In this document: positions 1-64,000 of the stretch, in pieces
Layout: every line of letters starts with the position of its first letter
Numbering within the stretch: the stretch's first letter is position 1
Assembly (NCBI RefSeq): GCF_001570725.1
Contig: NZ_BCNV01000001.1
Coordinates: forward strand, 2,170,001-2,234,000
Origin: Paenibacillus amylolyticus
GTDB lineage: Bacteria > Bacillota > Bacilli > Paenibacillales > Paenibacillaceae
Length of the DNA stretch: 64,000 nucleotides
Direction of reading: 5' to 3'
The notes under the pieces: model-generated
The model's database searches: none
Told to the model about the DNA's origin: nothing
What the model saw: the letters and a program-made list of their open reading frames with translations, nothing else
Position numbers and translations under genes: made by a program

Positions 1-642
1 TCGGGTTCCGTTATGCGGGTGAAGCCAGATACGGGTAACAACGTAGTTATGGTTGCATATCGCTGGATGTTTGGCTGGGCAGGTACGCAAAATGGAACAA
101 CGGAGGAACGACTGCTTCCCGTTTGGTTCTCCGATGGTTACGCATTTTATGATTATTTTGATCAAGTTCTATACAATACAAGTGATGATGTTGTCGTTCC
201 CGTTCAAAATGGGAAACTGCTGTCACAAGGTAAACCTGCAACAGCGCAAACAGCTACCGGAACGAATCCGGCAAGTTATGCTAATGATGGTAACTATCAA
301 ACCGAATGGGTCGGCACAGGCAGTTCCTGGCCACATTGGTGGAAGGTCGACCTTGGTTCCGTTCAGCAATTGAATAATGTGCAAATCTCCTGGTGGATGC
401 AAAAAGGCTCCGAAGGTTATTACAAATACAAAATCGAGACCAGTACGGATAATGTAAACTGGACCGTGGCATTGGATCGAACCAATAATACATCTTACGG
501 TTTCACATCAGATACGCTATCAAGCACTGCTGCCAGGTATGTACGAATTAATATGCAAAATGCGGCACTTCATAACAATCCAAACAATTGGTACACGCCA
601 AGACTTTGGGAAGTGAAGGTATTTGGATCGGGCACCAATTAA
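1..642 (+). CDS. C-terminal part of a secreted carbohydrate-active protein with an F5/8 type C (CBM32-like) domain
   Basis: The reading frame is open from base 1, so the 5' part lies outside the window and the ATG at 13 is not necessarily the start. The last 140 or so residues look like a discoidin/F5-8 type C fold: an alanine-rich entry (GKPATAQTATGTNPASYANDG), then WWKVDLGSVQQLNNVQISW, and a closing YVRINM...LWEVKVFG strand. Such domains bind sugars on plant polysaccharides. The upstream remnant ends in a YAFYDYFDQVLYN stretch typical of the end of a glycoside-hydrolase catalytic domain, but the family cannot be named from what is left. A GH43-like gene starts 30 bases downstream on the same strand, so the two probably form an operon for plant glycan breakdown. 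Confidence 0.75.
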   Translation, partial: SGSVMRVKPDTGNNVVMVAYRWMFGWAGTQNGTTEERLLPVWFSDGYAFYDYFDQVLYNTSDDVVVPVQNGKLLSQGKPATAQTATGTNPASYANDGNYQTEWVGTGSSWPHWWKVDLGSVQQLNNVQISWWMQKGSEGYYKYKIETSTDNVNWTVALDRTNNTSYGFTSDTLSSTAARYVRINMQNAALHNNPNNWYTPRLWEVKVFGSGTN

Positions 643-672
643 CGATGTTCCTAAAAGAAGAGAGGTAACGAT

Positions 673-1614
673 GTGAATATTCAATTAATCAATGGTGGCA
701 TCTGGAATGATTCAAATGGTAATCCGATCCATGCCCATGGTGGACATATGTTATTCCATGACGACTATTATTACTGGTATGGCGAAGATCGGAGAGACGA
801 TATATATGTGAGTTGTTACCGTTCCAAAGATCTATTCAACTGGGAGTTTCGAAACCATATTTTGACGACCTCTACGCCAGCTGCACCCATTCGAGTTCGG
901 ACAAATCTGGGATTAGTGAACGATAAAGGTGGAAAAGTAAATCTCGAACGGCCTAAAGTGCTTTTCAACGCGGTGACCAAAAAGTATGTACTTTGGGCTC
1001 ACTATGAGAATGGTAACAATTACAACGATGCCGCATGCGCCATTGCCACATCGGATTCTCCGGATAGTCATTTCGTGTATCATGGCAGCTTTAATCCGTA
1101 CGGGTATATGTCGCGTGACTGCACGCTCTTTCAGGACGATGACGGGACGGCATATTTTATTTCGGCTGCCAGAGACAATGCGGACCTTCACATCTATCGT
1201 CTACAGGAGGATTACCTGAATGTCGAAAGCCTTGTCGGAAAGCTATGGCAGGGGGAGTATCGAGAAGCGCCAGCCGTCTTCAAGCGGAACGGGAAGTATT
1301 ATATGGTGACCTCATTTTGCACGGGTTGGGCTCCCAATCAAGGGAAATACGCGATGGCTAATATGATGGATGGTCCATGGGGGATGCTCAGCGATTTTGG
1401 CGATGAAACGACATATCGAACGCAACCAGCGTTTGTGCTGAAGCGATCAGAGGAGGAGTACCTGTACTTTTCGGATCGCTGGAATGGATCGGATTACTTT
1501 CAGTCCAGCTATGTGGTACTACCCATTGAGTTCAATGGGGACATTCCGATTCTGAATCATTATTGCACGTTATCCTTGCGAGAGGACGCACATCTGATTC
1601 ATTTTGAACGATAA
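673..1614 (+). CDS. GH43-like glycoside hydrolase
   Basis: Protein of 313 residues with no signal peptide, so probably cytoplasmic. The start is GTG at 673: the ATG at 671 is followed directly by TGA in its own frame, and AGAGGT lies just upstream. A five-bladed beta-propeller of the GH43 type is indicated by HAHGGHML and YYWYGEDR near the N-terminus (residues 20-40), ERPKV (about 92-96), SRDCTLFQDDDGTAY (147-161, Asp149 as likely pKa modulator) and REAPAVFKRNGKYYMV (Glu198 as likely general acid). The HAHGG/YYWYGE pattern recalls the galactanase-like branch of GH43, where the usual catalytic base can be absent, so substrate (galactan, arabinan or xylan side chains) is not settled. It follows the carbohydrate-binding gene by 30 bases and is closed by a terminator. 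Confidence 0.8.
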   Translation: MNIQLINGGIWNDSNGNPIHAHGGHMLFHDDYYYWYGEDRRDDIYVSCYRSKDLFNWEFRNHILTTSTPAAPIRVRTNLGLVNDKGGKVNLERPKVLFNAVTKKYVLWAHYENGNNYNDAACAIATSDSPDSHFVYHGSFNPYGYMSRDCTLFQDDDGTAYFISAARDNADLHIYRLQEDYLNVESLVGKLWQGEYREAPAVFKRNGKYYMVTSFCTGWAPNQGKYAMANMMDGPWGMLSDFGDETTYRTQPAFVLKRSEEEYLYFSDRWNGSDYFQSSYVVLPIEFNGDIPILNHYCTLSLREDAHLIHFER

Positions 1615-1639
1615 TTTGAACGATAAAACGATTGTTGAG

Positions 1640-1683
1640 AAAAGACTTTGATCCTACAGAGAATGAAGGTTCAAAGTCTTTTT
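1640..1683 (+). terminator. Rho-independent terminator after the GH43-like gene
   Basis: AAAGACTTTGA (1641-1651) pairs with TCAAAGTCTTT (1671-1681), followed by a short T run. It lies between convergent genes. Confidence 0.8.
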
Positions 1684-1692
1684 GAATGAATT

Positions 1693-2220
1693 TTATAAAT
1701 TCAAATCTAACGAATAGCGATCGCGAAGTACGGATAAATGGTGGAGCTCATGTCCAACCATAATAACGGCGATTGATCGAGCTGAAGCAGGATTATCACT
1801 GACGATCCCTCTACTGAGCCAAGCTTCCGGCGTGAGGCGACGGAGCATAAGGATGGTTGAGCGACGTGTGACGGCATATTCTTCACTCAAATCGGCCAGG
1901 GTATATGCATTGAACGGGTGGGTCTGCATAAGCACGTCCTGATCGTAGCCGGGATGATTCGCTTGGTCGCCTCTGGCGATACGAAGCAATCGGCTGCTCA
2001 TGATTCGTTCGTTATCCAAAAGGTGGCCGATGACCTCTTTCACGCTCCATTTGCCTTCAGCGTAACGATAATTTGCTTGCTCTTCGGTCAATGAAGAAAG
2101 CAAAGTTGGTACGATGTTGGCTTGCAGCTCTAAGTGTTCGATGATATTCCCTTCAGGAACAAGCTTGATGTACCCTTCATAATAAGCTGCATATTCATCA
2201 GTAGTTGGTCTTTCAACCAT
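1693..2220 (-). CDS. DinB-family (YfiT-like) putative metal-dependent protein
   Basis: 175 residues when started at the ATG at 2220, which has AAAGGAGG six bases upstream; the longer reading to 2349 has no comparable site. The fold is the DinB/YfiT four-helix bundle: GKWSVKEVIGHLLDNER (the His of HLLDNER) and GHELHHLSVLRDRY at the C-terminus supply the three-histidine metal site of the family. Family members act as thiol S-transferases or have unknown roles; the substrate cannot be told from sequence. It lies on the same strand as the dinG-like gene, but a hairpin sits between them, so it may have its own transcript. Confidence 0.85.
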   Translation of the reverse strand: MVERPTTDEYAAYYEGYIKLVPEGNIIEHLELQANIVPTLLSSLTEEQANYRYAEGKWSVKEVIGHLLDNERIMSSRLLRIARGDQANHPGYDQDVLMQTHPFNAYTLADLSEEYAVTRRSTILMLRRLTPEAWLSRGIVSDNPASARSIAVIMVGHELHHLSVLRDRYSLDLNL

Positions 2221-2292
2221 GGTAATGCCTCCTTTGGGGTTCGTAGATCTGGAATATATTGTAGCATAAATCTTACTTCCAGCATTTAAATT

Positions 2293-2321
2293 GGCCCTTC
2301 CGCTTGATAGGTGGAAGGGCT
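2293..2321 (-). terminator. Possible terminator hairpin after the dinG-like gene
   Basis: GCCCTTCC (2294-2301) and GGAAGGGC (2313-2320) form an 8-pair stem. The T-rich tail on the minus strand is weak, so termination is uncertain. Confidence 0.4.
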
Positions 2322-2369
2322 GCTTCATGTAATTTAGGCAGTTTTTCAAGGTTACGTGTTATTCCACTT

Positions 2370-4391
2370 CTAATCCGTACGTCGTATTCCTTTATTTTGG
2401 ACAAACTTCTCCAAAACCGCAAAATCCTCTGTCAGTTTTTTGAACGGTAACGTGTCCAGCACCTGTTCCCGATAACTCTTTTTGGCCGCTGCGCTGAGAC
2501 GAGAGTCAAGTATGCTGAGTATGCCAAGGTCCGTTTCACTTCGAATCAAACGACCCGTTCCTTGCCGTAACCGAAGAAGCATGTCCGGTACAAACACCTC
2601 CATGAACGAATTCTCCGTTACAGATGCCTTATATTCATAAACAGGATCCGATGGAACAGGGAAGGGCAGACGGAAAATAATGACCTGTGACAGGTCAGGA
2701 CCCTCGATATTCACGCCTTCCCAGAATACACCGGTACCCAGGAGTACTCCTTTGCTTTTCCTGAATTCGGCGATGACACTGTCCTGTGAAGATCCTTCTT
2801 TTTGAACATGGACTGCCCATGAATATTCATTAAGCTCTGACATCAACTTCTTGTGAATGTACTTCATGTCCTCCTTTGCTGAAAAAAGGACGATTGTTCT
2901 TCCCTGAGTTAGATTACAGAGTTGAACCATTTCTTGGTAAGCTGCTTCAAGATAGTTTTCGCGCTGGTCATGGTGGTAAGAGGGAACTTTGTTCGAGATG
3001 TACATCATGGCATGGTTGGTGTAGTCAAAAGGGGAGGATTTGCGATCCATAAAATCCCCCTTATAGCCCAGAGAGCGCGTCAAATAAGAGTATTCTTCCT
3101 CCAATGTATCTCCGCCTTGGCACAGCGTTGCCGACGTCAGGATTACAGGGGCCTTGCCATTAAATAAAGTGTATTTCAGAAATTGGCTTATATCTTTGGG
3201 ACAGATGCTGATCGTAGCTACTCCCAGGGGACTGCTTGCCCATAAAAGATAGTTGTCCTCCAGTTCAGATAAGACACCAATGAGAGTAATAAGCCCGTTG
3301 ATGGCTTCAAAAGCGTCATCGATCTCCCGCTCGTGGCGAGAAGTCAAAATGGACAGGCGTAGACTGAAATCTTTCAAATCGTTTGAGACTTGGTTCAACG
3401 GTATTCCTTTGATCTCCGACACTTTGATTCGGTCGTTATCCTGCTTGGCGTGGTGGAGCAGATCCGCGTTTACCTGTTTGAAGATGCGCTCAGCGCAGTT
3501 TTTGATGAACTTGGATTGTGAGAAGAGACTTTTATCCCCGGACTGCTTCGTTAGAAGCTGCACCGTGGTATCCAGAATGCGGCAGATTCCCCGATAAGTG
3601 AACTCAAGTGTTCTGGCATCTCGAACTTTTGCTTCCAGATTATGCGCTTCATCAACAACGATCAGAGCAGGCTGTTCCGAGATGATGCTCTTGGTTCCTT
3701 CTTTTTTCTTCATCAAATCCCGTATGAGCAAGTCCTGGTTCACGATAATAAAATCAATTTCGTGAGTTTTTGCATTTAATTTCGCTCTCATATCGTAGAA
3801 CAAACATGCATTTTTATGATGGCAACGTTCAAATGTGCAATCATTCACGGAAACGTGGGACCATTCGGCATCACTAACTCCAGCTTTAATATCGGCTCTT
3901 TCATCAATTTCATAATCTAATATGCGCTGGGCGAGGGTAGACACGGAGGAGTTAGCATCATCAAGACTGATCAATTCCGCTGCCCTGCTTCGGCAAGCAT
4001 ACTGGCCCATGCCTTTGCCCACGACGGAACGAACCGTTGTGAATCCCAATCTGCTTCCAATAGTCCTTAAATCTTTATGTATCTGTTCAGAGAGCTGAAT
4101 GGAGGATGTAGCTATAATGACTGGTTTCTGAGACATTTGATTCGTGAGCAGACTTGGAATCAGGTACGCAAAAGACTTACCGATTCCGACACCAGCTTCA
4201 ATCATGGCGTTATGTCCTTGGATATAAGCATCGGCTATGTCGAGAGACATTTCTTGCTGTCCGATCCGCTCTCTTAGACCGATTCGGGGGAACCGGTCAT
4301 ATATTCGGAAGATGGCATTAACCAAAGAACGTTCGATTTCCTTGTTCGGTTCCCGCTTATTTATTTTATAGAGTTCATTTAACCAATTCAT
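2370..4391 (-). CDS. dinG: DinG-like ATP-dependent DNA helicase (XPD/Rad3-like superfamily 2)
   Basis: 673 residues. Walker A is EAGVGIGKS (65-73) and Walker B is the DEAH box in VVDEAH (247-250). Four cysteines at about 133, 185, 190 and 196 lie between the two motifs, matching the iron-sulphur cluster position of XPD/DinG helicases. The C-terminal helicase half carries GTGVFWEGVN, FRLPFPVPSDP and the motif VI-like RQGTGRLIR. There is no N-terminal exonuclease domain as in the long Bacillus DinG, so this is the shorter helicase-only form. These enzymes unwind 5'-3', acting on D-loops, R-loops and stalled forks. Start ATG 4391 is preceded by GAGGGGCG. The gene follows pdxR by 60 bases and may be read through from it. 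Confidence 0.9.
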   Translation of the reverse strand: MNWLNELYKINKREPNKEIERSLVNAIFRIYDRFPRIGLRERIGQQEMSLDIADAYIQGHNAMIEAGVGIGKSFAYLIPSLLTNQMSQKPVIIATSSIQLSEQIHKDLRTIGSRLGFTTVRSVVGKGMGQYACRSRAAELISLDDANSSVSTLAQRILDYEIDERADIKAGVSDAEWSHVSVNDCTFERCHHKNACLFYDMRAKLNAKTHEIDFIIVNQDLLIRDLMKKKEGTKSIISEQPALIVVDEAHNLEAKVRDARTLEFTYRGICRILDTTVQLLTKQSGDKSLFSQSKFIKNCAERIFKQVNADLLHHAKQDNDRIKVSEIKGIPLNQVSNDLKDFSLRLSILTSRHEREIDDAFEAINGLITLIGVLSELEDNYLLWASSPLGVATISICPKDISQFLKYTLFNGKAPVILTSATLCQGGDTLEEEYSYLTRSLGYKGDFMDRKSSPFDYTNHAMMYISNKVPSYHHDQRENYLEAAYQEMVQLCNLTQGRTIVLFSAKEDMKYIHKKLMSELNEYSWAVHVQKEGSSQDSVIAEFRKSKGVLLGTGVFWEGVNIEGPDLSQVIIFRLPFPVPSDPVYEYKASVTENSFMEVFVPDMLLRLRQGTGRLIRSETDLGILSILDSRLSAAAKKSYREQVLDTLPFKKLTEDFAVLEKFVQNKGIRRTD

Positions 4392-4451
4392 AACGATCGC
4401 CCCTCTTCCGAATGATGATCTTCTTGTACCACATTTTGGAGACGATGTACC

Positions 4452-5942
4452 TCACAAAGAGGCTGTGACGGCGTTTTTCAATCTGGATACGCCTTCCTGT
4501 AACTGTTCATCTGACAAATGTGCAAAAGATAAATATATACCATACTTCGTACCAACTGACGTTGAACTGCTGACTTCTGAGTATACCACACCTTGTGACT
4601 TAGCCGATGCCCGAAAGGCCTCATACGTGGACACATTACCTCGCCACCAGCCAAACACGTGCAGACCCGCTTCATTCTCCACCCAATCAAACCATGTAGA
4701 AAGTTGCTTGTTCAAAAGTTTGAGTAACAGATCGAATTTGCGACTGTATAATCGATTCATCCTGCGCAGATGACGCTCATATTGACCGCTTGTCATGAAT
4801 GCAGCTAATGCCCGTTGTTCGATCAGGTTGACGGGTCTTGGCTCGTATAATGCCTGTGCCTTTCTAAAGGTATCTGCCAAGGTAGGTGGAAGAACCACAA
4901 AACCAAGTCGTACTTCAAAAGGCAAGGTTTTCGTAAAGCTGCCCAGGTAGATTACACGTCCTGCTTTATCAAGTGTTTTCAGCGGTTCAACATGCATTCC
5001 GCGATATCGGAATTCACTATCATAATCATCCTCGACAATCATGGCATCATGACGATGTGCCCAGTCCAGCAAGGTTTGTCTGCGTTCAAGGCTGAGCATT
5101 TCGCCAGTGGGAAACTGTCGTGACGGCGTGACAAACAACATACGCGCTTCCCAGTCTTGGGGCACAACGCCCTGACCATCGAGATTGGCTTCAATCAACT
5201 GTGCACCCGCAGCCAAAATGGCTTTAGAAATCCCGACATAACAAGGGCTTTCCGTCACGACGTGATCCCCAGGATCTGCAAGTAATTGAGTGAGAAGAGC
5301 TATAGCTTGCATGGAGCCTGCAGTCACTGCAATATGATCCGGATCGACTTGAATTCCCCGCATTCTTCGAAGGTAGGCAGCAATGGCTTCTCTCAATCTC
5401 GGATCCCCGGTTGAACTGACCATCGCAGAGGTTGTTTCCAGGTGATGCTCACGCTGCCGTATCTCTGCATACAATCGATTATTCCATTCATCGTAAGGGA
5501 ATTTGGATAAATCAGGTTGGTATTTGCTAAAGTCGATCACTTCGTTGCGATCCATTCTGGAATCATGTGTTGGAGCATTGGTTTGTGCATTTCTTTGAGT
5601 TGTCAGCTGTTCAAACTGCTGAATACGATTTCCCCAGGCTGATAAGTGATGGTTACAAGCTTTCACGGTGGACGAATCATTGCTTAAATCCAACTGATAC
5701 GCAACAAAGGTTCCTCTTCCATGCTCTGATTGAATGTAACCTTGAGCAGTCAATGTATCATAGACCTGATTCACGGTTCCTCTGGAAATGTGATACGTCG
5801 CGGCTAACTCTCTAGTCGAGGGTAACTTCTCGCCATGTATAAGATTACCTTCATGAATAGCATCACGAATGGCATGATAGAGAGCCTTCATCTTCGTATA
5901 TTTTCGGTTCAAATATGAACTGTAAGCTACATGAAATTGCAT
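4452..5942 (-). CDS. pdxR: MocR-family PLP-dependent transcriptional regulator, PdxR-like
   Basis: 496 residues from ATG 5942, chosen because TGGAGG sits just upstream; an in-frame longer start has none. Residues about 10-80 are a GntR winged helix (GEKLPSTRELAATYHISRGTVNQVYDTL). From about 140 to the end it is a fold-type I aminotransferase-like domain: GDPRLREAIAAYLRRMRG, EDDYDSEFRY (303-313) and the PLP lysine Lys338 in GSFTKTL. MocR proteins sense PLP with this domain. It is divergent to pdxS with a 148-base gap, the standard PdxR arrangement, so it very likely activates pdxS when PLP is scarce. The residues after the lysine (PFEVRLGFV) differ slightly from the common APGLRLGY pattern. 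Confidence 0.9.
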   Translation of the reverse strand: MQFHVAYSSYLNRKYTKMKALYHAIRDAIHEGNLIHGEKLPSTRELAATYHISRGTVNQVYDTLTAQGYIQSEHGRGTFVAYQLDLSNDSSTVKACNHHLSAWGNRIQQFEQLTTQRNAQTNAPTHDSRMDRNEVIDFSKYQPDLSKFPYDEWNNRLYAEIRQREHHLETTSAMVSSTGDPRLREAIAAYLRRMRGIQVDPDHIAVTAGSMQAIALLTQLLADPGDHVVTESPCYVGISKAILAAGAQLIEANLDGQGVVPQDWEARMLFVTPSRQFPTGEMLSLERRQTLLDWAHRHDAMIVEDDYDSEFRYRGMHVEPLKTLDKAGRVIYLGSFTKTLPFEVRLGFVVLPPTLADTFRKAQALYEPRPVNLIEQRALAAFMTSGQYERHLRRMNRLYSRKFDLLLKLLNKQLSTWFDWVENEAGLHVFGWWRGNVSTYEAFRASAKSQGVVYSEVSSSTSVGTKYGIYLSFAHLSDEQLQEGVSRLKNAVTASL

Positions 5943-6090
5943 AGGACCTCCAGAGTTATAATTCAAGTGGTACAATAAAAACCAAAATTATTGGATCTTT
6001 TTATATGACCATTCTCATTCTATACTAAATCATAGTTTAGAGCGATGCCTTTATTGAAAACCACCCAAAGTTCATAGGAGGAATACAATC
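5943..6090. promoter_or_regulatory. pdxR/pdxS divergent control region
   Basis: AAGTGGTAC (5965-5973) resembles PdxR boxes of other Gram-positives; a weaker related copy, ATTGGATC, is at 5990-5997 in the same orientation, 24 bases on. A TATACT -10 for pdxS is at 6021-6026 with no good -35 at the right distance, as expected for an activator-dependent promoter. Operator assignment is inferred. Confidence 0.45.
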
Positions 6091-6972
6091 ATGCAAACAG
6101 GTACAGATCGTGTAAAAAGAGGAATGGCTGAGATGCAAAAAGGTGGCGTCATCATGGACGTTATGAATGCAGAGCAAGCTAAAATCGCTGAGGCGGCTGG
6201 GGCAACAGCAGTTATGGCTCTTGAGCGGGTGCCTTCTGATATTCGCGCAGCTGGCGGTGTAGCTCGTATGGCTGATCCAACGATCGTTGAAGAGGTTATG
6301 AAAGTTGTGTCTATTCCAGTTATGGCCAAAGCGCGTATCGGTCATTACATAGAAGCCAAAGTGCTTGAATCCCTAGGTGTGGATTATCTCGATGAAAGTG
6401 AAGTTCTTACACCTGCAGACGAAGTGTTCCATATTGATAAACATGAGTTCACTGTACCATTTGTATGTGGAGCGAAAGATTTGGGAGAGGCTCTTCGCCG
6501 TATTGGTGAGGGAGCATCGATGATTCGTACAAAAGGTGAGCCTGGAACGGGTAACATTGTTGAGGCAGTTCGTCATATGCGTCTAATTAACAGCCAGCTC
6601 CGTAAAGTGCAAAACATGTCCAAGGACGAGCTGTACGCTGAAGCAAAAAACCTGGGTGTAGCTTATGAGCTACTGCGCGAAGTACATGAAAATGGAAAAC
6701 TTCCTGTCGTTAACTTTGCAGCAGGCGGTGTAGCTACACCAGCAGACGCAGCATTAATGATGCACCTGGGAGCAGATGGTGTGTTTGTAGGATCAGGTAT
6801 TTTCAAATCAGATAGCCCGGAGAAATTCGCTCGTGCAATCGTTGAAGCGACAACACATTACACGGATTACAAATTGATTGCCGAAGTATCCAAAAACTTG
6901 GGCGCCCCGATGAAAGGGATCGAAATTTCTAAATTGGCTCCTGAAGAGCGCATGTCCAACCGCGGTTGGTAA
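6091..6972 (+). CDS. pdxS: Pyridoxal 5'-phosphate synthase, PdxS lyase subunit
   Basis: 293 residues, the usual full length of PdxS. This subunit makes PLP from ribose 5-phosphate, glyceraldehyde 3-phosphate and ammonia delivered by the glutaminase PdxT. Catalytic residues are in place: Asp23 (GGVIMDV), Lys80 (VMAKARIGH) which forms the first Schiff base, and Lys148 ([12 protein letters not shown]); the phosphate-binding [15 protein letters not shown] and [14 protein letters not shown] are intact. ATAGGAGG precedes the ATG. In most Bacillales pdxT follows directly, but here a strong terminator closes the transcript at once, so PdxT must be encoded elsewhere or ammonia is used directly. Confidence 0.98.
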
Positions 6973-7022
6973 GATAGCAGGGCATCTGGTTGAATAGGTA
7001 ATTTGAACATTTATATAGAAGA

Positions 7023-7056
7023 GCCGATCAATTGAACTTAATTGATCGGCTTTTTT
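7023..7056 (+). terminator. Strong terminator after pdxS
   Basis: GCCGATCAATT (7023-7033) pairs perfectly with AATTGATCGGC (7040-7050), followed by six T. Confidence 0.93.
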
Positions 7057-7075
7057 GTTATTACTGTTTAGTTTG

Positions 7076-7105
7076 TTGATATCTTCAAAATGCTGTGCCT
7101 ATAAT
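7076..7105 (+). promoter_or_regulatory. SigA promoter of the AraC-GH39 gene
   Basis: TTGATA (7076-7081), 18-base spacer, TATAAT (7100-7105). Transcription would begin near 7112, leaving only about 10-20 bases of leader before the coding region. Confidence 0.75.
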
Positions 7106-7122
7106 AATCGGTATGAAGGAAG

Positions 7123-9636
7123 GTGCAGACAATTCGCTATCTATACGAGTTTATTCAACATCAGGACGATCTGCCTATGAAACTCTTCGTGAACTCGGTA
7201 AAACATATTGATTTCCATTGGCATAAGGAAGTGGAAGTTGTATATGTGCTCCACGGTTCAATCATCATGTATCTGGACCAGCAGCAATATACACTGCAAA
7301 AAGATGATGTGATCGTGGTTAACAGTATGTCAGTCCACAAGATCGAACGAACCAATCAGGACAACGTGTTATTGACATTGCAATTCGGTCCTGAGTTGAT
7401 GAACAATAATACCTTTATCACCTGTAACTCTGCCTTGAATGTGGAGCAAGACGCTCCCCGGCTGCATAGCATTAAACAATATCTTGCGCAGATGGTATGG
7501 GAGATTAACAAAAAAACACCGGGTTATCAAAATTTCACAATAGGCAGATTACAGATGTTATGCGGCTACCTGCAAAGGTGTTTTTCCAGTGGAACCAATG
7601 CCCTATTGGAAGAAGGCAGCAGGGATTATGACTATAAGAGACTGAACAGGGTCCTCACATATATTGATCTACACTACAATGAGAAGATTACGCTGCAGGA
7701 TATGGCGCATTCCGAACATTTAAGTTTGCATTATTTCTCCCACTTCTTCACCGACAAAATCGGAATACCTTTCCAAAAGTATTTGACGCTCATTCGATTG
7801 GAGAAGGCTCAGGCTCAGCTGGCTGCAAACGATAAAAACATTTCTGAGATTGCGCTGGATTGCGGATTTGCCAATGTGAAGCTGTTTAACAAATACTTCA
7901 AGGAAAAGTACGGCTGCACGCCCGGTTCCTATCGGGAAGCTTTACGTACACCGGAACCCCATCAGTTGAATGTGAACCGCAAGCCCAAAACGTATGAGGA
8001 ATCTTCAAGCGGAGATTATTACGAGATGGAAACGTTGAATGCGATTGGCTCACTGTATCGATATCTGGATGCTAAGGTAGATGCCGATCAGGACACGCTC
8101 CCTGTAACGTCTGCACATCTGTCAGACCAAACTAGCATTGAAATTCGTGCGGATCAGACGTCGTCTGTCTATGAAAAGCACTGGAATATGACCATGACGG
8201 CGGGGAGAGCCATTGAAGGTTTGCGTGAAGATTGGCGGAAGCAGCTCTCCACGCTGAAAGGCAAAGTACCTTTTCAATATATTCGATTTCACGGCATCTT
8301 CAATGACGAGATGATGGTGTACAGCGAAAACGAGCAGGGCATCCCCATCTATAATTGGTCTTATGTGGACAAGTTGTATGATTTCCTGCTGGATCAAGGC
8401 GTTCGGCCATTTGTGGAATTAAGTTTCATGCCTAGCCAACTGGCGAGATCCAAAGAAACGCTGTTTTGGTGGAGGGGGAATATCAGCCCGCCATCCGACC
8501 CTGCCAAGTGGCAGGCGCTTGTTGGCGAATTCGTTCGTCATTGTTTAAATCGTTATGGGGCGGAAGAGGTGAGACGGTGGTATTTCGAAGTATGGAACGA
8601 GCCTGACCTGGCTGGTGTTTGTTGGGCAGGAAGCAAGGAAGAATACTTTGCGTTTTACGAATCGACCGTTCATGCCATCAAATCAATTTTGCCGGAATTG
8701 AAGGTGGGGGGTCCAGCTATGGGTTACGGATCTATCTGGAATGATACCTGGGCGGAGGAATTTTTGTCCTATTGCCACAAGCGGGAAGTGGATCTCGACT
8801 TTTTCTCATTCCACATCTATTCGGAGTATCCCAAGCTCAAAGTTGAAGAGGATCGTTTAACCCAAATCATGCCCCCTGCTTTTTATAAAGAGAGTATTGA
8901 GCTAATGCAGCAAAAAATGAATGCGTCATCGTACGGTCATGTTGAACTTCATGTCACCGAGTGGAACTTTTCGCTGTATGACCGTAACTTGCTACACGAT
9001 ACCATGTTCATGGCTCCATTTGTCATTTACCACACCATGAACACGCTCGGTGACGTGAAAGCGATGGCTTTCTGGTCCTTTACCGATGTATTCGAAGAAA
9101 GTATCGTTCCCGCTTCTCCTTTCTACGGAGGTTTTGGCCTGATTAACCGCGATGGGCTGAAGAAACCCAGCTATTATGCATTTGAGCTTATGCAAAAGCT
9201 TGGGGATGAGCTGATGGTCAAGGGAGACGGTTATGTTGGAACCCGAAAAAGGGATGGAAGCATGCAATTTTTGTTCTATCACTATGTTCACGTAGACCAG
9301 CTGTTTGCAAGTGGAGATTGGTCGGAATTATCCAGCTCAACCCGCTATGACGTATTTGAGGAAAAAGGCAGCAAAGCTTATGAACTTACCCTGGGCAATC
9401 TCGAGGGTCCTTATAAATGCACCAGTTATCAACTGGACCGGGAGCATGGATCGGTATTTGATGAGTGGACCCGCATGGGATCGCCCTATTCCCTGACGGA
9501 AGAAGAAATCGCCTATCTAAACGGTAGGAGTGGACCCGTTATGGGGACAGAGATGGTAAGAGATGAAAGTTGGCGCAGAGAGATTTTGCTTCCACCGCAT
9601 GGGGTAATGCTGCTCATTTTGGATAAACAATATTAA
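7123..9636 (+). CDS. AraC-type regulator fused to a GH39 (beta-xylosidase-like) domain
   Basis: 837 residues in three parts. Residues 1-100 are a cupin sensor (HWHKEVEVVYVLHGS). Residues about 170-275 are two AraC helix-turn-helix motifs, ending in the usual ISEIALDCGFANVKLFNKYFKEKYGCTPG region. Residues about 340-830 are a GH39 TIM barrel with acid/base Glu493 in FEVWNEPD and nucleophile Glu613 in HVTEWNFS, so the active site looks complete. No signal peptide or membrane segment is present, so the glycosidase domain is intracellular. It may bind or slowly hydrolyse a xylo- or gluco-oligosaccharide as the signal. The downstream EIIC/GH3 genes are natural targets. Start codon: GTG 7123 abuts AAGGAAGG (7116-7123); an in-frame ATT at 7132 would have better spacing. 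Confidence 0.88.
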   Translation: MQTIRYLYEFIQHQDDLPMKLFVNSVKHIDFHWHKEVEVVYVLHGSIIMYLDQQQYTLQKDDVIVVNSMSVHKIERTNQDNVLLTLQFGPELMNNNTFITCNSALNVEQDAPRLHSIKQYLAQMVWEINKKTPGYQNFTIGRLQMLCGYLQRCFSSGTNALLEEGSRDYDYKRLNRVLTYIDLHYNEKITLQDMAHSEHLSLHYFSHFFTDKIGIPFQKYLTLIRLEKAQAQLAANDKNISEIALDCGFANVKLFNKYFKEKYGCTPGSYREALRTPEPHQLNVNRKPKTYEESSSGDYYEMETLNAIGSLYRYLDAKVDADQDTLPVTSAHLSDQTSIEIRADQTSSVYEKHWNMTMTAGRAIEGLREDWRKQLSTLKGKVPFQYIRFHGIFNDEMMVYSENEQGIPIYNWSYVDKLYDFLLDQGVRPFVELSFMPSQLARSKETLFWWRGNISPPSDPAKWQALVGEFVRHCLNRYGAEEVRRWYFEVWNEPDLAGVCWAGSKEEYFAFYESTVHAIKSILPELKVGGPAMGYGSIWNDTWAEEFLSYCHKREVDLDFFSFHIYSEYPKLKVEEDRLTQIMPPAFYKESIELMQQKMNASSYGHVELHVTEWNFSLYDRNLLHDTMFMAPFVIYHTMNTLGDVKAMAFWSFTDVFEESIVPASPFYGGFGLINRDGLKKPSYYAFELMQKLGDELMVKGDGYVGTRKRDGSMQFLFYHYVHVDQLFASGDWSELSSSTRYDVFEEKGSKAYELTLGNLEGPYKCTSYQLDREHGSVFDEWTRMGSPYSLTEEEIAYLNGRSGPVMGTEMVRDESWRREILLPPHGVMLLILDKQY

Positions 9637-9652
9637 AAAAGTACTCTTAAGG

Positions 9653-9682
9653 CATCCTTTCAGTATTGAAGGGATGTTTTTT
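9653..9682 (+). terminator. Terminator after the AraC-GH39 gene
   Basis: CATCCTTTCA (9653-9662) pairs with TGAAGGGATG (9667-9676) with one wobble, then six T. Confidence 0.85.
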
Positions 9683-9769
9683 GTTGTTTATTTCTTGTTC
9701 AGGCTGGCAAGCTAGAACAATAGCGATGAATTGGGCAAAAAACGATCCATGATGCGGCAAGTTCCAACA

Positions 9770-9783
9770 AGAAAGCGTTAACA
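9770..9783 (+). promoter_or_regulatory. cre-like CcpA site upstream of the PTS gene
   Basis: AGAAAGCGTTAACA matches the cre consensus TGWAANCGNTNWCA at 13 of 14 positions. A TATACT at 9792-9797 lies just downstream, so bound CcpA would cover the -35 region of the EIIC/GH3 operon and repress it on preferred sugars. Confidence 0.65.
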
Positions 9784-9837
9784 CAAATCGATATACTATG
9801 GTTGTGGCAGCTTAGAGGAAGACAGGGGGAGTTTTGG

Positions 9838-11070
9838 ATGAAGCGTTTCATGAAATGGATGACAGATTCGTTTGCGCCAAGATTGGAGGCGTTTACGAAC
9901 AATATTTGGGTTTCTTCGATTCAAGAAGCCATCATGGTCGCCATTCCGATGATTTTCATCGGTTCGATTATTACATTGATTTCGATTTTGCAGGATTTCA
10001 TTCCGGGAATGCCGGACCTGACACCCATCACGACATTCAGTTTCGGTTTACTGGGGTTGTTTATTGCTTTTTTGACGCCTTATGTCGTGATGGAAAAAAG
10101 AGAACGACACAAAATCAAGTTGCTGGCAGGAATGACGGGGATATCTCTGTTCGTTATGCTGCTTAACCCGACGGTAAACGAAGACGGTACCATTCAGTTC
10201 ATCCTTGAACGATTTGGACCCTCGGGGATGATTACAGCACTGTTGGTAGGTGTATTTGTCGCTCTTGTAATGATCATGTGTAACAAATTTTCGTTCTTTA
10301 AAAAAGGGTCTTCACTTCCCGAATTCATTATGGACTGGTTCGATTTTCTCGTCCCGATCGCCCTGGTATTAACAACAGGATGGTTGCTTGTATATCAGCT
10401 TCATTTTGATATTTTTGGACTGATCGTGAACGTATTTGAGCCGATCAATGCCGTTGGACAAAGCTTAACCGGATTTTTATTGTTCAATTTCATTGGTGTT
10501 GTACTGTATTCTTTCGGCGTAAGCCCGTGGGTCATGACACCGATCTGGTACGCAATCTGGATACCTGCAATCGAAGAAAATGCAGCTCTTGTCGCAGCGG
10601 GACAAGATCCGGTCAATATCAACACATTTGAAACCTTTTTCTCCGGCTGGCTGGGTATTGGCGGTATGGGTGCGACTTTGCCGTTAGTTGTTTGGTTCCT
10701 GATGGCACGTTCGAAAAAACTGAAATCTGTCGGCAAGGCGACTATTATCCCGTCCTTGTTCAACATTAATGAACCTGTCGTATACGGTGCACCGATTGCC
10801 TTTAATCCATTACTCATGGTGCCGATGTGGATTAATTCACTTATCACACCGGTGATTGTGTACTTGGCTCTCGACTGGGGTTGGGTGCGGATTCCGAGCC
10901 AGATCTTCCAGCTATGGTACACGCCGATCGGCCTGTCCACCTACATTATGTCCGGACTCAATGGGCTTATCTTGCTGGCGGTCGTCCTGGTGATTGTATT
11001 TATTGTCTGGTTTCCGTTTTTCAAACTGTATGATGCACAGGAACTGAAGAAAGAACAGGAACAAAATTGA
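9838..11070 (+). CDS. PTS EIIC permease, lactose/cellobiose family (orphan EIIC)
   Basis: 410 residues from ATG 9838, which has AGGGGGAG about 10 bases upstream. It has around ten hydrophobic segments and the family hallmark NINEPVVYGAPIAFNP near residues 315-330. This domain moves and helps phosphorylate a disaccharide such as cellobiose. No EIIA or EIIB domain is attached and none is encoded next to it, so partner proteins must come from elsewhere. It begins a two-gene unit with the GH3 gene 19 bases downstream and lies behind a cre-like site. Confidence 0.9.
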   Translation: MKRFMKWMTDSFAPRLEAFTNNIWVSSIQEAIMVAIPMIFIGSIITLISILQDFIPGMPDLTPITTFSFGLLGLFIAFLTPYVVMEKRERHKIKLLAGMTGISLFVMLLNPTVNEDGTIQFILERFGPSGMITALLVGVFVALVMIMCNKFSFFKKGSSLPEFIMDWFDFLVPIALVLTTGWLLVYQLHFDIFGLIVNVFEPINAVGQSLTGFLLFNFIGVVLYSFGVSPWVMTPIWYAIWIPAIEENAALVAAGQDPVNINTFETFFSGWLGIGGMGATLPLVVWFLMARSKKLKSVGKATIIPSLFNINEPVVYGAPIAFNPLLMVPMWINSLITPVIVYLALDWGWVRIPSQIFQLWYTPIGLSTYIMSGLNGLILLAVVLVIVFIVWFPFFKLYDAQELKKEQEQN

Positions 11071-11089
11071 TATTAGAAGGGTGAGTACT

Positions 11090-13363
11090 ATGGATAAATC
11101 AATCAATGAATTGTTGACGGCATTAACGTTGGCCGAGAAAGCTTCACTCTGCGCAGGATTGAATATGTGGATGACAAAAGGAATCGAGCGGTTAAACATT
11201 CCGCCAGTTCATATGTACGATGGGACAAACGGCATCCGTAAAACAAACAGCGATGAAGAAATGGGGATTACAACGGAAAATGTACCCGCAACCTGTTACC
11301 CTACAGGTTCAGCCATCGGTTCTTCGTGGAATACGGAATTGTTGCATGAAGTCGGTGTGGCCCTAGGACAGGAATCGAAAACGATGGACGTCGAGCTGTT
11401 GCTTGGACCCGGTGTCAATATGAAAAGAACGCCGCTCGGCGGAAGAAACTTCGAATACTATTCGGAAGACCCATACTTGACGGGTGAACTTGGAGCAGCT
11501 TTTATAAACGGGATCCAAAGCGAAGGCGTGGGCGCTTCTGTCAAACACTTTGCCGGCAACAACCAGGAGTTCGAGAAAATGGTGACCAGTTCGGAAATCG
11601 ACGAGCGAACGCTTCGCGAGATTTACCTGAGCGCCTTTGAACGAATTATTAAGAAATCCGACCCTTGGACGGTCATGTGTTCTTATAACTTATTGAATGG
11701 AACATATACGAGCGAGAACGAACATTTGCTACATGACATTTTGAGAAAAGAGTGGGGTTATGAAGGTGTTGTCCTATCCGACTGGACTGCTGTCAATGAT
11801 CGCATACGCGGTCTGAAGGCCGGGCTTGATCTGGAGATGCCAGGTCCTGCTCATTACAATGCCAAAGCAATCATTGAAGCGGTCCAGAACGGAAGCCTTT
11901 CCGAAAAACAGTTAGATCGCAGCGTGGGCCGGATTTTGAAGCTGGTTGAGCGGGTAACGGGCAAGAAAGACATGGATTCTTCTCCAGATTCGGACTATCA
12001 TGCACTCGCGCGTAAAGCGGCGGCCGAGAGTATTGTGCTTCTGAAAAATGAGAACGCGATTCTCCCGCTAGGGCAGGAGTCCATTGCGTCGATTGCCGTG
12101 ATCGGGCGGTTTGCCAAAAAACCGAGAATTCAGGGAGCGGGCAGTGCGAAGGTAACGCCTACAAGAGTCGATATTCCATGGGACGAGATAAAAAATCTGG
12201 CTGGCGATGCCATGACCATGAATTATGCAGAAGGGTACCCGGAGGATGACTCTATCAATGATGAGCTAATCAAGGAAAGCGTGTCAATAGCCATGAATTC
12301 CGATGTTGCTGTACTGTTTGTAGGCCAACCGGAATATGCGGAATCCGAAATGCATGATTTGCAAGGCATTGATCTTCCCGAGCATCAAGTAAAATTGATT
12401 CTTGCGGTAGCCGCAGTTCAGCCCAAGTGTATTGTCGTAACGAGTAGCGGTTCCGCACTGGCGATGCGTCCATGGGTACAGCATGTACCTGGTGTGATTC
12501 ATTCTTGGTTGTCGGGTCAAGGCATGGGTAAAGTGATTGCAGATGTATTATTCGGACAGACGAATCCTTCGGGCAAGCTGTCTGAGACATTCCCCGTCAA
12601 ACTATCGGACAACCCTTCACATATGCGAATTCGCGGAGAGAACGGCAAACTGTATTATCGCGAAGGCCTGTTCGTGGGTTATCGATATTATGACCGGAAA
12701 GAACTGGCACCTCAATTCCCGTTTGGACACGGATTGTCTTACACATCGTTTTTGTATACGGATCTGGAAGTGGCTCAGACCCATACCGGTGTTACTGTGT
12801 CCTTCCAATTAAAAAATACCGGTAAGCGCAAGGGGAAAGAAGTTGTTCAACTGTATGTTCACGATGAAGAGTGCACATGGACCCGTCCAGAGAAAGAATT
12901 AAAAGCTTTTGCCAAAGTTGAACTGGAGCCGCGTGAAAAACGCAAAATTACTTTTGAACTGGAAGAGAGAGATTTCTCATATTACAACACCAAGTATAAC
13001 CGTTGGGTGGCAGAGACCGGGTTTTTCCAAATTTCACTTGGCAGCTCGTCCAAAGATCTCCGAATTACGGAACGTCTGCATTGTGACTTTGGTAAGGAAG
13101 AAATCACGTTCCACAAATTCAGTCTGCTCAGTGAGTGGATGAGTGATCCTGTGGCGAAAAAGGAATTGGAGCATTGCCTGAATGAAATGAACGAGCACGT
13201 TACGGACAAGGTATATCTTAACGAGGAGTTTGTGGGATTCTGGGCAGATTTCCCGATGATCAAAGTGTTCCAAATGTTCGGCCAACAATGGATGAATGAG
13301 CGGTCACCTGATGAAATTATTAATGAACTTATCGCCAAGGTTAACCAGGCACGTAATGAATAG
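11090..13363 (+). CDS. GH3 family beta-glucosidase-like glycosidase
   Basis: 757 residues from ATG 11090, with AGAAGGG eight bases upstream; a GTG at 11081 is in frame but overlaps that site. The N-terminal TIM barrel carries the nucleophile Asp231 in VVLSDWTAV and the substrate-binding MYDGTNGIRK and KHFAGNNQE. An alpha/beta sandwich follows, with FVGQPEYAESEMHD (the glutamate-bearing loop), then a fibronectin III-like domain (FPFGHGLSYTSFLYTDLEV). No signal peptide is seen, so it acts in the cytoplasm. Architecture is that of family 3 beta-glucosidases, but beta-xylosidase activity cannot be excluded. GH3 enzymes normally cleave unphosphorylated glycosides, which sits oddly with the adjacent PTS permease. 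Confidence 0.92.
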   Translation: MDKSINELLTALTLAEKASLCAGLNMWMTKGIERLNIPPVHMYDGTNGIRKTNSDEEMGITTENVPATCYPTGSAIGSSWNTELLHEVGVALGQESKTMDVELLLGPGVNMKRTPLGGRNFEYYSEDPYLTGELGAAFINGIQSEGVGASVKHFAGNNQEFEKMVTSSEIDERTLREIYLSAFERIIKKSDPWTVMCSYNLLNGTYTSENEHLLHDILRKEWGYEGVVLSDWTAVNDRIRGLKAGLDLEMPGPAHYNAKAIIEAVQNGSLSEKQLDRSVGRILKLVERVTGKKDMDSSPDSDYHALARKAAAESIVLLKNENAILPLGQESIASIAVIGRFAKKPRIQGAGSAKVTPTRVDIPWDEIKNLAGDAMTMNYAEGYPEDDSINDELIKESVSIAMNSDVAVLFVGQPEYAESEMHDLQGIDLPEHQVKLILAVAAVQPKCIVVTSSGSALAMRPWVQHVPGVIHSWLSGQGMGKVIADVLFGQTNPSGKLSETFPVKLSDNPSHMRIRGENGKLYYREGLFVGYRYYDRKELAPQFPFGHGLSYTSFLYTDLEVAQTHTGVTVSFQLKNTGKRKGKEVVQLYVHDEECTWTRPEKELKAFAKVELEPREKRKITFELEERDFSYYNTKYNRWVAETGFFQISLGSSSKDLRITERLHCDFGKEEITFHKFSLLSEWMSDPVAKKELEHCLNEMNEHVTDKVYLNEEFVGFWADFPMIKVFQMFGQQWMNERSPDEIINELIAKVNQARNE

Positions 13364-13376
13364 ATAAATAAAAGAG

Positions 13377-13421
13377 AAACCAAGTTCAATTCCGTACAAA
13401 GGAGATGAACTTGGTTTTTTT
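13377..13421 (+). terminator. Terminator after the GH3 gene
   Basis: AAACCAAGTTCA (13377-13388) pairs with TGAACTTGGTTT (13406-13417), followed by T's. Confidence 0.92.
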
Positions 13422-13463
13422 AAAGTTTCGGGTATATCATTAGGGAACGTAACCTTCGATGAA

Positions 13464-13513
13464 TGATATTGATTATTGTTCTCATTTACACACTTCGACA
13501 TTTACTGTATACT
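13464..13513 (+). promoter_or_regulatory. SigA promoter with adjoining Fur-like box, substrate-binding protein gene
   Basis: TTTACA (13485-13490), 17-base spacer, TATACT (13508-13513). Just upstream, TGATATTGATTATTG (13464-13478) matches the Fur 7-1-7 core at most positions. Together they suggest iron-repressed transcription. Confidence 0.55.
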
Positions 13514-13579
13514 GACAATAGTTATTTTACATATTGGTCTAAAAGACAAGAGAGAATTCAAAAGGGAGAGATTATTTAC

Positions 13580-14662
13580 ATGTTGGTATCCGTTAAAAAA
13601 GGAATGTTTCTTTGTTTGATTACTGCAATGATTCTGGTGCTCGCAGCGTGTTCAAGCAGCAATGGTGGCAGTGAAGATGCAAATGGCAGCTCACAGCAAG
13701 CTGCGGAGAGCAGCGCCACGAATGAAGCAAAAAATGGGGAACAAACCGACGCAGACGCTTCAGCACCTGCTGAAACAACTTACCCGGTAACCGTTTCAAA
13801 TTACACAACAGAGAATGGCACATGGGTGAAGAAGGATCAAACGTTCGATAAGGTACCTGAACGGGTTGTTGCCAATACACAAGGTGCGGCTGAATTAATG
13901 ATCCGTCTTGGTTTGACTGACAAAATTGTTGGAGTTGCAGCGCTTTTCGGTAGTGTACCTGACGATATCGCTGATGAATTCAAAAAAATTCCTGTGCTGG
14001 CTGAAGGCTATGTCGGTAAGGAAGTGACCATAGGCGCTTCGCCTGACCTGGTTGTGGGGCGTGGTGGATTGTTTGAGGATGCTGATTGGGGCGTTGGTAC
14101 AGTAAGCAGCTTAAATGATATGGGGATTAAAACGTACGTGCAAAGCACCAGTGTTCCTGATGCATCGTTAGATAGTCTGTATCAGGACATTACTGAATTA
14201 GGTGAGATATTCAACGTACAGGCGAACGCAGCTGCATATATTGAGACTCTTAAAGCTCGCGAGACTGCGTTGTCTGCCCGAGCTAGCGCTGAAACGATCA
14301 ACTATGCATCTTTTTCAGATAATGGTGATGGAACTATTGGAATCTACAACGGAAACGGAGATACGTTTATTGAAAGTGCAATGTCATTAATCAATATGCA
14401 TAATATGCTGATTAATGAAACCGGCACACTCAGTCTCGAGAAGCTAATCGAGATTAATCCGGATGCCATGATTATTTCTAGATATGCTGGTGGTATTGAT
14501 CCAGAAGAAACGATTAAAAAGCTGCTAGCCAACAAGCAGGTACAAAACATTAACGCAGTTAAAAACAAGAAAATCTACATTATTGATTTCAACAACTTCT
14601 GGGGATACGGAGATTCCATCTTCACAGGCGTTGAAGGACTTGCTGATGATCTAGGCTTGTAA
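13580..14662 (+). CDS. Iron/siderophore-type ABC transporter substrate-binding lipoprotein (orphan)
   Basis: 360 residues from ATG 13580, preceded by AAAGGGAGAG. The N-terminus is a lipoprotein signal with the lipobox LAAC, so Cys24 would be lipidated and the protein held on the outer face of the membrane. A low-complexity Ser/Ala/Glu linker (to about residue 70) is followed by a PF01497-type binding fold: FDKVPERVVANTQGAAELMIRLGLTDKIVGVA, then GASPDLVVGR, LIEINPDAMIISRY and VKNKKIYIIDFNNFW. The family binds ferric siderophores, haem or cobalamin. No permease or ATPase lies beside it, so it must work with a distant transporter. The Fur-like site supports an iron role. Confidence 0.85.
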   Translation: MLVSVKKGMFLCLITAMILVLAACSSSNGGSEDANGSSQQAAESSATNEAKNGEQTDADASAPAETTYPVTVSNYTTENGTWVKKDQTFDKVPERVVANTQGAAELMIRLGLTDKIVGVAALFGSVPDDIADEFKKIPVLAEGYVGKEVTIGASPDLVVGRGGLFEDADWGVGTVSSLNDMGIKTYVQSTSVPDASLDSLYQDITELGEIFNVQANAAAYIETLKARETALSARASAETINYASFSDNGDGTIGIYNGNGDTFIESAMSLINMHNMLINETGTLSLEKLIEINPDAMIISRYAGGIDPEETIKKLLANKQVQNINAVKNKKIYIIDFNNFWGYGDSIFTGVEGLADDLGL

Positions 14663-14683
14663 TGGCAATTTCGTGCTAAGAGC

Positions 14684-14723
14684 ATAGTACCAATGAAAGT
14701 CGCTATATTAGCGGCTTTTTTTT
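14684..14723 (+). terminator. Repeated-type terminator, copy 1
   Basis: AGTCGCTA (14698-14705) pairs with TAGCGGCT and runs into eight T. The flank ATAGTACCAATGAA is shared with the copy at 53216. Confidence 0.85.
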
Positions 14724-14824
14724 GTTATCAGGAATCCAATTTCTGTCTTAAGCTGATCAAACTTTTATTGGAATCTAACGTTACTATTCTATAGTTAAAA
14801 ATTACATGGAATGGGTGAGCCGCT

Positions 14825-15679
14825 GTGAAGATGAAGCATATGAGAAAAGTAGTTGCCGTTGCATTAGTGATGTCGGTGTTATTACCACTGGGGCCTCAAA
14901 AATCTGAAGCGGCATCCAAATACGTTGATTTGGAAATTCAGTGGGCTGACGGTCGTATTAACCATGTTGAGACGTTAATCAAGGATGGAGTCACGTACGG
15001 AAACTTTTTCTCACTGGGTATTAAGGCAGGCCTAGTGTGGGGGATGGAAGATGATAAGACGGCCGTACTAAAGAGCAGTGAGAAGCATATCGTTGTGCAC
15101 TTGGGAAGCAGAATTGCCGAAGTGGATGGTCAAAAAGTAGATATGGGCACAGAACCTGTGTCGTATATTAGTCAACTTTATGTGCCCATTAGATTTCTTG
15201 CATCTGCTTTGGACGGGGAAGTGACTCATCGAGATACGAAAACGAATAAGATAACCGTGACTGGGCTGAGCAATTATACCGATACTTTTTATGGTAGCGA
15301 CATGGGTTACACCTATGTCATTCGCGCTACAAAAGGAGATCTTGAAATTACGAATACTTCTACTGGACAAAAGAGTTCAATTCCGTTAGGTATAAAGGAC
15401 ATTAATGTGAATACTCATGATCTCAAGATAAATTTCAAGAGGAGTCCCCAAAATCTACTTATTGTCATCATTGAACATACTAATCGAAAAACAGAAGACT
15501 ACGATCTTTACACGTTGGTATTCAAAAATAAAGGTCTGATTCGCAAATCCATTGCTCATGGGGTAATGGAGCCGCATGAAATTTTGAATTCAGATGGTAG
15601 TATTCAACTCATAGATGACAATAAGATACGTATTATCGATGATGGAAGCGGTAAGGTGCTTGAAGTGCTTCCTCGCTGA
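14825..15679 (+). CDS. Secreted stalk-domain protein (copper amine oxidase N-terminal-like)
   Basis: 284 residues from GTG 14825, or 282 from ATG 14831; GGGTGAG lies upstream. A signal peptide ends near SEAAS (residue 31). Residues about 32-145 form the PF07833 'stalk' domain, common in Paenibacillus cell-surface proteins: DGVTYGNFFSLGIKAG, then IAEVDGQKVDMG, LYVPIRFLASAL and ITVTGL. The rest is a predicted beta-rich region with no family I recognise. It is a single gene flanked by terminators, so context says little. The role is unknown; the stalk domain is thought to be structural. Confidence 0.75.
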   Translation: MKMKHMRKVVAVALVMSVLLPLGPQKSEAASKYVDLEIQWADGRINHVETLIKDGVTYGNFFSLGIKAGLVWGMEDDKTAVLKSSEKHIVVHLGSRIAEVDGQKVDMGTEPVSYISQLYVPIRFLASALDGEVTHRDTKTNKITVTGLSNYTDTFYGSDMGYTYVIRATKGDLEITNTSTGQKSSIPLGIKDINVNTHDLKINFKRSPQNLLIVIIEHTNRKTEDYDLYTLVFKNKGLIRKSIAHGVMEPHEILNSDGSIQLIDDNKIRIIDDGSGKVLEVLPR

Positions 15680-15741
15680 ATATATATCTGATCCGATATT
15701 CATACGTTACCAATTAAAGAACAATAATACAAAGATCTCAA

Positions 15742-15772
15742 AGAGCCGCTGATCACGATGATCAGCGGCTCT
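15742..15772. terminator. Perfect 14-pair hairpin, probable bidirectional terminator
   Basis: AGAGCCGCTGATCA (15742-15755) and TGATCAGCGGCTCT (15759-15772) enclose a three-base loop. There is no long T run, so efficiency is uncertain. Confidence 0.6.
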
Positions 15773-15820
15773 AGCATATTTCTTCCTGAATCTTTTTATA
15801 ATGATATCTTTCAAGACTAG

Positions 15821-15865
15821 TTGACTTGTGAATTTATTATCGGTATAGTGTGAATCAGTTCACAC
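15821..15865 (+). promoter_or_regulatory. SigA promoter with overlapping palindromic operator
   Basis: TTGACT (15821-15826), 17-base spacer, TATAGT (15844-15849). The palindrome GTGTGAA-TCAG-TTCACAC (15848-15865) starts inside the -10 box and covers the transcription start, an ideal place for repression by the TetR protein encoded 20 bases on. Confidence 0.75.
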
Positions 15866-15885
15866 CTCACATTAAGGAGTAGTCT

Positions 15886-16545
15886 ATGCCAAAAAATACT
15901 TTCTTTCGTTTAGATGAAGCAAGGCGCGAGGACATATCGAATAGCGCTATGCAGCTTTTTGTTAATAACCTTTACGAGGATATATCTATGAAGATGGTTT
16001 TGGATAGTTTGTCCATGCACCCCGGAACATTTTATCGGTATTTTGAAGACAAAGATGACCTTTATTGTCACTTAATACGTAATGTGACCCAGAAAAGAGC
16101 TGCATATTTTAATAACAGTAATGAAGATTCCCTTTACAGCTATTTCCTTACTGGCTTATTTGGTAACGTAAATAGCATGGTGACCGAGCCACTGAATGAG
16201 TTGGAAATCAAATTGACTAAAACATTTTCATATATTCCTGAGGATATTTTGCTGAAAGTATATGTGAATGTGTTAAAGGGCGAGTCATTCCCTATGATCA
16301 AGGACATTTTACGCCGAATGAGGGTTGATGGATATCTAAGGCCTGATGTTGACGACGACCTGATTTCTTTTATGTTTGAGTCAATGCAGCTTAATTTAAT
16401 TATGTTTTTTAGAGAATTCGATATTAAGGACTCTAAGCTGCAACATAAGATCAGCAAGTACTTTGCTGAATTTATGGGGCATGGGCTGCTTGAAGATCAT
16501 AAATATTCTGAAATGGTTAGCGATCTCAAGGGGGAAAGAAAATGA
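15886..16545 (+). CDS. TetR-family transcriptional regulator
   Basis: 219 residues; AAGGAG lies six bases before the ATG. Residues about 10-57 are a TetR helix-turn-helix (ISMKMVLDSLSMHPGTFYRYFEDKDDLYCHLI). The C-terminal ligand domain is not one I can assign. The stop codon overlaps the start of the hydrolase gene by four bases (ATGA), so the two are translationally coupled. With the palindrome over its own start site, it most likely represses this two-gene unit until a small substrate of the hydrolase, or a related compound, binds. Confidence 0.92.
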   Translation: MPKNTFFRLDEARREDISNSAMQLFVNNLYEDISMKMVLDSLSMHPGTFYRYFEDKDDLYCHLIRNVTQKRAAYFNNSNEDSLYSYFLTGLFGNVNSMVTEPLNELEIKLTKTFSYIPEDILLKVYVNVLKGESFPMIKDILRRMRVDGYLRPDVDDDLISFMFESMQLNLIMFFREFDIKDSKLQHKISKYFAEFMGHGLLEDHKYSEMVSDLKGERK

Positions 16546-17678
16546 AAACCTATGACGTATTTCCAGAACCAATTGGCGGCTATACTGTCGGTCGAACCCA
16601 GATAGATTTTGAATACACGGCATCAGATTACTCCAAAAGAGAACTGACCGCTTTTGTGTACTATCCGTCTGACAGTAGCGAAGGTAAGACTACATCAACG
16701 TACATGTTTCCTGAAGTCTACGAGATGTTTAATGAGCAGCCACTTGTCACTGCGTTGAAGGATGTTTTCTCTATAGATATCAAGACACAGTGTTACGACG
16801 ACCTTGCTCTCTCCGGGAAGGAAAAGCGCTATCCCGTGTTATTCTATGTTTGCGGCGGGGGTGGTTCTCCAGAATGGGGTACAGTGCTCTGTACAGACTT
16901 GGCAAGCATGGGGTATGTTGTGGTGAGCATCGGCCATCAGAATAGCACGATGTATAAACGTAAAGATGGGCGCCTGTTTAATGTATCCAAGGATTTTTCC
17001 GATGTCATTACAGCGTTTGGTGAAGATCCAGAGATGCTGGCGTTGACTGGTAAGATGGAGATGCGTCCTGACGATGAAACTGCCATTGAGATGTGCCGTA
17101 ACGTGCTTGCACTACCGATACTTTCCAAGATAACAGAGTACAGTGAATCACAGGCAGAAGATGTAAGGTATGTAGCCGATTACCTTTACAAACTGGACTC
17201 TGGAGAGCTGAATTCCATCTTTAAGGGTAGATTGCTGCTTGACATCGGCATGGGTATAGTCGGACATTCTTATGGAGGGCCTACGACGGCGATGGTTTGC
17301 CGGGATGACGACCGGTTCGCCTGCGGGATTGGCTTGGATAGCGGTGCGTTTGGACTTCTTGACAGCGATCTTAAGAAACCCTTCTTGTTCCTGTTTTGTG
17401 AACCTAACTATAATATGAATGCGGTTATTGGCGCTAACAATAGCATGGAAACCTATTATTTCTCAGTTGATCGTGTTGCACATTTGGATTACTGTGACAT
17501 CGTGTTTACCAGTGTTAATGAGGAACTCAGAGGTGAACGGGATGCTGTGGAGATGCGAAATCTTGTTACAGACTATGCGAAGAACTTTTTTGATCATTAC
17601 ATACTACAGAAGACAACAAGTGTGGAAAGTCTGGCATACGATGGTGTGGAATTGATCAATAAGACCAGCAAAAAGTGA
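16542..17678 (+). CDS. Alpha/beta hydrolase, PAF-acetylhydrolase-like
   Basis: 378 residues with no signal peptide. The nucleophile elbow is GHSYGG (Ser243), the likely acid is Asp266 in GLDSGAF, and a histidine in RVAHLDYCD probably completes the triad. The oxyanion region is FYVCGGGGSPEWG (102-113). The arrangement around the elbow and the size resemble the platelet-activating-factor acetylhydrolase/dienelactone-hydrolase group of carboxylester hydrolases. It is co-transcribed with, and overlaps, the TetR gene, so its activity is probably induced by its substrate. The natural ester is unknown. Confidence 0.82.
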   Translation: MKTYDVFPEPIGGYTVGRTQIDFEYTASDYSKRELTAFVYYPSDSSEGKTTSTYMFPEVYEMFNEQPLVTALKDVFSIDIKTQCYDDLALSGKEKRYPVLFYVCGGGGSPEWGTVLCTDLASMGYVVVSIGHQNSTMYKRKDGRLFNVSKDFSDVITAFGEDPEMLALTGKMEMRPDDETAIEMCRNVLALPILSKITEYSESQAEDVRYVADYLYKLDSGELNSIFKGRLLLDIGMGIVGHSYGGPTTAMVCRDDDRFACGIGLDSGAFGLLDSDLKKPFLFLFCEPNYNMNAVIGANNSMETYYFSVDRVAHLDYCDIVFTSVNEELRGERDAVEMRNLVTDYAKNFFDHYILQKTTSVESLAYDGVELINKTSKK

Positions 17679-17746
17679 CATAACCGAGAGGCTACTGATT
17701 AATATATGTAAATTAATGCATGTCCAAGAGCTAGCCGTACAGACGC

Positions 17747-17781
17747 AGAGCCGCTAACCCTATTACGCGGTTATCGGCTCT
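17747..17781. terminator. Hairpin between convergent genes
   Basis: AGAGCCG-C-TAACC pairs with GGTTA-T-CGGCTCT, with one internal mismatch. There is no clear T run; it may serve both strands. Confidence 0.55.
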
Positions 17782-17822
17782 CTGATATTACAAATTCACA
17801 TCCTGGTTCCAATATCTGACGC

Positions 17823-18161
17823 TTATTCGGACTTAGTCCCGCCAGTGTTTACTTCGCTTCCAGGCTCCATCAACATGATATGACATTCTTTTTCGGCGGA
17901 AGGCTTGATCTCAACTCCCTTGGGAACAATGTACATCTCACCTTTAGCAATCTTCACTTGCCCATCACGAAAATCAATAATCATTTCCCCTTCGAGCACA
18001 AAAAATAACTTGTCAGTCTCTTCATGAACGTGCCACTCAAAATCTCCAGCAATCTTAACGATCTTAAACTGATAGTCATTCATTTCACCAATGAGTTTCG
18101 GAGACCAAAGATCGTTTAATTTCGAAAATTCCTCATTTAATTTAATAGCTTGATAGTGCAT
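17823..18161 (-). CDS. Small cupin-domain protein
   Basis: 112 residues when started at the second ATG (18161), which has AGGAGG seven bases upstream; the first ATG (18167) lies too close to that site. It is a single cupin barrel: FEWHVHEETDKLFFVLEGEMIIDF supplies motif 1 with His, His and Glu ligands, and GEMYIVPKGVEIKPSAEKECHIML supplies motif 2. Such proteins bind a metal and act as isomerases, dioxygenases or sugar-binding proteins; no activity can be assigned. The next gene upstream on this strand is the AraC regulator (73 bases away), so they may share a transcript. Confidence 0.85.
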   Translation of the reverse strand: MHYQAIKLNEEFSKLNDLWSPKLIGEMNDYQFKIVKIAGDFEWHVHEETDKLFFVLEGEMIIDFRDGQVKIAKGEMYIVPKGVEIKPSAEKECHIMLMEPGSEVNTGGTKSE

Positions 18162-18240
18162 CGTCATTCCTCCTGTGTATTCATCCTATATGTTCAGTAT
18201 ACTGATCTAAGCTTTGGTATAACATGGATGCCTGTTGAAA

Positions 18241-19068
18241 TCAGGATGGATTATTGATGAACTTCTGGCGATACTCAGTAGGAGAAATACCATTTTGTTT
18301 CTTGAACACTCTACTAAAATAGAAGGGATCAGCAATGCCAACGGTTTCGGCAATGTGTTTTACAGACGCGTCACTTGCAGACAACATTTGTTGCGCCATA
18401 TTTATACGATATTTCAATATATAATCTGCTGGCCCCATGCCCGCATGTCTTCTAAATACATAAGAAATTCGATTGCGATTCACATTATATAGCTCTGCGA
18501 GCGATGTTACTGTCAGGCTATGATCATAGTTTTCATGAATATGAGTAGAGACCCGTTCGAATAAAGCATCTGATTCATTACTATTTTGCCGATGATCCAC
18601 ACATATTAAGGCCTCATTCAGCACATCGCGGAACAGCATCTCGGTCTGAAACTTTGACATGCCTCCACGCTGATTATACACATGCCATAAACGCGTAATT
18701 AGTTCGATCAGACGAGGGGATTGACCCGTTGATAATTCAAAATGCTGATGGGAAAAGCTTGATTCATCGAGATCTGAACTACATATTCGGTATAAAACAA
18801 GGATGTATTCCCAGTCGTTTTTATTAAACACGGTTTGGTCCAGTTTCATTTTCGCACCCCCGTGCACAACTTTTCCTGGTGAGAAGATATAGGGCGTACC
18901 ATCAAATTGGAATTGAATCTTTCCTGTCAGAGGAAATACAAATCCAGGAAAAGAATCGGTATAGTCAGCGTGGGGCACGCCTGGATTTCTAGCATATCGA
19001 TATATTCCTTCTACTTGAAAAGGAATGTGTGCAAAATGCGCTGCTAATTGATTCACATCTACTTTCAC
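18241..19068 (-). CDS. AraC-family regulator with N-terminal cupin, Fur-controlled
   Basis: 275 residues; CGAGGT precedes the ATG. The N-terminal half (to about 160) is a beta-rich AraC-binding domain (GFVFPLTGKIQFQFDG). The C-terminal 100 residues are two helix-turn-helix motifs (VTSLAELYNVNRNRISYVFR and VKHIAETVGIADPFYFSRVFKK). Its promoter region holds a perfect Fur box, so the gene should be switched on in iron limitation. Fur-controlled AraC regulators of this kind often drive siderophore uptake genes, yet no transporter is adjacent. Targets could be distant, or include the cupin gene downstream. Confidence 0.88.
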   Translation of the reverse strand: MKVDVNQLAAHFAHIPFQVEGIYRYARNPGVPHADYTDSFPGFVFPLTGKIQFQFDGTPYIFSPGKVVHGGAKMKLDQTVFNKNDWEYILVLYRICSSDLDESSFSHQHFELSTGQSPRLIELITRLWHVYNQRGGMSKFQTEMLFRDVLNEALICVDHRQNSNESDALFERVSTHIHENYDHSLTVTSLAELYNVNRNRISYVFRRHAGMGPADYILKYRINMAQQMLSASDASVKHIAETVGIADPFYFSRVFKKQNGISPTEYRQKFINNPS

Positions 19069-19135
19069 ATTTCGTACCTCGTTTCAAAAGTGTTTGCTGG
19101 TCATGCTGAGATAAATTACTGTGAAACTAACTTCA

Positions 19136-19164
19136 ACACTATTGATAATCATTATCACTGTCAA
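19136..19164 (-). promoter_or_regulatory. Promoter of the AraC gene with perfect Fur box in its spacer
   Basis: Read leftward, -35 TTGACA (19164-19159), 17-base spacer, weak -10 TAGTGT (19141-19136). TGATAATCATTATCA (19143-19157) is an exact Fur 7-1-7 palindrome lying inside the spacer. Confidence 0.8.
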
Positions 19165-19346
19165 CATATAAAATGAAAAATGATGCTTTTGGCTCCGCTC
19201 AAACTAGCATTAAACGGTTCCATGCGGGGTAACCGAACCAACATAGCGAATGCGGAAGCACTTTTTTTAAAATATGGGCAATGGGATCGATCTTGTGTTA
19301 ACATGTGCACTAACTAATCCAATTGCATGTTTAAGAAGGGGAACTT

Positions 19347-20816
19347 ATGTCAATTCGAATCAAAATGCTGCTGTCTTTCACGGGCATGCTCGTTATAAGT
19401 CTGTTGTTCATCCTGCTTACGGCAAGCCTATACACGATTGCGGCTACGGGGGATCTGCAGAGTTTTCGCGATATCTACAAGGTGCATTATCAGATCAATC
19501 CACTGACTGAACAGGGAGAATCGATCTTTCAAGAGATGAAGTTTCTGGCCAAAAATGACCCGGACGACCTGCAGAACAAGATTTTGTTGCGTGAATATGA
19601 CATGAAGCTTCGAGCTGAGAAGTCAGGACTCTACGTCAGACGGGAGAATAGTCAGATCTTCGAATCACTGACGTTTAACCAGCCAGAACTGAAGCAAGCA
19701 CTGCCTGCCTATGACCTTAACAATTACCAGATTCGGAGCACCTTCAATATTGGTGAGCGATTCTACGCGTATGCGAAATTTGATTTTCAATATTCAGATG
19801 GGGAACGGGGGAGTATCTTCGTCATTCGTGAGAAAAGTCCCTTTGCGGAACTTACTCGCAAGCTGCTCCCTGTGATGTCACTCCTGCTTATCGGTGTCCT
19901 CATTATTACCAATCTGCTCTTGTTCCGCTGGATCACTCGTAGCTTCATTAAGCCTCTGAGTCAACTACGAAGTTCAGCCGAACATATTAAAGAGGGCAAT
20001 CTATCCTTTCAGCTTCAGCTAAACTCCAATGACGAAGTTGGGCAACTCAGCGAAGCGTTTGAGAGCATGCGGAATCAATTGCAGCGCTCCTATGCGTTAC
20101 GCCAACAGGACGAAGCGAACCGCAAAGAGCTCATCTCTAACATTTCGCATGATCTCCGTACGCCAATTACCAATATCAAAGGTTATATTGAGGGTATTCG
20201 TGACGGAGTGGCTAATACGCCTGAGAAAATGGAGAGTTACGTTAATATCATTCACTCCAAAGCAGTTAGCATGGACAAGCTGGTGGATGAACTGTTTTTG
20301 TATTCAAAGCTCGACTTAAACCAAGAGCCTTTCCTGTTCAAAACAGTTGATCTCGCTGATTTCCTTGAAGATAGCATTGAAGAGCTGAGATACGATCTGG
20401 AGGATAAAGGCGTTTCCTTAGAGTGGAATAATCAGGTGTCTGGTCCCGCTATGGCTGCTGTGGATCCAGAGAAGTTAAAACGTACCGTTGTTAATGTGGT
20501 CGATAATGCACTCAAATACATGGAGAATGAACACAAACAATTCGAGATTACACTTCAAGCTGATGAGACTTGGATTACGATGGCGTTTAAAGACAATGGC
20601 AGGGGAATAGCCGAAGAAGCACTACCTTTTATATTTGAACGCTTCTATCGTGCAGAACAATCCCGCAATTCCTCAACGGGCGGAAGTGGGCTCGGGCTGG
20701 CCATTGCCCGCCAAATCATTGATGGACATGGGGGCTTCATCTGGGCAGAAAGCCAGCCCAATGAGGGCACGAGCATATATATCAAACTGAAACGGCTGAA
20801 TGAAGAGAGGGACTAA
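19347..20816 (+). CDS. Sensor histidine kinase (two-component)
   Basis: 489 residues; AAGGGGAAC precedes the ATG. It has a transmembrane segment at about 7-32, an extracytoplasmic sensor of about 140 residues, a second segment at about 173-195, and HAMP at 195-248. The HisKA domain carries the phosphorylated His268 in NISHDLRTPI. The ATPase domain has its N box near NVVDNALKYM, then DNGRGI, and GGSGLGLAI as G2 box. It shares a transcript with the response regulator six bases downstream, an inverted order (kinase first). The signal is unknown. The SLH and ankyrin genes that follow may be regulated targets. Confidence 0.95.
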   Translation: MSIRIKMLLSFTGMLVISLLFILLTASLYTIAATGDLQSFRDIYKVHYQINPLTEQGESIFQEMKFLAKNDPDDLQNKILLREYDMKLRAEKSGLYVRRENSQIFESLTFNQPELKQALPAYDLNNYQIRSTFNIGERFYAYAKFDFQYSDGERGSIFVIREKSPFAELTRKLLPVMSLLLIGVLIITNLLLFRWITRSFIKPLSQLRSSAEHIKEGNLSFQLQLNSNDEVGQLSEAFESMRNQLQRSYALRQQDEANRKELISNISHDLRTPITNIKGYIEGIRDGVANTPEKMESYVNIIHSKAVSMDKLVDELFLYSKLDLNQEPFLFKTVDLADFLEDSIEELRYDLEDKGVSLEWNNQVSGPAMAAVDPEKLKRTVVNVVDNALKYMENEHKQFEITLQADETWITMAFKDNGRGIAEEALPFIFERFYRAEQSRNSSTGGSGLGLAIARQIIDGHGGFIWAESQPNEGTSIYIKLKRLNEERD

Positions 20817-20822
20817 TAAGTA

Positions 20823-21515
20823 ATGGCAAACATCTTGATCATTGAAGACGAAACAACGATTGCGGAACTGGAACGGGATTATTTTGAGCTCAACGGATTT
20901 TCTGTGGATCTCTGCCATACTGGAGATGAAGGCCTGAAGCAAGCACTGGAGGGGGACTACAATCTGATCATTGTTGATCTGATGCTTCCGGGACTCGACG
21001 GTTTCGAATGTTGTAGACGCATTCGTGAGGTGAAGGAGGTGCCCATCCTTGTCGTTTCCGCGAAAAAGGAAGAAATCGATAAGATCCGGACGTTCAATCT
21101 GGGAGTTGATGACTTTATTACAAAACCGTTTAGCCCAAGTGAGTTGGTTGCACGAGCAAAGGCTCATTTGACCCGATACGAGAGACTGCTTGGCAAAAAT
21201 AAACCAGCCGAGCAGGATGAAATCCACATTCGCGGGCTTCACATTGACAAAGGATCACGGCGCGTTTTCGTTAATGGCGAAGAGGTGGCGATTACAACGA
21301 AGGAGTTCGAGCTACTAGTCTTTCTTGCGAGTCATCCCAATCGTGTATTCAGCAAATCCGATCTGTTTGAGCGCATTTGGGGCATGGATTCCACCGGAGA
21401 CATTGCAACGGTTACCGTCCATATTCGCAAACTGCGCGGGAAGCTGGAGACAGACCCCAAAAATCCGGAGTATATTGAAACCGTCTGGGGCGCAGGTTAC
21501 CGGTTCACTGCATAA
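20823..21515 (+). CDS. OmpR/PhoB-family response regulator
   Basis: 230 residues. The receiver domain has the acidic pair in IIEDE (Glu8, Asp9), the phosphorylated Asp52 in LIIVDLMLPG, and Lys101 in FITKPFSP. Residues about 130-228 are a winged-helix DNA-binding domain (TTKEFELLVFLASHPNRVFSKSDLFERIWG ... VTVHIRKLRGKLE). It is the cognate partner of the kinase directly upstream. OmpR-type proteins bind direct repeats near promoters. Confidence 0.96.
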   Translation: MANILIIEDETTIAELERDYFELNGFSVDLCHTGDEGLKQALEGDYNLIIVDLMLPGLDGFECCRRIREVKEVPILVVSAKKEEIDKIRTFNLGVDDFITKPFSPSELVARAKAHLTRYERLLGKNKPAEQDEIHIRGLHIDKGSRRVFVNGEEVAITTKEFELLVFLASHPNRVFSKSDLFERIWGMDSTGDIATVTVHIRKLRGKLETDPKNPEYIETVWGAGYRFTA

Positions 21516-21581
21516 GTTTCGTGAAAATTTAGAGCCAGTTTATTTTTTGTTAATAACTTTGTCCTTGGGAGTTTCTTTTTG

Positions 21582-21623
21582 TCCTCTATTCTATAGATAC
21601 AGGCAACTACAACCTATAGAGGA
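21582..21623 (+). promoter_or_regulatory. Possible RBS-sequestering hairpin before the SLH gene
   Basis: TCCTCTAT (21582-21589) is complementary to ATAGAGGA (21616-21623), which contains the start of the Shine-Dalgarno AGAGGAGG for the ATG at 21635. Pairing would hide the ribosome site. Confidence 0.4.
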
Positions 21624-21634
21624 GGAATTCAACC

Positions 21635-23143
21635 ATGAATTCTACAACCCGCAAAATCGCTACATTTCTAACTATAACTGCATTAGCTACAACAGTGTTC
21701 CCGTTAACTGCGAATCAAGTACATGCAGCTACATACGTTACTAACATTGCGGCAACAACCACACAGCTTACCCAACAACAGATTGAAGCTGCTATCAAGG
21801 ATCTAAATAGCTTGGGGATCATGAACGGATATGCAGATCAATCCATGGGTGAACATCGAGCGATTACCCGTGCTGAACTAGCTTCATTGGTTTTCAAAAC
21901 GTTTAATTTGGAGAGCAAGACGGGAGAAACCGTAGAACTAACAGATGTCAATCCCAATGCATGGTATGCGCCATATGCGTCAAAGCTGGTTGAACTCGGC
22001 ATCATGCAGGCGAACGATGGACAATTCAATCCGCAAACTCAAGTGTCGGATGCTGAACTCGAACAGGTCGTATCTAAAGCGATGCAACGTGATGTAAAGT
22101 CTGTTCACCATTGGATGAGCGCGTTTTACTCCGAGAACGGTTCAGCAACCCGTGGCGAAACAGCGGTACTACTGCAAACTGCACACCAAGCTATTCCTTC
22201 GGAGCAAGCTCAGATTGAGAGCGTTCGATCGCTGAACGCCATTACGTTAATTGTAACTTTTGCCAAACCGCTGATAGCGGCTGATGAGGCTTTTGCCAAG
22301 GCACAAACGGACTTTGCGTTTAGTGGTGAACTGACGTTAACCAATATGCCCCGCTTGAAAACAGGGTCAATTGCAACTTACATCGTTCCAACGTCCGTTC
22401 AAGATGCTGGTGAAGTGTACAACCTGACTTACAAAGGCCAAGACGCTGGGTCCTTTGAAGGCAGTGGCACGAAAATAAACATGACAACGGCTAGTCAAGT
22501 AACGAATGATACATTCGAGATTGAAGCACTGCAAGTGAACGGTGTAGTGGATTATGGTTACATTATTTCGGCTTACAGCGGTGGTCGAGGAGCTAATGCA
22601 TTCGTGCTGAATGATCAAGAGCTAGCAGGAGGCAAAACGGTTCAAATCATCTCTTCCATGCAAGCAAGACAAGTTGTAATTACGCCAGAAGGTGGCGAGC
22701 CGATCGTTGCCAGATATGTTCCGTTCACGCAATCCACAGATGGCAAACAAGAACCGAAGTTCCGTTTGCCTGAAGGACAAACACTGAAATCAGGTGTCAC
22801 ATATACGGTTTCTTCGGATTGGGCGAACATCGAGAATGCTTCATTTACGGCGAAATCGTTTGATGCACTAGTGATTGCAAGTGCTCAAGCAGTCAGCGAA
22901 ACCTCCATTGAAGTTACGCTTGACCAGGACCCTGGGGATGAACTGTTTTCTGGTCGAAGTGTAACGTTAACTTCAGCTAGCGGGGATGTTCTGACGGCCA
23001 CTTATAAATATTCAAGTCGAAAAGGTGCGACGGGTGTATTTGACCTAACGAATGATGGAAAGTTGACTCCGGGTACTACGTATACAATAAACCCAGTTGG
23101 GGATTGGAGTATCGCTTCTTCAGTCACCTTGACACTGGAGTAA
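21635..23143 (+). CDS. S-layer homology (SLH) domain protein
   Basis: 502 residues; GAGGAGG precedes the ATG. A signal peptide ends near VHAATY (residue 33). Two SLH repeats cover about 50-145 (AIKDLNSLGIMNGYAD...ITRAELASLVFKTF and WYAPYASKLVELGIMQ...QVSDAELEQVVSKAM); a third is degenerate. These anchor proteins to pyruvylated cell-wall polymers. The remainder (about 190-500) looks like three Ig-like beta domains, each opening with a phrase such as SVRSLNAITLIVTFAKPL or AQAVSETSIEVTLDQDP. Many Paenibacillus surface proteins are built this way. It lies downstream of the two-component genes and 10 bases before the ankyrin lipoprotein, with which it is surely co-transcribed. Confidence 0.88.
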   Translation: MNSTTRKIATFLTITALATTVFPLTANQVHAATYVTNIAATTTQLTQQQIEAAIKDLNSLGIMNGYADQSMGEHRAITRAELASLVFKTFNLESKTGETVELTDVNPNAWYAPYASKLVELGIMQANDGQFNPQTQVSDAELEQVVSKAMQRDVKSVHHWMSAFYSENGSATRGETAVLLQTAHQAIPSEQAQIESVRSLNAITLIVTFAKPLIAADEAFAKAQTDFAFSGELTLTNMPRLKTGSIATYIVPTSVQDAGEVYNLTYKGQDAGSFEGSGTKINMTTASQVTNDTFEIEALQVNGVVDYGYIISAYSGGRGANAFVLNDQELAGGKTVQIISSMQARQVVITPEGGEPIVARYVPFTQSTDGKQEPKFRLPEGQTLKSGVTYTVSSDWANIENASFTAKSFDALVIASAQAVSETSIEVTLDQDPGDELFSGRSVTLTSASGDVLTATYKYSSRKGATGVFDLTNDGKLTPGTTYTINPVGDWSIASSVTLTLE

Positions 23144-23153
23144 AGGAGGCAGT

Positions 23154-23858
23154 ATGAGTAAATCGCTGATCATCGTTGTCCTGATAAGCAGTATGTTGAT
23201 CGTTCAAGGCTGCGTGCCTGAAATGAGAAACGACTCCAGTGTGGAGGAAAAGGCCATGACTTCAGCAGATGAGCAGCTGTTCAAGGCAGTAGAGGACAGC
23301 GATACTGAACGCATCGAACAAATGATTCAAGCAGGTGCCAATATCAATGCTCAAGGTCAGAGTGGACGAACCGCTACAATGATTGCAACCTACAATAATG
23401 ATCTAACATCGGCTAAAGTGTTAATTGAAGCGGGGGCAGATGTGAATATACAGGACGATATGCAAAACACCCCGTTTCTGTATGCTGGCGCTGAAGGATA
23501 CTTGGATATTTTGAAGCTGACAATCGAGGCGGGAGCGGACCCAGCGATAACGAATCGATATGGAGGGACAGCACTCATTCCAGCTTCGGAGCATGGATAT
23601 GTGGATGTAGTGAAAGAACTACTGACTCAAACTTCGGTGGATGTGGACCATGTGAATCAATTGGGATGGACAGCACTACTCGAAGCAATCATTCTTAACG
23701 ATGGCAATGTACAGCAGCAGGAGACGATACTATTACTCATTGAACACGGAGCAGATGTCAACATACCGGATCGTGATGGGATATCACCACTCAGTCACGC
23801 GAAGAATAAAGGCTTTAAGGAAATTGAAGAGATTTTGGTTGGGGCTGGTGCGAGGTAG
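23154..23858 (+). CDS. Ankyrin-repeat lipoprotein
   Basis: 234 residues; AAAGGAGG precedes the ATG. The signal peptide ends in the lipobox VQGC (Cys20), so this is a membrane-anchored, extracytoplasmic protein. From about residue 40 it holds five ankyrin repeats (ERIEQMIQAGANINAQGQSGRTATMIA, SAKVLIEAGADVNIQDDMQNTPFLYA, and others), ending in EEILVGAGAR. Ankyrin repeats are protein-binding. The SLH protein encoded just upstream is the obvious partner, which would link membrane and wall, but that is inference. Confidence 0.9.
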   Translation: MSKSLIIVVLISSMLIVQGCVPEMRNDSSVEEKAMTSADEQLFKAVEDSDTERIEQMIQAGANINAQGQSGRTATMIATYNNDLTSAKVLIEAGADVNIQDDMQNTPFLYAGAEGYLDILKLTIEAGADPAITNRYGGTALIPASEHGYVDVVKELLTQTSVDVDHVNQLGWTALLEAIILNDGNVQQQETILLLIEHGADVNIPDRDGISPLSHAKNKGFKEIEEILVGAGAR

Positions 23859-23948
23859 CAATAGTTTAGGGTCAAAGAGATAAAACATAGAATGTTGAGT
23901 TTTCGGCGGGGAATGGGCCCGGTCCAGATCATCGTACCACACACAAAA

Positions 23949-23971
23949 GCCGCTATAATAGCGGCTTTTTG
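23949..23971 (+). terminator. Repeated-type terminator, copy 2
   Basis: GCCGCTAT (23949-23956) pairs with ATAGCGGC (23958-23965), then five T. It lies between convergent genes. Confidence 0.8.
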
Positions 23972-24048
23972 TAGTATAAAGAACCAAGTCCACATCCAAG
24001 CAAGAACAGGATTAGAACATACATTGTATTCAATTGGATGATATATAT

Positions 24049-24915
<867 letters not shown>

Positions 24916-25077
24916 TTATAGCATGTCTTTATTATGGCACTCCTGATCCAAAAACAGATATCTAATTTGTCTTATATGTTTGCCTAATCCTCTCAAAAAA
25001 AACACAGAATAAAGTTATTCAGGAATGACATCATAAAGAAGTAGTATATATCTCAATTCCAGAGGAGGATACCTTTT

Positions 25078-25206
25078 ATGGCTAACCAGAAGAAACGAAA
25101 AGAAGCTGCCTGGAAGTCACGAAAGCAAGAACAGCATCCCCATGGTAAAATCAAATCGCTAAAAGAATTGTCCAGCGAATATGAAGAGAAACATACTACA
25201 AGTTAA
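25078..25206 (+). CDS. Small basic protein, 42 residues
   Basis: An ATG at 25078 follows AGAGGAGG by nine bases, and a terminator (25211-25245) follows the TAA at 25204. The product is very polar: it begins MANQKKRKEAAWKSRKQEQ and ends KELSSEYEEKHTTS, with about 11 Lys/Arg, 3 His and one Trp, and no hydrophobic segment. I do not recognise a family. The strong ribosome site, tidy terminator and isolation make it a genuine small gene rather than chance. The basic N-terminal half could bind nucleic acid, but that is only a guess. Confidence 0.7.
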   Translation: MANQKKRKEAAWKSRKQEQHPHGKIKSLKELSSEYEEKHTTS

Positions 25207-25210
25207 GCAA

Positions 25211-25245
25211 AAGACTGTCGGAGAACATACCGGCAGTCTTTCTTT
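25211..25245 (+). terminator. Terminator after the small basic gene
   Basis: AAGACTGTCGG (25211-25221) pairs with CCGGCAGTCTT (25230-25240) with one wobble, then a T-rich tail. Confidence 0.85.
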
Positions 25246-25277
25246 ACCTTTATAGATAACATGTGATTTCCCGTTCT

Positions 25278-25322
25278 AAAAACGAATGAACAACACTTGG
25301 AATATCCATATAGTTCGTAAAT
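25278..25322. promoter_or_regulatory. Candidate tandem PurR boxes (PurBox)
   Basis: The downstream box ATAGTTCGTAAAT (25310-25322) is, in reverse, a 12 of 13 match to AWWWCCGAACWWT. An inverted weaker copy containing ACGAATGAAC begins at 25278. Taken as 14-base boxes they are 17 bases apart, the arrangement used by Bacillus PurR, and lie just upstream of the -35. Confidence 0.5.
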
Positions 25323-25346
25323 AACTGTGAACAAATCGTTAATTCG

Positions 25347-25375
25347 TTGACATTACATGTTATTTTTATTAGAAT
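25347..25375 (+). promoter_or_regulatory. SigA promoter of the purine permease
   Basis: TTGACA (25347-25352), 17-base spacer, TAGAAT (25370-25375). Transcription would start near 25382, giving a leader of about 168 bases. Confidence 0.85.
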
Positions 25376-25381
25376 ACGAAA

Positions 25382-25502
25382 TGGACTTCAGGTTAAAACA
25401 GATATGGGTATCCTTAGTTTTGGTTTAGACTTAGCTGTTAAATCCTAACGACGAATATAGGAGCGATAATATTACAATCCTATATGAAGATTAGGATTTT
25501 TT
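25382..25502 (+). promoter_or_regulatory. Attenuator leader with mutually exclusive hairpins (riboswitch-like)
   Basis: A terminator (AATCCTA 25476-25482 with TAGGATT 25492-25498, then T's) competes with two alternatives. AAATCCTAA (25440-25448) can pair with TTAGGATTT (25491-25499), and ATATAGGA (25455-25462) with TCCTATAT (25478-25485). An upstream helix, GGTTAAAACAG (25391-25401) with CTGTTAAATCC (25435-25445), would sequester the first antiterminator strand. This is the layout of a transcriptional OFF switch. The 33-base core between the helix arms lacks the TCTACC element of the purine aptamer, so the ligand or binding protein is unknown. Confidence 0.6.
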
Positions 25503-25549
25503 GTTTTTAGCTTTGGAGTACAATTTGAAGGTTGGAGGCTGGCTTTACC

Positions 25550-26848
25550 ATGGACAATTGGTTCAAACTTAAAGAACGAGGCACGAGCATCCCTACAGAA
25601 ATTATCGCAGGGGTTACAACATTCTTCACAATGGTATACATAGTTATCGTAAACCCAGGAATACTCAGCAGTACGGGCATGGACTTTAACGGAGTATTCA
25701 TAGCAACGGTACTGGCAAGTATTGTCGGAACTCTGATTATGGGGCTATGGTCCAATTATCCGATCGTCATTGCGCCGGGTATGGGTCTGAATGCATTCTT
25801 TGCCTATAGTGTAGTTGCCGGATATGGCGTGTCTTGGCAGGTTGCACTGGGAGCTGTATTTATAGCAGGTATTTTGTTTATTATTTTATCGCTTACTTCA
25901 TTCCGTTACATGTTGCTTGATGCAATTCCCGCAAGTTTAAAACATGCAATAACAGCAGGGATCGGGTTGTTTATTACAACGGTAGGTCTGCAAAATGCCG
26001 GCATTATTGCCGATTCAGAATCGAATTTGATTACGATCGGGAACTTGGCAGAGCCAATGACTTATCTGACCATTATCGGATTGATTATCACCGTTGTGCT
26101 GATGGCTTATAATGTGAAAGGTTACTTGTTCATCGGCATGGTCGTTACAGCGATACTTGCCTGGATCATGGGACTATTCCAAATGCCGGAATCGATTGTA
26201 TCCATGCCGCAAGGCCTCGCGTCAACGGCTCTGCAACTGGATCTCGCAGGCATATTCTCGAATGGCTTGTATACGATCATATTTACGTTCCTGCTGATCA
26301 CACTGTTTGATACGACGGGCACGATGCTCGGCGTTGCTGAACAAGCAGGATTACTGAAGGAAGGTAAATTCCCACGCTCGCGTGGCGCACTATTGGCAGA
26401 TGCGGTAGGAACAACCAGCGGTGCTTTGCTCGGAACAAGTCCAACATCGGCTTACATCGAATCCAGCACAGGGGTAGCTGCAGGGGGAAGAACGGGACTG
26501 ACGGCGGTAACGGTAAGTGTGCTGCTTGCGCTGACGTTGTTCTTCACACCGATCGTAAGTGTAATTTCAAGCATTCCGGCGATTACTTCTCCGGCACTGA
26601 TCATTGTTGGGTACTTTATGATTAACGTTATCAGCAAAATCAAATGGGATGATCTCGAAGAAGCATTTCCGGCCTTCCTGATTATCATCCTTACTCCGTT
26701 GACGCATAGTATTGCGACAGGTATCGGCGTAGGCTTCATCTTCTATCCGGTACTCAAGCTGCTTCGTGGAAAAGGTAAAGATGTCCATCCGATATTCTAC
26801 ATTTTTGCGGTATTGTTCTTCATTCAGCTTGTATTCCTGGACCACTAA
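25550..26848 (+). CDS. NCS2/AzgA-type purine permease (PbuG-like)
   Basis: 432 residues from ATG 25550, with GGAGG 11 bases upstream; a TTG at 25532 is in frame but overlaps the ribosome site. A membrane protein of 12-14 segments and typical length of the hypoxanthine/guanine or adenine branch. Hallmarks are TFFTMVYIVIVNPGILS (24-40), PGMGLNAFFAYSV (74-86), ITLFDTTGTMLGVAEQAG and GTSPTSAYIESSTGVAAGGRTGL near the C-terminal half. The leader carries PurR-like boxes and an attenuator, consistent with purine-repressed uptake. Which base is carried is not clear. Confidence 0.92.
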   Translation: MDNWFKLKERGTSIPTEIIAGVTTFFTMVYIVIVNPGILSSTGMDFNGVFIATVLASIVGTLIMGLWSNYPIVIAPGMGLNAFFAYSVVAGYGVSWQVALGAVFIAGILFIILSLTSFRYMLLDAIPASLKHAITAGIGLFITTVGLQNAGIIADSESNLITIGNLAEPMTYLTIIGLIITVVLMAYNVKGYLFIGMVVTAILAWIMGLFQMPESIVSMPQGLASTALQLDLAGIFSNGLYTIIFTFLLITLFDTTGTMLGVAEQAGLLKEGKFPRSRGALLADAVGTTSGALLGTSPTSAYIESSTGVAAGGRTGLTAVTVSVLLALTLFFTPIVSVISSIPAITSPALIIVGYFMINVISKIKWDDLEEAFPAFLIIILTPLTHSIATGIGVGFIFYPVLKLLRGKGKDVHPIFYIFAVLFFIQLVFLDH

Positions 26849-26862
26849 AATGGTCTAATCAA

Positions 26863-26899
26863 AAAGAGAACTGCTCTAAACAAGCAGCTCTCTTTTTTT
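26863..26899 (+). terminator. Terminator after the purine permease
   Basis: AGAGAACTGCT pairs with AGCAGCTCTCT around an 8-base loop, followed by seven T. Confidence 0.9.
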
Positions 26900-26903
26900 G
26901 TTT

Positions 26904-26925
26904 GTTCATATTCAGTTCATATTCC
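26904..26925 (+). promoter_or_regulatory. Tandem 11-base direct repeat upstream of the hydrolase gene
   Basis: GTTCATATTCA (26904-26914) is repeated at once as GTTCATATTCC (26915-26925). An 11-base period is typical of OmpR-type response-regulator sites. A TATACC at 26958-26963 is a possible -10 with a poor -35. Confidence 0.4.
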
Positions 26926-27005
26926 CGTCACGAAGGGTACATCTTCCATGGTTACACTATACCTATGTCGCAAGAGCGGCTCTACAGATATAAAGACAGG
27001 AGAAG

Positions 27006-28001
27006 ATGGATGTGGCAAAAACAGTAGATATAACAACAACGGGGACTAAGGGCCGTAAAAAACGGAACTTATGGTTAAAAATAATTGGAGGTATTGTCGG
27101 CGCGCTGGTGCTATTCATGGGCATCACGTTTGTCGTTCATACAATCAGTAATGGGATCGAGAAGAAGAAAATTGAATCGTATGGCCAATATGTTAATGTC
27201 GATGGGAAAAATATGAATGTGTCCATTCAAGGCAGCGGGGAACAAACCATTGTGCTTTTGCCTGGACAAGGAACCCCGTCACCTGTACTTGATTTCAAAT
27301 TATTAATCGATGAATTAACTTCTGATTATAAAGTTGTAGCGATCGAGCCCTTCGGTTATGGATTAAGCGACCAAACCGAGACGGAGAGAACAACGGAGAA
27401 TATCGTCAGCGAAATTCATGAAGCTGTACAGCAGCTCGGCATTGATCGTTATATTCTGATGGGGCATTCTATCACTGGATTATACGCGGCGACTTATGTG
27501 AATACGTATCCGGATGAAGTTTCTGCTTTTGTCGGGATCGATAGCAGTGTTCCAAATCAACCCGGCATGGATGTTAAATTACCTTTGAACTTAATGAAGT
27601 TCCTGCAAAAATCAGGTCTAATGAGAGTGATTCAAAAAGTGAGCGGAGATTCCTATAAATCACTTGCATACGATGAACATACCAAAGAACAGATGAAGTT
27701 GATCGCGAATCAAGTCTCGACGAATCCGACACTGATCGATGAGCTTAAACACCTGGGTTCCAATTTCAAAAATGGAGAAAAACTCACTTACCCTCGTGAT
27801 CTGCCGATGCTTCTCTTTGTACAATCTAATAACGAGCACAATCCACAGTGGATTCCGCTACATGAAGAACAAGTGAAACAATCGGCACAGGGCAAAATGA
27901 TCCCAATGGAGGGATCACATTACCTGCATCATACGATATTCAAAGAAATTGCCGAGGAATTTAAATCATACATGAAACAAATTCAACCGAATAGTAATTA
28001 G
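27006..28001 (+). CDS. Membrane-anchored alpha/beta hydrolase
   Basis: 331 residues; ACAGGAGAAG precedes the ATG. A basic N-terminus (GRKKRNLWLK) and one transmembrane segment (about 25-47) put the catalytic domain outside the cell. The nucleophile elbow is GHSITG (Ser155), an early Asp lies in FVGIDSSVP, and the histidine is in MEGSHYLHH near the C-terminus. The oxyanion region is LLPGQGTPSP. This is a general alpha/beta hydrolase fold; substrate unknown. A direct repeat upstream suggests control by a response regulator. Confidence 0.85.
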   Translation: MDVAKTVDITTTGTKGRKKRNLWLKIIGGIVGALVLFMGITFVVHTISNGIEKKKIESYGQYVNVDGKNMNVSIQGSGEQTIVLLPGQGTPSPVLDFKLLIDELTSDYKVVAIEPFGYGLSDQTETERTTENIVSEIHEAVQQLGIDRYILMGHSITGLYAATYVNTYPDEVSAFVGIDSSVPNQPGMDVKLPLNLMKFLQKSGLMRVIQKVSGDSYKSLAYDEHTKEQMKLIANQVSTNPTLIDELKHLGSNFKNGEKLTYPRDLPMLLFVQSNNEHNPQWIPLHEEQVKQSAQGKMIPMEGSHYLHHTIFKEIAEEFKSYMKQIQPNSN

Positions 28002-28020
28002 TTTTAATAAAAAACATAGA

Positions 28021-28053
28021 AAAACGAGTCACCTCAAGGTGACCCGTTTTTTT
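28021..28053. terminator. Bidirectional terminator between convergent genes
   Basis: AAAACGAGTCACCT and AGGTGACCCGTTTT form a stem with a two-base loop and one mismatch. A and T runs on both sides allow function on both strands. Confidence 0.92.
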
Positions 28054-28055
28054 AT

Positions 28056-28988
28056 TTACTGCGACAAACCTTCTGTTACTTTGTCGATGTTCCATTTGAC
28101 CATGGTGATGTATGTGTCTCCATCTTCGCCCTTTTTAGCCAGGGAGTCTGTGAAGATTTTTGAGTGAATAGGGGCACCTGTCTCAGTAGATACCGTCTCC
28201 ATCGTCTTGGGATTAACGCTGGTTTCTACAAACAGAGCTGGAATCTGGTTGGTTCTGATAATATCAATAATCCGGTTCATCTGATCAGGCGTACCTTGGC
28301 TATCCGTATTGATTTCCCAGATATATGCCGCTTCAAAGCCGTAAGCCTTGGAGAAATACTTGAATGCACCTTCACTTGTTACCAGAATCCGCTTATCCGC
28401 GGGAACTTTGGCAATTTGATCTTTGGCATACTGATCGGCTTCCTCTAATTTGGTAACATAGGCAGCTTGGTTGTCCAAATAATACTGCTCATTTTCCGGA
28501 TCTTTCTCAATGATCCGCTTCGTAATGATGTCCACATACTTGATTCCGTTTTGAATGTCTAGCCAAGCGTGTGGATCTTCCTGCGTTTCTTTGCCTGCTT
28601 CGCTAAGATACATTGGTGTTACTTCTTCCGAAACTACGAACGCAGCGTCCGTTTTGTTAGTAACCTTCAGGAGATCCTGGAACCAACCTTTTCCCGTCTC
28701 AAGGTTAAGTCCGTTATAGAAGACCAGATCTGCCTCTGATATTTTTTTCGTATCTTGTGGCAAAGGGTCATACATGTGTGGATCGGTTCCAATGGGAACC
28801 ATGCTGTATACTTCGGCTTTGTCACCTGCAACATTCTCTACCATATCCGCAATAACGGAATATGTAGCTACAATCTTTAATTTATCCTCTGGAGTGGTCG
28901 ATGCCTCCGTGCTATTGGATGTTGTATCGGAACACGCAGATAGAATAACCATAAGGGCAATAAAAACACCAATCATTTGTTTTTTCAT
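28056..28988 (-). CDS. Manganese-type ABC transporter substrate-binding lipoprotein (TroA/PsaA/MntA family)
   Basis: 310 residues. The lipobox LSAC puts Cys19 at the mature N-terminus. The cluster A-I metal site is visible: His in GTDPHMYDP, His in EDPHAWLD, Glu in VTSEGAFKYFSKAYG and Asp in FTDSLAKKG. Glutamate in the third position (rather than His as in ZnuA) favours manganese or iron over zinc. It is the last gene of a three-gene operon and overlaps the permease gene by four bases. An MntR-like box in the operon promoter agrees with a manganese role. Confidence 0.93.
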   Translation of the reverse strand: MKKQMIGVFIALMVILSACSDTTSNSTEASTTPEDKLKIVATYSVIADMVENVAGDKAEVYSMVPIGTDPHMYDPLPQDTKKISEADLVFYNGLNLETGKGWFQDLLKVTNKTDAAFVVSEEVTPMYLSEAGKETQEDPHAWLDIQNGIKYVDIITKRIIEKDPENEQYYLDNQAAYVTKLEEADQYAKDQIAKVPADKRILVTSEGAFKYFSKAYGFEAAYIWEINTDSQGTPDQMNRIIDIIRTNQIPALFVETSVNPKTMETVSTETGAPIHSKIFTDSLAKKGEDGDTYITMVKWNIDKVTEGLSQ

Positions 28989-29827
28989 TGTGCTTTCAAT
29001 CCTTTCTTAAAAAAGTTGTTTTTCGGAGACAGAATAAACGAAATGGCGAAACCACTCACACCAACAAGGACAATTGTTGCACTCGTCGGCAGGTTGAATT
29101 CAAAACTAAGTATTACGCCAACGACTCCGGATACTGCTCCGTAGATCGAAGCAAAGATGATCATGTGAAGCAATTTGTTAGTCCATAGATAGGAGGTCGC
29201 TGCTGGTATAACAAGCATCGCAATGACCAGTACAATCCCCACTTGGGACAGGGAAGAGACGGTAACGACGGAGAGTAGAAGCATGAGCAAGTAATGATAA
29301 AAGTTGGTGTTCAATCCGTACGCTTTTGACACGACCGGATCAAACGAACTGATCAACAACTCCTTGTAGAACAAGGATACAACAGCGATTACGGCAAGCA
29401 TGATGATAAAGGACTGCGCCAATTCTGACTGCGGAACCGCCAAAATGTTACCGAACAGAATATGTGTTAAGTCCAGACCGCTTTTCGCAAACGTAATGAG
29501 AACGATGCCTAATGCGAAGAATGAGCTCAAAACAATGCCGATAGACGTATCGCTTTTAATCGTGCTGCGGTTGGTGATAAATTGAATCAGAATCGCTGCA
29601 ATGAGTCCGAACACTGACGCGCCGAGCAGTACGTTGATCCCCAAGATGTAGGATATGGCTACTCCAGGCAAAACAGCGTGTGACAACGCATCACCCATCA
29701 ACGACATTTTCCGAAGCACGATAAAGCTGCCGAGTACCCCTGATACAATCCCCAATATTATCGCAGATAGACCTGCGTTCAGTGCATACACCGGAATATC
29801 AAGCCATGTTGACAACATGTTAATCAT
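28985..29827 (-). CDS. Manganese ABC transporter permease
   Basis: 280 residues from ATG 29827, which has GGGAG nine bases upstream; the in-frame ATG at 29836 abuts that site. It has seven to nine hydrophobic segments of the ABC-3 (TroC/MntB) family: GVLGSFIVLRKMSLMGDALSHAVLPGVAISYILG near the N-terminus is the family signature with the conserved GDALSHA. The start overlaps the end of the ATPase gene by eight bases and the end overlaps the binding-protein gene by four, so the three are coupled. Confidence 0.93.
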   Translation of the reverse strand: MINMLSTWLDIPVYALNAGLSAIILGIVSGVLGSFIVLRKMSLMGDALSHAVLPGVAISYILGINVLLGASVFGLIAAILIQFITNRSTIKSDTSIGIVLSSFFALGIVLITFAKSGLDLTHILFGNILAVPQSELAQSFIIMLAVIAVVSLFYKELLISSFDPVVSKAYGLNTNFYHYLLMLLLSVVTVSSLSQVGIVLVIAMLVIPAATSYLWTNKLLHMIIFASIYGAVSGVVGVILSFEFNLPTSATIVLVGVSGFAISFILSPKNNFFKKGLKAQ

Positions 29828-30566
29828 TCTGAACATCTCCCAACCCTTTAATCTGGATATTACCTAGAGATGATCCATATGCGGCTTGTATGTTCTCTGT
29901 TGTAAACGTGCTAGATACGTCTCCAAAAGCAACCAGTTTTTTGTTGAGAATGATGATCTTGTCAAAATACTCTTCAACCTCATGCAAGTCATGGTGAACA
30001 ATTAAGATTGTTTTTCCTTGCTCCCGAAGATTCTTCAGCAGATCCACAATGATTCTTTCACTCACGAGATCAATACCTACAAAGGGTTCATCCAGGAAGA
30101 AGATATCTGCCTGCTGGGCGAGCGCCCTTGCAATGAATACCCGCTGCAGTTGTCCCCCGGAGAGGTTGCTAATTTGTTTGTTCGCCAGATCAGCGATATC
30201 CACCAGTTCCATACAGTGGTCCACGTAGGCTTTTTCTTTTTTTCCCGGTCTTTGAAAAAGCTTCAGCTTAGGGTACGTTCCTGTCAGGATCGTGTCCCGT
30301 ACCGTGATGGGAAAAGTCAGATCAACATCGCTTTTCTGTGGTACATATGCGATGTTCTTTTTTTCCTGAGCAATCGCGGTGCCGTTAACGGTAACGTTAC
30401 CCGTACGTTTCTTGATGACGCCCAATAAAGATTTGATGAACGTCGATTTTCCCGCTCCATTAGGTCCAATGATGCCGATCGTGAATCCGAGTGGAATATC
30501 GATATCTACATTTTGAAGCGCAGGATTACCAAAGTAATCCACATTCAGTTGACTGATTTGTATCAT
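29820..30566 (-). CDS. Manganese ABC transporter ATP-binding protein
   Basis: 248 residues from ATG 30566, preceded by GAAGGGGCG; a longer reading has no site. Walker A is GPNGAGKST, the Q-loop is YVPQKSD, the signature is LSGGQLQR, Walker B is IFFLDEPFVGID, and the switch His is in IVHHDLHEVEEYF. Of the ABC importers it fits the zinc/manganese ABC-3 group. It energises uptake through the permease encoded next, and heads the operon. Confidence 0.95.
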   Translation of the reverse strand: MIQISQLNVDYFGNPALQNVDIDIPLGFTIGIIGPNGAGKSTFIKSLLGVIKKRTGNVTVNGTAIAQEKKNIAYVPQKSDVDLTFPITVRDTILTGTYPKLKLFQRPGKKEKAYVDHCMELVDIADLANKQISNLSGGQLQRVFIARALAQQADIFFLDEPFVGIDLVSERIIVDLLKNLREQGKTILIVHHDLHEVEEYFDKIIILNKKLVAFGDVSSTFTTENIQAAYGSSLGNIQIKGLGDVQND

Positions 30567-30643
30567 GGTTCTTCGCCCCTTCAAACGTTGACTCTATTAA
30601 AATATATTTCCTTAGTATAAAAAACATTCGCAAGCGCTAGTTT

Positions 30644-30659
30644 GTTTCCTCAGGGAAAC
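30644..30659. promoter_or_regulatory. MntR-like operator
   Basis: GTTTCCTCAGGGAAAC is a near-perfect palindrome resembling the DtxR/MntR boxes of Bacillus manganese genes. A second half-site-like TTTCCTTA is at 30664-30671. Both are just downstream of the predicted start of transcription. Confidence 0.65.
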
Positions 30660-30674
30660 TTTATTTCCTTAATC

Positions 30675-30704
30675 AATATATTATTGAGTCGGGCTTTTTG
30701 TCAA
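30675..30704 (-). promoter_or_regulatory. SigA promoter of the manganese transporter operon
   Basis: Read leftward, TTGACA (30704-30699), 18-base spacer, TATATT (30680-30675). Confidence 0.75.
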
Positions 30705-30763
30705 CCACAAAATATTTTGTGAAGACAACGATTGAATCACAACGTATGGCTTTTATGGCATAA

Positions 30764-30802
30764 CAAAAACCCTTCTATAGTTTCATGAAAAGAAGAGAAG
30801 GG
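30764..30802 (-). terminator. Terminator after the GT61 gene
   Basis: On the minus strand CCCTTCT (30802-30796) pairs with AGAAGGG (30776-30770), followed by five T. Confidence 0.7.
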
Positions 30803-30812
30803 CTGATGCTGA

Positions 30813-31964
30813 TCATTTATGATGTGTTACTCCAGCTAAACAAAGAGTTTGTTCCAGTCGATCCAGATCCACGGAGAAGTCTTCCAATCCCGAAAAACGG
30901 TCCTGTCTCGTCCCGTCCTCTTGCCCATAGATCATATAATAATCAAGTTTGTTATGGTTGCTGATCATCCAATACGTAGGTACTATATGCCGGATATGAA
31001 AAATTTCGATAACTAGGGTTCCTTTACTGCAAAAAGCAAGATTGGCCAGTCCCGCTCCGTGCGATGAAACGATTGCTCGTGCAGAAGCAAACAACTGAAC
31101 TTGCTGTGCTACGGTCCAATCCTCCAGACAAACAGGAACAAACCCGTAGGCCTCCAAATGCCGTATGACTTCATCCTCATTAGTTATTCGTCGAGCAGAG
31201 GCTTTGCTCCGAGATATGAAAATGCGAACAGAAGAATGGAGTGTTGTATCACGCCCGGGTAACATAAACGTCCGAAGGATAGCTGTTGTCCAAGGTGGAT
31301 AATGGGAATTCATCATTAGGGAAGGCACGACCAATCGATCAGCCTGATACTCCAAATCTTCTCTAGTACAAATCACTGTCGATTCTGATACGCCAAACAT
31401 AGATAACGTTTCTTTCACAAAATATCCATGAGGATTCGGATTCATAATCAGGGATTCAAAAGGAACATTTAACATCCGAAGCATACCCAGTCGAGGCAGA
31501 ACATCATATAACCAATGAAAATAATTATGACTCCCGCAAAAAGTCAAAACCGCAGCAGTCCCATGCAGATGATGATGTTCCTGTGCCTTCCTCCGATGCA
31601 AGGCGGGGTGTTCTTCCAGTGTCATCATTCTGTTATGTCGTCCATCGTATTCCGGAGAAAGGTCGAAGATCAGTTTTCCGTCGGGTGTCAGGATCGCACC
31701 TGATGTTCCCCACACACGCCCATTCGATATGTATGCAACATATCCGCCTTCAGGATGAAGGGTATAGGGCATCAAATAACGGTGAATCTCCGTTTCAAGG
31801 GTTTTCGGAAGCTTGAATTCAGCGGCTTCGCCAAAATCAAAAGGGTCAATTTTTTCTTCGCCGCCGGGAGAAACGGAAGTAATCCATTCCATAATGTCTC
31901 TATAGAAACCGAACTTTTTTGGACTCTTTTCTGTCGATTTAGCGTTACTGCACATATCATTCAC
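30813..31964 (-). CDS. GT61-family (DUF563) glycosyltransferase
   Basis: 383 residues from the GTG at 31964, which has GGAGGG seven bases upstream; an ATG at 31979 (388 residues) is possible but overlaps that site. Marks of the DUF563 family are FCGSHNYFHWLYDVLPRLGML (about 145-165), VRIFISRSKASARRI (about 245) and SSHGAGLANLAFCSKGTLVIEI (about 300-322). The family transfers sugars in polysaccharide or cell-surface glycan assembly. No other polysaccharide genes lie near, so its acceptor is unknown. It has no signal peptide or membrane segment. Confidence 0.88.
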   Translation of the reverse strand: MNDMCSNAKSTEKSPKKFGFYRDIMEWITSVSPGGEEKIDPFDFGEAAEFKLPKTLETEIHRYLMPYTLHPEGGYVAYISNGRVWGTSGAILTPDGKLIFDLSPEYDGRHNRMMTLEEHPALHRRKAQEHHHLHGTAAVLTFCGSHNYFHWLYDVLPRLGMLRMLNVPFESLIMNPNPHGYFVKETLSMFGVSESTVICTREDLEYQADRLVVPSLMMNSHYPPWTTAILRTFMLPGRDTTLHSSVRIFISRSKASARRITNEDEVIRHLEAYGFVPVCLEDWTVAQQVQLFASARAIVSSHGAGLANLAFCSKGTLVIEIFHIRHIVPTYWMISNHNKLDYYMIYGQEDGTRQDRFSGLEDFSVDLDRLEQTLCLAGVTHHK

Positions 31965-32090
31965 TCTTTGTCCCTCCATGACCCTTGTTACTATGATGCT
32001 AAGTTATGCAAACAGTACTCAAAGGGGACGAAGATGGGGATATAGGTATCGAACTTGATGACGTAGTTGTTCTTATTACCATTTGCACAA

Positions 32091-33443
32091 TTACTGTACC
32101 AAATGTTCCAGATCCGGCTGCAATTTGTTTCGCAGAACATATAGCATGATGGCACCAACAAGGAACGCGACGGCATCAGCAATGACAAGTGACCAGATCA
32201 CTCCATGAAAGCCGTTTGTTTGATTAGCGATATACAATACAGGAATTAGCGTAATTCCTTGAATGATGGACATTATAAACGCGGCGGTTCCTTGGGCTGT
32301 TGCTTGGAAGATCCCCATAAACAAAGAAGTCATTCCTGTAATGAACAAAGATAAGAAGGTCACATGAAGAATGTAGCTACCCATTTCTATTAATTGTGGG
32401 TCAGTCGTAAATAAACCAATCAAGTGGTCGGAGATCAGATAGACGATAACGCCGAACACGACGGCCAACCCCATAATAGATTTGATCGTAAATCCAATGG
32501 TTTGTTTCATGCGTAATTTATTCGCGGTAAATGAGAAGGCAATCAACGGCACGACTCCCTCGCACAAGCCCATCAGAATAAACTCGGGAAATTGCAATAA
32601 ACGTGATGAAATTCCATATCCCGCTATAGCCTGATCGCCATATTCGCTAAGAAAAAGGTTAAGAATAAGCGACATCGCACCCAAGAAAACACTCATAACA
32701 AAGACGGGAACTCCGATTTTGAATACGTTGCTCAGAATGTCCTTGGAAACCTTGAACCATTTTAGGGAGACGGTTAAGAATTGACTCTTATAACTCATAT
32801 GGAAAGCGTAGAATGCACTCGCAACCAAGTTAGAGATGACCGTAGCAGATGCAACTCCGATCACGCCCCAATGAAAGACAAAAATGAATATCGCATCAAG
32901 AATAATATTTATAGCAACACTGAGAATCATACCGATCATCGACGTGATTGCTGAACCTTCTGAGCGCACAATATTCTCCAGCGTGAAGAATAATATGACA
33001 AATGGTGAACCAATCAGCATAACCGTGACATAGTCTTTCGTAAATCCGAAGGACTCAGGCGTTGCCCCCAGCCCATGAACGATTGGCTCGATCAATGGGA
33101 GGCCCACAGCAATCACGATAAGTCCGAGAACTAAGCTGCTGTAAAAGGCAAATGAGGATACATGCTTCAGATCATCAGCCTTTTTCTCACCTAACAAACG
33201 AGAGATGAATGTACCGCTGCCGATGCCAATTAAGTTGCCAAGCGCCATAATGACCGCAAATAACGGCAACGTTAGTGCGAGTGCGGTTAACATGGCTGTA
33301 TTCCCCAGTGTGCCAAGGAAATAGGCATTCAAGATGGAATAGATGACACTCATTGAGGTGCCTAGCATCATTGGAACAGCAAAGTGGGCTACGGCTTTGG
33401 CGATTGGTGCTTTTTCAAAGTAATGGAGGTTTTCTGCATCCAT
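32091..33443 (-). CDS. MATE-family efflux transporter
   Basis: 450 residues from ATG 33443; a GTG three codons earlier is also possible. Twelve hydrophobic segments in two homologous halves. The N-terminal signature PIAKAVAHFAVPMMLGTSMSVIYSILNAYFLG and GNLIGIGSGTFISRLLGEKKADD are typical of NorM/DinF-type MATE proteins, which export cationic drugs using sodium or proton gradients. It is divergent to a TetR gene, and three copies of a palindromic operator lie between them, so it is most likely derepressed by its own substrates. Confidence 0.95.
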   Translation of the reverse strand: MDAENLHYFEKAPIAKAVAHFAVPMMLGTSMSVIYSILNAYFLGTLGNTAMLTALALTLPLFAVIMALGNLIGIGSGTFISRLLGEKKADDLKHVSSFAFYSSLVLGLIVIAVGLPLIEPIVHGLGATPESFGFTKDYVTVMLIGSPFVILFFTLENIVRSEGSAITSMIGMILSVAINIILDAIFIFVFHWGVIGVASATVISNLVASAFYAFHMSYKSQFLTVSLKWFKVSKDILSNVFKIGVPVFVMSVFLGAMSLILNLFLSEYGDQAIAGYGISSRLLQFPEFILMGLCEGVVPLIAFSFTANKLRMKQTIGFTIKSIMGLAVVFGVIVYLISDHLIGLFTTDPQLIEMGSYILHVTFLSLFITGMTSLFMGIFQATAQGTAAFIMSIIQGITLIPVLYIANQTNGFHGVIWSLVIADAVAFLVGAIMLYVLRNKLQPDLEHLVQ

Positions 33444-33476
33444 GTGAGTCACTACTTTCTTCGTTAATATTGATCT

Positions 33477-33562
33477 AATCTAACACCGTTAGATTGAAAC
33501 TTACAGTGTTAGATGTTATCATGAACCTATGAACCTGTAAAGCACAAACTTACACTGTTAGA
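33477..33562. promoter_or_regulatory. Three TetR operators between the MATE and TetR genes
   Basis: AATCTAAC-ACC-GTTAGATT (33477-33495), TTACAGTGTTAGA (33501-33513) and TTACACTGTTAGA (33550-33562) share a half-site, TGTTAGA or GTTAGA. Confidence 0.75.
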
Positions 33563-33579
33563 TAAAAGGGCGGATATCG

Positions 33580-34260
33580 ATGAAAAAACAGCAGCCTCAG
33601 ATTTCGGAAGATAAGATTTTGGAAACTTCGTGGGAGCTTTTGGCGGAGGAAGGCATCGAGAAATTCAGCATGAGACGATTGGCCGACAAGCTGGGGATTC
33701 AGGCTCCATCTCTATACTGGTACTTCAAGAGCAAGCAGACACTCTATCAACGGCTGGCCAACCAGATATCAAAAATTATTTTGGACGAGTTTCAGTCTGA
33801 AGGGGACTGGAAGGAACAGATGGAGGGGCTTGCGATCACCGTAAGGAGCGTGCTCAGCCGATACCCGTGTTCCACACAGCTCATGATGATGACGCTGCCC
33901 CACGAGCCGGATATGATCCGGTTCACCAACCGCATGCTGCTTTGTATGGAATCAACGCCATTAGAGCAAGAGCAGAAATTACAGGCCGTTCTCACGCTTG
34001 TGAACTATGTATTCTATTTCGTACTGGACGATTATCAGCATCAGCGCAATATCTCTGCTGTTCTTAAGGACCAGGAAGCACTTCAGGGTGAAGAGATGAT
34101 CAGCCTCCTGGACTCTATGAGTGAGAAGGAAGCTGGACTATTCAGCAGGATGTATAAGAATGGTCTGTTTGAGGTGATGGGGACCGACGGAGCGTTTGAG
34201 TTCGGCTTGAAGCTGATTCTGTTGGGCATCGAACAAGTGATAAAGGAAGAAGAGAAGTAG
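33580..34260 (+). CDS. TetR-family repressor of the MATE gene
   Basis: 226 residues; AAAGGGCGG precedes the ATG. Residues about 10-55 are the helix-turn-helix (FSMRRLADKLGIQAPSLYWYFKSKQTLYQRLANQ); the LYWYFKSKQ form and C-terminal length recall the TetR/TetR_C subgroup that controls drug efflux. It is divergent from the MATE transporter, with operators covering both promoters, so autoregulation is expected. Confidence 0.93.
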   Translation: MKKQQPQISEDKILETSWELLAEEGIEKFSMRRLADKLGIQAPSLYWYFKSKQTLYQRLANQISKIILDEFQSEGDWKEQMEGLAITVRSVLSRYPCSTQLMMMTLPHEPDMIRFTNRMLLCMESTPLEQEQKLQAVLTLVNYVFYFVLDDYQHQRNISAVLKDQEALQGEEMISLLDSMSEKEAGLFSRMYKNGLFEVMGTDGAFEFGLKLILLGIEQVIKEEEK

Positions 34261-34289
34261 AAGCTCATCGGATTCAAATGAATGGTATG

Positions 34290-34364
34290 ATCCCCTTAAG
34301 GTAGACAGTGGGAAAAGAGAACATTTTAGAATGATCTCAACCCTGTAAACCGGAGGGGATTTTT
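34290..34364. repeat. 71-base imperfect palindrome (terminator or MITE-like)
   Basis: Outer arms starting ATCCCCTTAAGGTAGACAG (34290-34308) pair imperfectly with CTGTAAACCGGAGGGGAT (34343-34360), and an inner hairpin, GAGAACAT and ATGATCTC, lies within. T's follow, so it may simply end the TetR transcript. The size and nested form also suit a small non-autonomous element. Confidence 0.5.
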
Positions 34365-34628
34365 GTTATACGAGGAGGACAGCTGGCTTTCGAGAGCAGT
34401 GTTCGAAAACAAATATCATGTCATGGGTAAGAAAATAGTCCCACAGAATGGGCTTACATATCATAGACTTTGCACAAAAAATCAATATATCTTAGATGGC
34501 GTGACGTTATGATCAATTGACGACAAAGAAAAATAAGGAAAACTTCCTATAAAGAAGGAGTTATAAATCAGCGATATAATAAAAGGAAACTTGTTCAACT
34601 ATTCTATTGATGTGGGGAGATTTTTTTA
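34365..34628 (+). other. Gene-poor gap before the pectate lyase
   Basis: No convincing gene. A 49-codon frame from TTG 34363 to TGA 34512 has GGAGGGG four bases upstream, but that motif is also an arm of the palindrome, so it is weak. A TATAAT-like sequence (34575-34580) and TGGGGAGA before GTG 34629 serve the next gene. Confidence 0.3.
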
Positions 34629-35890
34629 GTGAAGAAAGTGGCTAGTTTATTAGTGATTGGTTGCATGTTTACAGCATTGTTTATGACATTTTCTGTTTAT
34701 GCGGCCGGAAGTTCAAACATCTATTATATTGCTTCAACGGGTAGTGATACGAATGCAGGCACCAAAAATGCACCATTTAAAAGTATAACAAGAGCACAGT
34801 CAGCGGCATCTTCTGGAGATACAGTATACATTCGAGGAGGAGTGTACGACGATTTTGAGATGCAAGAATCGACAACACTTATAATTACGTACATGATATA
34901 ACAAAGAGCGGGATCACTTATGAAGCATATCCTGGAGAAAGACCGGTATTTGATTTTAAAAACGTACCAACGAATCTGCGCGTAGCAGCATTTTTTGTGG
35001 GGGATAAAGTAACCGACATCACATTCAAAGGATTCGATGTAATAGGTATCAAAGTAGGCGATCAAGCGCAATCGGAAGCTTTCAGAATTAGAGGACAAGC
35101 TGATTTTGTACATATGGCTGCTCATGATAATGAAGCTATTGGTTTCTACTATACTGGAAATGGAACAGGAACCGTTCTGAATTCAGATGCGTATAACAAC
35201 ATCGGCCCAACGCCACTATCTGCAGGAAATATTGATGGATTCGGTGCTCATGGAGGGGACGTCTCATTCATTAACTCCCGTGCATGGAATAATAGCGATG
35301 ATGGATTCGACAGTATCAGCTCCAAAGGGACTGTAATATATGACCATTGCTGGTCGTTTAACCATCGGGGCAATCAGGATGGGGTCGGCGACAAAAATGG
35401 ATTCAAAGTCGGGGGCTATGCCTATAGAACAAGCGGGTTCCCAGATACACTACCTGTTCACACGGTTAAGTATTCTCTTGCTGTGAATAATGGAGCGAAT
35501 GGCTTTTATGCCAATCATCAACCTGGACAATCAGCTACCTGGACGAACAACACAGCCTACAATAACAGTAGAGCAAATTTTGATATGCTGGAGCGTGTTA
35601 GTCTAACGGACATAACGAATATTCCAGGGTACAGAGAAGTATTACATAATAACATTGCGTTTACGGGTCGGGCAATCGTTAATGATAACAATTTGCCGGA
35701 GAATGTAACTAATAATTCGTGGACGATTAACGGAGGTCTTGAGATCACAGCTGATGATTTTGTGAGTTTGGATACAACTCAACTATCAGCGCCAAGAAAG
35801 TCGGACGGTACTTTGCCTGATGTTTCATTCATGCTTCCTGTATCTTCGAGTCCTCTTAGTCAATACAACTTAGGCTATCTTGCTGACTAA
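34629..35890 (+). pseudogene. PL9-family pectate lyase, broken by a frameshift
   Basis: The first frame runs from GTG 34629 to a stop at 34899-34901: signal peptide to about residue 26, then the parallel beta-helix entry (SNIYYIASTGSDTNAGTKNA, DTVYIRGGVYDDFEM). Homology continues in another frame from about 34874 (NTYNYVHDITKSGITYEAYPG) through VTDITFKGFDVIG to the end at 35890. A single missing base near 34872 explains both. The PL9 active site is intact in the second part: DDGFDS and NGFKVGG with the catalytic Lys, and calcium-binding Asp residues. The enzyme would cleave polygalacturonate outside the cell. It may be a true pseudogene or a sequencing error. Confidence 0.85.
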
Positions 35891-35905
35891 TCATTTGTGT
35901 GTTGA

Positions 35906-35940
35906 AACCGCTGGTCTTGATAAAAGATCGGCGGTTTTTT
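35906..35940 (+). terminator. Terminator after the pectate lyase
   Basis: AACCGC pairs with GCGGTT at the ends of an imperfect stem (35906-35936), followed by T's. Confidence 0.65.
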
Positions 35941-35946
35941 GATGTT

Positions 35947-36270
35947 TTGAACCAGTATAATCTGATCCGAATTGTGGTCGGAGATCTTCTGACTGTAGAA
36001 CAGTACACAACAATGGGACATATTCACAAGTTCGGTTCTTGCTTTTCAACTCAGCTTGCCACTGAATTTGGAGTCAACAAAAGTGCTATTACATCCATTA
36101 TCAATCGCTTGGTAGAACGACAATTGGTTGAGAGAAACAATGATCCAAATGATCGTAGAACAATCTACCTGTCCCTGACTGATGATGGAAAAGACCTTTT
36201 TCTCAGGCTTGATCGAAAACTTCGAGAACTTGTCCAACCTGTCATTTATATGATAATCAAGAGAAAGTGA
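35947..36270 (+). CDS. Short MarR-family protein, probably truncated
   Basis: The frame is open from about 35899, but the first part crosses a terminator, so TTG 35947 (107 residues) is a plausible start; it has no good ribosome site. The central winged helix is clear: STQLATEFGVNKSAITSIINRLVERQLVERNNDPNDRRTIYLSLTDDG. Complete MarR proteins are about 140-150 residues with helices at both ends. Here the N-terminal helix is short and the C-terminal dimerisation helices stop after VQPVIYMII, right where a 68-base palindrome begins. It is likely a remnant. Confidence 0.5.
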   Translation: MNQYNLIRIVVGDLLTVEQYTTMGHIHKFGSCFSTQLATEFGVNKSAITSIINRLVERQLVERNNDPNDRRTIYLSLTDDGKDLFLRLDRKLRELVQPVIYMIIKRK

Positions 36271-36338
36271 AGTGCACCCCTAGAATTTCATCGGATAAAC
36301 CAGGTGTTTATTCCAATGTCTATTCTGAGGGTGCACTT
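36271..36338. repeat. 68-base imperfect palindrome at the end of the MarR-like gene
   Basis: AGTGCACCC (36271-36279) pairs with GGGTGCACT (36329-36337), CTAGAAT with ATTCTG, and GGATAAAC with GTTTATTCC, so nearly the whole element folds. It could be a bidirectional terminator for convergent genes or a MITE/insertion-sequence scar that cut the MarR gene. Confidence 0.6.
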
Positions 36339-36343
36339 CTTTA

Positions 36344-37276
36344 TTATTCTAATTTTCTGAATCGATTAAAGCGCAGGAACTTGGGCAGTTGAATATGGTA
36401 AGATTTCAGCCCAAAGTACATCAGCATGCCTGACAACGTAATTAATCCACCTACGAATTGAAAAGCAGAGATGGTTTCTCCCAACAGTAGATAAGCCAGC
36501 ATAATAGCCAGAACGGGTTCACCGATAATGCCTACAGAAACCGTCGTTGCACCAATGGTTTTAAGAAGCAGATTGAAAATATACTGGCCAAAAATGGTGG
36601 GGATGATCGCAAGTAGTAGGAAGTACATCCAATCGGATGATTCGTAATTGGTCAAAGAAAGGTTATTCCATAAACTGTAGACCAGCAGGACACTTCCGCC
36701 AATAATAAAGACAACAACACTATATATATTAGCGTCGATTTTTCGACTCACTTTCTGTCCCACCAGCATATACGCCGACACCAGTATGGTTCCTATCAGT
36801 GACAGACCGTCTCCGATCAGAGCCTCTCTTGACACGCCAATATCTCCCCAGGCGATAATCACCGAACCGAATAGGGCGGTAATCAAACATAGCACGGTAG
36901 GTATACTTGCTCTTTCCTTAAACATAAAGTATGACCCGATCATCACAAACAAAGGTTGCAGCGCTAGAATGACCATGGAACTAGCCACAGAGGTATATAC
37001 CAGCGATTCCATCCAAAACAAGAAATATAGACCCAGCAGCAGGCCAGCCAGAAAAACTGTAATCCAATCCTTTGAATTCATTTTTAAGAAACGAATTGTT
37101 TTCCAAGGGATAAACGGAAGCATAATAATGGCTGATATATACAGCCTGTACATACCGGCTATAGCGGTCGGAGTATCCGAAGATTTGATCATGATTGAAG
37201 AGACGGATACCGACAAAATGGCGATAAAAAGCAATACATAAGGATGAAAAAGCAGCGACAATTTATTATCTTTCAC
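36344..37276 (-). CDS. EamA/DMT-superfamily transporter
   Basis: 310 residues from GTG 37276, which has TTTGGAGG seven bases upstream; the longer reading from 37315 lacks a site. Ten hydrophobic segments in two EamA repeats (LFIAILSVSVSSIMIKSS... and GDGLSLIGTILVSAYMLVGQKVSRKI ... GEPVLAIMLAYLLLGETIS). The family exports amino acids, drugs or metabolites; substrate not predictable. It lies divergent to an AraC gene (154 bases), which may control it. Confidence 0.92.
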   Translation of the reverse strand: MKDNKLSLLFHPYVLLFIAILSVSVSSIMIKSSDTPTAIAGMYRLYISAIIMLPFIPWKTIRFLKMNSKDWITVFLAGLLLGLYFLFWMESLVYTSVASSMVILALQPLFVMIGSYFMFKERASIPTVLCLITALFGSVIIAWGDIGVSREALIGDGLSLIGTILVSAYMLVGQKVSRKIDANIYSVVVFIIGGSVLLVYSLWNNLSLTNYESSDWMYFLLLAIIPTIFGQYIFNLLLKTIGATTVSVGIIGEPVLAIMLAYLLLGETISAFQFVGGLITLSGMLMYFGLKSYHIQLPKFLRFNRFRKLE

Positions 37277-37430
37277 ATATAAGCCTCCAAAGTTCTTATC
37301 CGGTCGTCTGTGCACAGGCTATTGTGATAAGTCAAAGATTTGATATAATAATATCATTATTTTTGTGAATTTCGTGCAAATAAATCGCTATATAATATAG
37401 ATATATCGTCAAAGAAAGGAACATCATAGC

Positions 37431-38327
37431 ATGGTGAAGCAACTTTATGAGGATATTTTGTATTCTGATCTTTCGTTTCCCTATATCATGTACACACATA
37501 CACGTCATGCAAGTATCCCCGAAGGCAGAGGGTTCAACGATCTGCATTGGCACGAAGATCTACAGATCACATTAGTCACTAAAGGGAGACTGGTTATTCA
37601 AATTAACGGAATTGATCATACATTGGAAACGGGTCAGGCGATCCTGATCAACAAGAGAATTCTTCATATCACAACAGAGCTTACACATGATGGTCAATAT
37701 GTTAGTTTCAATTTTCCCGAAAAGCTATTAGCCTTTCATGTAGACAGTGCAATGGAAAAAAATTATGTACTGCCTTATACCAATTCTTCTTTGGTTTCGC
37801 TTGTGATTAAAAAAGATTCGGAGTGGGAAACACAGTTATTAGACATGCTTTGGGATATGAGGGAGACGTTTAATGCAGATAAAAAATGGGGATGGGAATA
37901 TGAAATTTCAATTAAAACAGTACAGTTATGGTTTGTATTAATATCCAATATTTCAGTTCCTTCCGGAGAAACCCCAAGAAGCGAGAAGCGTCAGCAGGAA
38001 AGATTACAGTTAATGCTCAGTTTTATCCATCAAAATTACGCTCATCCGGTCACGCTTCGTGAGATTGCTGATGTAGCACATTTGAGCATTTCAGAGTGTA
38101 CCCGATGTTTTAAGAAAACGGCTCACATGACACCTTACGAGTATTTGATCAAATACCGAATCAAGAAGAGCAAAGATCTCTTATTATCGACGAATGATAC
38201 AGTAACCGAGATTGCGGAAAAAGTAGGCTTTAATCACGTGAACCACTTTATCCAGTCTTTCAGAAAGCACGAAGAAAAAACACCGAAAGAGTTTCGGTGC
38301 TCTCCATACCCTGATAGTCATGCATAA
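37431..38327 (+). CDS. AraC-family transcriptional regulator
   Basis: 298 residues. The N-terminal cupin carries LHWHEDLQITLVTKGRLVIQING (about 38-60). The C-terminal 100 residues hold both helix-turn-helix motifs (REIADVAHLSISECTRCFKKTAHMTPYEYLIKYRI and VTEIAEKVGFNHVNHFIQSFRKHEEKTPKEF). AAAGGAAC is upstream of the ATG, and a TATAAT is at 37391-37396. It is divergent to the DMT transporter, a likely target. Confidence 0.93.
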   Translation: MVKQLYEDILYSDLSFPYIMYTHTRHASIPEGRGFNDLHWHEDLQITLVTKGRLVIQINGIDHTLETGQAILINKRILHITTELTHDGQYVSFNFPEKLLAFHVDSAMEKNYVLPYTNSSLVSLVIKKDSEWETQLLDMLWDMRETFNADKKWGWEYEISIKTVQLWFVLISNISVPSGETPRSEKRQQERLQLMLSFIHQNYAHPVTLREIADVAHLSISECTRCFKKTAHMTPYEYLIKYRIKKSKDLLLSTNDTVTEIAEKVGFNHVNHFIQSFRKHEEKTPKEFRCSPYPDSHA

Positions 38328-38352
38328 ACGCTAAACGAATATTCTTTTACAT

Positions 38353-39252
38353 TTATAGCGAATTTTGAAATTTTGCCTGAATTTCTTTTAAAAACAAATC
38401 CGCAGCAGTCGAAAAGACCTGATGTTTTTTCCAAACCATATTCAAGCCAGATTCAAGTCTCGGCTCTAGGGGTCTGAAACAAAGGTCGCTTTCACTAGAC
38501 GTATTCACTATTTTATCAAGTGTTAATGCATAACCAATGCCTTCTTCAACCATAATGGCAGCATTATATGCAAGATTGTAGGTAGTAACGACGTTTAATT
38601 TGTCAAAATCTTCACCAAACCAGTCCGCAAACTCATTTTTTGAAAACGTCTGCTTCAGTGACTGTCGTGAACAGATCAGTGGAACATTTAATAAATCTGT
38701 TGATTGAATCGTATCTCTGGAGGCGAGTGGACTTTCTTTTCTCATAACAACTCCCCAAACATCCTTGTCAGAGAAATTAATATAGTTATATTTGGAGACA
38801 TCCGCTGGCTGGATTAGAATACCAAAATCAAGAAGCCCCTTGTCAAGCCGTTCAGTTACATCATCTTCGTTCCCGCTGTATAGGTGATAGCGTATATTGG
38901 GATATTTATTCTGCACGTCTTTTGCCACCCTTGCAATCTGTTTCATGGCTTCGGTTTCTCCACCGCCTATATAAATATCTCCACTTATGGTTTCTTCCAT
39001 GGATTCAAATTCTGCCTCCAATTTATCGACCATACCCACAATTTCTTCAGCTCTATTTCTTAAGAGCATACCTTCATCTGTGAGATTAACACTGTAACTA
39101 CTGCGAATAAATAATTTTTTCCCCAGCTCTTGTTCAAGGTCTTTCAATTGTCTGGACAAGGTTGGCTGCGTAACATGCAAGAAATCAGCAGCACGAGTAA
39201 TGCTTCCTTCTCTGGCGACCGTAAGAAAATAACGCAATACTCTAATCTCCAT
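38353..39252 (-). CDS. LysR-family transcriptional regulator
   Basis: 299 residues, the normal LysR length; AGGAGGAG precedes the ATG. Residues 1-60 are the helix-turn-helix (GSITRAADFLHVTQPTLSRQLKDLEQELGKKLFIR), the rest a periplasmic-binding-like effector domain. It is divergent from an SDR/MFS pair with a palindromic site at 39312-39332 between them, the classic LysR layout. Confidence 0.95.
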   Translation of the reverse strand: MEIRVLRYFLTVAREGSITRAADFLHVTQPTLSRQLKDLEQELGKKLFIRSSYSVNLTDEGMLLRNRAEEIVGMVDKLEAEFESMEETISGDIYIGGGETEAMKQIARVAKDVQNKYPNIRYHLYSGNEDDVTERLDKGLLDFGILIQPADVSKYNYINFSDKDVWGVVMRKESPLASRDTIQSTDLLNVPLICSRQSLKQTFSKNEFADWFGEDFDKLNVVTTYNLAYNAAIMVEEGIGYALTLDKIVNTSSESDLCFRPLEPRLESGLNMVWKKHQVFSTAADLFLKEIQAKFQNSL

Positions 39253-39311
39253 CTTAACTCCTCCTATATCCTTTAAACTCTACAATAAACCCTTGAGAAA
39301 TGCCTTTCAAG

Positions 39312-39347
39312 CATATCTTGATATAAGATATGAGTATTTGCTATATG
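39312..39347 (+). promoter_or_regulatory. LysR operator and promoter of the SDR/MFS unit
   Basis: CATATCTT-GATAT-AAGATATG (39312-39332) is a perfect 8-base inverted repeat. It overlaps the -35 TTGATA (39318-39323), which is 18 bases from TATATG (39342-39347). Confidence 0.7.
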
Positions 39348-39409
39348 GTGTGTAAACGCTAAACTAAAGAGCGAGGCAAATAGAGAAGAAACTGAAGGGA
39401 ATGAAGGAT

Positions 39410-40249
39410 ATGGATAAGACAAAGGTATGGTTTATTACTGGCGCTGGTCGAGGTATGGGCACAACTATTGCGAAGGCTGCTTTAAATGCTGGACACAAGG
39501 TTGTGGCTACCGGCCGGAATCCCGATGCGGTGGTTCGTGCGATCGGTGATTCCGAGAATGTAATAGTTGTCCCGTTAGATGTTTGCCAGCCTGCAGATGC
39601 ACATTCCGCAGTCAAGGCGGCAATTGAACAGTTCGGGGCAATCGATGTACTCGTAAATAATGCGGCACATTTCTGTGGAGGGTATTTTGAGGAACTGACC
39701 CCTGACCAGATTGAACATCAGTTACAGGTGGCGTTGGTTGGTTCCATGCACGTTACCCGGGCCATATTACCTGTGATGCGCACCCAACGTTCAGGACATG
39801 TTATCTCGATCTCTTCTGGCGCTGGCATTTCAGGATTTGAGTTTAATTCGGCCTATAGTGCAGCGAAATTTGCGCTTGAGGGATGGATGGAGGCACTGAC
39901 TCCTGAGGTAGCTCCATTTGGTATTTATACGACTATAGTCAATCCCGGATTTTTCCGAACAGAATTTCTTACCGATGCATCCTCGACTTTCGCTAAGCCC
40001 TCGATTGAAGACTATGATGATCGGAGAGCTGGTCATCTGGAATTTTTCAATAATCAGAACGGGCAGCAGCCTGGAGATCCAAAAAAACTTGCCAATGCTC
40101 TCCTTCAAATTGCAAACGAGGCCCAACCGCCGCAACGCTTCATTGCAGGAGCCGACGCGATCGACATTGCAGAGCAAAAAATTGCTGATCTGCAGCTCCA
40201 GATCAATGCTTACCGTGATCTGTCGAGGTCCATGGCATATGACAACTAA
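39410..40249 (+). CDS. Short-chain dehydrogenase/reductase (SDR)
   Basis: 279 residues from ATG 39410; a start three codons earlier abuts the GAAGGG site. NAD(P) binding is by TGAGRGMG near residue 10; NNAAHF is the adenine-ring motif, and the catalytic Ser (SISSGAG), Tyr and Lys (YSAAK) are in place. It is a classical SDR oxidising or reducing a small alcohol or ketone; substrate unknown. The stop overlaps the MFS start by 11 bases. Both are probably switched on by the divergent LysR protein. Confidence 0.93.
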   Translation: MDKTKVWFITGAGRGMGTTIAKAALNAGHKVVATGRNPDAVVRAIGDSENVIVVPLDVCQPADAHSAVKAAIEQFGAIDVLVNNAAHFCGGYFEELTPDQIEHQLQVALVGSMHVTRAILPVMRTQRSGHVISISSGAGISGFEFNSAYSAAKFALEGWMEALTPEVAPFGIYTTIVNPGFFRTEFLTDASSTFAKPSIEDYDDRRAGHLEFFNNQNGQQPGDPKKLANALLQIANEAQPPQRFIAGADAIDIAEQKIADLQLQINAYRDLSRSMAYDN

Positions 40250-41417
40250 ACGAAACCACCTGCTTGTATTCATTCTGACCTTTGGTGTATTCGGTATATT
40301 AAATACGGAAATGGGCGTAATCGGAATCTTGCCTTTGATTGCAGAACATTACCAGGTCAGTATCTCAACCGCTGGTTTAATTGTGAGTCTTTTTGCGCTT
40401 GCGGTTGCTGTATCTGGTCCGATTTTACCCTTATTATTTTCGGGCATGAACCGCAAGCATGTCATGTTGTTTGTGCTTGGCATTTTTATTGTGGGAAGCC
40501 TGGTCTCCGCCATCACATCAAATTTTACAGTATTGGTCATTGGACGTGTCGTTCCGGCCTTTTTCCATCCTGTCTATTGCTCATTGGCATTTACCGTCGC
40601 TGCGGCGTCAGTCCCCAAGGAAGAAGCGCCGAAGGCTGTGGCTAAAGTATTTGTTGGCGTGTCAGCAGGCATGGTGCTTGGAGTACCCCTTTCGAGCTTG
40701 ATTGCTACCAGCACATCGTTGTTCTATGCGATGTTGTTCTTTGCCGCCGTAACAGTCGTCGCATTCGTAGCAACACTTCTGTTCGTGCCCTCAATGCCAG
40801 TTACGAAAAGAATCTCGATCGGTACTCAACTGTATGTATTGAGAAGATCCGTGATTTGGCTATCCATTGCTGGTGTGATCTTCATGAACGGAGCCGTATT
40901 TGGGGTCTATAGTTACCTTGCCGAGTTTCTGAAAACCGTGACCAGATATGACTGGAACACCGTTAGTGTGATGTTATTTCTATATGGCTTGGCCAATATG
41001 GTTGGGAACATGCTGGCAGGGAAACTGCTCGCTAATCACCCGTTAAGAACAGTCAAGATGTATCCAATTGCACTAATTGCTGTTTACATCTTGCTGTTCA
41101 CCTTCGGACAATTCAGCGTGCCAGCAGCCTTCCTTATTTTCATTTGGGGAATCTTAGGAGGCATAGGGAGCAACATTACTCAATATTGGGTGGTATCTGC
41201 AGCACCAGAGGCACCCGAATTGTCGAATGGGATCTTTCTAACCTCTTCCAACCTGGGAACAACACTTGGCGCTAGTGTATGTGGACTAATCTTAACTGGA
41301 ATAAGTACACAATATATTGTAGTTGGAGGAATCGTATTTCTAATATTTAGTATTGTAACGAATTACTTCAGAATCTCCATGACTGGTCGAATAAAGAGTT
41401 CAAATGTCGAAGGATAA
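40239..41417 (+). CDS. MFS transporter, DHA1-type (AraJ-like)
   Basis: 392 residues from ATG 40239, with GAGG upstream; earlier in-frame codons lie inside the SDR gene. Twelve hydrophobic segments; the N-terminal TFGVFGILNTEMGVIGILPLIAEHYQVSISTAGLIVSLFAL is typical of the sugar-efflux/arabinose-efflux (AraJ, YdhP) group of drug-proton antiporters. With the SDR and LysR genes it suggests a unit that modifies and exports an unknown compound. Confidence 0.93.
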   Translation: MTTKRNHLLVFILTFGVFGILNTEMGVIGILPLIAEHYQVSISTAGLIVSLFALAVAVSGPILPLLFSGMNRKHVMLFVLGIFIVGSLVSAITSNFTVLVIGRVVPAFFHPVYCSLAFTVAAASVPKEEAPKAVAKVFVGVSAGMVLGVPLSSLIATSTSLFYAMLFFAAVTVVAFVATLLFVPSMPVTKRISIGTQLYVLRRSVIWLSIAGVIFMNGAVFGVYSYLAEFLKTVTRYDWNTVSVMLFLYGLANMVGNMLAGKLLANHPLRTVKMYPIALIAVYILLFTFGQFSVPAAFLIFIWGILGGIGSNITQYWVVSAAPEAPELSNGIFLTSSNLGTTLGASVCGLILTGISTQYIVVGGIVFLIFSIVTNYFRISMTGRIKSSNVEG

Positions 41418-41447
41418 GCAGACGAACGTAGTGATTGGCGTTGGAAA

Positions 41448-41849
41448 TTAGCCTTTGGGCATTTTGCTCTCATCCATATACAACAGGTTCCAGCGGTGAC
41501 CGTCCAGGTCGGCAAATCCCCCGCCGTACATCCAGCCGTCTATTTCACCTGGCTTGCCAAAGATGGTTCCTCCAGCAATCTCTACTTTTTGAATAAATGC
41601 ATCAACTTCTTCTCTGCTGTCAGCGCCAATGGAAAATATGACTTCTGCGCTTTGGGAAGTATCTGCAATTTTGGCACCTGTAAATTTCTCAAACGTTGCA
41701 TCCGGAAACAGCAGAATCGTTGTTGAACCTATGACAAGCTGGGCTCTCTCGTTACCAACATTCTCCCCATGGAATCCAATCGCATTGAAAAAGGTAGTGG
41801 ATTTCACAACATCTTTCACCGGCAGGTTCATCCAGATTTTTTGTGACAT
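41448..41849 (-). CDS. VOC-family (glyoxalase/bleomycin-resistance-like) protein
   Basis: 133 residues; AAGGAGG precedes the ATG. Two beta-alpha-beta-beta-beta repeats are visible: IWMNLPVKDVVKSTTFFNAIGF and the C-terminal FGKPGEIDGWMYGGGFADLDGHRWNLLYMD. It resembles the PhnB/YkcA group often called 'glyoxalase-like' or extradiol dioxygenase-like, whose enzymatic role is generally unknown. Confidence 0.9.
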   Translation of the reverse strand: MSQKIWMNLPVKDVVKSTTFFNAIGFHGENVGNERAQLVIGSTTILLFPDATFEKFTGAKIADTSQSAEVIFSIGADSREEVDAFIQKVEIAGGTIFGKPGEIDGWMYGGGFADLDGHRWNLLYMDESKMPKG

Positions 41850-42000
41850 GGCTGCAGCCTCCTTATATATACTTTCAACTACGTTTACTATACTCTACTT
41901 CTAGTAGGGTTTGAACCCTCAGAGTGTTCTCTATATAATAACCATAACGCTTACCTAACTTACCTAAGTGAGGGATAATTTGAAAGGAAGGTGATGGTGG

Positions 42001-43026
42001 ATGAGCGAACCTTGGGCTGGTTCAATGAGTGGTGTTCCGTGGGATGAGGAAAAAATGAAGAACGCGATCACGCAATTGCGAAACCGCGCTACGATAAGTT
42101 TTGTTGTTGGGCTGGACGAGATGCGTGATCTACGTCAACTGGATGAACTTGTGTTTGCCAAACGCCAGGATCTGATACTATCTATATCAAACACTGATGC
42201 GAAGGGACGTTATACCGAAGAATTTCTGGAGATACTCGCCACATTAAAGCATGTCACCGCTTTGCAGCTGGATCTCAAGCAACCACAAGACCTGAATATA
42301 CTCGGTACGATGCAAAGGATGACATTTCTCACCATTCGCTCGCCCAAAATTCAAAACTTGGATTTCATCCGTAACTTTAAAACCTTGGACTATCTCGCAC
42401 TTAGTGGGAAATTCGCTGATCTCTCCCCAATCGAGGACTGTATTCGCCTGCGTACCCTTGTCCTAAACTGTGCTATTGATCAGCTTAATTTTGTTGTGGA
42501 CCTGCCGTTCATCGAGTATTTGGCTATCGATCAATGTACATTGAATGGTTCGCTTGAGGTGCTGACTGAATCAAATATCCGTATGCTGAGATTATCCTCG
42601 GTCCGTAATCTAACCCATATTGATGCGCTGGGGGCGCTGCATAATCTAGTCTATCTGCATCTGTCATTACCTAAGATCGAGCGGTTGTGCGACTTTTCAG
42701 GTATGAACAATCTCCGTCAGCTAGAATTGGATTTCTTGAAATCATTACAGGAGATCGATAACCTGTGGACTGCGGATCAATTAGAGGTACTGGTCTTGAA
42801 AGAGATACATAAGGGGATCAAGGCGGAAGCTTTCGAACGTTTGACCGAAATGCAAAGTCTTCGCCAGGTGGATTTCCGTTATATCGATCACAGCAAAGGA
42901 CGTATTGCGGCCATGCGTAAACGAATGATGGATGCAGGAAAAGGACAGCTTCTCTACGAGAATATTACTGAGGAAGAACGAATACCTTCCACAGGTCTTG
43001 TGCATCTGTCAAAAATCCTAATGTAA
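42001..43026 (+). CDS. Leucine-rich-repeat-like protein
   Basis: 341 residues; GGAAGGTGATGG precedes the ATG. No signal peptide or membrane segment, so cytoplasmic. From about residue 60 to 290 the sequence has leucine-rich units of 20-24 residues (MTFLTIRSPKIQNLDFIRN, LDYLALSGKFADLSPIEDC, NLVYLHLSLPKIERLCDFSG, NLRQLELDFLKSLQEIDNL), in a right-handed solenoid. The ends are not recognised. Such proteins mediate binding; no partner is suggested by the neighbours. Confidence 0.75.
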   Translation: MSEPWAGSMSGVPWDEEKMKNAITQLRNRATISFVVGLDEMRDLRQLDELVFAKRQDLILSISNTDAKGRYTEEFLEILATLKHVTALQLDLKQPQDLNILGTMQRMTFLTIRSPKIQNLDFIRNFKTLDYLALSGKFADLSPIEDCIRLRTLVLNCAIDQLNFVVDLPFIEYLAIDQCTLNGSLEVLTESNIRMLRLSSVRNLTHIDALGALHNLVYLHLSLPKIERLCDFSGMNNLRQLELDFLKSLQEIDNLWTADQLEVLVLKEIHKGIKAEAFERLTEMQSLRQVDFRYIDHSKGRIAAMRKRMMDAGKGQLLYENITEEERIPSTGLVHLSKILM

Positions 43027-43082
43027 GCATGACATGACTATATACTCAGTTATCCGGGTGTAAAAACATAGTCTGATGGAAA

Positions 43083-43107
43083 GTCGCTATTTTAGCGGCT
43101 TTTTTTC
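43083..43107 (+). terminator. Repeated-type terminator, copy 3
   Basis: GTCGCTA (43083-43089) pairs with TAGCGGC (43093-43099), then seven T. The flank ends GATGGAA, resembling the AATGAA of the other copies. Confidence 0.85.
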
Positions 43108-43199
43108 GTGTTATATATACATGGATTGAACATTTTGTTTGAAAATAGCCCTTCATTTGAATGAATATTGATCGATTAGACCTTTTTGCTCATCCTGAC

Positions 43200-43227
43200 T
43201 TCACACATTCATTTTTTCTCGTATAAT
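43200..43227 (+). promoter_or_regulatory. SigA promoter of the Gfo/Idh gene
   Basis: TTCACA (43200-43205), 16-base spacer, TATAAT (43222-43227). Confidence 0.7.
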
Positions 43228-43256
43228 AACAAAAAAAGATATAAGGGGGAACTCAA

Positions 43257-44276
43257 ATGCTTACAGTTGGATACATTGGCAATGGCAAAAGCACAAATCG
43301 CTATCATCTTCCTTTCGCGTTGAATCATGATCATGTAAAGGTAAAAACAATATATGCCCGTAACCTGGATAAGACGGAATGGGATCGAGTACCGGATGTA
43401 CAGTACACGAGTGATCTTGATGTCTTAATGAATGACGATGAGATTCAGCTGGTTGTGGTATGTACACATCCGGAATCGCACTTTGATTATGCCAAGACAG
43501 CACTGGATCACGGTAAAAATGTGCTTGTTGAGAAACCCTTCATGTTGGACAAGAAGCAAGCTGAAGACATTTTCCAGTACGCCAAGGAGAGAAATCTAAT
43601 TGTCGAATGTTTTCAAAACAGACGTTATGATTCGAACTTCCTGACCACACAAAAAGTAATTGAATCCGGGAAACTTGGAGAGATCTTAGAGGTGGAAATG
43701 CATTATGATTACTACCGTCCTGAAATCCCAAACAACACCAACCATTTTTCCAAATACAACAGTTATCTGTACGGGCATGCCAGCCACACGCTTGATCAAG
43801 CCATATCCTATTATGGTAAGCCGGAACGCGTTCACTACGATGTCCGTCAGTTGCTGGGCGAAGGCAGAATGAATGATTACTTTGACCTCGATCTGTATTA
43901 TGGAACGTTAAAAGTATCTATTAAATCGAGTTTCTTCCGTTTAAAACCTCGTCCGTGTGCGATCGTTTATGGTAAAAAAGGGATGTTTGTCAAACAAACG
44001 GAGGATCGTCAGGAAGAGCATCTAAAGTTATTCCACTTACCTAAGGGTCATCCTGACTTCGGAATCGACCTGCCACAACATTATGGGACCTTAACATACA
44101 TGGATGATGACGGCGTGTATCATGAGGAGAAAGTCGTTTCCGAAAAAGGAGATTATACCCATGTGTATGATGCTCTCTATCAAGCCATCGTCCATGGCAA
44201 GGAGAAGGTCGTCAAAGACGAAGAAACGTTAGCTGTTATGGAAATCCTTGAAAAAGGGATTGAAGCTTGCCGCTAA
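43257..44276 (+). CDS. Gfo/Idh/MocA-family oxidoreductase
   Basis: 339 residues; AAGGGGGAAC precedes the ATG. The N-terminal Rossmann fold begins LTVGYIGNGKSTNRYHLPF, with VEKPFMLDKKQAE (the family's conserved EKP) near residue 95. The second half is the C-terminal catalytic domain (YDYYRPEIPN...SHTLDQAISYYG, with the His-Asp pair). Enzymes of this family oxidise or reduce sugars, inositols or biliverdin. YGHASHTLDQA is close to the scyllo-inositol/sugar dehydrogenase subgroup, though the substrate is open. It has its own promoter. Confidence 0.92.
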   Translation: MLTVGYIGNGKSTNRYHLPFALNHDHVKVKTIYARNLDKTEWDRVPDVQYTSDLDVLMNDDEIQLVVVCTHPESHFDYAKTALDHGKNVLVEKPFMLDKKQAEDIFQYAKERNLIVECFQNRRYDSNFLTTQKVIESGKLGEILEVEMHYDYYRPEIPNNTNHFSKYNSYLYGHASHTLDQAISYYGKPERVHYDVRQLLGEGRMNDYFDLDLYYGTLKVSIKSSFFRLKPRPCAIVYGKKGMFVKQTEDRQEEHLKLFHLPKGHPDFGIDLPQHYGTLTYMDDDGVYHEEKVVSEKGDYTHVYDALYQAIVHGKEKVVKDEETLAVMEILEKGIEACR

Positions 44277-44359
44277 GATAGGCTGGACTTACCCAAGTAG
44301 ATTAGTTACTCCCTTCGGACCTCAATATGTCCGTGGGGGGAACACTTTTAACGAAGAAA

Positions 44360-44373
44360 AGAAAGCGCTTGCT
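44360..44373 (+). promoter_or_regulatory. cre-like CcpA site upstream of licT
   Basis: AGAAAGCGCTTGCT contains the core AAAGCGCTT of cre sites and fits the consensus at 11 of 14 positions. It lies about 100 bases before licT. Confidence 0.5.
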
Positions 44374-44469
44374 GTAAGGTTTAACAGAGGTATGATCGCC
44401 AAGAAATGACTGCTCCCACCTAAAACACAACATTTTGCGAGTCTTATACTTGATGAAGGGAGGCATTGG

Positions 44470-45306
44470 ATGATCATCCAAAAAATCTTTAACAATAATG
44501 CCATTGTGGCTAAAGATGCACTCCGTGAAGAATTTGTAGTTATGGGTAAAGGGGTTGGATTCAAGAAAAGTGTAGGAGACGCACTTGACGAAAATCTGAT
44601 CGAAAAACTATTCATTCTGAAACCCAATGAAACGTCAGAAAAATTCAAAACGTTGCTAGAAGATATTCCAACTGACTATGTTGCATTATGCTATGACATC
44701 ATAGAGTACGCCATAAATAGACTCAAAACGCCCCTCAGTGATTATATATATGTGACACTTACAGATCACATCAACAATATGATCAAGCTGTATGATGAGG
44801 GAATTAAAATTGTAAACCCGTTAACTTGGGAGATTAAGAAGATCTACCCCAAAGAATTCGAGGTAGGCCTCAAGGCATTGGAATTCATTGAAGAATCAAT
44901 AGGGAAGCGATTTCCTGAAGACGAAGCAGCCAATATTGCTCAGCATCTCATTAATCCCAAAGTGAACAGTGAGTACCCCGAGATTGCAGATTTAGGGCGA
45001 CAATTAGAGAAGATTAATGATATTCTGTCCATCATCCAATATACCTTTAATCTTGTTCTGGATGAAAAAGAGGTAAGTTACGAACGGTTCATCAGCCATC
45101 TAAAATTCTTCTTCCAAAGCTTGAATCAGCGGCGAGAAGCGTTGATCGAAGACGATTTCCTGTTTAGACAGGTCAGAACCAAATATACCAAAGCATATGA
45201 GTGCATGTTGAAAATCGAGAAGTATCTTAATACTACATTATCAGATGAAGATCAATTATATCTGACGATTCACATCGAAAGAATCACACGAAAATCAATT
45301 GAATAA
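44470..45306 (+). CDS. licT: LicT/BglG-family transcriptional antiterminator
   Basis: 278 residues. Residues 1-55 are the RNA-binding CAT domain (IIQKIFNNNAIVAKD...VVMGKGVGFKKS). PRD1 (about 70-165) carries His100 and His159; PRD2 (about 175-275) carries His210 and His268, all four regulatory phosphorylation histidines. EIIBCA phosphorylates PRD1 to inactivate it, HPr phosphorylates PRD2 to activate it. It would bind the RAT hairpin at 45313-45341 and let transcription pass into bglP. AAGGGAGG precedes the ATG. Confidence 0.96.
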   Translation: MIIQKIFNNNAIVAKDALREEFVVMGKGVGFKKSVGDALDENLIEKLFILKPNETSEKFKTLLEDIPTDYVALCYDIIEYAINRLKTPLSDYIYVTLTDHINNMIKLYDEGIKIVNPLTWEIKKIYPKEFEVGLKALEFIEESIGKRFPEDEAANIAQHLINPKVNSEYPEIADLGRQLEKINDILSIIQYTFNLVLDEKEVSYERFISHLKFFFQSLNQRREALIEDDFLFRQVRTKYTKAYECMLKIEKYLNTTLSDEDQLYLTIHIERITRKSIE

Positions 45307-45312
45307 AATCTG

Positions 45313-45341
45313 GGATTGTTACTGGTCATGCAGGCGAGACT
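45313..45341 (+). promoter_or_regulatory. Ribonucleic antiterminator (RAT) before bglP
   Basis: A 29-base match to the BglG/LicT-family RAT: GGATTGTTACTGG starts at 45313 and GCAGGCGAGAC ends at 45340. Its 3' half is the 5' arm of the terminator that follows, so the two structures exclude each other. Confidence 0.92.
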
Positions 45342-45390
45342 CATTGGACAAGGCGTTTTCCGCTTTGTTCCTATGGTCTTGCCTTTTTAT
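45331..45390 (+). terminator. RAT-controlled terminator
   Basis: AGGCGAGAC (from 45332) pairs with GGTCTTGCCT (45375-45384), with a further inner stem GGACAAGGCG/CGCTTTGTTCC, then T's. LicT binding prevents it. Confidence 0.88.
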
Positions 45391-45414
45391 TTATATCCAA
45401 TGTTGGAAGGATGA

Positions 45415-48734
<3,320 letters not shown>

Positions 48735-48765
48735 ATAAATGAATGAACGAAATGATCATGTGGTT

Positions 48766-48808
48766 ACGACCGTTCTCTGGAATACTTCCGGAAAACGGTC
48801 GTTTGTTT
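48766..48808 (+). terminator. Terminator after the GH1 gene
   Basis: ACGACCGTT (48766-48774) pairs with AACGGTCGT (48794-48802), then a T-rich tail. Confidence 0.88.
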
Positions 48809-48820
48809 TGTTTAGATTCA

Positions 48821-49384
48821 CTATTGCACAAATGAATGTTCCACCGAACGGCTTACTTTCTCAATAAATCGAGCTATTTCTTGCGGTGTCTCCTTCATTC
48901 CATGTTTAATCCAATTTTTGATGACTGCTGCACTGCCGCTTGAAATGAATGAATAGTATGATTCAAGGGTATTCACATCCATGTGAGGCATTTGTTCCCT
49001 CCATACTTCAATACTTCGATCATGCAAAATATAGATCACCCGTTCCAAATAATCTCCATTCCCATGATCAGAGAACAGGATGGTACACAGGTCACTGTTA
49101 TCAGCAATATGTTCGCAGATTTCAACGAATGAACTTTTAACATGTACATCATCCAGTATAGAACGTTCTATAAGCTCCTTAATAACCGCAAAAAATGATT
49201 CTTCAATGCTTGAAAGCAAATGAACTGGAGAATGATAGTGCATATAGAACGTATTACGATTAAGATTTGCTTGTCTGCATAAGTCAGTCACGGTAGTTTT
49301 GTTAATTGGACGCTCTTTCATAAGTGCTAACAGACTTTCTTTTAATACCATTTTGCTATATTGAATTCTGCGGTCTTCTTGCAT
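48821..49384 (-). CDS. TetR-family transcriptional regulator
   Basis: 187 residues. The helix-turn-helix lies at about residues 20-60 (INKTTVTDLCRQANLNRNTFYMHYHSPVHLLSSIE). The VLKESLLALMKERPINK opening fits the DhaS/AcrR-like group with a TetR_C_7-type end. AAGGGG lies very close to the ATG, so the start may be imprecise. It is divergent to the esterase gene; repeated GTTATCGAAC-type sites between them are its probable operators. Confidence 0.9.
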   Translation of the reverse strand: MQEDRRIQYSKMVLKESLLALMKERPINKTTVTDLCRQANLNRNTFYMHYHSPVHLLSSIEESFFAVIKELIERSILDDVHVKSSFVEICEHIADNSDLCTILFSDHGNGDYLERVIYILHDRSIEVWREQMPHMDVNTLESYYSFISSGSAAVIKNWIKHGMKETPQEIARFIEKVSRSVEHSFVQ

Positions 49385-49447
49385 TCCCCTTAATTACCCT
49401 CCTAATGATGCAAAATCATCGAGCTAACAGACACCATTCGTTGTTTC

Positions 49448-49510
49448 GTTCGTTAACTATCATTTGTTATCGAACTGCCTGTTGTTTATCGAACAATGTG
49501 TACATATACT
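49448..49510 (+). promoter_or_regulatory. Esterase promoter with TetR operator repeats
   Basis: TTGTTT (49482-49487), 17-base spacer, TATACT (49505-49510). GTTCGTTAAC (49448-49457) and GTTATCGAAC (49466-49475) form an inverted repeat with one mismatch. A third copy, GTTTATCGAAC (49484-49494), covers the -35. Confidence 0.6.
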
Positions 49511-49552
49511 ATAACAAGAGTAACAGATTATTAGCTTTTGGAGGAACAATTA

Positions 49553-50530
49553 ATGAAAGTAACCTATGCAATGATAGATAAAGAATTACGTCTGAAAGGC
49601 AGGATTTTGAACATCTTAATGAGTTCCTCAAGTGAAGACCAATTCTTAAAAGATATGCTCAAAAGAAAAAAACAAATTGAAAAACGAAAAGGGAAGCATC
49701 TGGAAGGGATGCACTGTCGGGAAGAATGGATTGAACGTAAAGACGGATCTAAACAGCGTATGCTTATATATAGACCTCATCATGTCCAAGAAAACCTTCC
49801 GGGTATTCTTTGGTTACATGGAGGAGGCTACGCACAGGGAATACCAGAACTATTCGAAAACATGTACCAAAAGTTAATGGATACAAGTCATTGTGTTATT
49901 ATCGCGCCGGATTATCGTTTATCTATTGAAGCACCGTATCCAGCAGCGTTAGAGGATAGCTATGACGCTCTTCTGTGGATGAAGCAACATGCCAAGGAGC
50001 TCGGAATTCGGAGCAATCAACTTATGGTAGGTGGGGAAAGTGCAGGAGGAGGGTTAACTGCAGCTCTTACTCTCTATGCGAGAGATCAGGGGGAAGTAAA
50101 TATCGCATTTCAAATGCCCCTGTACCCCATGATCGATGACAGAATGATCACTGAATCAGCCCAAGATAATAATGCCCCCATATGGAACTCTGACATGAAT
50201 GCATGGGCTTGGAAGCTGTACCTCGGAGAGAATTACGGAAAAGAGGTATCTCCTTATGCGTCAGCTGCAAGAGCTACCGATTATAGTAACCTTCCACCCA
50301 CAGTGACTTTCGTCGGTGATGTGGAACCCTTCCGGGATGAAACGATCGAATACGTTAAGCAATTAAAAGAAGCCGGCATTCCCGTTGAATTCACGTTATA
50401 TAAAGGCTGTTACCATGGATTTGATATCATTAATCCCAAAGCCAAGGTAAGCCAAGAAGCCACTTCATTCTTAATGAAATCTTACAAGTATGCAGTAGAG
50501 TATTATTTTGCCGAACAGCATCACACTTGA
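49553..50530 (+). CDS. HSL-family alpha/beta hydrolase (esterase/lipase)
   Basis: 325 residues from ATG 49553, with TTGGAGG eight bases upstream; the in-frame TTG at 49538 is part of that site. The oxyanion HGGG is at 89-92, the nucleophile Ser163 in GGESAGGG, the Asp in FVGDVEPFRDE and the His in YHGFD. This is the hormone-sensitive-lipase family, with cytosolic esterases for short-chain acyl esters. Expression is probably repressed by the divergent TetR protein. Confidence 0.95.
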   Translation: MKVTYAMIDKELRLKGRILNILMSSSSEDQFLKDMLKRKKQIEKRKGKHLEGMHCREEWIERKDGSKQRMLIYRPHHVQENLPGILWLHGGGYAQGIPELFENMYQKLMDTSHCVIIAPDYRLSIEAPYPAALEDSYDALLWMKQHAKELGIRSNQLMVGGESAGGGLTAALTLYARDQGEVNIAFQMPLYPMIDDRMITESAQDNNAPIWNSDMNAWAWKLYLGENYGKEVSPYASAARATDYSNLPPTVTFVGDVEPFRDETIEYVKQLKEAGIPVEFTLYKGCYHGFDIINPKAKVSQEATSFLMKSYKYAVEYYFAEQHHT

Positions 50531-50561
50531 ATAGAGGGATGTATGTCTGGAATGGAAATAA

Positions 50562-50602
50562 ACCAAAAGAGCAATCTCCAATGAGGTTGCTCTTTTGGTC
50601 AT
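50562..50602. terminator. Bidirectional terminator between convergent genes
   Basis: ACCAAAAGAGCAA pairs with TTGCTCTTTTGGT around a 12-base loop; A and T runs lie within the stem. Confidence 0.8.
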
Positions 50603-50608
50603 CGCTTT

Positions 50609-51790
50609 CTAGTTTGTCACCTCTGACTTTTTAATTGGTAGTAAACGATTTGTTACGAATACGACCATTACAACGAGAAGAGCTGTTATCCCGATTAAAA
50701 GTTGGATATTGCCTAAAGGATACAAAAAACTTCCAATTAGTGGAGCAGTAGCCATACCAAGATAACGAACAAAGTTATAGACACCCATTGCCGTAGCGCG
50801 CTCTTCAACAAACTCCGAGGACAAGAGGGTTGGCATTACTGGTGTGGCAAGTCCCATCACGAATCCAGTAAGCATCAGAGAGAGAAGCAAAGCAATTAGA
50901 GAATAATCTGCAGCAAAAATAAAAATCACAAGACTCAAAATGGTCATTATACCGGCCCAGAAGAGTGTTCGAACTGACCCTATTCTGGTTTGTAAACTTC
51001 CACTTATTTTACTTCCAACAAGATTGAATATCATGAGGGCAAGGGAGAAAAAACCAATGCTTGCGGCGCCTAAAGCATACTTCGTTTGTAATATTGTAGG
51101 TAAAAATACGATGAATGTGTAAAAGACATCATACATGATGAAACCACTCAAAAGAACTACAACGCCGATTTTGTTTCCTAGAATTTTCCCAAATGCTTTT
51201 AAACCTAGTCTTGTTCCCGCTGGTTTTATGTTGACTGGTTTTGTCTCAGGTAACATAAATATGGCTGCGATCAGGATCAGAAGAGCACTGACTGCTGCAA
51301 AACCAAACGTACCTGTGTAACCGAATTGACTACCGATAATGCCACCGATGAGCGGACCAACTGCTGGTGAAATTCCAAGAATCATCTGATATGTAGCCAT
51401 ACTTTCGGCACGCTCTTTACCCTCAAAAACATCTCCGATCATTGTAGCAGCTACTAATGGAACAGATGATGCGCCTATTCCTTGAATGACTCGAAAAATG
51501 AGTAACATTTCTATTGAACCTGAAAACATGCATCCTATAGTAGCAATTACGTAAATAATTATACCCGGGACTAGAATTTTCTTACGTCCATTACGATCAA
51601 CAATGGGGCCAAGTATGATCTGCATGGTTGCCATGGCCACAGTGAATAAAGTAACTGTTAGATTAACTAAATGTAATGACGTATTTAGATCTTGTTGCAG
51701 ATCAGGTAGCAAAGGAATGTACAGGCTTTGAGCAAGAGATACAATAGCGGCAGAAATCCCCAAGATGAAGAGCATTCGTCGTTTGTTCAT
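50609..51790 (-). CDS. MFS multidrug-type transporter
   Basis: 393 residues; TTTGGAGG precedes the ATG. Twelve hydrophobic segments of the DHA1 group; LGPIVDRNGRKKIL is the loop 2-3 motif A, and PAVGPLIGGIIG is motif C of antiporters. It is divergent to a TetR gene, with two 17-base palindromes between them. The nearest families are tetracycline/chloramphenicol-type efflux pumps; the substrate is unknown. Confidence 0.94.
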   Translation of the reverse strand: MNKRRMLFILGISAAIVSLAQSLYIPLLPDLQQDLNTSLHLVNLTVTLFTVAMATMQIILGPIVDRNGRKKILVPGIIIYVIATIGCMFSGSIEMLLIFRVIQGIGASSVPLVAATMIGDVFEGKERAESMATYQMILGISPAVGPLIGGIIGSQFGYTGTFGFAAVSALLILIAAIFMLPETKPVNIKPAGTRLGLKAFGKILGNKIGVVVLLSGFIMYDVFYTFIVFLPTILQTKYALGAASIGFFSLALMIFNLVGSKISGSLQTRIGSVRTLFWAGIMTILSLVIFIFAADYSLIALLLSLMLTGFVMGLATPVMPTLLSSEFVEERATAMGVYNFVRYLGMATAPLIGSFLYPLGNIQLLIGITALLVVMVVFVTNRLLPIKKSEVTN

Positions 51791-51810
51791 AAAACACCTC
51801 CAAATTATAT

Positions 51811-51868
51811 TGACTGACTGTCAGTCATATTGTATATTGAGCTTATAACATTGACTGACAGTTAGTCA
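51811..51868. promoter_or_regulatory. Two TetR operators between the MFS and TetR genes
   Basis: TGACTGAC-T-GTCAGTCA (51811-51827) is a perfect palindrome; TGACTGAC-A-GTTAGTCA (51852-51868) differs in one base. They are 41 bases apart. Confidence 0.85.
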
Positions 51869-51916
51869 AGTTGTACATTTAAACTAATATAAAGGAGTGA
51901 CAAAGGAGATCTGACA

Positions 51917-52510
51917 ATGACACGAGTAAGCAAGAATCCCCAGGAACGAAAAAATGAAATACTGACTGTGGCTATGGAATTATTCAACTCGAAGGGCTAC
52001 GAAGATACATCCGTCAGTGAAATCGTAAGAAAAGTTGGTGTTTCACAAGGAACTTTCTACAATTATTTTCAATCCAAAGAAGATGTACTTCATGCTGCTT
52101 GTGAACGAACATTAGCATCTCGTTTGGAAGCAATACATCATTTAGTTGAAAATAGCGAGCTCAACGCGCGAGAAAAAATCATTCGTATTTTTATGGATGC
52201 AACCCCTGACGAACATGATGAGGATGTATTTGAATATCTTCATAAGGAAAGTAACAGTACTTTGCATCAAAAATGGATTGTTATCGAAATTAATGCATTG
52301 ATTCCCTATATCAAAAAAATCGTTCAGCAGGGGGCAGAAGAGGGAGAGTTTCTTGCTCAACAACCTGAGCTTAAAGCGGAGTTTCTTTTGGTAGGTGCTG
52401 CATTTTGGCTTGATCGCGGTGTGTTTACCTGGAATGAACAAGAATATCTGGAGAGAAAAAATGCTTTGAACGGGATCATTGATCAGCTACTTGCTGTTAA
52501 TAAGCAATGA
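51917..52510 (+). CDS. TetR-family repressor of the MFS gene
   Basis: 197 residues; AAAGGAGA precedes the ATG. The helix-turn-helix is at about 20-55 (TSVSEIVRKVGVSQGTFYNYFQSKEDVLHAACE), a typical TetR/AcrR form. The two palindromes upstream lie between it and the MFS pump, so it should repress both. A nitroreductase gene starts 42 bases downstream and probably shares the transcript. Confidence 0.95.
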   Translation: MTRVSKNPQERKNEILTVAMELFNSKGYEDTSVSEIVRKVGVSQGTFYNYFQSKEDVLHAACERTLASRLEAIHHLVENSELNAREKIIRIFMDATPDEHDEDVFEYLHKESNSTLHQKWIVIEINALIPYIKKIVQQGAEEGEFLAQQPELKAEFLLVGAAFWLDRGVFTWNEQEYLERKNALNGIIDQLLAVNKQ

Positions 52511-52552
52511 TTTGCATAGCTTAAACAGACTACGGGAAGAAGGAATACAAGA

Positions 52553-53185
52553 ATGAATGCATTAACAAAAGATTTTAGTGAGGTTTTACATGGCCGTCGT
52601 ACGATAAAGAAATACGATCCACATTTTAAAATTAGTCGGGAAGAAATTATTGAAATGCTCGAAGATGCTGCTTTGGCACCGTCAGCATTCAATTTACAGC
52701 CTTGGCGATTTGTTGTTATTGAAAGTGACCATGGTAAGGAAGACCTGCTCGAAATTGCGCCTTTCAACTTTTCACAAATTAATACTTCGTCAGCGGTTAT
52801 CGCCGTCTTTGGTGATCTGAATTTTGTTGACAGCGCAGAAGAAATTTATAAGGAAACCGCTGATCTTGGCTATATAACGCAGGAAATTAAAGATAAGATG
52901 CTGGCTATGGTTGTACCTATGTATAATCAATTTTCGATTGATCAGAAAAAAGAGTCTGTGTTGCTGGATGGCGGACTTGTCTCCATGCAGTTTATGCTTA
53001 CGGCACATGCTCATGGTTATGCAACAAATCCAATGTCAGGCTTTAACAAAGAGAAGATTGCAGCTGTATTGGGATTAGATCCAGAGCGATATGTTCCAAT
53101 ACTGCTCATTTCAATCGGCAAGGCAGCTTCAGATGCGCGCCCGCCTGTTCGTCTTCAGGTCAGCCAAATTACAGAGTGGAAATAA
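52553..53185 (+). CDS. Nitroreductase-family protein
   Basis: 210 residues; GGGAAGAAGG precedes the ATG. The FMN-binding arginines lie in HGRRTIKKYDP near residue 14, with ALAPSAFNLQPWRFVVIES (about 42-60) and MSGFNKEKIAAVLGLDPERYVPILLISIGKA at the end, typical of the YdgI/NfnB-type oxygen-insensitive group. It reduces nitro-compounds or quinones with NAD(P)H. Its place behind TetR suggests it helps detoxify the substrate of the pump. Confidence 0.94.
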   Translation: MNALTKDFSEVLHGRRTIKKYDPHFKISREEIIEMLEDAALAPSAFNLQPWRFVVIESDHGKEDLLEIAPFNFSQINTSSAVIAVFGDLNFVDSAEEIYKETADLGYITQEIKDKMLAMVVPMYNQFSIDQKKESVLLDGGLVSMQFMLTAHAHGYATNPMSGFNKEKIAAVLGLDPERYVPILLISIGKAASDARPPVRLQVSQITEWK

Positions 53186-53231
53186 CAGAATTTTCACTCA
53201 AAAAAATGCCTCGACTATAGTACCAATGAAA

Positions 53232-53256
53232 GTCGCTATTTTAGCGGCTTTTTTTG
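53232..53256 (+). terminator. Repeated-type terminator, copy 4
   Basis: GTCGCTA (53232-53238) pairs with TAGCGGC (53242-53248), then seven T. The flank TATAGTACCAATGAAA (53216-53231) nearly repeats that of copy 1. Confidence 0.87.
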
Positions 53257-53351
53257 TTTTAATAGTCTCAAGACTTGACCTACAGTCAACTCTATGTCTT
53301 ATACTTCGAATAGGCTTGAAAATTATATAAAGAATTGGAGATTTATTTAAC

Positions 53352-54587
53352 ATGACGAAGAGTACAAATTGGAGTGTTTTTGGACTGGCAATACTCCTTG
53401 GTTTATTTTCTACATTAGGTCCATTTACGATTGATATGTATTTACCGGCATTTCCTGAGATTGCACAAAATATGAATACAACAGCATCACTTGTACAATT
53501 TAGTCTTACTGCTTGTTTATTAGGACTAGGTGTAGGACAACTTGTTATGGGTCCTTTGAGTGACGCGTACGGTAGACGTAGACCATTGTTGATCTGTATG
53601 GCAGCTTATATTATTTGTTCCTTGGCATGTGCTTTTGCTCCGAATATCGGACTATTGATTTTGTTTCGTTTCACACAAGGATTTGCGGCTTCAGCGGGAA
53701 TTGTCATTTCCCGTGCGATAGCTAGAGATCTGTACAGTGGACATGAACTCACCAAATTTTTCTCTTTGCTTTTACTTGTAGGGAATTTGGGGCCTTTGGC
53801 AGCACCGATTGCGGGAAGTGGGGTTCTTTCATTCACGACATGGATTGGCGTGTTTATCTGCCTTTCATTCCTGGGGATTTTCTTATTAATCATGACAAAG
53901 TGGAGTTTAAAAGAAACACACCCCGTAGAAAAACGTATGGTTCCCGACTTCAAACAACAATTGGGGAATTACAGAATGCTTCTGCGTGACCGTAAGTTTG
54001 TAGGCTACATGCTGGCACAGGGAATCATGACGGCAGGGGTCTTTGCTTATGTGGCCGGAACTCCATTTATTTATCAAAATATATATGGCGTTACACCAAC
54101 TGTATTTGCTATATTGTTTGCTTCAAACGGAATCAGCTTAATCATCGGATCTCAAATCGTGGGTCGATTGGCAAAACGCATACCTGAGCAGACCCTTCTA
54201 TTATCTGGTCTATGGCTTGCTATAATAGCAAGTGTGGCTGCTTTGGTGGTAACTCTGGCTCATGGTCCACTTTTCGCTTTGGTCATTCCATTGTTCTTCT
54301 TTGTTTGCTCGATCGGCATTACGTCTACAGCGGCATTCCCACTTGCTATGGAGAGTCAAGCCAAGATGGCCGGAAGTGCAGCAGCACTGCTCGGAGTTGT
54401 TCCTTTTCTTCTGGGTGCATTGGTTGCGCCCCTGGTCGGTATCGCGGGTGAGGACACTGCCGTCCCGTTAGGACTCACTTTATTAATGACCAGTATCATT
54501 GCGATTGTTACTTATTTCTTGCTCGTTAAAAACGTCACGCAGCATACACCTAATCATGCCCAATCCCAATCTAATGCTGACTTTTAA
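53352..54587 (+). CDS. Bcr/CflA-family MFS drug transporter
   Basis: 411 residues; TTGGAGA precedes the ATG. Twelve hydrophobic segments. The N-terminal GPFTIDMYLPAFPEIAQNMNTTASLVQFSLTACLLGLGVGQL, with the IDMYLP motif, defines the Bcr/CflA group (bicyclomycin, chloramphenicol and sulfonamide export). PLSDAYGRRRPLL is motif A. A terminator separates it from the nitroreductase gene, so it has its own promoter, which I could not place. Confidence 0.96.
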   Translation: MTKSTNWSVFGLAILLGLFSTLGPFTIDMYLPAFPEIAQNMNTTASLVQFSLTACLLGLGVGQLVMGPLSDAYGRRRPLLICMAAYIICSLACAFAPNIGLLILFRFTQGFAASAGIVISRAIARDLYSGHELTKFFSLLLLVGNLGPLAAPIAGSGVLSFTTWIGVFICLSFLGIFLLIMTKWSLKETHPVEKRMVPDFKQQLGNYRMLLRDRKFVGYMLAQGIMTAGVFAYVAGTPFIYQNIYGVTPTVFAILFASNGISLIIGSQIVGRLAKRIPEQTLLLSGLWLAIIASVAALVVTLAHGPLFALVIPLFFFVCSIGITSTAAFPLAMESQAKMAGSAAALLGVVPFLLGALVAPLVGIAGEDTAVPLGLTLLMTSIIAIVTYFLLVKNVTQHTPNHAQSQSNADF

Positions 54588-54654
54588 ATAGAAGGAACAG
54601 CTCGCCGAGCATTGGCGTGAGACATGAATGAATATGAATATGATTCCATTACAA

Positions 54655-54678
54655 GTCGCTAACACAGCGGCTTTTTTG
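54655..54678 (+). terminator. Repeated-type terminator, copy 5
   Basis: GTCGCT (54655-54660) pairs with AGCGGC around AACAC, followed by six T. Confidence 0.8.
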
Positions 54679-54756
54679 GTTTTCTTACTGAACCCTCAGC
54701 CTGAATTCAGGTAAGGCATTGTTAGATAATGGAGAGACTGGGGAGGAGGGGGCTGC

Positions 54757-55725
54757 TCACTGCTTCATTTGGTATAAGCTTAATCTCTCTTGAACAGCAT
54801 TCAGGACTTCTTCCGGAATCTCCTTAACCTTCAGATCTTCACCTAGGAACAGCAACCAATTGGTGATTTCGGTTAATTCCTCTGGGTTATGAACATTCAT
54901 ATATGTCTTAAGCACGGCTGTAGTTTGGTACGGATTCGTATAGGCAATTGTAAACTTCAGAGGATGGTATTTTTTGAATTGCGTAATCGCCTTTGGACCA
55001 AGTTCCAGCACAAGATTGATAACTTCTTCCTGTGTACTTAATTGCTCTATAATCTTTTTAGGACTCAACCTTTTTTTCGTCGGGTATACTTCTACATGAG
55101 TGACGTTGTCGACAGATACGATACGTCTCTTTTCTTCCTCTAAGTCATAACCTTCAATGATCCAATGGCCGTTTTGATGATGAAGGTGCAAGAGAACAAT
55201 GGGATAGGACTTTGTTTCCTTCTCTTCTTGGACAGTAACTAACAAATCATTTTCTAAGAGAAGAATTTGGATGAGTTTTTCCAAGGTAGGGTGAGGTAGG
55301 TCTGACAGATCAAGCAAGTCTGGATTATGAGGATTGGTCCCTTCAAAAAGCAATATTTGATTCAAATGCACAAGGTCATCCTGCTGATTTTCGGAGATGA
55401 GGCCCAATAATTTTTCAGCTAAAGATTGACGACTCTTCAGATAAGGAAGTTGTTGATTTCTTGTTGCCATAAAGGCAATAAATAGCGCTTTGATTTCATT
55501 ATCGGTAAACCGAACAGTGGGTAGGAGGGAATTGTTCATCACAAAATAACCCCCATCTCGCCCAACTTCAGCGACAAGTGGCATTCCCATGGATTCAATT
55601 TCTCTGATATCTCGAATGGCTGTCGAACGAGAAATGTTAAATTCTTGCATAATTTCAGAAATGGTAAAGTGGGCACGGTTATTGATATACCGCGTGATGA
55701 CATTAATGCGTTCAACTTTTTTCAT
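54757..55725 (-). CDS. YafY-like HTH/WYL-domain regulator
   Basis: 322 residues; AGGGGG precedes the ATG. An N-terminal DeoR-like winged helix (AHFTISEIMQEFNISRSTAIRDIREIESMGMPLVAEVGRDGGYFV, about 18-62) is followed by a WYL-type ligand domain (HWIIEGYDLEEEKRRIVSVDNVTHVEVYPT, about 190-220). It is divergent to the GyrI-like gene with 106 bases between them, a common pairing in Bacillales, so this protein probably controls that gene. Confidence 0.93.
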   Translation of the reverse strand: MKKVERINVITRYINNRAHFTISEIMQEFNISRSTAIRDIREIESMGMPLVAEVGRDGGYFVMNNSLLPTVRFTDNEIKALFIAFMATRNQQLPYLKSRQSLAEKLLGLISENQQDDLVHLNQILLFEGTNPHNPDLLDLSDLPHPTLEKLIQILLLENDLLVTVQEEKETKSYPIVLLHLHHQNGHWIIEGYDLEEEKRRIVSVDNVTHVEVYPTKKRLSPKKIIEQLSTQEEVINLVLELGPKAITQFKKYHPLKFTIAYTNPYQTTAVLKTYMNVHNPEELTEITNWLLFLGEDLKVKEIPEEVLNAVQERLSLYQMKQ

Positions 55726-55831
55726 GGGGCCCCCTAAACAGTATCATATTCTGACATGATTTAAGGTTATTATAAACCCATCAAGTGAAAACACAAATCA
55801 ATTGATCATTTAAAAGAGGATGGTGTAAACC

Positions 55832-56311
55832 ATGAGTAATTATCATTTTGAAGAAAAAGACAGCTTTATCGTGCTAGGTATTGGAACGGAGCTTAAGAGC
55901 AACTACACAGACTATGCTGGCATAAGCAAGGAGAAGGCTGATTTTTGGTCCACCGTGAAAGAGAATGGAAGCCTGGACACATTAAAGTCCCTAGCAACAA
56001 ACGAGTACATTTTTGCTGTAAACGAAGCAGTCAATAACAAGATGATGCATTATGCTGGTGTCATGACAGAAAAATCTCTGCTAGAAGCAACGAGAGTGAT
56101 TCAATTTCCTAAGGGAGAATACCTGGTTGTGAAGGGCGAAGCAGAGACGGCTGATGCGTTAAGCAATATGCTTACTGGCATTGCCTTTGGTCAAGCTCTA
56201 CCGAGGGAAAAGGATTATGCCTATGTTGGTGGTCCAAACACAACGGTTGAAATGGGAGAGAGAACCGGGTTGGTATATGGTGAAATGTGGATTCCTGTTG
56301 TAAGGAACTAA
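55832..56311 (+). CDS. GyrI-like small-molecule-binding protein
   Basis: 159 residues; AAGAGGATGG precedes the ATG. It looks like a stand-alone SHS2/GyrI-like effector-binding domain, as at the C-terminus of BmrR or Rob: FIVLGIGTELKSNY..., VIQFPKGEYLVVKGEAE and the closing TGLVYGEMWIPV. Such proteins bind or sometimes hydrolyse drug-like molecules. It is probably the target of the divergent WYL regulator. A terminator follows. Confidence 0.82.
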   Translation: MSNYHFEEKDSFIVLGIGTELKSNYTDYAGISKEKADFWSTVKENGSLDTLKSLATNEYIFAVNEAVNNKMMHYAGVMTEKSLLEATRVIQFPKGEYLVVKGEAETADALSNMLTGIAFGQALPREKDYAYVGGPNTTVEMGERTGLVYGEMWIPVVRN

Positions 56312-56335
56312 CTGAAGCATAAATATTCAAAGTGA

Positions 56336-56374
56336 AAGAATCCCTTCTCTTATTAGGAAGTGGATTCTTTTTTT
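56336..56374 (+). terminator. Terminator after the GyrI-like gene
   Basis: AAAGAATCC (56336-56344) pairs with GGATTCTTT (56362-56370) with further pairs inside, then T's. Confidence 0.88.
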
Positions 56375-56529
56375 AGTTCGATGTCTAGTGAATATCATTT
56401 AATAGGTTTAGTTTTCCTCAAGTATGTTATCATATTCTTTGTGATAAAAGGCTTGTTTCGAGAATAGCTAAGTAATAAGTTTTTTTTATTATTTACATAA
56501 AGTCAATGGAAGGCAGGAGATATAGCAGT

Positions 56530-57969
56530 ATGGTCACGCTGATACTTTCGCTCGTTATGATTATGAACATATTACTCTCAGCGGTATTTTTGTTTTTTGA
56601 AAGGAGAGACATCGGTTATACTTGGGCCTGGCTCATGATTTTTTACTTCATTCCTATTGTAGGTTTTATCGTTTATCTCTTTCTGGGCCGTAACCTCAAA
56701 AAGAAAAATTTCTACGGGCTTTCAGCTGAAGAGAGAAACTCCCTAAAGTTAATTGTTGAGAACCAATTAGTGACATTGAAGGAGCAACGTACGGAAAACA
56801 ACCCCCTCCTCATGAAATATGCTGATCTGATTCAATTGAATCTCACTTCATCCAATGCAATCCTAACCAATGACAATGAGATATTCATCTTCGATGATGG
56901 ACAAGAGAAATTTGATTCTTTATTTGCTGATATTAAGCATGCCAAGAAAGAGATTAACATCCAATATTACATTATACAACCGGATTCCTTAGGGAAGAAA
57001 TTACGAGATGAATTAACCATAAAAGCTAAAGAAGGCGTAAAAGTGCGAGTTCTCTATGACGAAATTGGTTCAAAGAAACTTTCACTGAAATTTTTCAGAG
57101 AACTGATCTCTGCCGGTGGAGAAGTAGAGGTCTTTTTCCCATCACTAATTAGGCCATTAAATTTCCGCATGAACAATCGAAATCATCGCAAACTTTGTAT
57201 CATTGATGGGGAGATTGCTTATATCGGCGGATTTAATCTGGGAAATGAATATCTAGGCATGGATAAAAAGTTTGGATACTGGCGTGATACACATTTTAAA
57301 ATGCACGGAGATGCCGTTAATCATATTCAAGGTAGGTTTATTTTGGATTGGAAACACGCCAGCAAATCCGGTCAAGTAAGTTACGAACAATTCTCCTTCA
57401 ACACAGTCAAGCTTGGCGGTTCAAGTCCAGTTCAGATTGTGTCTAGTGGTCCTAACTCACAGGTAGAACACCTGAAGAATATGTACATTAAGCTTATAGT
57501 AAATGCTAAAAAGAGTGTGTATATTCAAACACCTTACTTTATTCCTGACAGCACGTTTATGGATGCATGTAAAATCGCTCTCCTATCCGGGGTGGATCTG
57601 CGCATTATGATTCCCAATAAGCCCGATCACCCGTTTGTATATTGGGCAACTTGGGCGTATGTTGGTGAATTATTGGACTATGGCGCGAAGATTCTGTTAT
57701 ATGACAATGGTTTTTTACACGCAAAGACCATTGTAGTTGACGAAGAAGTCGCTTCAGTAGGCACGATGAATATTGATTCCCGGAGCTTTAGGTTGAATTT
57801 TGAAGTGAATGCAATTGTATATGATGAGCGAGTTGCAAAACAACTTCAAGAATTGTTTCATCAAGATAGCCAGTTAAGTTCAGAGCTTACTTCTGATCAT
57901 TATAAAAATAGGTCCCTTATTATCAAGTTTAAAGAAGGAATATCACGTCTTCTTTCACCTATTTTATAG
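56530..57969 (+). CDS. cls: Cardiolipin synthase
   Basis: 479 residues from ATG 56530, which has AGGAGA nine bases upstream; the in-frame ATG at 56506 lies before that site. Two membrane segments at about 2-24 and 32-53 (SLVMIMNILLSAVFLFF, AWLMIFYFIPIVGFIVYLFLG) anchor it. Two phospholipase D HKD motifs follow: HRKLCIIDG (His219, Lys221, Asp226) and HAKTIVVDE (His397, Lys399, Asp404). It joins two phosphatidylglycerols to cardiolipin plus glycerol in the membrane. Length and motifs are typical of Firmicutes ClsA-type proteins. Confidence 0.96.
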   Translation: MVTLILSLVMIMNILLSAVFLFFERRDIGYTWAWLMIFYFIPIVGFIVYLFLGRNLKKKNFYGLSAEERNSLKLIVENQLVTLKEQRTENNPLLMKYADLIQLNLTSSNAILTNDNEIFIFDDGQEKFDSLFADIKHAKKEINIQYYIIQPDSLGKKLRDELTIKAKEGVKVRVLYDEIGSKKLSLKFFRELISAGGEVEVFFPSLIRPLNFRMNNRNHRKLCIIDGEIAYIGGFNLGNEYLGMDKKFGYWRDTHFKMHGDAVNHIQGRFILDWKHASKSGQVSYEQFSFNTVKLGGSSPVQIVSSGPNSQVEHLKNMYIKLIVNAKKSVYIQTPYFIPDSTFMDACKIALLSGVDLRIMIPNKPDHPFVYWATWAYVGELLDYGAKILLYDNGFLHAKTIVVDEEVASVGTMNIDSRSFRLNFEVNAIVYDERVAKQLQELFHQDSQLSSELTSDHYKNRSLIIKFKEGISRLLSPIL

Positions 57970-58078
57970 CTCAGCTTCACTGCCGATGTTATACTCAACC
58001 AGGCACGATAAAACTTTTCACTGAAGTGCTTCTTAACGACTAGAGTATTATCAAATCCTTCTTTTTAAGTCAACAGTT

Positions 58079-58112
58079 AAAAGCTCTCTTCCAAATGGAA
58101 GAGAGCTTTTCC
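58079..58112. terminator. Bidirectional terminator between cls and the ger operon
   Basis: AAAAGCTCTCTTCC (58079-58092) pairs perfectly with GGAAGAGAGCTTTT (58097-58110). Confidence 0.93.
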
Positions 58113-58132
58113 AATTACACGACAGCATGTAA

Positions 58133-59254
58133 TTAATTTAAAACACCGCTGCCGACTATTTTAACCTTTACTTCCGGATGAAAACGAACCTGGCCATATT
58201 GTTTATTCCAATCTAGGCTTTTCCACAAGTCTGGGTAATGGGCAATTAAATGTCTGCCAATCCCGAAGGAATCACAACCACTTTGCTGAAGTGTCTTGAT
58301 AATTTGTTCTGCGTCATGAGTCATGTCATCGGATAGCTTACTATTCAGACGGTTAATCGTCTCCTTTTCCTGAAGATGATTCATAGCATACTCAACAATC
58401 GTTACAGGAAGTTCAATATGGAGATTTACATCAATCTGGCCGTCATCAACTACTTTTACCGCCAGTTTGCTCTTAATCTGTTCGGTATTCGCTTCGTAAG
58501 TGACATAGTTCCGTGGATTGTTGGAAGGCCCTGGATGAATCTTTTTGACAAAACGCGCCGCTTTATTCCATTTACCACTCATAATAATGTATAGCGGAGC
58601 CTGTTCGGTATTGAGACTCCCACTGAACCTTTGCCCATGAAACAGGGCGATTCCCCGAGCATCAATTTCTTCTCCGTCCTTATAGAGGTAAGGTAACGTA
58701 AAATCCTGTCCGGGATCCAGCATGGGAGGGAGAAGGGTCTCTAACGTCATTTCAGGAAAGATGCATAATTCCTCCAGACTCTTAATTTTTTTCGTAATAA
58801 ACTCACCAATTAATATGCTGCCGACTCTTCTCTGGTGTAACAAATCTCCGGCATCACCATCCACAATCGCAATTTTCACATGCGAGGTCGGGTAATCGGG
58901 TTCCCGATATAAGACATCCAAGTAAGGATAAATGTCATTCTGTGCGAGTTTGTTGCCGTATAAGATCATCCCATATTTGAAAAAACGAATATCACCCGTC
59001 ACTTTAGCCCGGATTCTATCTGTGCTTTGACGAACCGATCTCCCGGCACCTGAATGGACTTCATTAACGCTACTCCCTTGTTCACTTTCAAAATCATCGA
59101 CAATTTCAAGCGTCTGTTTAATTTCCCCCTCTGAGGTGATGTCATATGCTGAAGCATTAGCCAGTCTTGCATCTTTTAGACTATCCTGATCCCAGCATCC
59201 CGTCATCAACATGAGCAGGATCAGCATGCCAAGAGCCATTCCTTGTTTACTCAT
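58133..59254 (-). CDS. GerC-family spore germination lipoprotein
   Basis: 373 residues. The lipobox MTGC puts Cys20 at the mature N-terminus, followed by WDQ, a mark of Ger(x)C proteins. The rest is the soluble C subunit of a nutrient germinant receptor, sitting in the inner membrane of the spore. It is the last gene of a gerA-gerB-gerC type operon; the ATG overlaps the end of the gerB gene by four bases. A short terminator lies beyond. Confidence 0.94.
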   Translation of the reverse strand: MSKQGMALGMLILLMLMTGCWDQDSLKDARLANASAYDITSEGEIKQTLEIVDDFESEQGSSVNEVHSGAGRSVRQSTDRIRAKVTGDIRFFKYGMILYGNKLAQNDIYPYLDVLYREPDYPTSHVKIAIVDGDAGDLLHQRRVGSILIGEFITKKIKSLEELCIFPEMTLETLLPPMLDPGQDFTLPYLYKDGEEIDARGIALFHGQRFSGSLNTEQAPLYIIMSGKWNKAARFVKKIHPGPSNNPRNYVTYEANTEQIKSKLAVKVVDDGQIDVNLHIELPVTIVEYAMNHLQEKETINRLNSKLSDDMTHDAEQIIKTLQQSGCDSFGIGRHLIAHYPDLWKSLDWNKQYGQVRFHPEVKVKIVGSGVLN

Positions 59255-60339
59255 ATCATCTTCTCTTTTCGTTTCAATATATAAGACAGGAGCAGGAGCA
59301 ATAGAGGCAAGATCATCAGAAAAAAGTAAGCCGATCTGTTGGCAATCGTACTAATTAACTCAAGGTTTTCCTTCTGTTGTGGCAGATAGCAAATTACGCA
59401 AGAAGCAATAACGACATAAGGCACGGCCTTTTTATGATGTTTTTGTTTGAACAGGTAACTTATACCGTAGGATGCTGTGTAGTAGTAGCCACAAATGGCC
59501 CCGAAAATTGAAATTAACCAGATGGGCAGGAACAGAAAATCGGCCCGATCCATTGTCCCGAGTGGGATAGAGCGGAGCAGATAAATGACAGGTTCAGGCA
59601 TTAAGTCAAGTTGCTGAGGACTGAAAGCCGTTGAACAAATGAACACGGTAAATGCATACAACAAAACGACAACAGCACTTGCTAAAGCAACAGACTTAAG
59701 TTTGCCACCGCTGCTACCTTCAACCATAGGAAACACAACGAGAAAAAATTCGAATCCGAACATCGCCATTAATGTTTCGGTTGAACCACTAATAATATTG
59801 GGCCAACCTGCTTCGGTCATAGGCAAAAGATATAACAGATTGATTTCCTTGATTCCGTAACTGATCAATACCATCATGGGCAAGACCAAAAAGGAGATGA
59901 GCACAAGCACCCGGGCAATAATTCGCAATTTTTGACGAACCAAATAGATGCTGCTGAACAAAAAGAGGGCTAAAATAGCCCAGCGTGGAGTATCCTGCAG
60001 CATCCAGCGGTTAATTACACCGTAGGCGTTTACCAGGACAGAAGTACCCATCAACAGGAAATATCCGACGTAGGCAATAATCAGTATCTTCCCAATCCAT
60101 TTGCCCGTAATCAGCGTTACAATTTGATATATTGAAGAACTAGGGAATCTTCGCATCAAAAGCCAGCACAGCAGGATGATAAGTTGAATCAGGAATCCTC
60201 CTAGAAAAACAGAGATCCACCCGCCGCCCTTGGACAGAAGGTGTATCCGGTAAGGGAGGGACAAAATATCTACACCGATTTCAAATTTCATAATGAGTAA
60301 GAACAATTGTCCCCGAGTGATTGTCGTTTCCTTATTCAC
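59251..60339 (-). CDS. GerB-family spore germination permease
   Basis: 362 residues from GTG 60339, after GAGGAG at 13 bases. Ten hydrophobic segments of the endospore-germination (APC-like) permease family; TRGQLFLLIMKFEIGVDILSLPY is the family's N-terminal helix. It is the B subunit that binds the germinant and helps open ion channels in the spore inner membrane. The gene overlaps gerA by eight bases, and both are translationally coupled. Confidence 0.95.
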   Translation of the reverse strand: MNKETTITRGQLFLLIMKFEIGVDILSLPYRIHLLSKGGGWISVFLGGFLIQLIILLCWLLMRRFPSSSIYQIVTLITGKWIGKILIIAYVGYFLLMGTSVLVNAYGVINRWMLQDTPRWAILALFLFSSIYLVRQKLRIIARVLVLISFLVLPMMVLISYGIKEINLLYLLPMTEAGWPNIISGSTETLMAMFGFEFFLVVFPMVEGSSGGKLKSVALASAVVVLLYAFTVFICSTAFSPQQLDLMPEPVIYLLRSIPLGTMDRADFLFLPIWLISIFGAICGYYYTASYGISYLFKQKHHKKAVPYVVIASCVICYLPQQKENLELISTIANRSAYFFLMILPLLLLLLSYILKRKEKMI

Positions 60340-61795
60340 GTTTTTTCCAACTCCTCGAGAACTTCTGCTGATTCAGCCGCTGAGGCCGGGCATCATGAGG
60401 ACGCTCGCGAAGCGCCCAGATAGGAAATCGAATCCATACATCCTTCATGTCCTTTAATCGGAAAGGGGCGACTGGAGCAAAATAAGGCGATCCGAAGTTC
60501 TCCAGCTTACAGAGGTGAATGGTTAGAATCACCAGACCAAATGCGATGCCGATATATCCAAAAAGCGCCGCTCCAATCATCATCGGAAAGCGGAGAATAC
60601 GCACTGCTGAACTCATCTCATGCGAAGGTACCAAGAACGACGAGATGGCGGTCAGTGATACCACAATAATCATCGTATAGGATACAAGCCCAGCACGAAC
60701 GATCGCATCTCCGATAACCAAACCGCCGACGATGCCGATCGTCTGGCCCACGCGGCTGGGAAGTCGGACCCCGGCTTCTCTTAATACTTCAAAGATCAGT
60801 TCAAGCAACATGGCCTCTACCAGGGCAGGAAAGGGGATACTTTGCAGTGATTTCTTGATTGTATGTGCCAGCTCCAACGGTAAAATCGCGGAGTGAAAGG
60901 AGATGGTTGCAATATAAACGGCAGGTAATGTAAATGCAATGACGAAGCTCATCATGCGAATTAAGCGTAAAAAAGAACTGACGATCCAGCGACCATGATA
61001 ATCATCCGGACTTTGGTAAAATGCAAAAAACGTAACTGGCGCAATAAGAGCTGACGGGCTGCCTTCGGCAAGTATGGCGACGCGTCCCTCCATCAGATTG
61101 GCAATAACCCGGTCAGGTCGTTCTGTACTAAGCTGCTGAGGGAACAGAGAAAAGGGATTATCCTCAATAAACTCTTCAATAAACCCTGGAGCCAGCACCA
61201 TATCAGAAGATATGGATGAGATTCGCTCTTTTACCTCTTCTACCAACGCTGGATTGGTCACATCCTGGAGGTATACAACTGCAATTTTGGTATGTGTCTT
61301 CTCGCCAACGTTAAAATATCGAACGATTAAGGACGGACTGATAATTTGTCTACGGATTAGATTCAAATTAACGGAAAGTTGCTCTATGAATCCATTGTGC
61401 GGTCCTCGAATAACACCTTCGTTTTCTGGTTCGGTTGTGTTGCGGACATACATTTTCTCGGTTGAAAGAATGTAAAACTCCGGGTTCCCGTCAAGTATGT
61501 AAAGACATTTCCCTTGAATGAGTGAGTCTATTCCGTTTTGCAGATCAGTATCTTTTTGACTTTCTAAAGTGGTGAACGATGGATAGATTTCCGAATGAGT
61601 CTGATCCTTTAGAGCTGTTATGACATGTGTTTGAATGATTTCCTGATCTACAAGTGAATCGATATAGAGAAGCACACTCTGCACACCATTGAATAAGAGC
61701 GAATGTTGTTTCAAATCGTCAGTATGATAAAGGGACTGCTCCACATAAGAAATATTCATTTTTAATTCAGAGCATGCATGATTGGTTGGGGCCAT
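60332..61795 (-). CDS. GerA-family spore germination protein
   Basis: 487 residues from ATG 61795, which has CGAGGTGG upstream; the frame extends further but with no site. A large hydrophilic N-terminal half (GerAN-like; SLVDQEIIQTHVITALKD, then RGPHNGFIEQLSVNLNLIRRQI near 170-190) and a C-terminal half with about five membrane segments, including LPSRVGQTIGIVGGLVIGDAIVRAG. This is the A subunit of a nutrient receptor. It is the first gene of a coupled three-gene operon behind a SigG-like promoter. Confidence 0.96.
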   Translation of the reverse strand: MAPTNHACSELKMNISYVEQSLYHTDDLKQHSLLFNGVQSVLLYIDSLVDQEIIQTHVITALKDQTHSEIYPSFTTLESQKDTDLQNGIDSLIQGKCLYILDGNPEFYILSTEKMYVRNTTEPENEGVIRGPHNGFIEQLSVNLNLIRRQIISPSLIVRYFNVGEKTHTKIAVVYLQDVTNPALVEEVKERISSISSDMVLAPGFIEEFIEDNPFSLFPQQLSTERPDRVIANLMEGRVAILAEGSPSALIAPVTFFAFYQSPDDYHGRWIVSSFLRLIRMMSFVIAFTLPAVYIATISFHSAILPLELAHTIKKSLQSIPFPALVEAMLLELIFEVLREAGVRLPSRVGQTIGIVGGLVIGDAIVRAGLVSYTMIIVVSLTAISSFLVPSHEMSSAVRILRFPMMIGAALFGYIGIAFGLVILTIHLCKLENFGSPYFAPVAPFRLKDMKDVWIRFPIWALRERPHDARPQRLNQQKFSRSWKKRE

Positions 61796-61827
61796 TGATC
61801 CACCTCGTTTCAAAATGCGACTTGGAT

Positions 61828-61856
61828 TATTTTGTGCAAAATCAAGACGATTATTC
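61828..61856 (-). promoter_or_regulatory. SigG-like promoter of the ger operon
   Basis: Read leftward, GAATA (61856-61852), 17-base spacer, CAAAATA (61834-61828), compared with the forespore SigG consensus GHATR-N17/18-CATNNTA (one mismatch). Position, about 33-60 bases before the ATG, fits. Confidence 0.55.
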
Positions 61857-61964
61857 AATAATTCACAATCAAATTAGAAACTTTTTCCTAAATCTAGCGT
61901 CTAATACTATGACTTTTTGAGGGGATACAAATTACTAGAGAGCAGAAGGAGCCAAAGACAAAGC

Positions 61965-64000
61965 ATGAATATGAAGAAGAAATTGTCCATTTTTACCGCT
62001 TTAGCCGTTTTCCAAGCATTTGCAGTCGGTTCCGTGAGTGCGCAGTCAGTACCGCAAAGTGACACAGCGTCCGTAAACACGGCCAACGTAGAATCCGTTG
62101 AGATGATAAAAGAAGTGCAACCGATTGCAGAGCGTGAAGTGAAGACGGAGAGCACTAACGCATCGATCGATACTCCAACCTCTGATGAAACGAAAACTGA
62201 CGTGGAGAAACCCGCAGATTCTACCACTCAGGAAGGAAGCACGGAGGAGGTTGAAACACCAGCTACGCCTGCTCAAGTAGAGCAACCACCCGTTGATGGG
62301 AAGTCTCCAGTAGGTTCAGGTGGAAATCTGACGTTGTACATGAATAGCAACAAAATGGAGCAGGATGGAAAAACGTATCTTGCTGGCCAACCAATGGCTG
62401 TAAAAAACGGTGTATCCTATGTTGCAATTCGTGCGCTGGTTGACCGTGTGGGATATGGGGTTAAATACGATAACCAAACCAAGGAAACCATCATTATTAG
62501 TGGTGACGATGAACTCCGATTCAAGACCAACAGCAAAGACTACACTGTAAATGGAGAGACCAGAACGATGAAAGGCCCTGCTTATCAGCAAAAAAATACG
62601 TTCATGGTGCCGTTAACTTCCATTACTCAAGCGCTGAACATCACTTATAAAGTAAATCAGTCGGCGAAGACGGTTGTGTTGAATCTAAATACCAAACCTG
62701 TTGCGAGCTTTACCATTTCCCAAAAGGAAATCTTTGCGGGCGATAAAGTGGACTATGTGACTTCTTCCAGTTCTCCAAATGCACTGGATATCGTTGACGA
62801 ACGCTGGACAGGTCGTCAAGAATCATTTGATCAAGCAGGTACATATACCATTTCATATGAGGTTCAGGATTCCAATGGCCAATGGAGCGATCCCTATTCC
62901 ATGACGATTGAAGTTTTGACTCCTAATCTTCCTCCTGTAGCCATGTTCGCCACGGATAAAGAAGAATATAAAATGGGCGAAAAAATAACATATACAGACC
63001 AAAGCACTGATGATGAAGATAATATTGTTAAAGCCGTATGGAAGAACAATTCACTTGCTTTCTTTGAACCAGGTCCAAAAACGGTGACACTTACGGTTAC
63101 TGACAATCACGGTGCTACGAACACGTACTCCAAAGTCATCACCATAACGAATGAGACCTTATATTCATTTACCGATTTCAATCTGCTCTTCACGCCAGTA
63201 GGACAGAAATTCACCTTTAACGGTGGCGAAGTGACTACGATGGAGAAAGTGCCTTATACGTACATGGATGAGCCGAGTTTGCTGATCCGCAGCAACAGCC
63301 CGGAAACCGTGAATACGGAAGGCATCGTATATAAAGAATCATCTTCGGGGCAGACCCGTTTCATGATTCACCACGTCAACAATACAGGCAAAAGAGTGAA
63401 AATGTATGTAATTGCAACCAATAACAACCCAAATCCGGCCGTATTTGAACAACAAAATATGGGCTTTGCAGGACCTACACCATACGCTACCGTAGCTGGG
63501 AAATTGTCTATTGATAAGTGGTTCAAGTCGATTCAGACTGGAGCTGATCAAAAGAAAGAATACCTTCAACCTGGCGAAAGTAAACTGATCTTGACTGAAC
63601 TTAATAAAATTCCGATGAAAGAAGGACAAGTCATCTCGCTATATTCGGACGCTTATAGTGATTACTCACTAGACTACAACGTTATCCTGGTCGAGGAAAA
63701 TAAAGATCCGTTCGAGGCTTTGCCATTGCTACCTGTGCTTGATCGTGACGGAGTGCACAACCGTGGTACGTATCCAAATGCAACACGTAACATAACGTAC
63801 GATCAGCAGGTGGGAACAAAACCAGCGCGTCTGCCACTTGGCGACAATTCAAGCGATCCCAATCTGGTTGGAACAGATCCTATGGCTTACACAGACGCAT
63901 CCAATGCGGGCAATTTCGGCGTATTGTACAAAATCACGCTGACCAATGTCGCTCCGCGTACGCTAATCTCCTTTAACCCTCGTGGAGGGAAGTACTCCGG
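61965..64000 (+). CDS. Secreted stalk-domain/PKD-like surface protein, runs off the window
   Basis: Open for 678 codons from ATG 61965 with no stop before base 64000, so the 3' end lies outside. AAGGAG is 13 bases upstream. A signal peptide (MNMKKKLSIFTALAVFQAFA, cleaved near residue 26) is followed by an acidic Glu/Thr/Pro linker (about 30-110). Residues about 120-245 are a stalk (copper-amine-oxidase N-like) domain (YLAGQPMAVKNGVSYVAIRAL, FMVPLTSITQAL). Two PKD/Ig-like domains follow: FTISQKEIFAGDKVDYVTSS and MFATDKEEYKMGEKITYTD, the latter ending VTLTVTDNHGA. The remainder is a beta-rich region I do not recognise. It is divergent from the ger operon. Confidence 0.85.
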   Translation, partial: MNMKKKLSIFTALAVFQAFAVGSVSAQSVPQSDTASVNTANVESVEMIKEVQPIAEREVKTESTNASIDTPTSDETKTDVEKPADSTTQEGSTEEVETPATPAQVEQPPVDGKSPVGSGGNLTLYMNSNKMEQDGKTYLAGQPMAVKNGVSYVAIRALVDRVGYGVKYDNQTKETIIISGDDELRFKTNSKDYTVNGETRTMKGPAYQQKNTFMVPLTSITQALNITYKVNQSAKTVVLNLNTKPVASFTISQKEIFAGDKVDYVTSSSSPNALDIVDERWTGRQESFDQAGTYTISYEVQDSNGQWSDPYSMTIEVLTPNLPPVAMFATDKEEYKMGEKITYTDQSTDDEDNIVKAVWKNNSLAFFEPGPKTVTLTVTDNHGATNTYSKVITITNETLYSFTDFNLLFTPVGQKFTFNGGEVTTMEKVPYTYMDEPSLLIRSNSPETVNTEGIVYKESSSGQTRFMIHHVNNTGKRVKMYVIATNNNPNPAVFEQQNMGFAGPTPYATVAGKLSIDKWFKSIQTGADQKKEYLQPGESKLILTELNKIPMKEGQVISLYSDAYSDYSLDYNVILVEENKDPFEALPLLPVLDRDGVHNRGTYPNATRNITYDQQVGTKPARLPLGDNSSDPNLVGTDPMAYTDASNAGNFGVLYKITLTNVAPRTLISFNPRGGKYS

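Follow-up and report, generated by a model that had tools for sequence, protein, structure and literature searches.

The region under study lies in a 64,000-nucleotide stretch of Paenibacillus amylolyticus DNA, referred to here as the window, and contains an AraC-GH39 regulator gene (7132..9636), a gene for an EIIC protein of the lactose/cellobiose PTS family (9838..11070) and a gene for a GH3 glycosidase (11081..13363), all on the forward strand, as are the regulatory elements described below. The original prediction took 7076 to 9636 as the regulator gene; however, 7076 belongs to a −35 hexamer and is no start codon, and the length of the span is not divisible by three. The open reading frame ending at 9636 is intact and, from the conventionally called GTG at 7123, encodes 837 amino acids; residue numbers refer to this start, for which the predicted numbering of Glu493 and Glu613 is correct. 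The gene has a strong σA-like promoter (7076..7105; TTGATA-N18-TATAAT), which matches 11 of 12 consensus positions and is kept in close orthologues, and it is divided from the upstream pdxS by the intrinsic terminator of the latter (7015..7058), located by a terminator scan. A MocR/PdxR-like regulator gene (4452–6972 in the window) diverges from pdxS; its presence upstream of the operon is confined to the nearest relatives.

Translation of the regulator most likely begins at ATT 7132, a conserved AUU/AUC/AUA codon that lies 8 nt 3' of a Shine–Dalgarno sequence, AAGGAAGG (7116..7123), recognized from the sequence itself and from the orthologue alignment. Among 31 orthologues, this codon is ATT in 26, ATC in 4 and ATA in 1, and is never ATG; synonymous and nonsynonymous codon-pair differences stand at 2415:316 downstream of it and at 366:4277 upstream. 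The assignment rests on this invariant AUH codon together with the turn to synonymous variation from that point onwards. Moreover, in several orthologues the stretch from the previous in-frame stop to the codon in question is free of ATG, GTG and TTG. GTG 7123 is disfavoured as a start, being found in just 13 of the 31 orthologues and abutting the Shine–Dalgarno sequence, and so is ATG 7177, which is missing from 4 of them. Outside the clade with the EIIC and GH3 genes, homologues show ATG, TTG or GTG at the position of 7132.

As predicted, the protein is a single chain in which a cupin and an AraC DNA-binding domain precede a complete GH39 domain. The cupin or AraC ligand-binding domain (residues 30–124; 7210..7494; Pfam AraC_binding and Cupin_2) carries a conserved HWHxxxE motif, and is followed by an AraC-type double helix-turn-helix (residues 195–272; 7705..7938; HTH_18, E = 1.2e-19), a flexible linker (residues ~276–335; 7948..8127) and a GH39 (α/β)8 barrel with its β-sandwich (8128..9633), for which Pfam gives Glyco_hydro_39 at residues 339–809 with E = 1.4e-97. 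The closest solved structure is that of the GH39 β-xylosidase GsXynB1 (1w91; E = 3e-88). An AlphaFold model built from 47 fusions has a mean pLDDT of 85, rising to ~95 in the GH39 part, with the linker disordered (pLDDT below 50 at 276–303 and 318–331); its best structural matches are GH39 β-xylosidases, at a TM-score, normalized to the target, of ~0.90 (0.90 for 1w91). By alignment, Glu493 (8599..8601) is the equivalent of the GsXynB1 acid/base E160, and Glu613 (8959..8961) that of the nucleophile E278, so that both catalytic glutamates are present as proposed. This gene is the sole GH39 gene of the genome.

The spacer 3' of the regulator gene begins with an intrinsic terminator (9649..9680; terminator scan), kept in orthologues, and continues with a probable operator (9734..9777), delineated by spacer conservation: a pair of GGCAA direct repeats with 22-bp spacing, followed by AACAAGAAAGCG. 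A −10 box, TATACT (9792..9797), lies at an invariant distance of 58 nt from the first half-site, and no good −35 element accompanies it. Of 39 homologous spacers, 23 contain the strict GGCAA pair, whereas shuffled sequences would be expected to give 0.07; because these spacers are related, the count demonstrates conservation rather than independent recurrence. Across the whole genome the operator is found in a single copy, allowing up to three mismatches. The predicted half-sites conform to the AraC/XylS arrangement of direct repeats about two helical turns apart beside the target promoter, and the layout as a whole is that predicted for a site through which an AraC-type activator would serve a single, neighbouring target. 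Overlapping this region is a cre-like site, AAGAAAGCGTTAACAC (9769..9784), which is also kept in orthologues; since sites with two mismatches, as here, are no commoner in the window than chance predicts and not significant alone, we retain it just as a conserved candidate.

The order AraC-GH39, EIIC, GH3 on one strand recurs at ~35 Paenibacillaceae loci, among which the outer genes vary; Lederbergia, Bacillus and Rossellomorea have the last two genes the other way round (AraC-GH39, GH3, EIIC). This conserved gene order, together with the operator-like element, backs the proposal that the EIIC/GH3 pair is the target, and the AraC-GH39 protein probably switches this operon on. The hydrolase has no evident signal peptide and has Clostridium thermocellum BglB as its closest solved relative. 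No EIIA or EIIB gene adjoins that for EIIC. From the structure of bcChbC, we take its His250 to be important for phosphotransfer; this residue is absent from all 38 operon EIIC proteins, which retain Glu334, and the lac-type EIIA family PF02255 is absent from this genome. An EIIC lacking His250 in a genome lacking a lac-type EIIA suggests uptake without phosphorylation, which would fit a hydrolase acting on unphosphorylated sugar, and phosphorylation of the substrate by a PTS is disfavoured on the same grounds. This PTS-type transporter seems to have abandoned phosphorylation.

The fusion is not peculiar to this genome. We ran profile searches on 250 genomes of the family and 398 of the phylum and scanned named genomes as well, which together yielded 137 non-identical AraC-GH39 fusions, and the expectation that the architecture would occur in related species is amply confirmed: it constitutes a widespread Firmicutes family, with hosts in the Paenibacillaceae (up to five per genome), Bacillaceae, Listeria, Tissierella and Lachnospiraceae, together with one Treponema MAG. 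Within the genus, an orthologue with 72–98% identity is present in ~20 of 76 genomes, and distant full-length paralogues are present in several of the 76. Fused and free GH39 domains separate on the tree with at most three changes, and the fusion may be of single origin. Three short fusions of 662–690 amino acids (L176, L177 and L178) have a partial GH39 barrel, and L176 and L178 adjoin MATE efflux genes.

Loss of the glutamates from most homologues had been looked for as evidence against the prediction, and the check came out in its favour: both residues are kept in 107 of the 137 fusions and at least one is lost in 30. As the named-genome scan selected partly on a WNE pattern, the fairer figures are those for the set not selected on this motif, in which 74 of 104 fusions have both glutamates and 30 do not. 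For free GH39 enzymes, the corresponding figure is 68 of 69. We also checked seven other subsite residues, namely, H390, N492, H564, Y566, W651, E658 and E659; all seven are intact in 101 of the 107 fusions with both glutamates, and the 30 fusions missing a glutamate retain between none and four of them. Retention of the GH39 pocket is therefore all or none, and at least four changes between the intact and degenerate states are needed on the tree. The neighbourhoods of the two classes differ: a GH3 gene lies within 5 kb at 28 of 43 non-redundant loci for intact fusions, as against 1 of 19 for degenerate ones (Fisher p = 1.4e-5, kinship ignored), and a comparison by independent pairs, of which only three to four were informative, gave p = 1 in a sign test. 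The neighbours of the sampled degenerate fusions include a GH3 gene in one case and otherwise encode M20 peptidases, MATE pumps, esterases, a PTS and isomerase-like proteins.

Two pocket residues bear on the identity of the ligand. The positions of GsXynB1 F166 and Y283 are occupied by Cys500 and Leu618, respectively, in all 17 distinct sequences listed for the EIIC/GH3 clade. The equivalent of F166 (Phe168 of XacXynB) contacts the −1 xylose (PMC7242879); the Y283 position is variable in free GH39 enzymes too, and is Pro in the active enzyme XylP81 (PMC8543862). Since both residues are replaced and the target hydrolase is nearest to a β-glucosidase, xylobiose is not the obvious ligand, and xylan or xylobiose as the target is downgraded accordingly, the hydrolase being a BglB-like GH3 enzyme. 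The ligand is probably something other than xylobiose, and β-glucoside-like.

Taken together, the sequence comparisons lead us to favour, with some confidence, a one-component AraC-type activator in which the GH39 domain serves as the inducer-binding module for an unphosphorylated β-glycoside. The regulator, transcribed from its own promoter, would be made in small amounts, as its non-AUG start codon suggests. An unphosphorylated β-glycoside would enter the cell via the EIIC protein and bind in the GH39 pocket, which is intact here, possibly with participation of the cupin. The resulting change in dimer geometry would let the AraC domains occupy both GGCAA repeats, spaced by 22 bp next to the −35 region, and bring RNA polymerase to the EIIC and GH3 genes; the GH3 enzyme would then digest the imported sugar. 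The ligand class, activation, binding through the GH39 domain and low expression are steps that we infer, and the scheme draws its support from the domain order, the all-or-none pocket, the conserved operon, the commoner GH3 neighbours of intact fusions, the 22-bp repeats next to a −10 box whose −35 element is poor or missing, the single operator, and an EIIC without His250 in a genome without a lac-type EIIA. What counts against it, besides the parallel conservation of the cupin motif and the kinship among the loci with GH3 neighbours, is that binding needs no full catalytic machinery, yet most members keep all of it. Even so, a complete GH39 domain used to recognize a sugar is the most likely reading of the conservation, and a sensor is better supported than the built-in timer that the original prediction also entertained.

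The retained machinery is, indeed, what gives substance to the contrary proposal, that the GH39 domain is catalytically active and hydrolyses or transglycosylates the inducer, the regulator thereby destroying its own signal, as in a timer, or making it, as with lactose and allolactose. This we regard as unlikely, if worth weighing. Both glutamates are present in most fusions, usually with the full subsite, and replacement of the tyrosine is tolerated in XylP81; furthermore, a fosmid with an AraC-regulator-like GH39 gene product has been linked to β-xylosidase activity, albeit that the protein was insoluble and the activity unassignable (PMC5457731). Against this stand the Cys500 and Leu618 replacements throughout the clade sequences listed, the GH3 hydrolase already provided by the operon, and the consideration that a low-level regulator would consume little inducer. 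Slow turnover of the inducer by the GH39 domain is possible. In its boldest form, to which we would likewise give only limited credence, the transcription factor would be a working glycosidase: one active site would both read and consume or remake the inducer, the catalytic rate would set the length of the response, and dead versions, such as those of the AryK branch, would have evolved repeatedly to sense something else.

A further alternative, which we judge improbable, assigns inducer binding to the cupin, leaving the GH39 domain as a separate enzyme or oligomerization unit. The cupin is the sugar sensor in ordinary AraC-type regulators, and it could be so here because conservation of its HWHxxxE motif goes hand in hand with that of the GH39 pocket. 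H32, H34, E38 and H72 are near-invariant, each being present in no fewer than 102 of 105 intact fusions, where the motif is conserved like the pocket; in part of the degenerate group the motif decays. However, no member of the EIIC/GH3 clade lacks the GH39 domain, gene wrecks apart, and other clades still keep degenerate GH39 domains whole, from which it appears that the domain matters to regulation even without catalysis. The wrecks themselves are found in two near relatives: the regulator is frameshifted in Paenibacillus sp. OVF10 (G055; L040), where the EIIC and GH3 genes still adjoin it and the latter is itself split over two frames, and truncated in G058. These broken copies are what might be cited for a functionless accidental fusion or annotation artefact. 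We reject this notion as highly improbable: over 100 distinct fusions of full length, from several Firmicutes families, share both the architecture and the conserved residues. The fusion is real and conserved, and probably functional.

With regard to known systems, the start codon has several parallels. Conserved AUU or AUA starts behind a strong Shine–Dalgarno sequence are reported for infC, cvfC1 and ccpN, with ~10–30% of the expression given by AUG in Staphylococcus aureus (PMC13009471), and sigR in Streptomyces is limited by a GTC start (PMC5472188). The regulator gene resembles infC, pcnB, cvfC1 and ccpN in having a non-AUG start behind a strong Shine–Dalgarno sequence that is conserved across species (PMC13009471, PMC5472188), and ccpN, like it, encodes a transcription regulator; unlike this set, it is an AraC-GH39 gene and has sister clades with AUG. 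It thus adds a clear case, predicted from sequence, of a conserved non-AUG start in a regulator gene.

The protein shares its fold and both catalytic glutamates with the GH39 β-xylosidases GsXynB1, TsXynB and XacXynB, as well as H390, N492, H564, Y566, W651 and E659 (window numbering) of the −1 subsite; it differs from them in the AraC fusion, in Cys500 and Leu618 for F166 and Y283, and in that its activity is putative. As a regulator, it recalls Btr of Bacillus, which we take to be an AraC protein fused to a periplasmic-binding-protein domain. Btr senses a siderophore, and likewise has a large borrowed C-terminal sensor domain, there derived from a binding protein and of a fold unlike GH39. 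An AraC-like domain N-terminal to some GH39 xylosidases was recorded in a methods note of 2021 (PMC8543862); the architecture is the same, and we found no analysis of function, operon, operator or residues in that account. Nor did we find a report of the function of this architecture in the open-access literature, to which our search was directed.

The closest parallel in biological terms is AryK, an AraC/XylS protein of S. aureus reported to raise α-haemolysin expression and to affect metabolic genes (PMC3922988). Two degenerate fusions, L257 and L141, align with the AryK model (NCBIfam NF047455) along its full length, with 488–503 bits; a third, L174, does likewise, and several of these relatives adjoin M20 peptidase genes. 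Because the degenerate branch matches the whole model, AryK appears to be a pseudo-GH39 family member whose large C-terminal part is a dead GH39 domain. The window protein scores 149 bits against this equivalog, over residues 24–434 only and below the 850-bit cut-off. The two proteins have the same domain order, and differ in that AryK belongs with the degenerate members and affects genes of virulence and metabolism, whereas the window protein has an intact active site. Placing the virulence-linked AryK in a pseudo-glycosidase family hints at the nature of its large uncharacterized C-terminal region. More broadly, with more than 100 fusions having a complete site and ~30 a dead one within one architecture, the family offers a natural series for the passage from enzyme to sensor, and one for which a defined operon and operator are at hand for tests.

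Follow-up and report, generated by a model that had tools for sequence, protein, structure and literature searches.

Naville and Gautheret (2010) described 'mobile attenuators', terminators located upstream of IS transposases, the IS3 group included, that curb transcription entering the element, and they proposed that the 5' and/or 3' terminators of IS may be exapted once the IS genes decay (PMC2965389). In the accessible sections of that paper, the exapted terminators are those found upstream of genes, and their origin is traced to IS 3' terminators (PMC2965389). IS1397, ISKpn1 and ISPsy8 are IS3-family elements that, according to the accessible part of their description, target REP palindromes (PMC1525189). 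REP/BIME repeats and MITEs are also short intergenic palindromes with a link to transposases.

Here we describe a Paenibacillus locus with two large palindromes, which are the left ends (LEs) of two different IS3-family elements. The elements agree with the IS3 family (NCBIfam NF033516) in an OrfB that scores far over the cut-off, in an OrfA with HTH domains, and in a flanking repeat of 3-5 bp at 36 of 52 sites; the window differs in that it keeps left ends only. They share with IS1397, ISKpn1 and ISPsy8 the insertion of an IS3-family element into a palindromic extragenic target (PMC1525189) and, as far as the accessible part of that source goes, differ in that the targets are the loops of intrinsic terminators of varied sequence and not a REP repeat. 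Compared with mobile attenuators as those sections portray them, the remnants of the type seen in the window are 5' left-end hairpins on the downstream side of genes, following insertion into terminators. They are also unlike REP/BIME repeats and MITEs in deriving from the left end of a full IS, and mobility of their own is unsupported. Judged by titles and the beginnings of abstracts, the open-licence literature yielded no report of IS3-family elements targeting terminator loops.

Two IS left ends between convergent genes

The window is the whole 64,000-nucleotide stretch of Paenibacillus amylolyticus DNA that was analysed, and comes from an assembly of 6.76 Mb in 15 contigs (G000). The features of the locus are:

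33580..34260, plus strand: tetR-type regulator, resident, left of the island; its stop is 23 bp ahead of palindrome 1
34263..36340, no strand: replacement island, common to G049 only among the 75 genomes searched
34283..~34368, plus strand: palindrome 1, solo LE1-type left end of an IS3-family element; its tip faces tetR
34371..34600, no strand: segment between LE1 and the PL9 piece; best matches in fetched loci are of 16-21 bases (E 0.18)
34601..35941, plus strand: gene for a PL9 polysaccharide lyase (start 34629) with a one-base frameshift; own terminator at 35904-35938
35942..36267, plus strand: piece from within a MarR-family regulator gene, lacking both ends; homology to relatives stops near 36247
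36268..36340, minus strand: palindrome 2, solo left end (LE2 type) from another IS3-family element; its tip faces eamA, 4 bp past the eamA stop
36344..37315, minus strand: EamA-family transporter, resident, right of the island

An earlier note on this DNA had reported two large palindromes around a decaying lyase and regulator. Both are present, with better limits at 34283-~34368 and 36268-36340. Folded as single-stranded DNA, palindrome 1 gives z-scores of -3.3 and -2.9 (plus and minus strand) and palindrome 2 of -6.7 and -7.8 relative to 200 shuffles, so both exceed what is expected by chance. Over 75 bases, palindrome 1 shares 88% identity with the LE of multi-copy elements in G068 (E 7e-21), and an element in G060 has an LE with 92% identity to palindrome 2 (E 3e-21). 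The outer arm of palindrome 1 is the terminal inverted repeat, and its inner arm contains GGAGGGG followed by TTTTT. When 75 genomes of the genus were searched, palindrome 1 had matches in 46 (E <= 0.1) and palindrome 2 in 63 (E <= 0.01).

The earlier note had held that single-copy palindromes would speak against a mobile origin. Neither family is single-copy, and each has diverged relatives in its own genome and many in the genus. Covariance models found type 1 in G000 at the window copy, at C4:147190, at C1:3689548 and weakly at C1:101284 (150 of 3423 first-look candidates scored), and type 2 at the window copy, at C3:92252 and weakly at C1:781976 and C9:96254 (150 of 1859 first-look candidates scored). 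The relative at C1:3689548 and a solo LE1 of G056 follow the same aminotransferase. For palindrome 2, copies in G000 are few and diverged, and no target repeat was seen by eye. The window gave no match to OrfA or OrfB (E <= 0.01), nor a right end of type 1 or type 2 (best E 0.14), and a search of the whole of G000 gave no type-2 right end. The suspected scar of a mobile element is thus real, since both palindromes are IS3-family left ends; it has to be read as two different elements, each following and facing a resident gene.

Palindrome 1 has the features of an intrinsic terminator, namely a hairpin (z -3.3), GGAGGGGATTTTTG, and a position 23 bp beyond the tetR stop, and a role as a substitute terminator is plausible for it. 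In the eamA direction palindrome 2 also forms a strong hairpin (z -7.8), yet its 3' side is CACTTCACTTTCTC. Since the eamA side has no good T-run, palindrome 2 is no more than a candidate for such a role. A simple terminator scan, which required a loop of 3-8 directly inside the counted stem, listed neither palindrome.

A replacement island and its cargo

That 34263-36340 constitutes a replacement island is well supported. Close relatives match the query 33600-34560 only up to 34248-34262 and the query 36340-37300 starting at 36340-36344, and tetR and eamA stand near each other without the island in G001, G054, G039, G040 and G068. The single carrier outside the window genome among the 75 genomes searched is G049 (Paenibacillus sp. 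LS1), in whose copy the MarR fragment is shorter by another ~207 bases. In G001, which belongs to the same species, the tetR-side and eamA-side matches lie ~157 bp apart and enclose a terminator and a remnant of a gene that, going by its sequence, we take to be csaA here and in the genomes that follow. Between tetR and eamA, csaA is found in G039, G040 and G068, and a terminator alone in G054; the window has no csaA. The patchwork of PL9 and MarR sequences stands where relatives have the terminator and csaA.

The island contains the PL9 piece with its terminator, the MarR fragment and both palindromes, and may have arrived by recombination at the two elements. Its segment 34371-34600 has no meaningful match among the fetched loci, and Rfam gave zero matches at E <= 1 across 33400-37400. 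The right half of a split tetR terminator was not found on the plus strand of the island with up to three mismatches allowed. More distant relatives have a terminator arm similar to the left flank GCTCATCGGATTC, which is suggestive only.

The PL9 gene is split into open reading frames at 34629-34901 and 34997-35890, and in G049 it is one open frame of 420 aa, with a length difference of one base near 34872. This comparison confirms the one-base frameshift that had been proposed there, for which a mutation and a sequencing error would account alike. The region 34601-35941 is homologous to G051 (79.8%). The intact G049 protein matches PF22842, a Pel9A-like beta helix profile (E 1.6e-44), and it matches the rhamnogalacturonan lyase 5olq (E 1.5e-56) more strongly than the pectate lyase 1ru4 (E 1.1e-26). 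The assignment to family PL9 therefore stands, and the former label of pectate lyase, judged on the G049 copy, is better replaced by PL9 lyase, perhaps acting on rhamnogalacturonan. The NSDDGFD motif and the GFKVGG segment, in which the Pel9A calcium site and catalytic lysine presumably lie, are unbroken in the window sequence.

The MarR reading frame (35899-36270) encodes 123 aa. Apart from the window and G049 copies, the MarR matches listed in the genus come from open frames 152-199 aa long, and their alignments are confined to residues 14-116, so the gene is short at both ends, as had been suggested. Full-length homologues ending at the same place, which the earlier note had named as counter-evidence, were not among them, and a scan of the named genomes for MarR relatives returned the G049 copy only. 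The tip of palindrome 2 supplies the TGA stop of MarR (T at 36268). The statement that palindrome 2 begins exactly where MarR is cut is nearly right, the homology ending ~20 bp earlier. What had been called a decay hotspot does hold a broken PL9 gene and a broken MarR gene, but as cargo of the island, and a part of the palindromes in causing the frameshift is unsupported. Comparison with relatives, which the note had proposed, showed the bracketed segment to be missing from close relatives. If the explanation proposed below is true, this part of the window is recast from a decay hotspot to a two-element replacement between convergent genes.

Full-length source elements in the genus

Full elements elsewhere in the genus are ~1.26-1.29 kb long, encode orfA and orfB, and start with the palindrome. 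The multi-copy sites that were opened in G023, G068, G004, G026 and G020 are all full elements. In full copies L074 and L083, OrfB matches NF033516 with 295 and 326 bits (NCBIfam cut-off 160) as well as the Pfam families rve and HTH_21, and OrfA matches HTH_Tnp_1/HTH_28. The tips of the LE and of the right end are similar inverted repeats. The flanking repeat at 52 sites is of 3 bp in 25, of 4-5 bp in 11 and of 0-1 bp in 16. The source elements are IS3-family elements, having OrfA and OrfB, inverted repeats and a short target repeat.

In full copies the LE has the form of a hairpin, with TGGTATTATCCCC or TGAAGTGCACCCC as its outer arm and terminal repeat. The inner arm ends in GGAGGGGATTTTTG(C/T)TATG or AGGGGGTGCATTTTTTATG, which comprises a ribosome site, a T-run and the start of orfA. 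The copies form a decay series of full, frameshifted, partial and solo forms.

Insertion into terminator loops

Fifty-six copies were classed as full (18 type 1, 38 type 2). In 52 of these (18 + 34) the right end could be located and both flanks were available; L179 and L192, for which no right end was found, and L086 and L181, in which the right flank is too short, were dropped. A strong hairpin was defined as a duplex between the left and right flanks of <= -12 kcal/mol with a loop of <= 20 nt, and a T-run as at least five T in eight bases on the 3' side. A strong hairpin is split at 25 of the 52 sites (6 type 1, 19 type 2); for control positions drawn at random from these loci the figure is 247 of 2160 (Fisher p 1e-10). 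A hairpin with a T-run is split at 19 of 52 (6 type 1, 13 type 2), compared with 17 of 2160 controls. These counts describe the fetched loci, which are a sample of the copies in the genus, and about half of the insertions fall outside any strong hairpin. Five of the 52 copies are of odd length (L012, L051, L185, L230 and the LE2 of L050, the body of L050 probably belonging to a neighbouring type-1 element); without them the counts are 24 of 47 for the hairpin and 19 of 47 for the hairpin with a T-run. A preference of the elements for terminator loops as insertion targets is well supported by these comparisons. An earlier loop score, based on pairs that cross the junction in the minimum-energy fold, separated the sites poorly (41/52 versus 1318/2160), and the duplex score was used instead.

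One orphan type-2 right end, L107 of G006, sits in what relatives show to be the loop of the tetR terminator: on the downstream side of tetR its tip follows ...CTTATCCGGTT, a place taken in relatives by the terminator ...CATCCGGTTATTGGATG..., and its orientation is opposite to that of most copies.

Some solo LE cores are nested in larger host hairpins, with arms AAAAAAAGCCC...GGGCTTTTTT in L203/L213 and CCACCGG...CCGGTGG in L251/L257, and look as if the IS body had fallen out of a split terminator. At another site, L197 (G001:C1 near 4034887), a full type-2 IS is flanked on its left by the left half of a different type-2 LE, as if an LE hairpin had itself served as a target.

Excess and placement of solo left ends

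Left and right ends were compared for type 2 only, with queries of equal length (79 bases) in 75 genomes. The LE query gave 197 matches in 69 of the 75 genomes and the right-end query 85 matches in 42. In genomes of three contigs or fewer, 29 of the 67 LE2s listed (down to E ~3e-10) have a right end and 38 do not, and 29 of these 38 show no trace of orfA or orfB. Thirteen of 41 type-2 right ends in the same genomes are without a listed LE, six of them at comparable E. Of the 56 copies that were classed as full, 54 have a right end that could be located. An excess of solo LEs over solo right ends is well supported for type 2.

With orthologues collapsed (by hand for type 1), a co-directional gene lies ahead of the tip at all eight LE1 solo sites and at 25 of 30 LE2 solo sites; one of the 30 (L264) has a weak OrfA trace. 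Full copies follow a co-directional gene in 10 of 18 cases for LE1 and, for LE2, in 24 of the 28 with a called gene (10 more are without one). Because full LE2 copies are as co-directional as the solos, insertion preference alone can explain the type-2 orientation, and orientation by itself is no proof of retention by selection. The window fits this arrangement on both sides, with LE1 23 bp past tetR and LE2 4 bp past eamA, each co-directional.

Eight genomes share an orthologous solo LE behind a gene that is presumably a sugar-ABC permease, with a T-run in all, and eight share one behind what is presumably ilvD, each name being taken from one member sequence. One solo LE is orthologous across eight species, though the DNA farther downstream has diverged.

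Retention of the hairpin and the T-run

For the retention test, the nearest full LE was randomly mutated and trimmed to the stem-loop, and hairpin stability was compared. All eight LE1 solos are more stable than the simulated median (trimmed; Fisher p 5e-7), as are 23 of 30 LE2 solos (trimmed, all sites; Fisher p 0.002). This all-site figure is the one to trust for LE2: a count of 21/25 (trimmed) used a hand-picked 25 of the 30 sites, leaving out L189, L195 and L212 (cut palindromes), L264 and L199, and an untrimmed version (LE2 24/25, LE1 8/8) also counted changes outside the stem. In the LE2 solos L189, L195 and L212 the inner arm is gone, and these three are less stable than the simulated LEs (p 0.92-1.0). 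In the window, the retention p value is 0.003 for palindrome 1 and 0.22, not significant, for palindrome 2 once trimmed.

A T-run is present in 17 of 25 LE2 solos, against 23.2 expected in the neutral simulation (18 of 30 with all sites), and this loss counts against selection for termination. Some of it may be mechanical, since the T-run is situated at the deletion border and the simulation does not include truncation there. In LE1 solos the T-run is present in 8 of 8, against 6.9 expected, which is not significant. Covariation is modest, with four pairs changed on both sides versus a shuffled mean of 1.8 (reached in 21 of 500) and one pair in each of two other covariation tests, and even where selection is absent, one arm of a palindrome can be corrected by the other.

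Origin of the palindromes and possible explanations

Taken together, the sequence comparisons lead us to consider it fairly probable that terminator-hunting IS elements leave their LE hairpins behind, plausibly as substitute terminators. Insertion would split the host terminator, after which the LE could take over termination. A transcript entering from the neighbouring gene would fold the LE into a terminator-like hairpin, hiding the ribosome site of orfA. As the element decays, the LE would stay. With LE1 after tetR, LE2 after eamA and these two genes convergent, this accounts for two different palindromes of like form that bracket the locus with their tips outward; the element bodies would have lain between them, where the PL9/MarR patchwork is now. 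We put forward tentatively, as possible rather than probable, a stronger proposal: an IS3-family lineage replaces host terminators by hunting their loops and bringing its own LE terminator, so that insertion is harmless, the transposase is silent, and the dead LE remains, a share of Paenibacillus terminators then being dead IS ends. If true, this would be a source of new bacterial terminators, and an IS would be tolerated by landing in a stop signal and supplying the replacement. It would also account for the scattered 70-90 bp palindromes at Paenibacillus gene ends.

The palindromes could instead be neutral left-overs of IS3-family elements without any function, the excess of LEs reflecting easier recognition or repair of one arm by the other. 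The LE2 solos, which lose the T-run beyond expectation and include three sites without an arm, speak for this explanation, and so do the weak covariation and the presence of every decay stage from full through partial to solo. Easier recognition fits poorly with the equal-length queries and with the location of a right end in 54 of 56 full copies of types 2 and 1, as there are nonetheless fewer orphan right ends than left ends. A solo LE that is orthologous in eight species beside diverged downstream DNA, and hairpins kept better than under random mutation, LE1 above all, also argue against neutrality, and we regard such left-overs as rather doubtful while giving them real weight.

We consider it improbable that the palindromes are two-tipped MITEs moved in trans by IS3 transposases. 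The inner arm does resemble the outer tip in palindrome 2, L017, L022, L208, L211 and L251, and by eye L017 has a flanking 3-bp repeat; the other symmetric solos show no such repeat in their flanks (by eye), the identical multi-copy sets in G023, G068, G004, G026 and G020 are full elements, and the end of palindrome 1 resembles an IS leader and not a tip. We set this explanation aside for lack of target repeats. That tetR and eamA simply have ordinary intrinsic terminators with a chance likeness to IS ends would suit hairpins at gene ends and the TTTTT after palindrome 1. It is refuted by the homology to IS, at 88% identity between palindrome 1 and the G068 LE and 92% between palindrome 2 and the G060 LE, and is extremely unlikely.

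Other palindromes in the window

Repeated TCTAACACNGTTAGA-like palindromes at 33471-33560, between tetR and a divergent MATE pump gene (32091-33452, minus strand), are probable TetR operators. Two near-perfect palindromic arms at 51810-51869, TGACTGACAGTCAGTCA-like and 24 nt apart, are operator-like.
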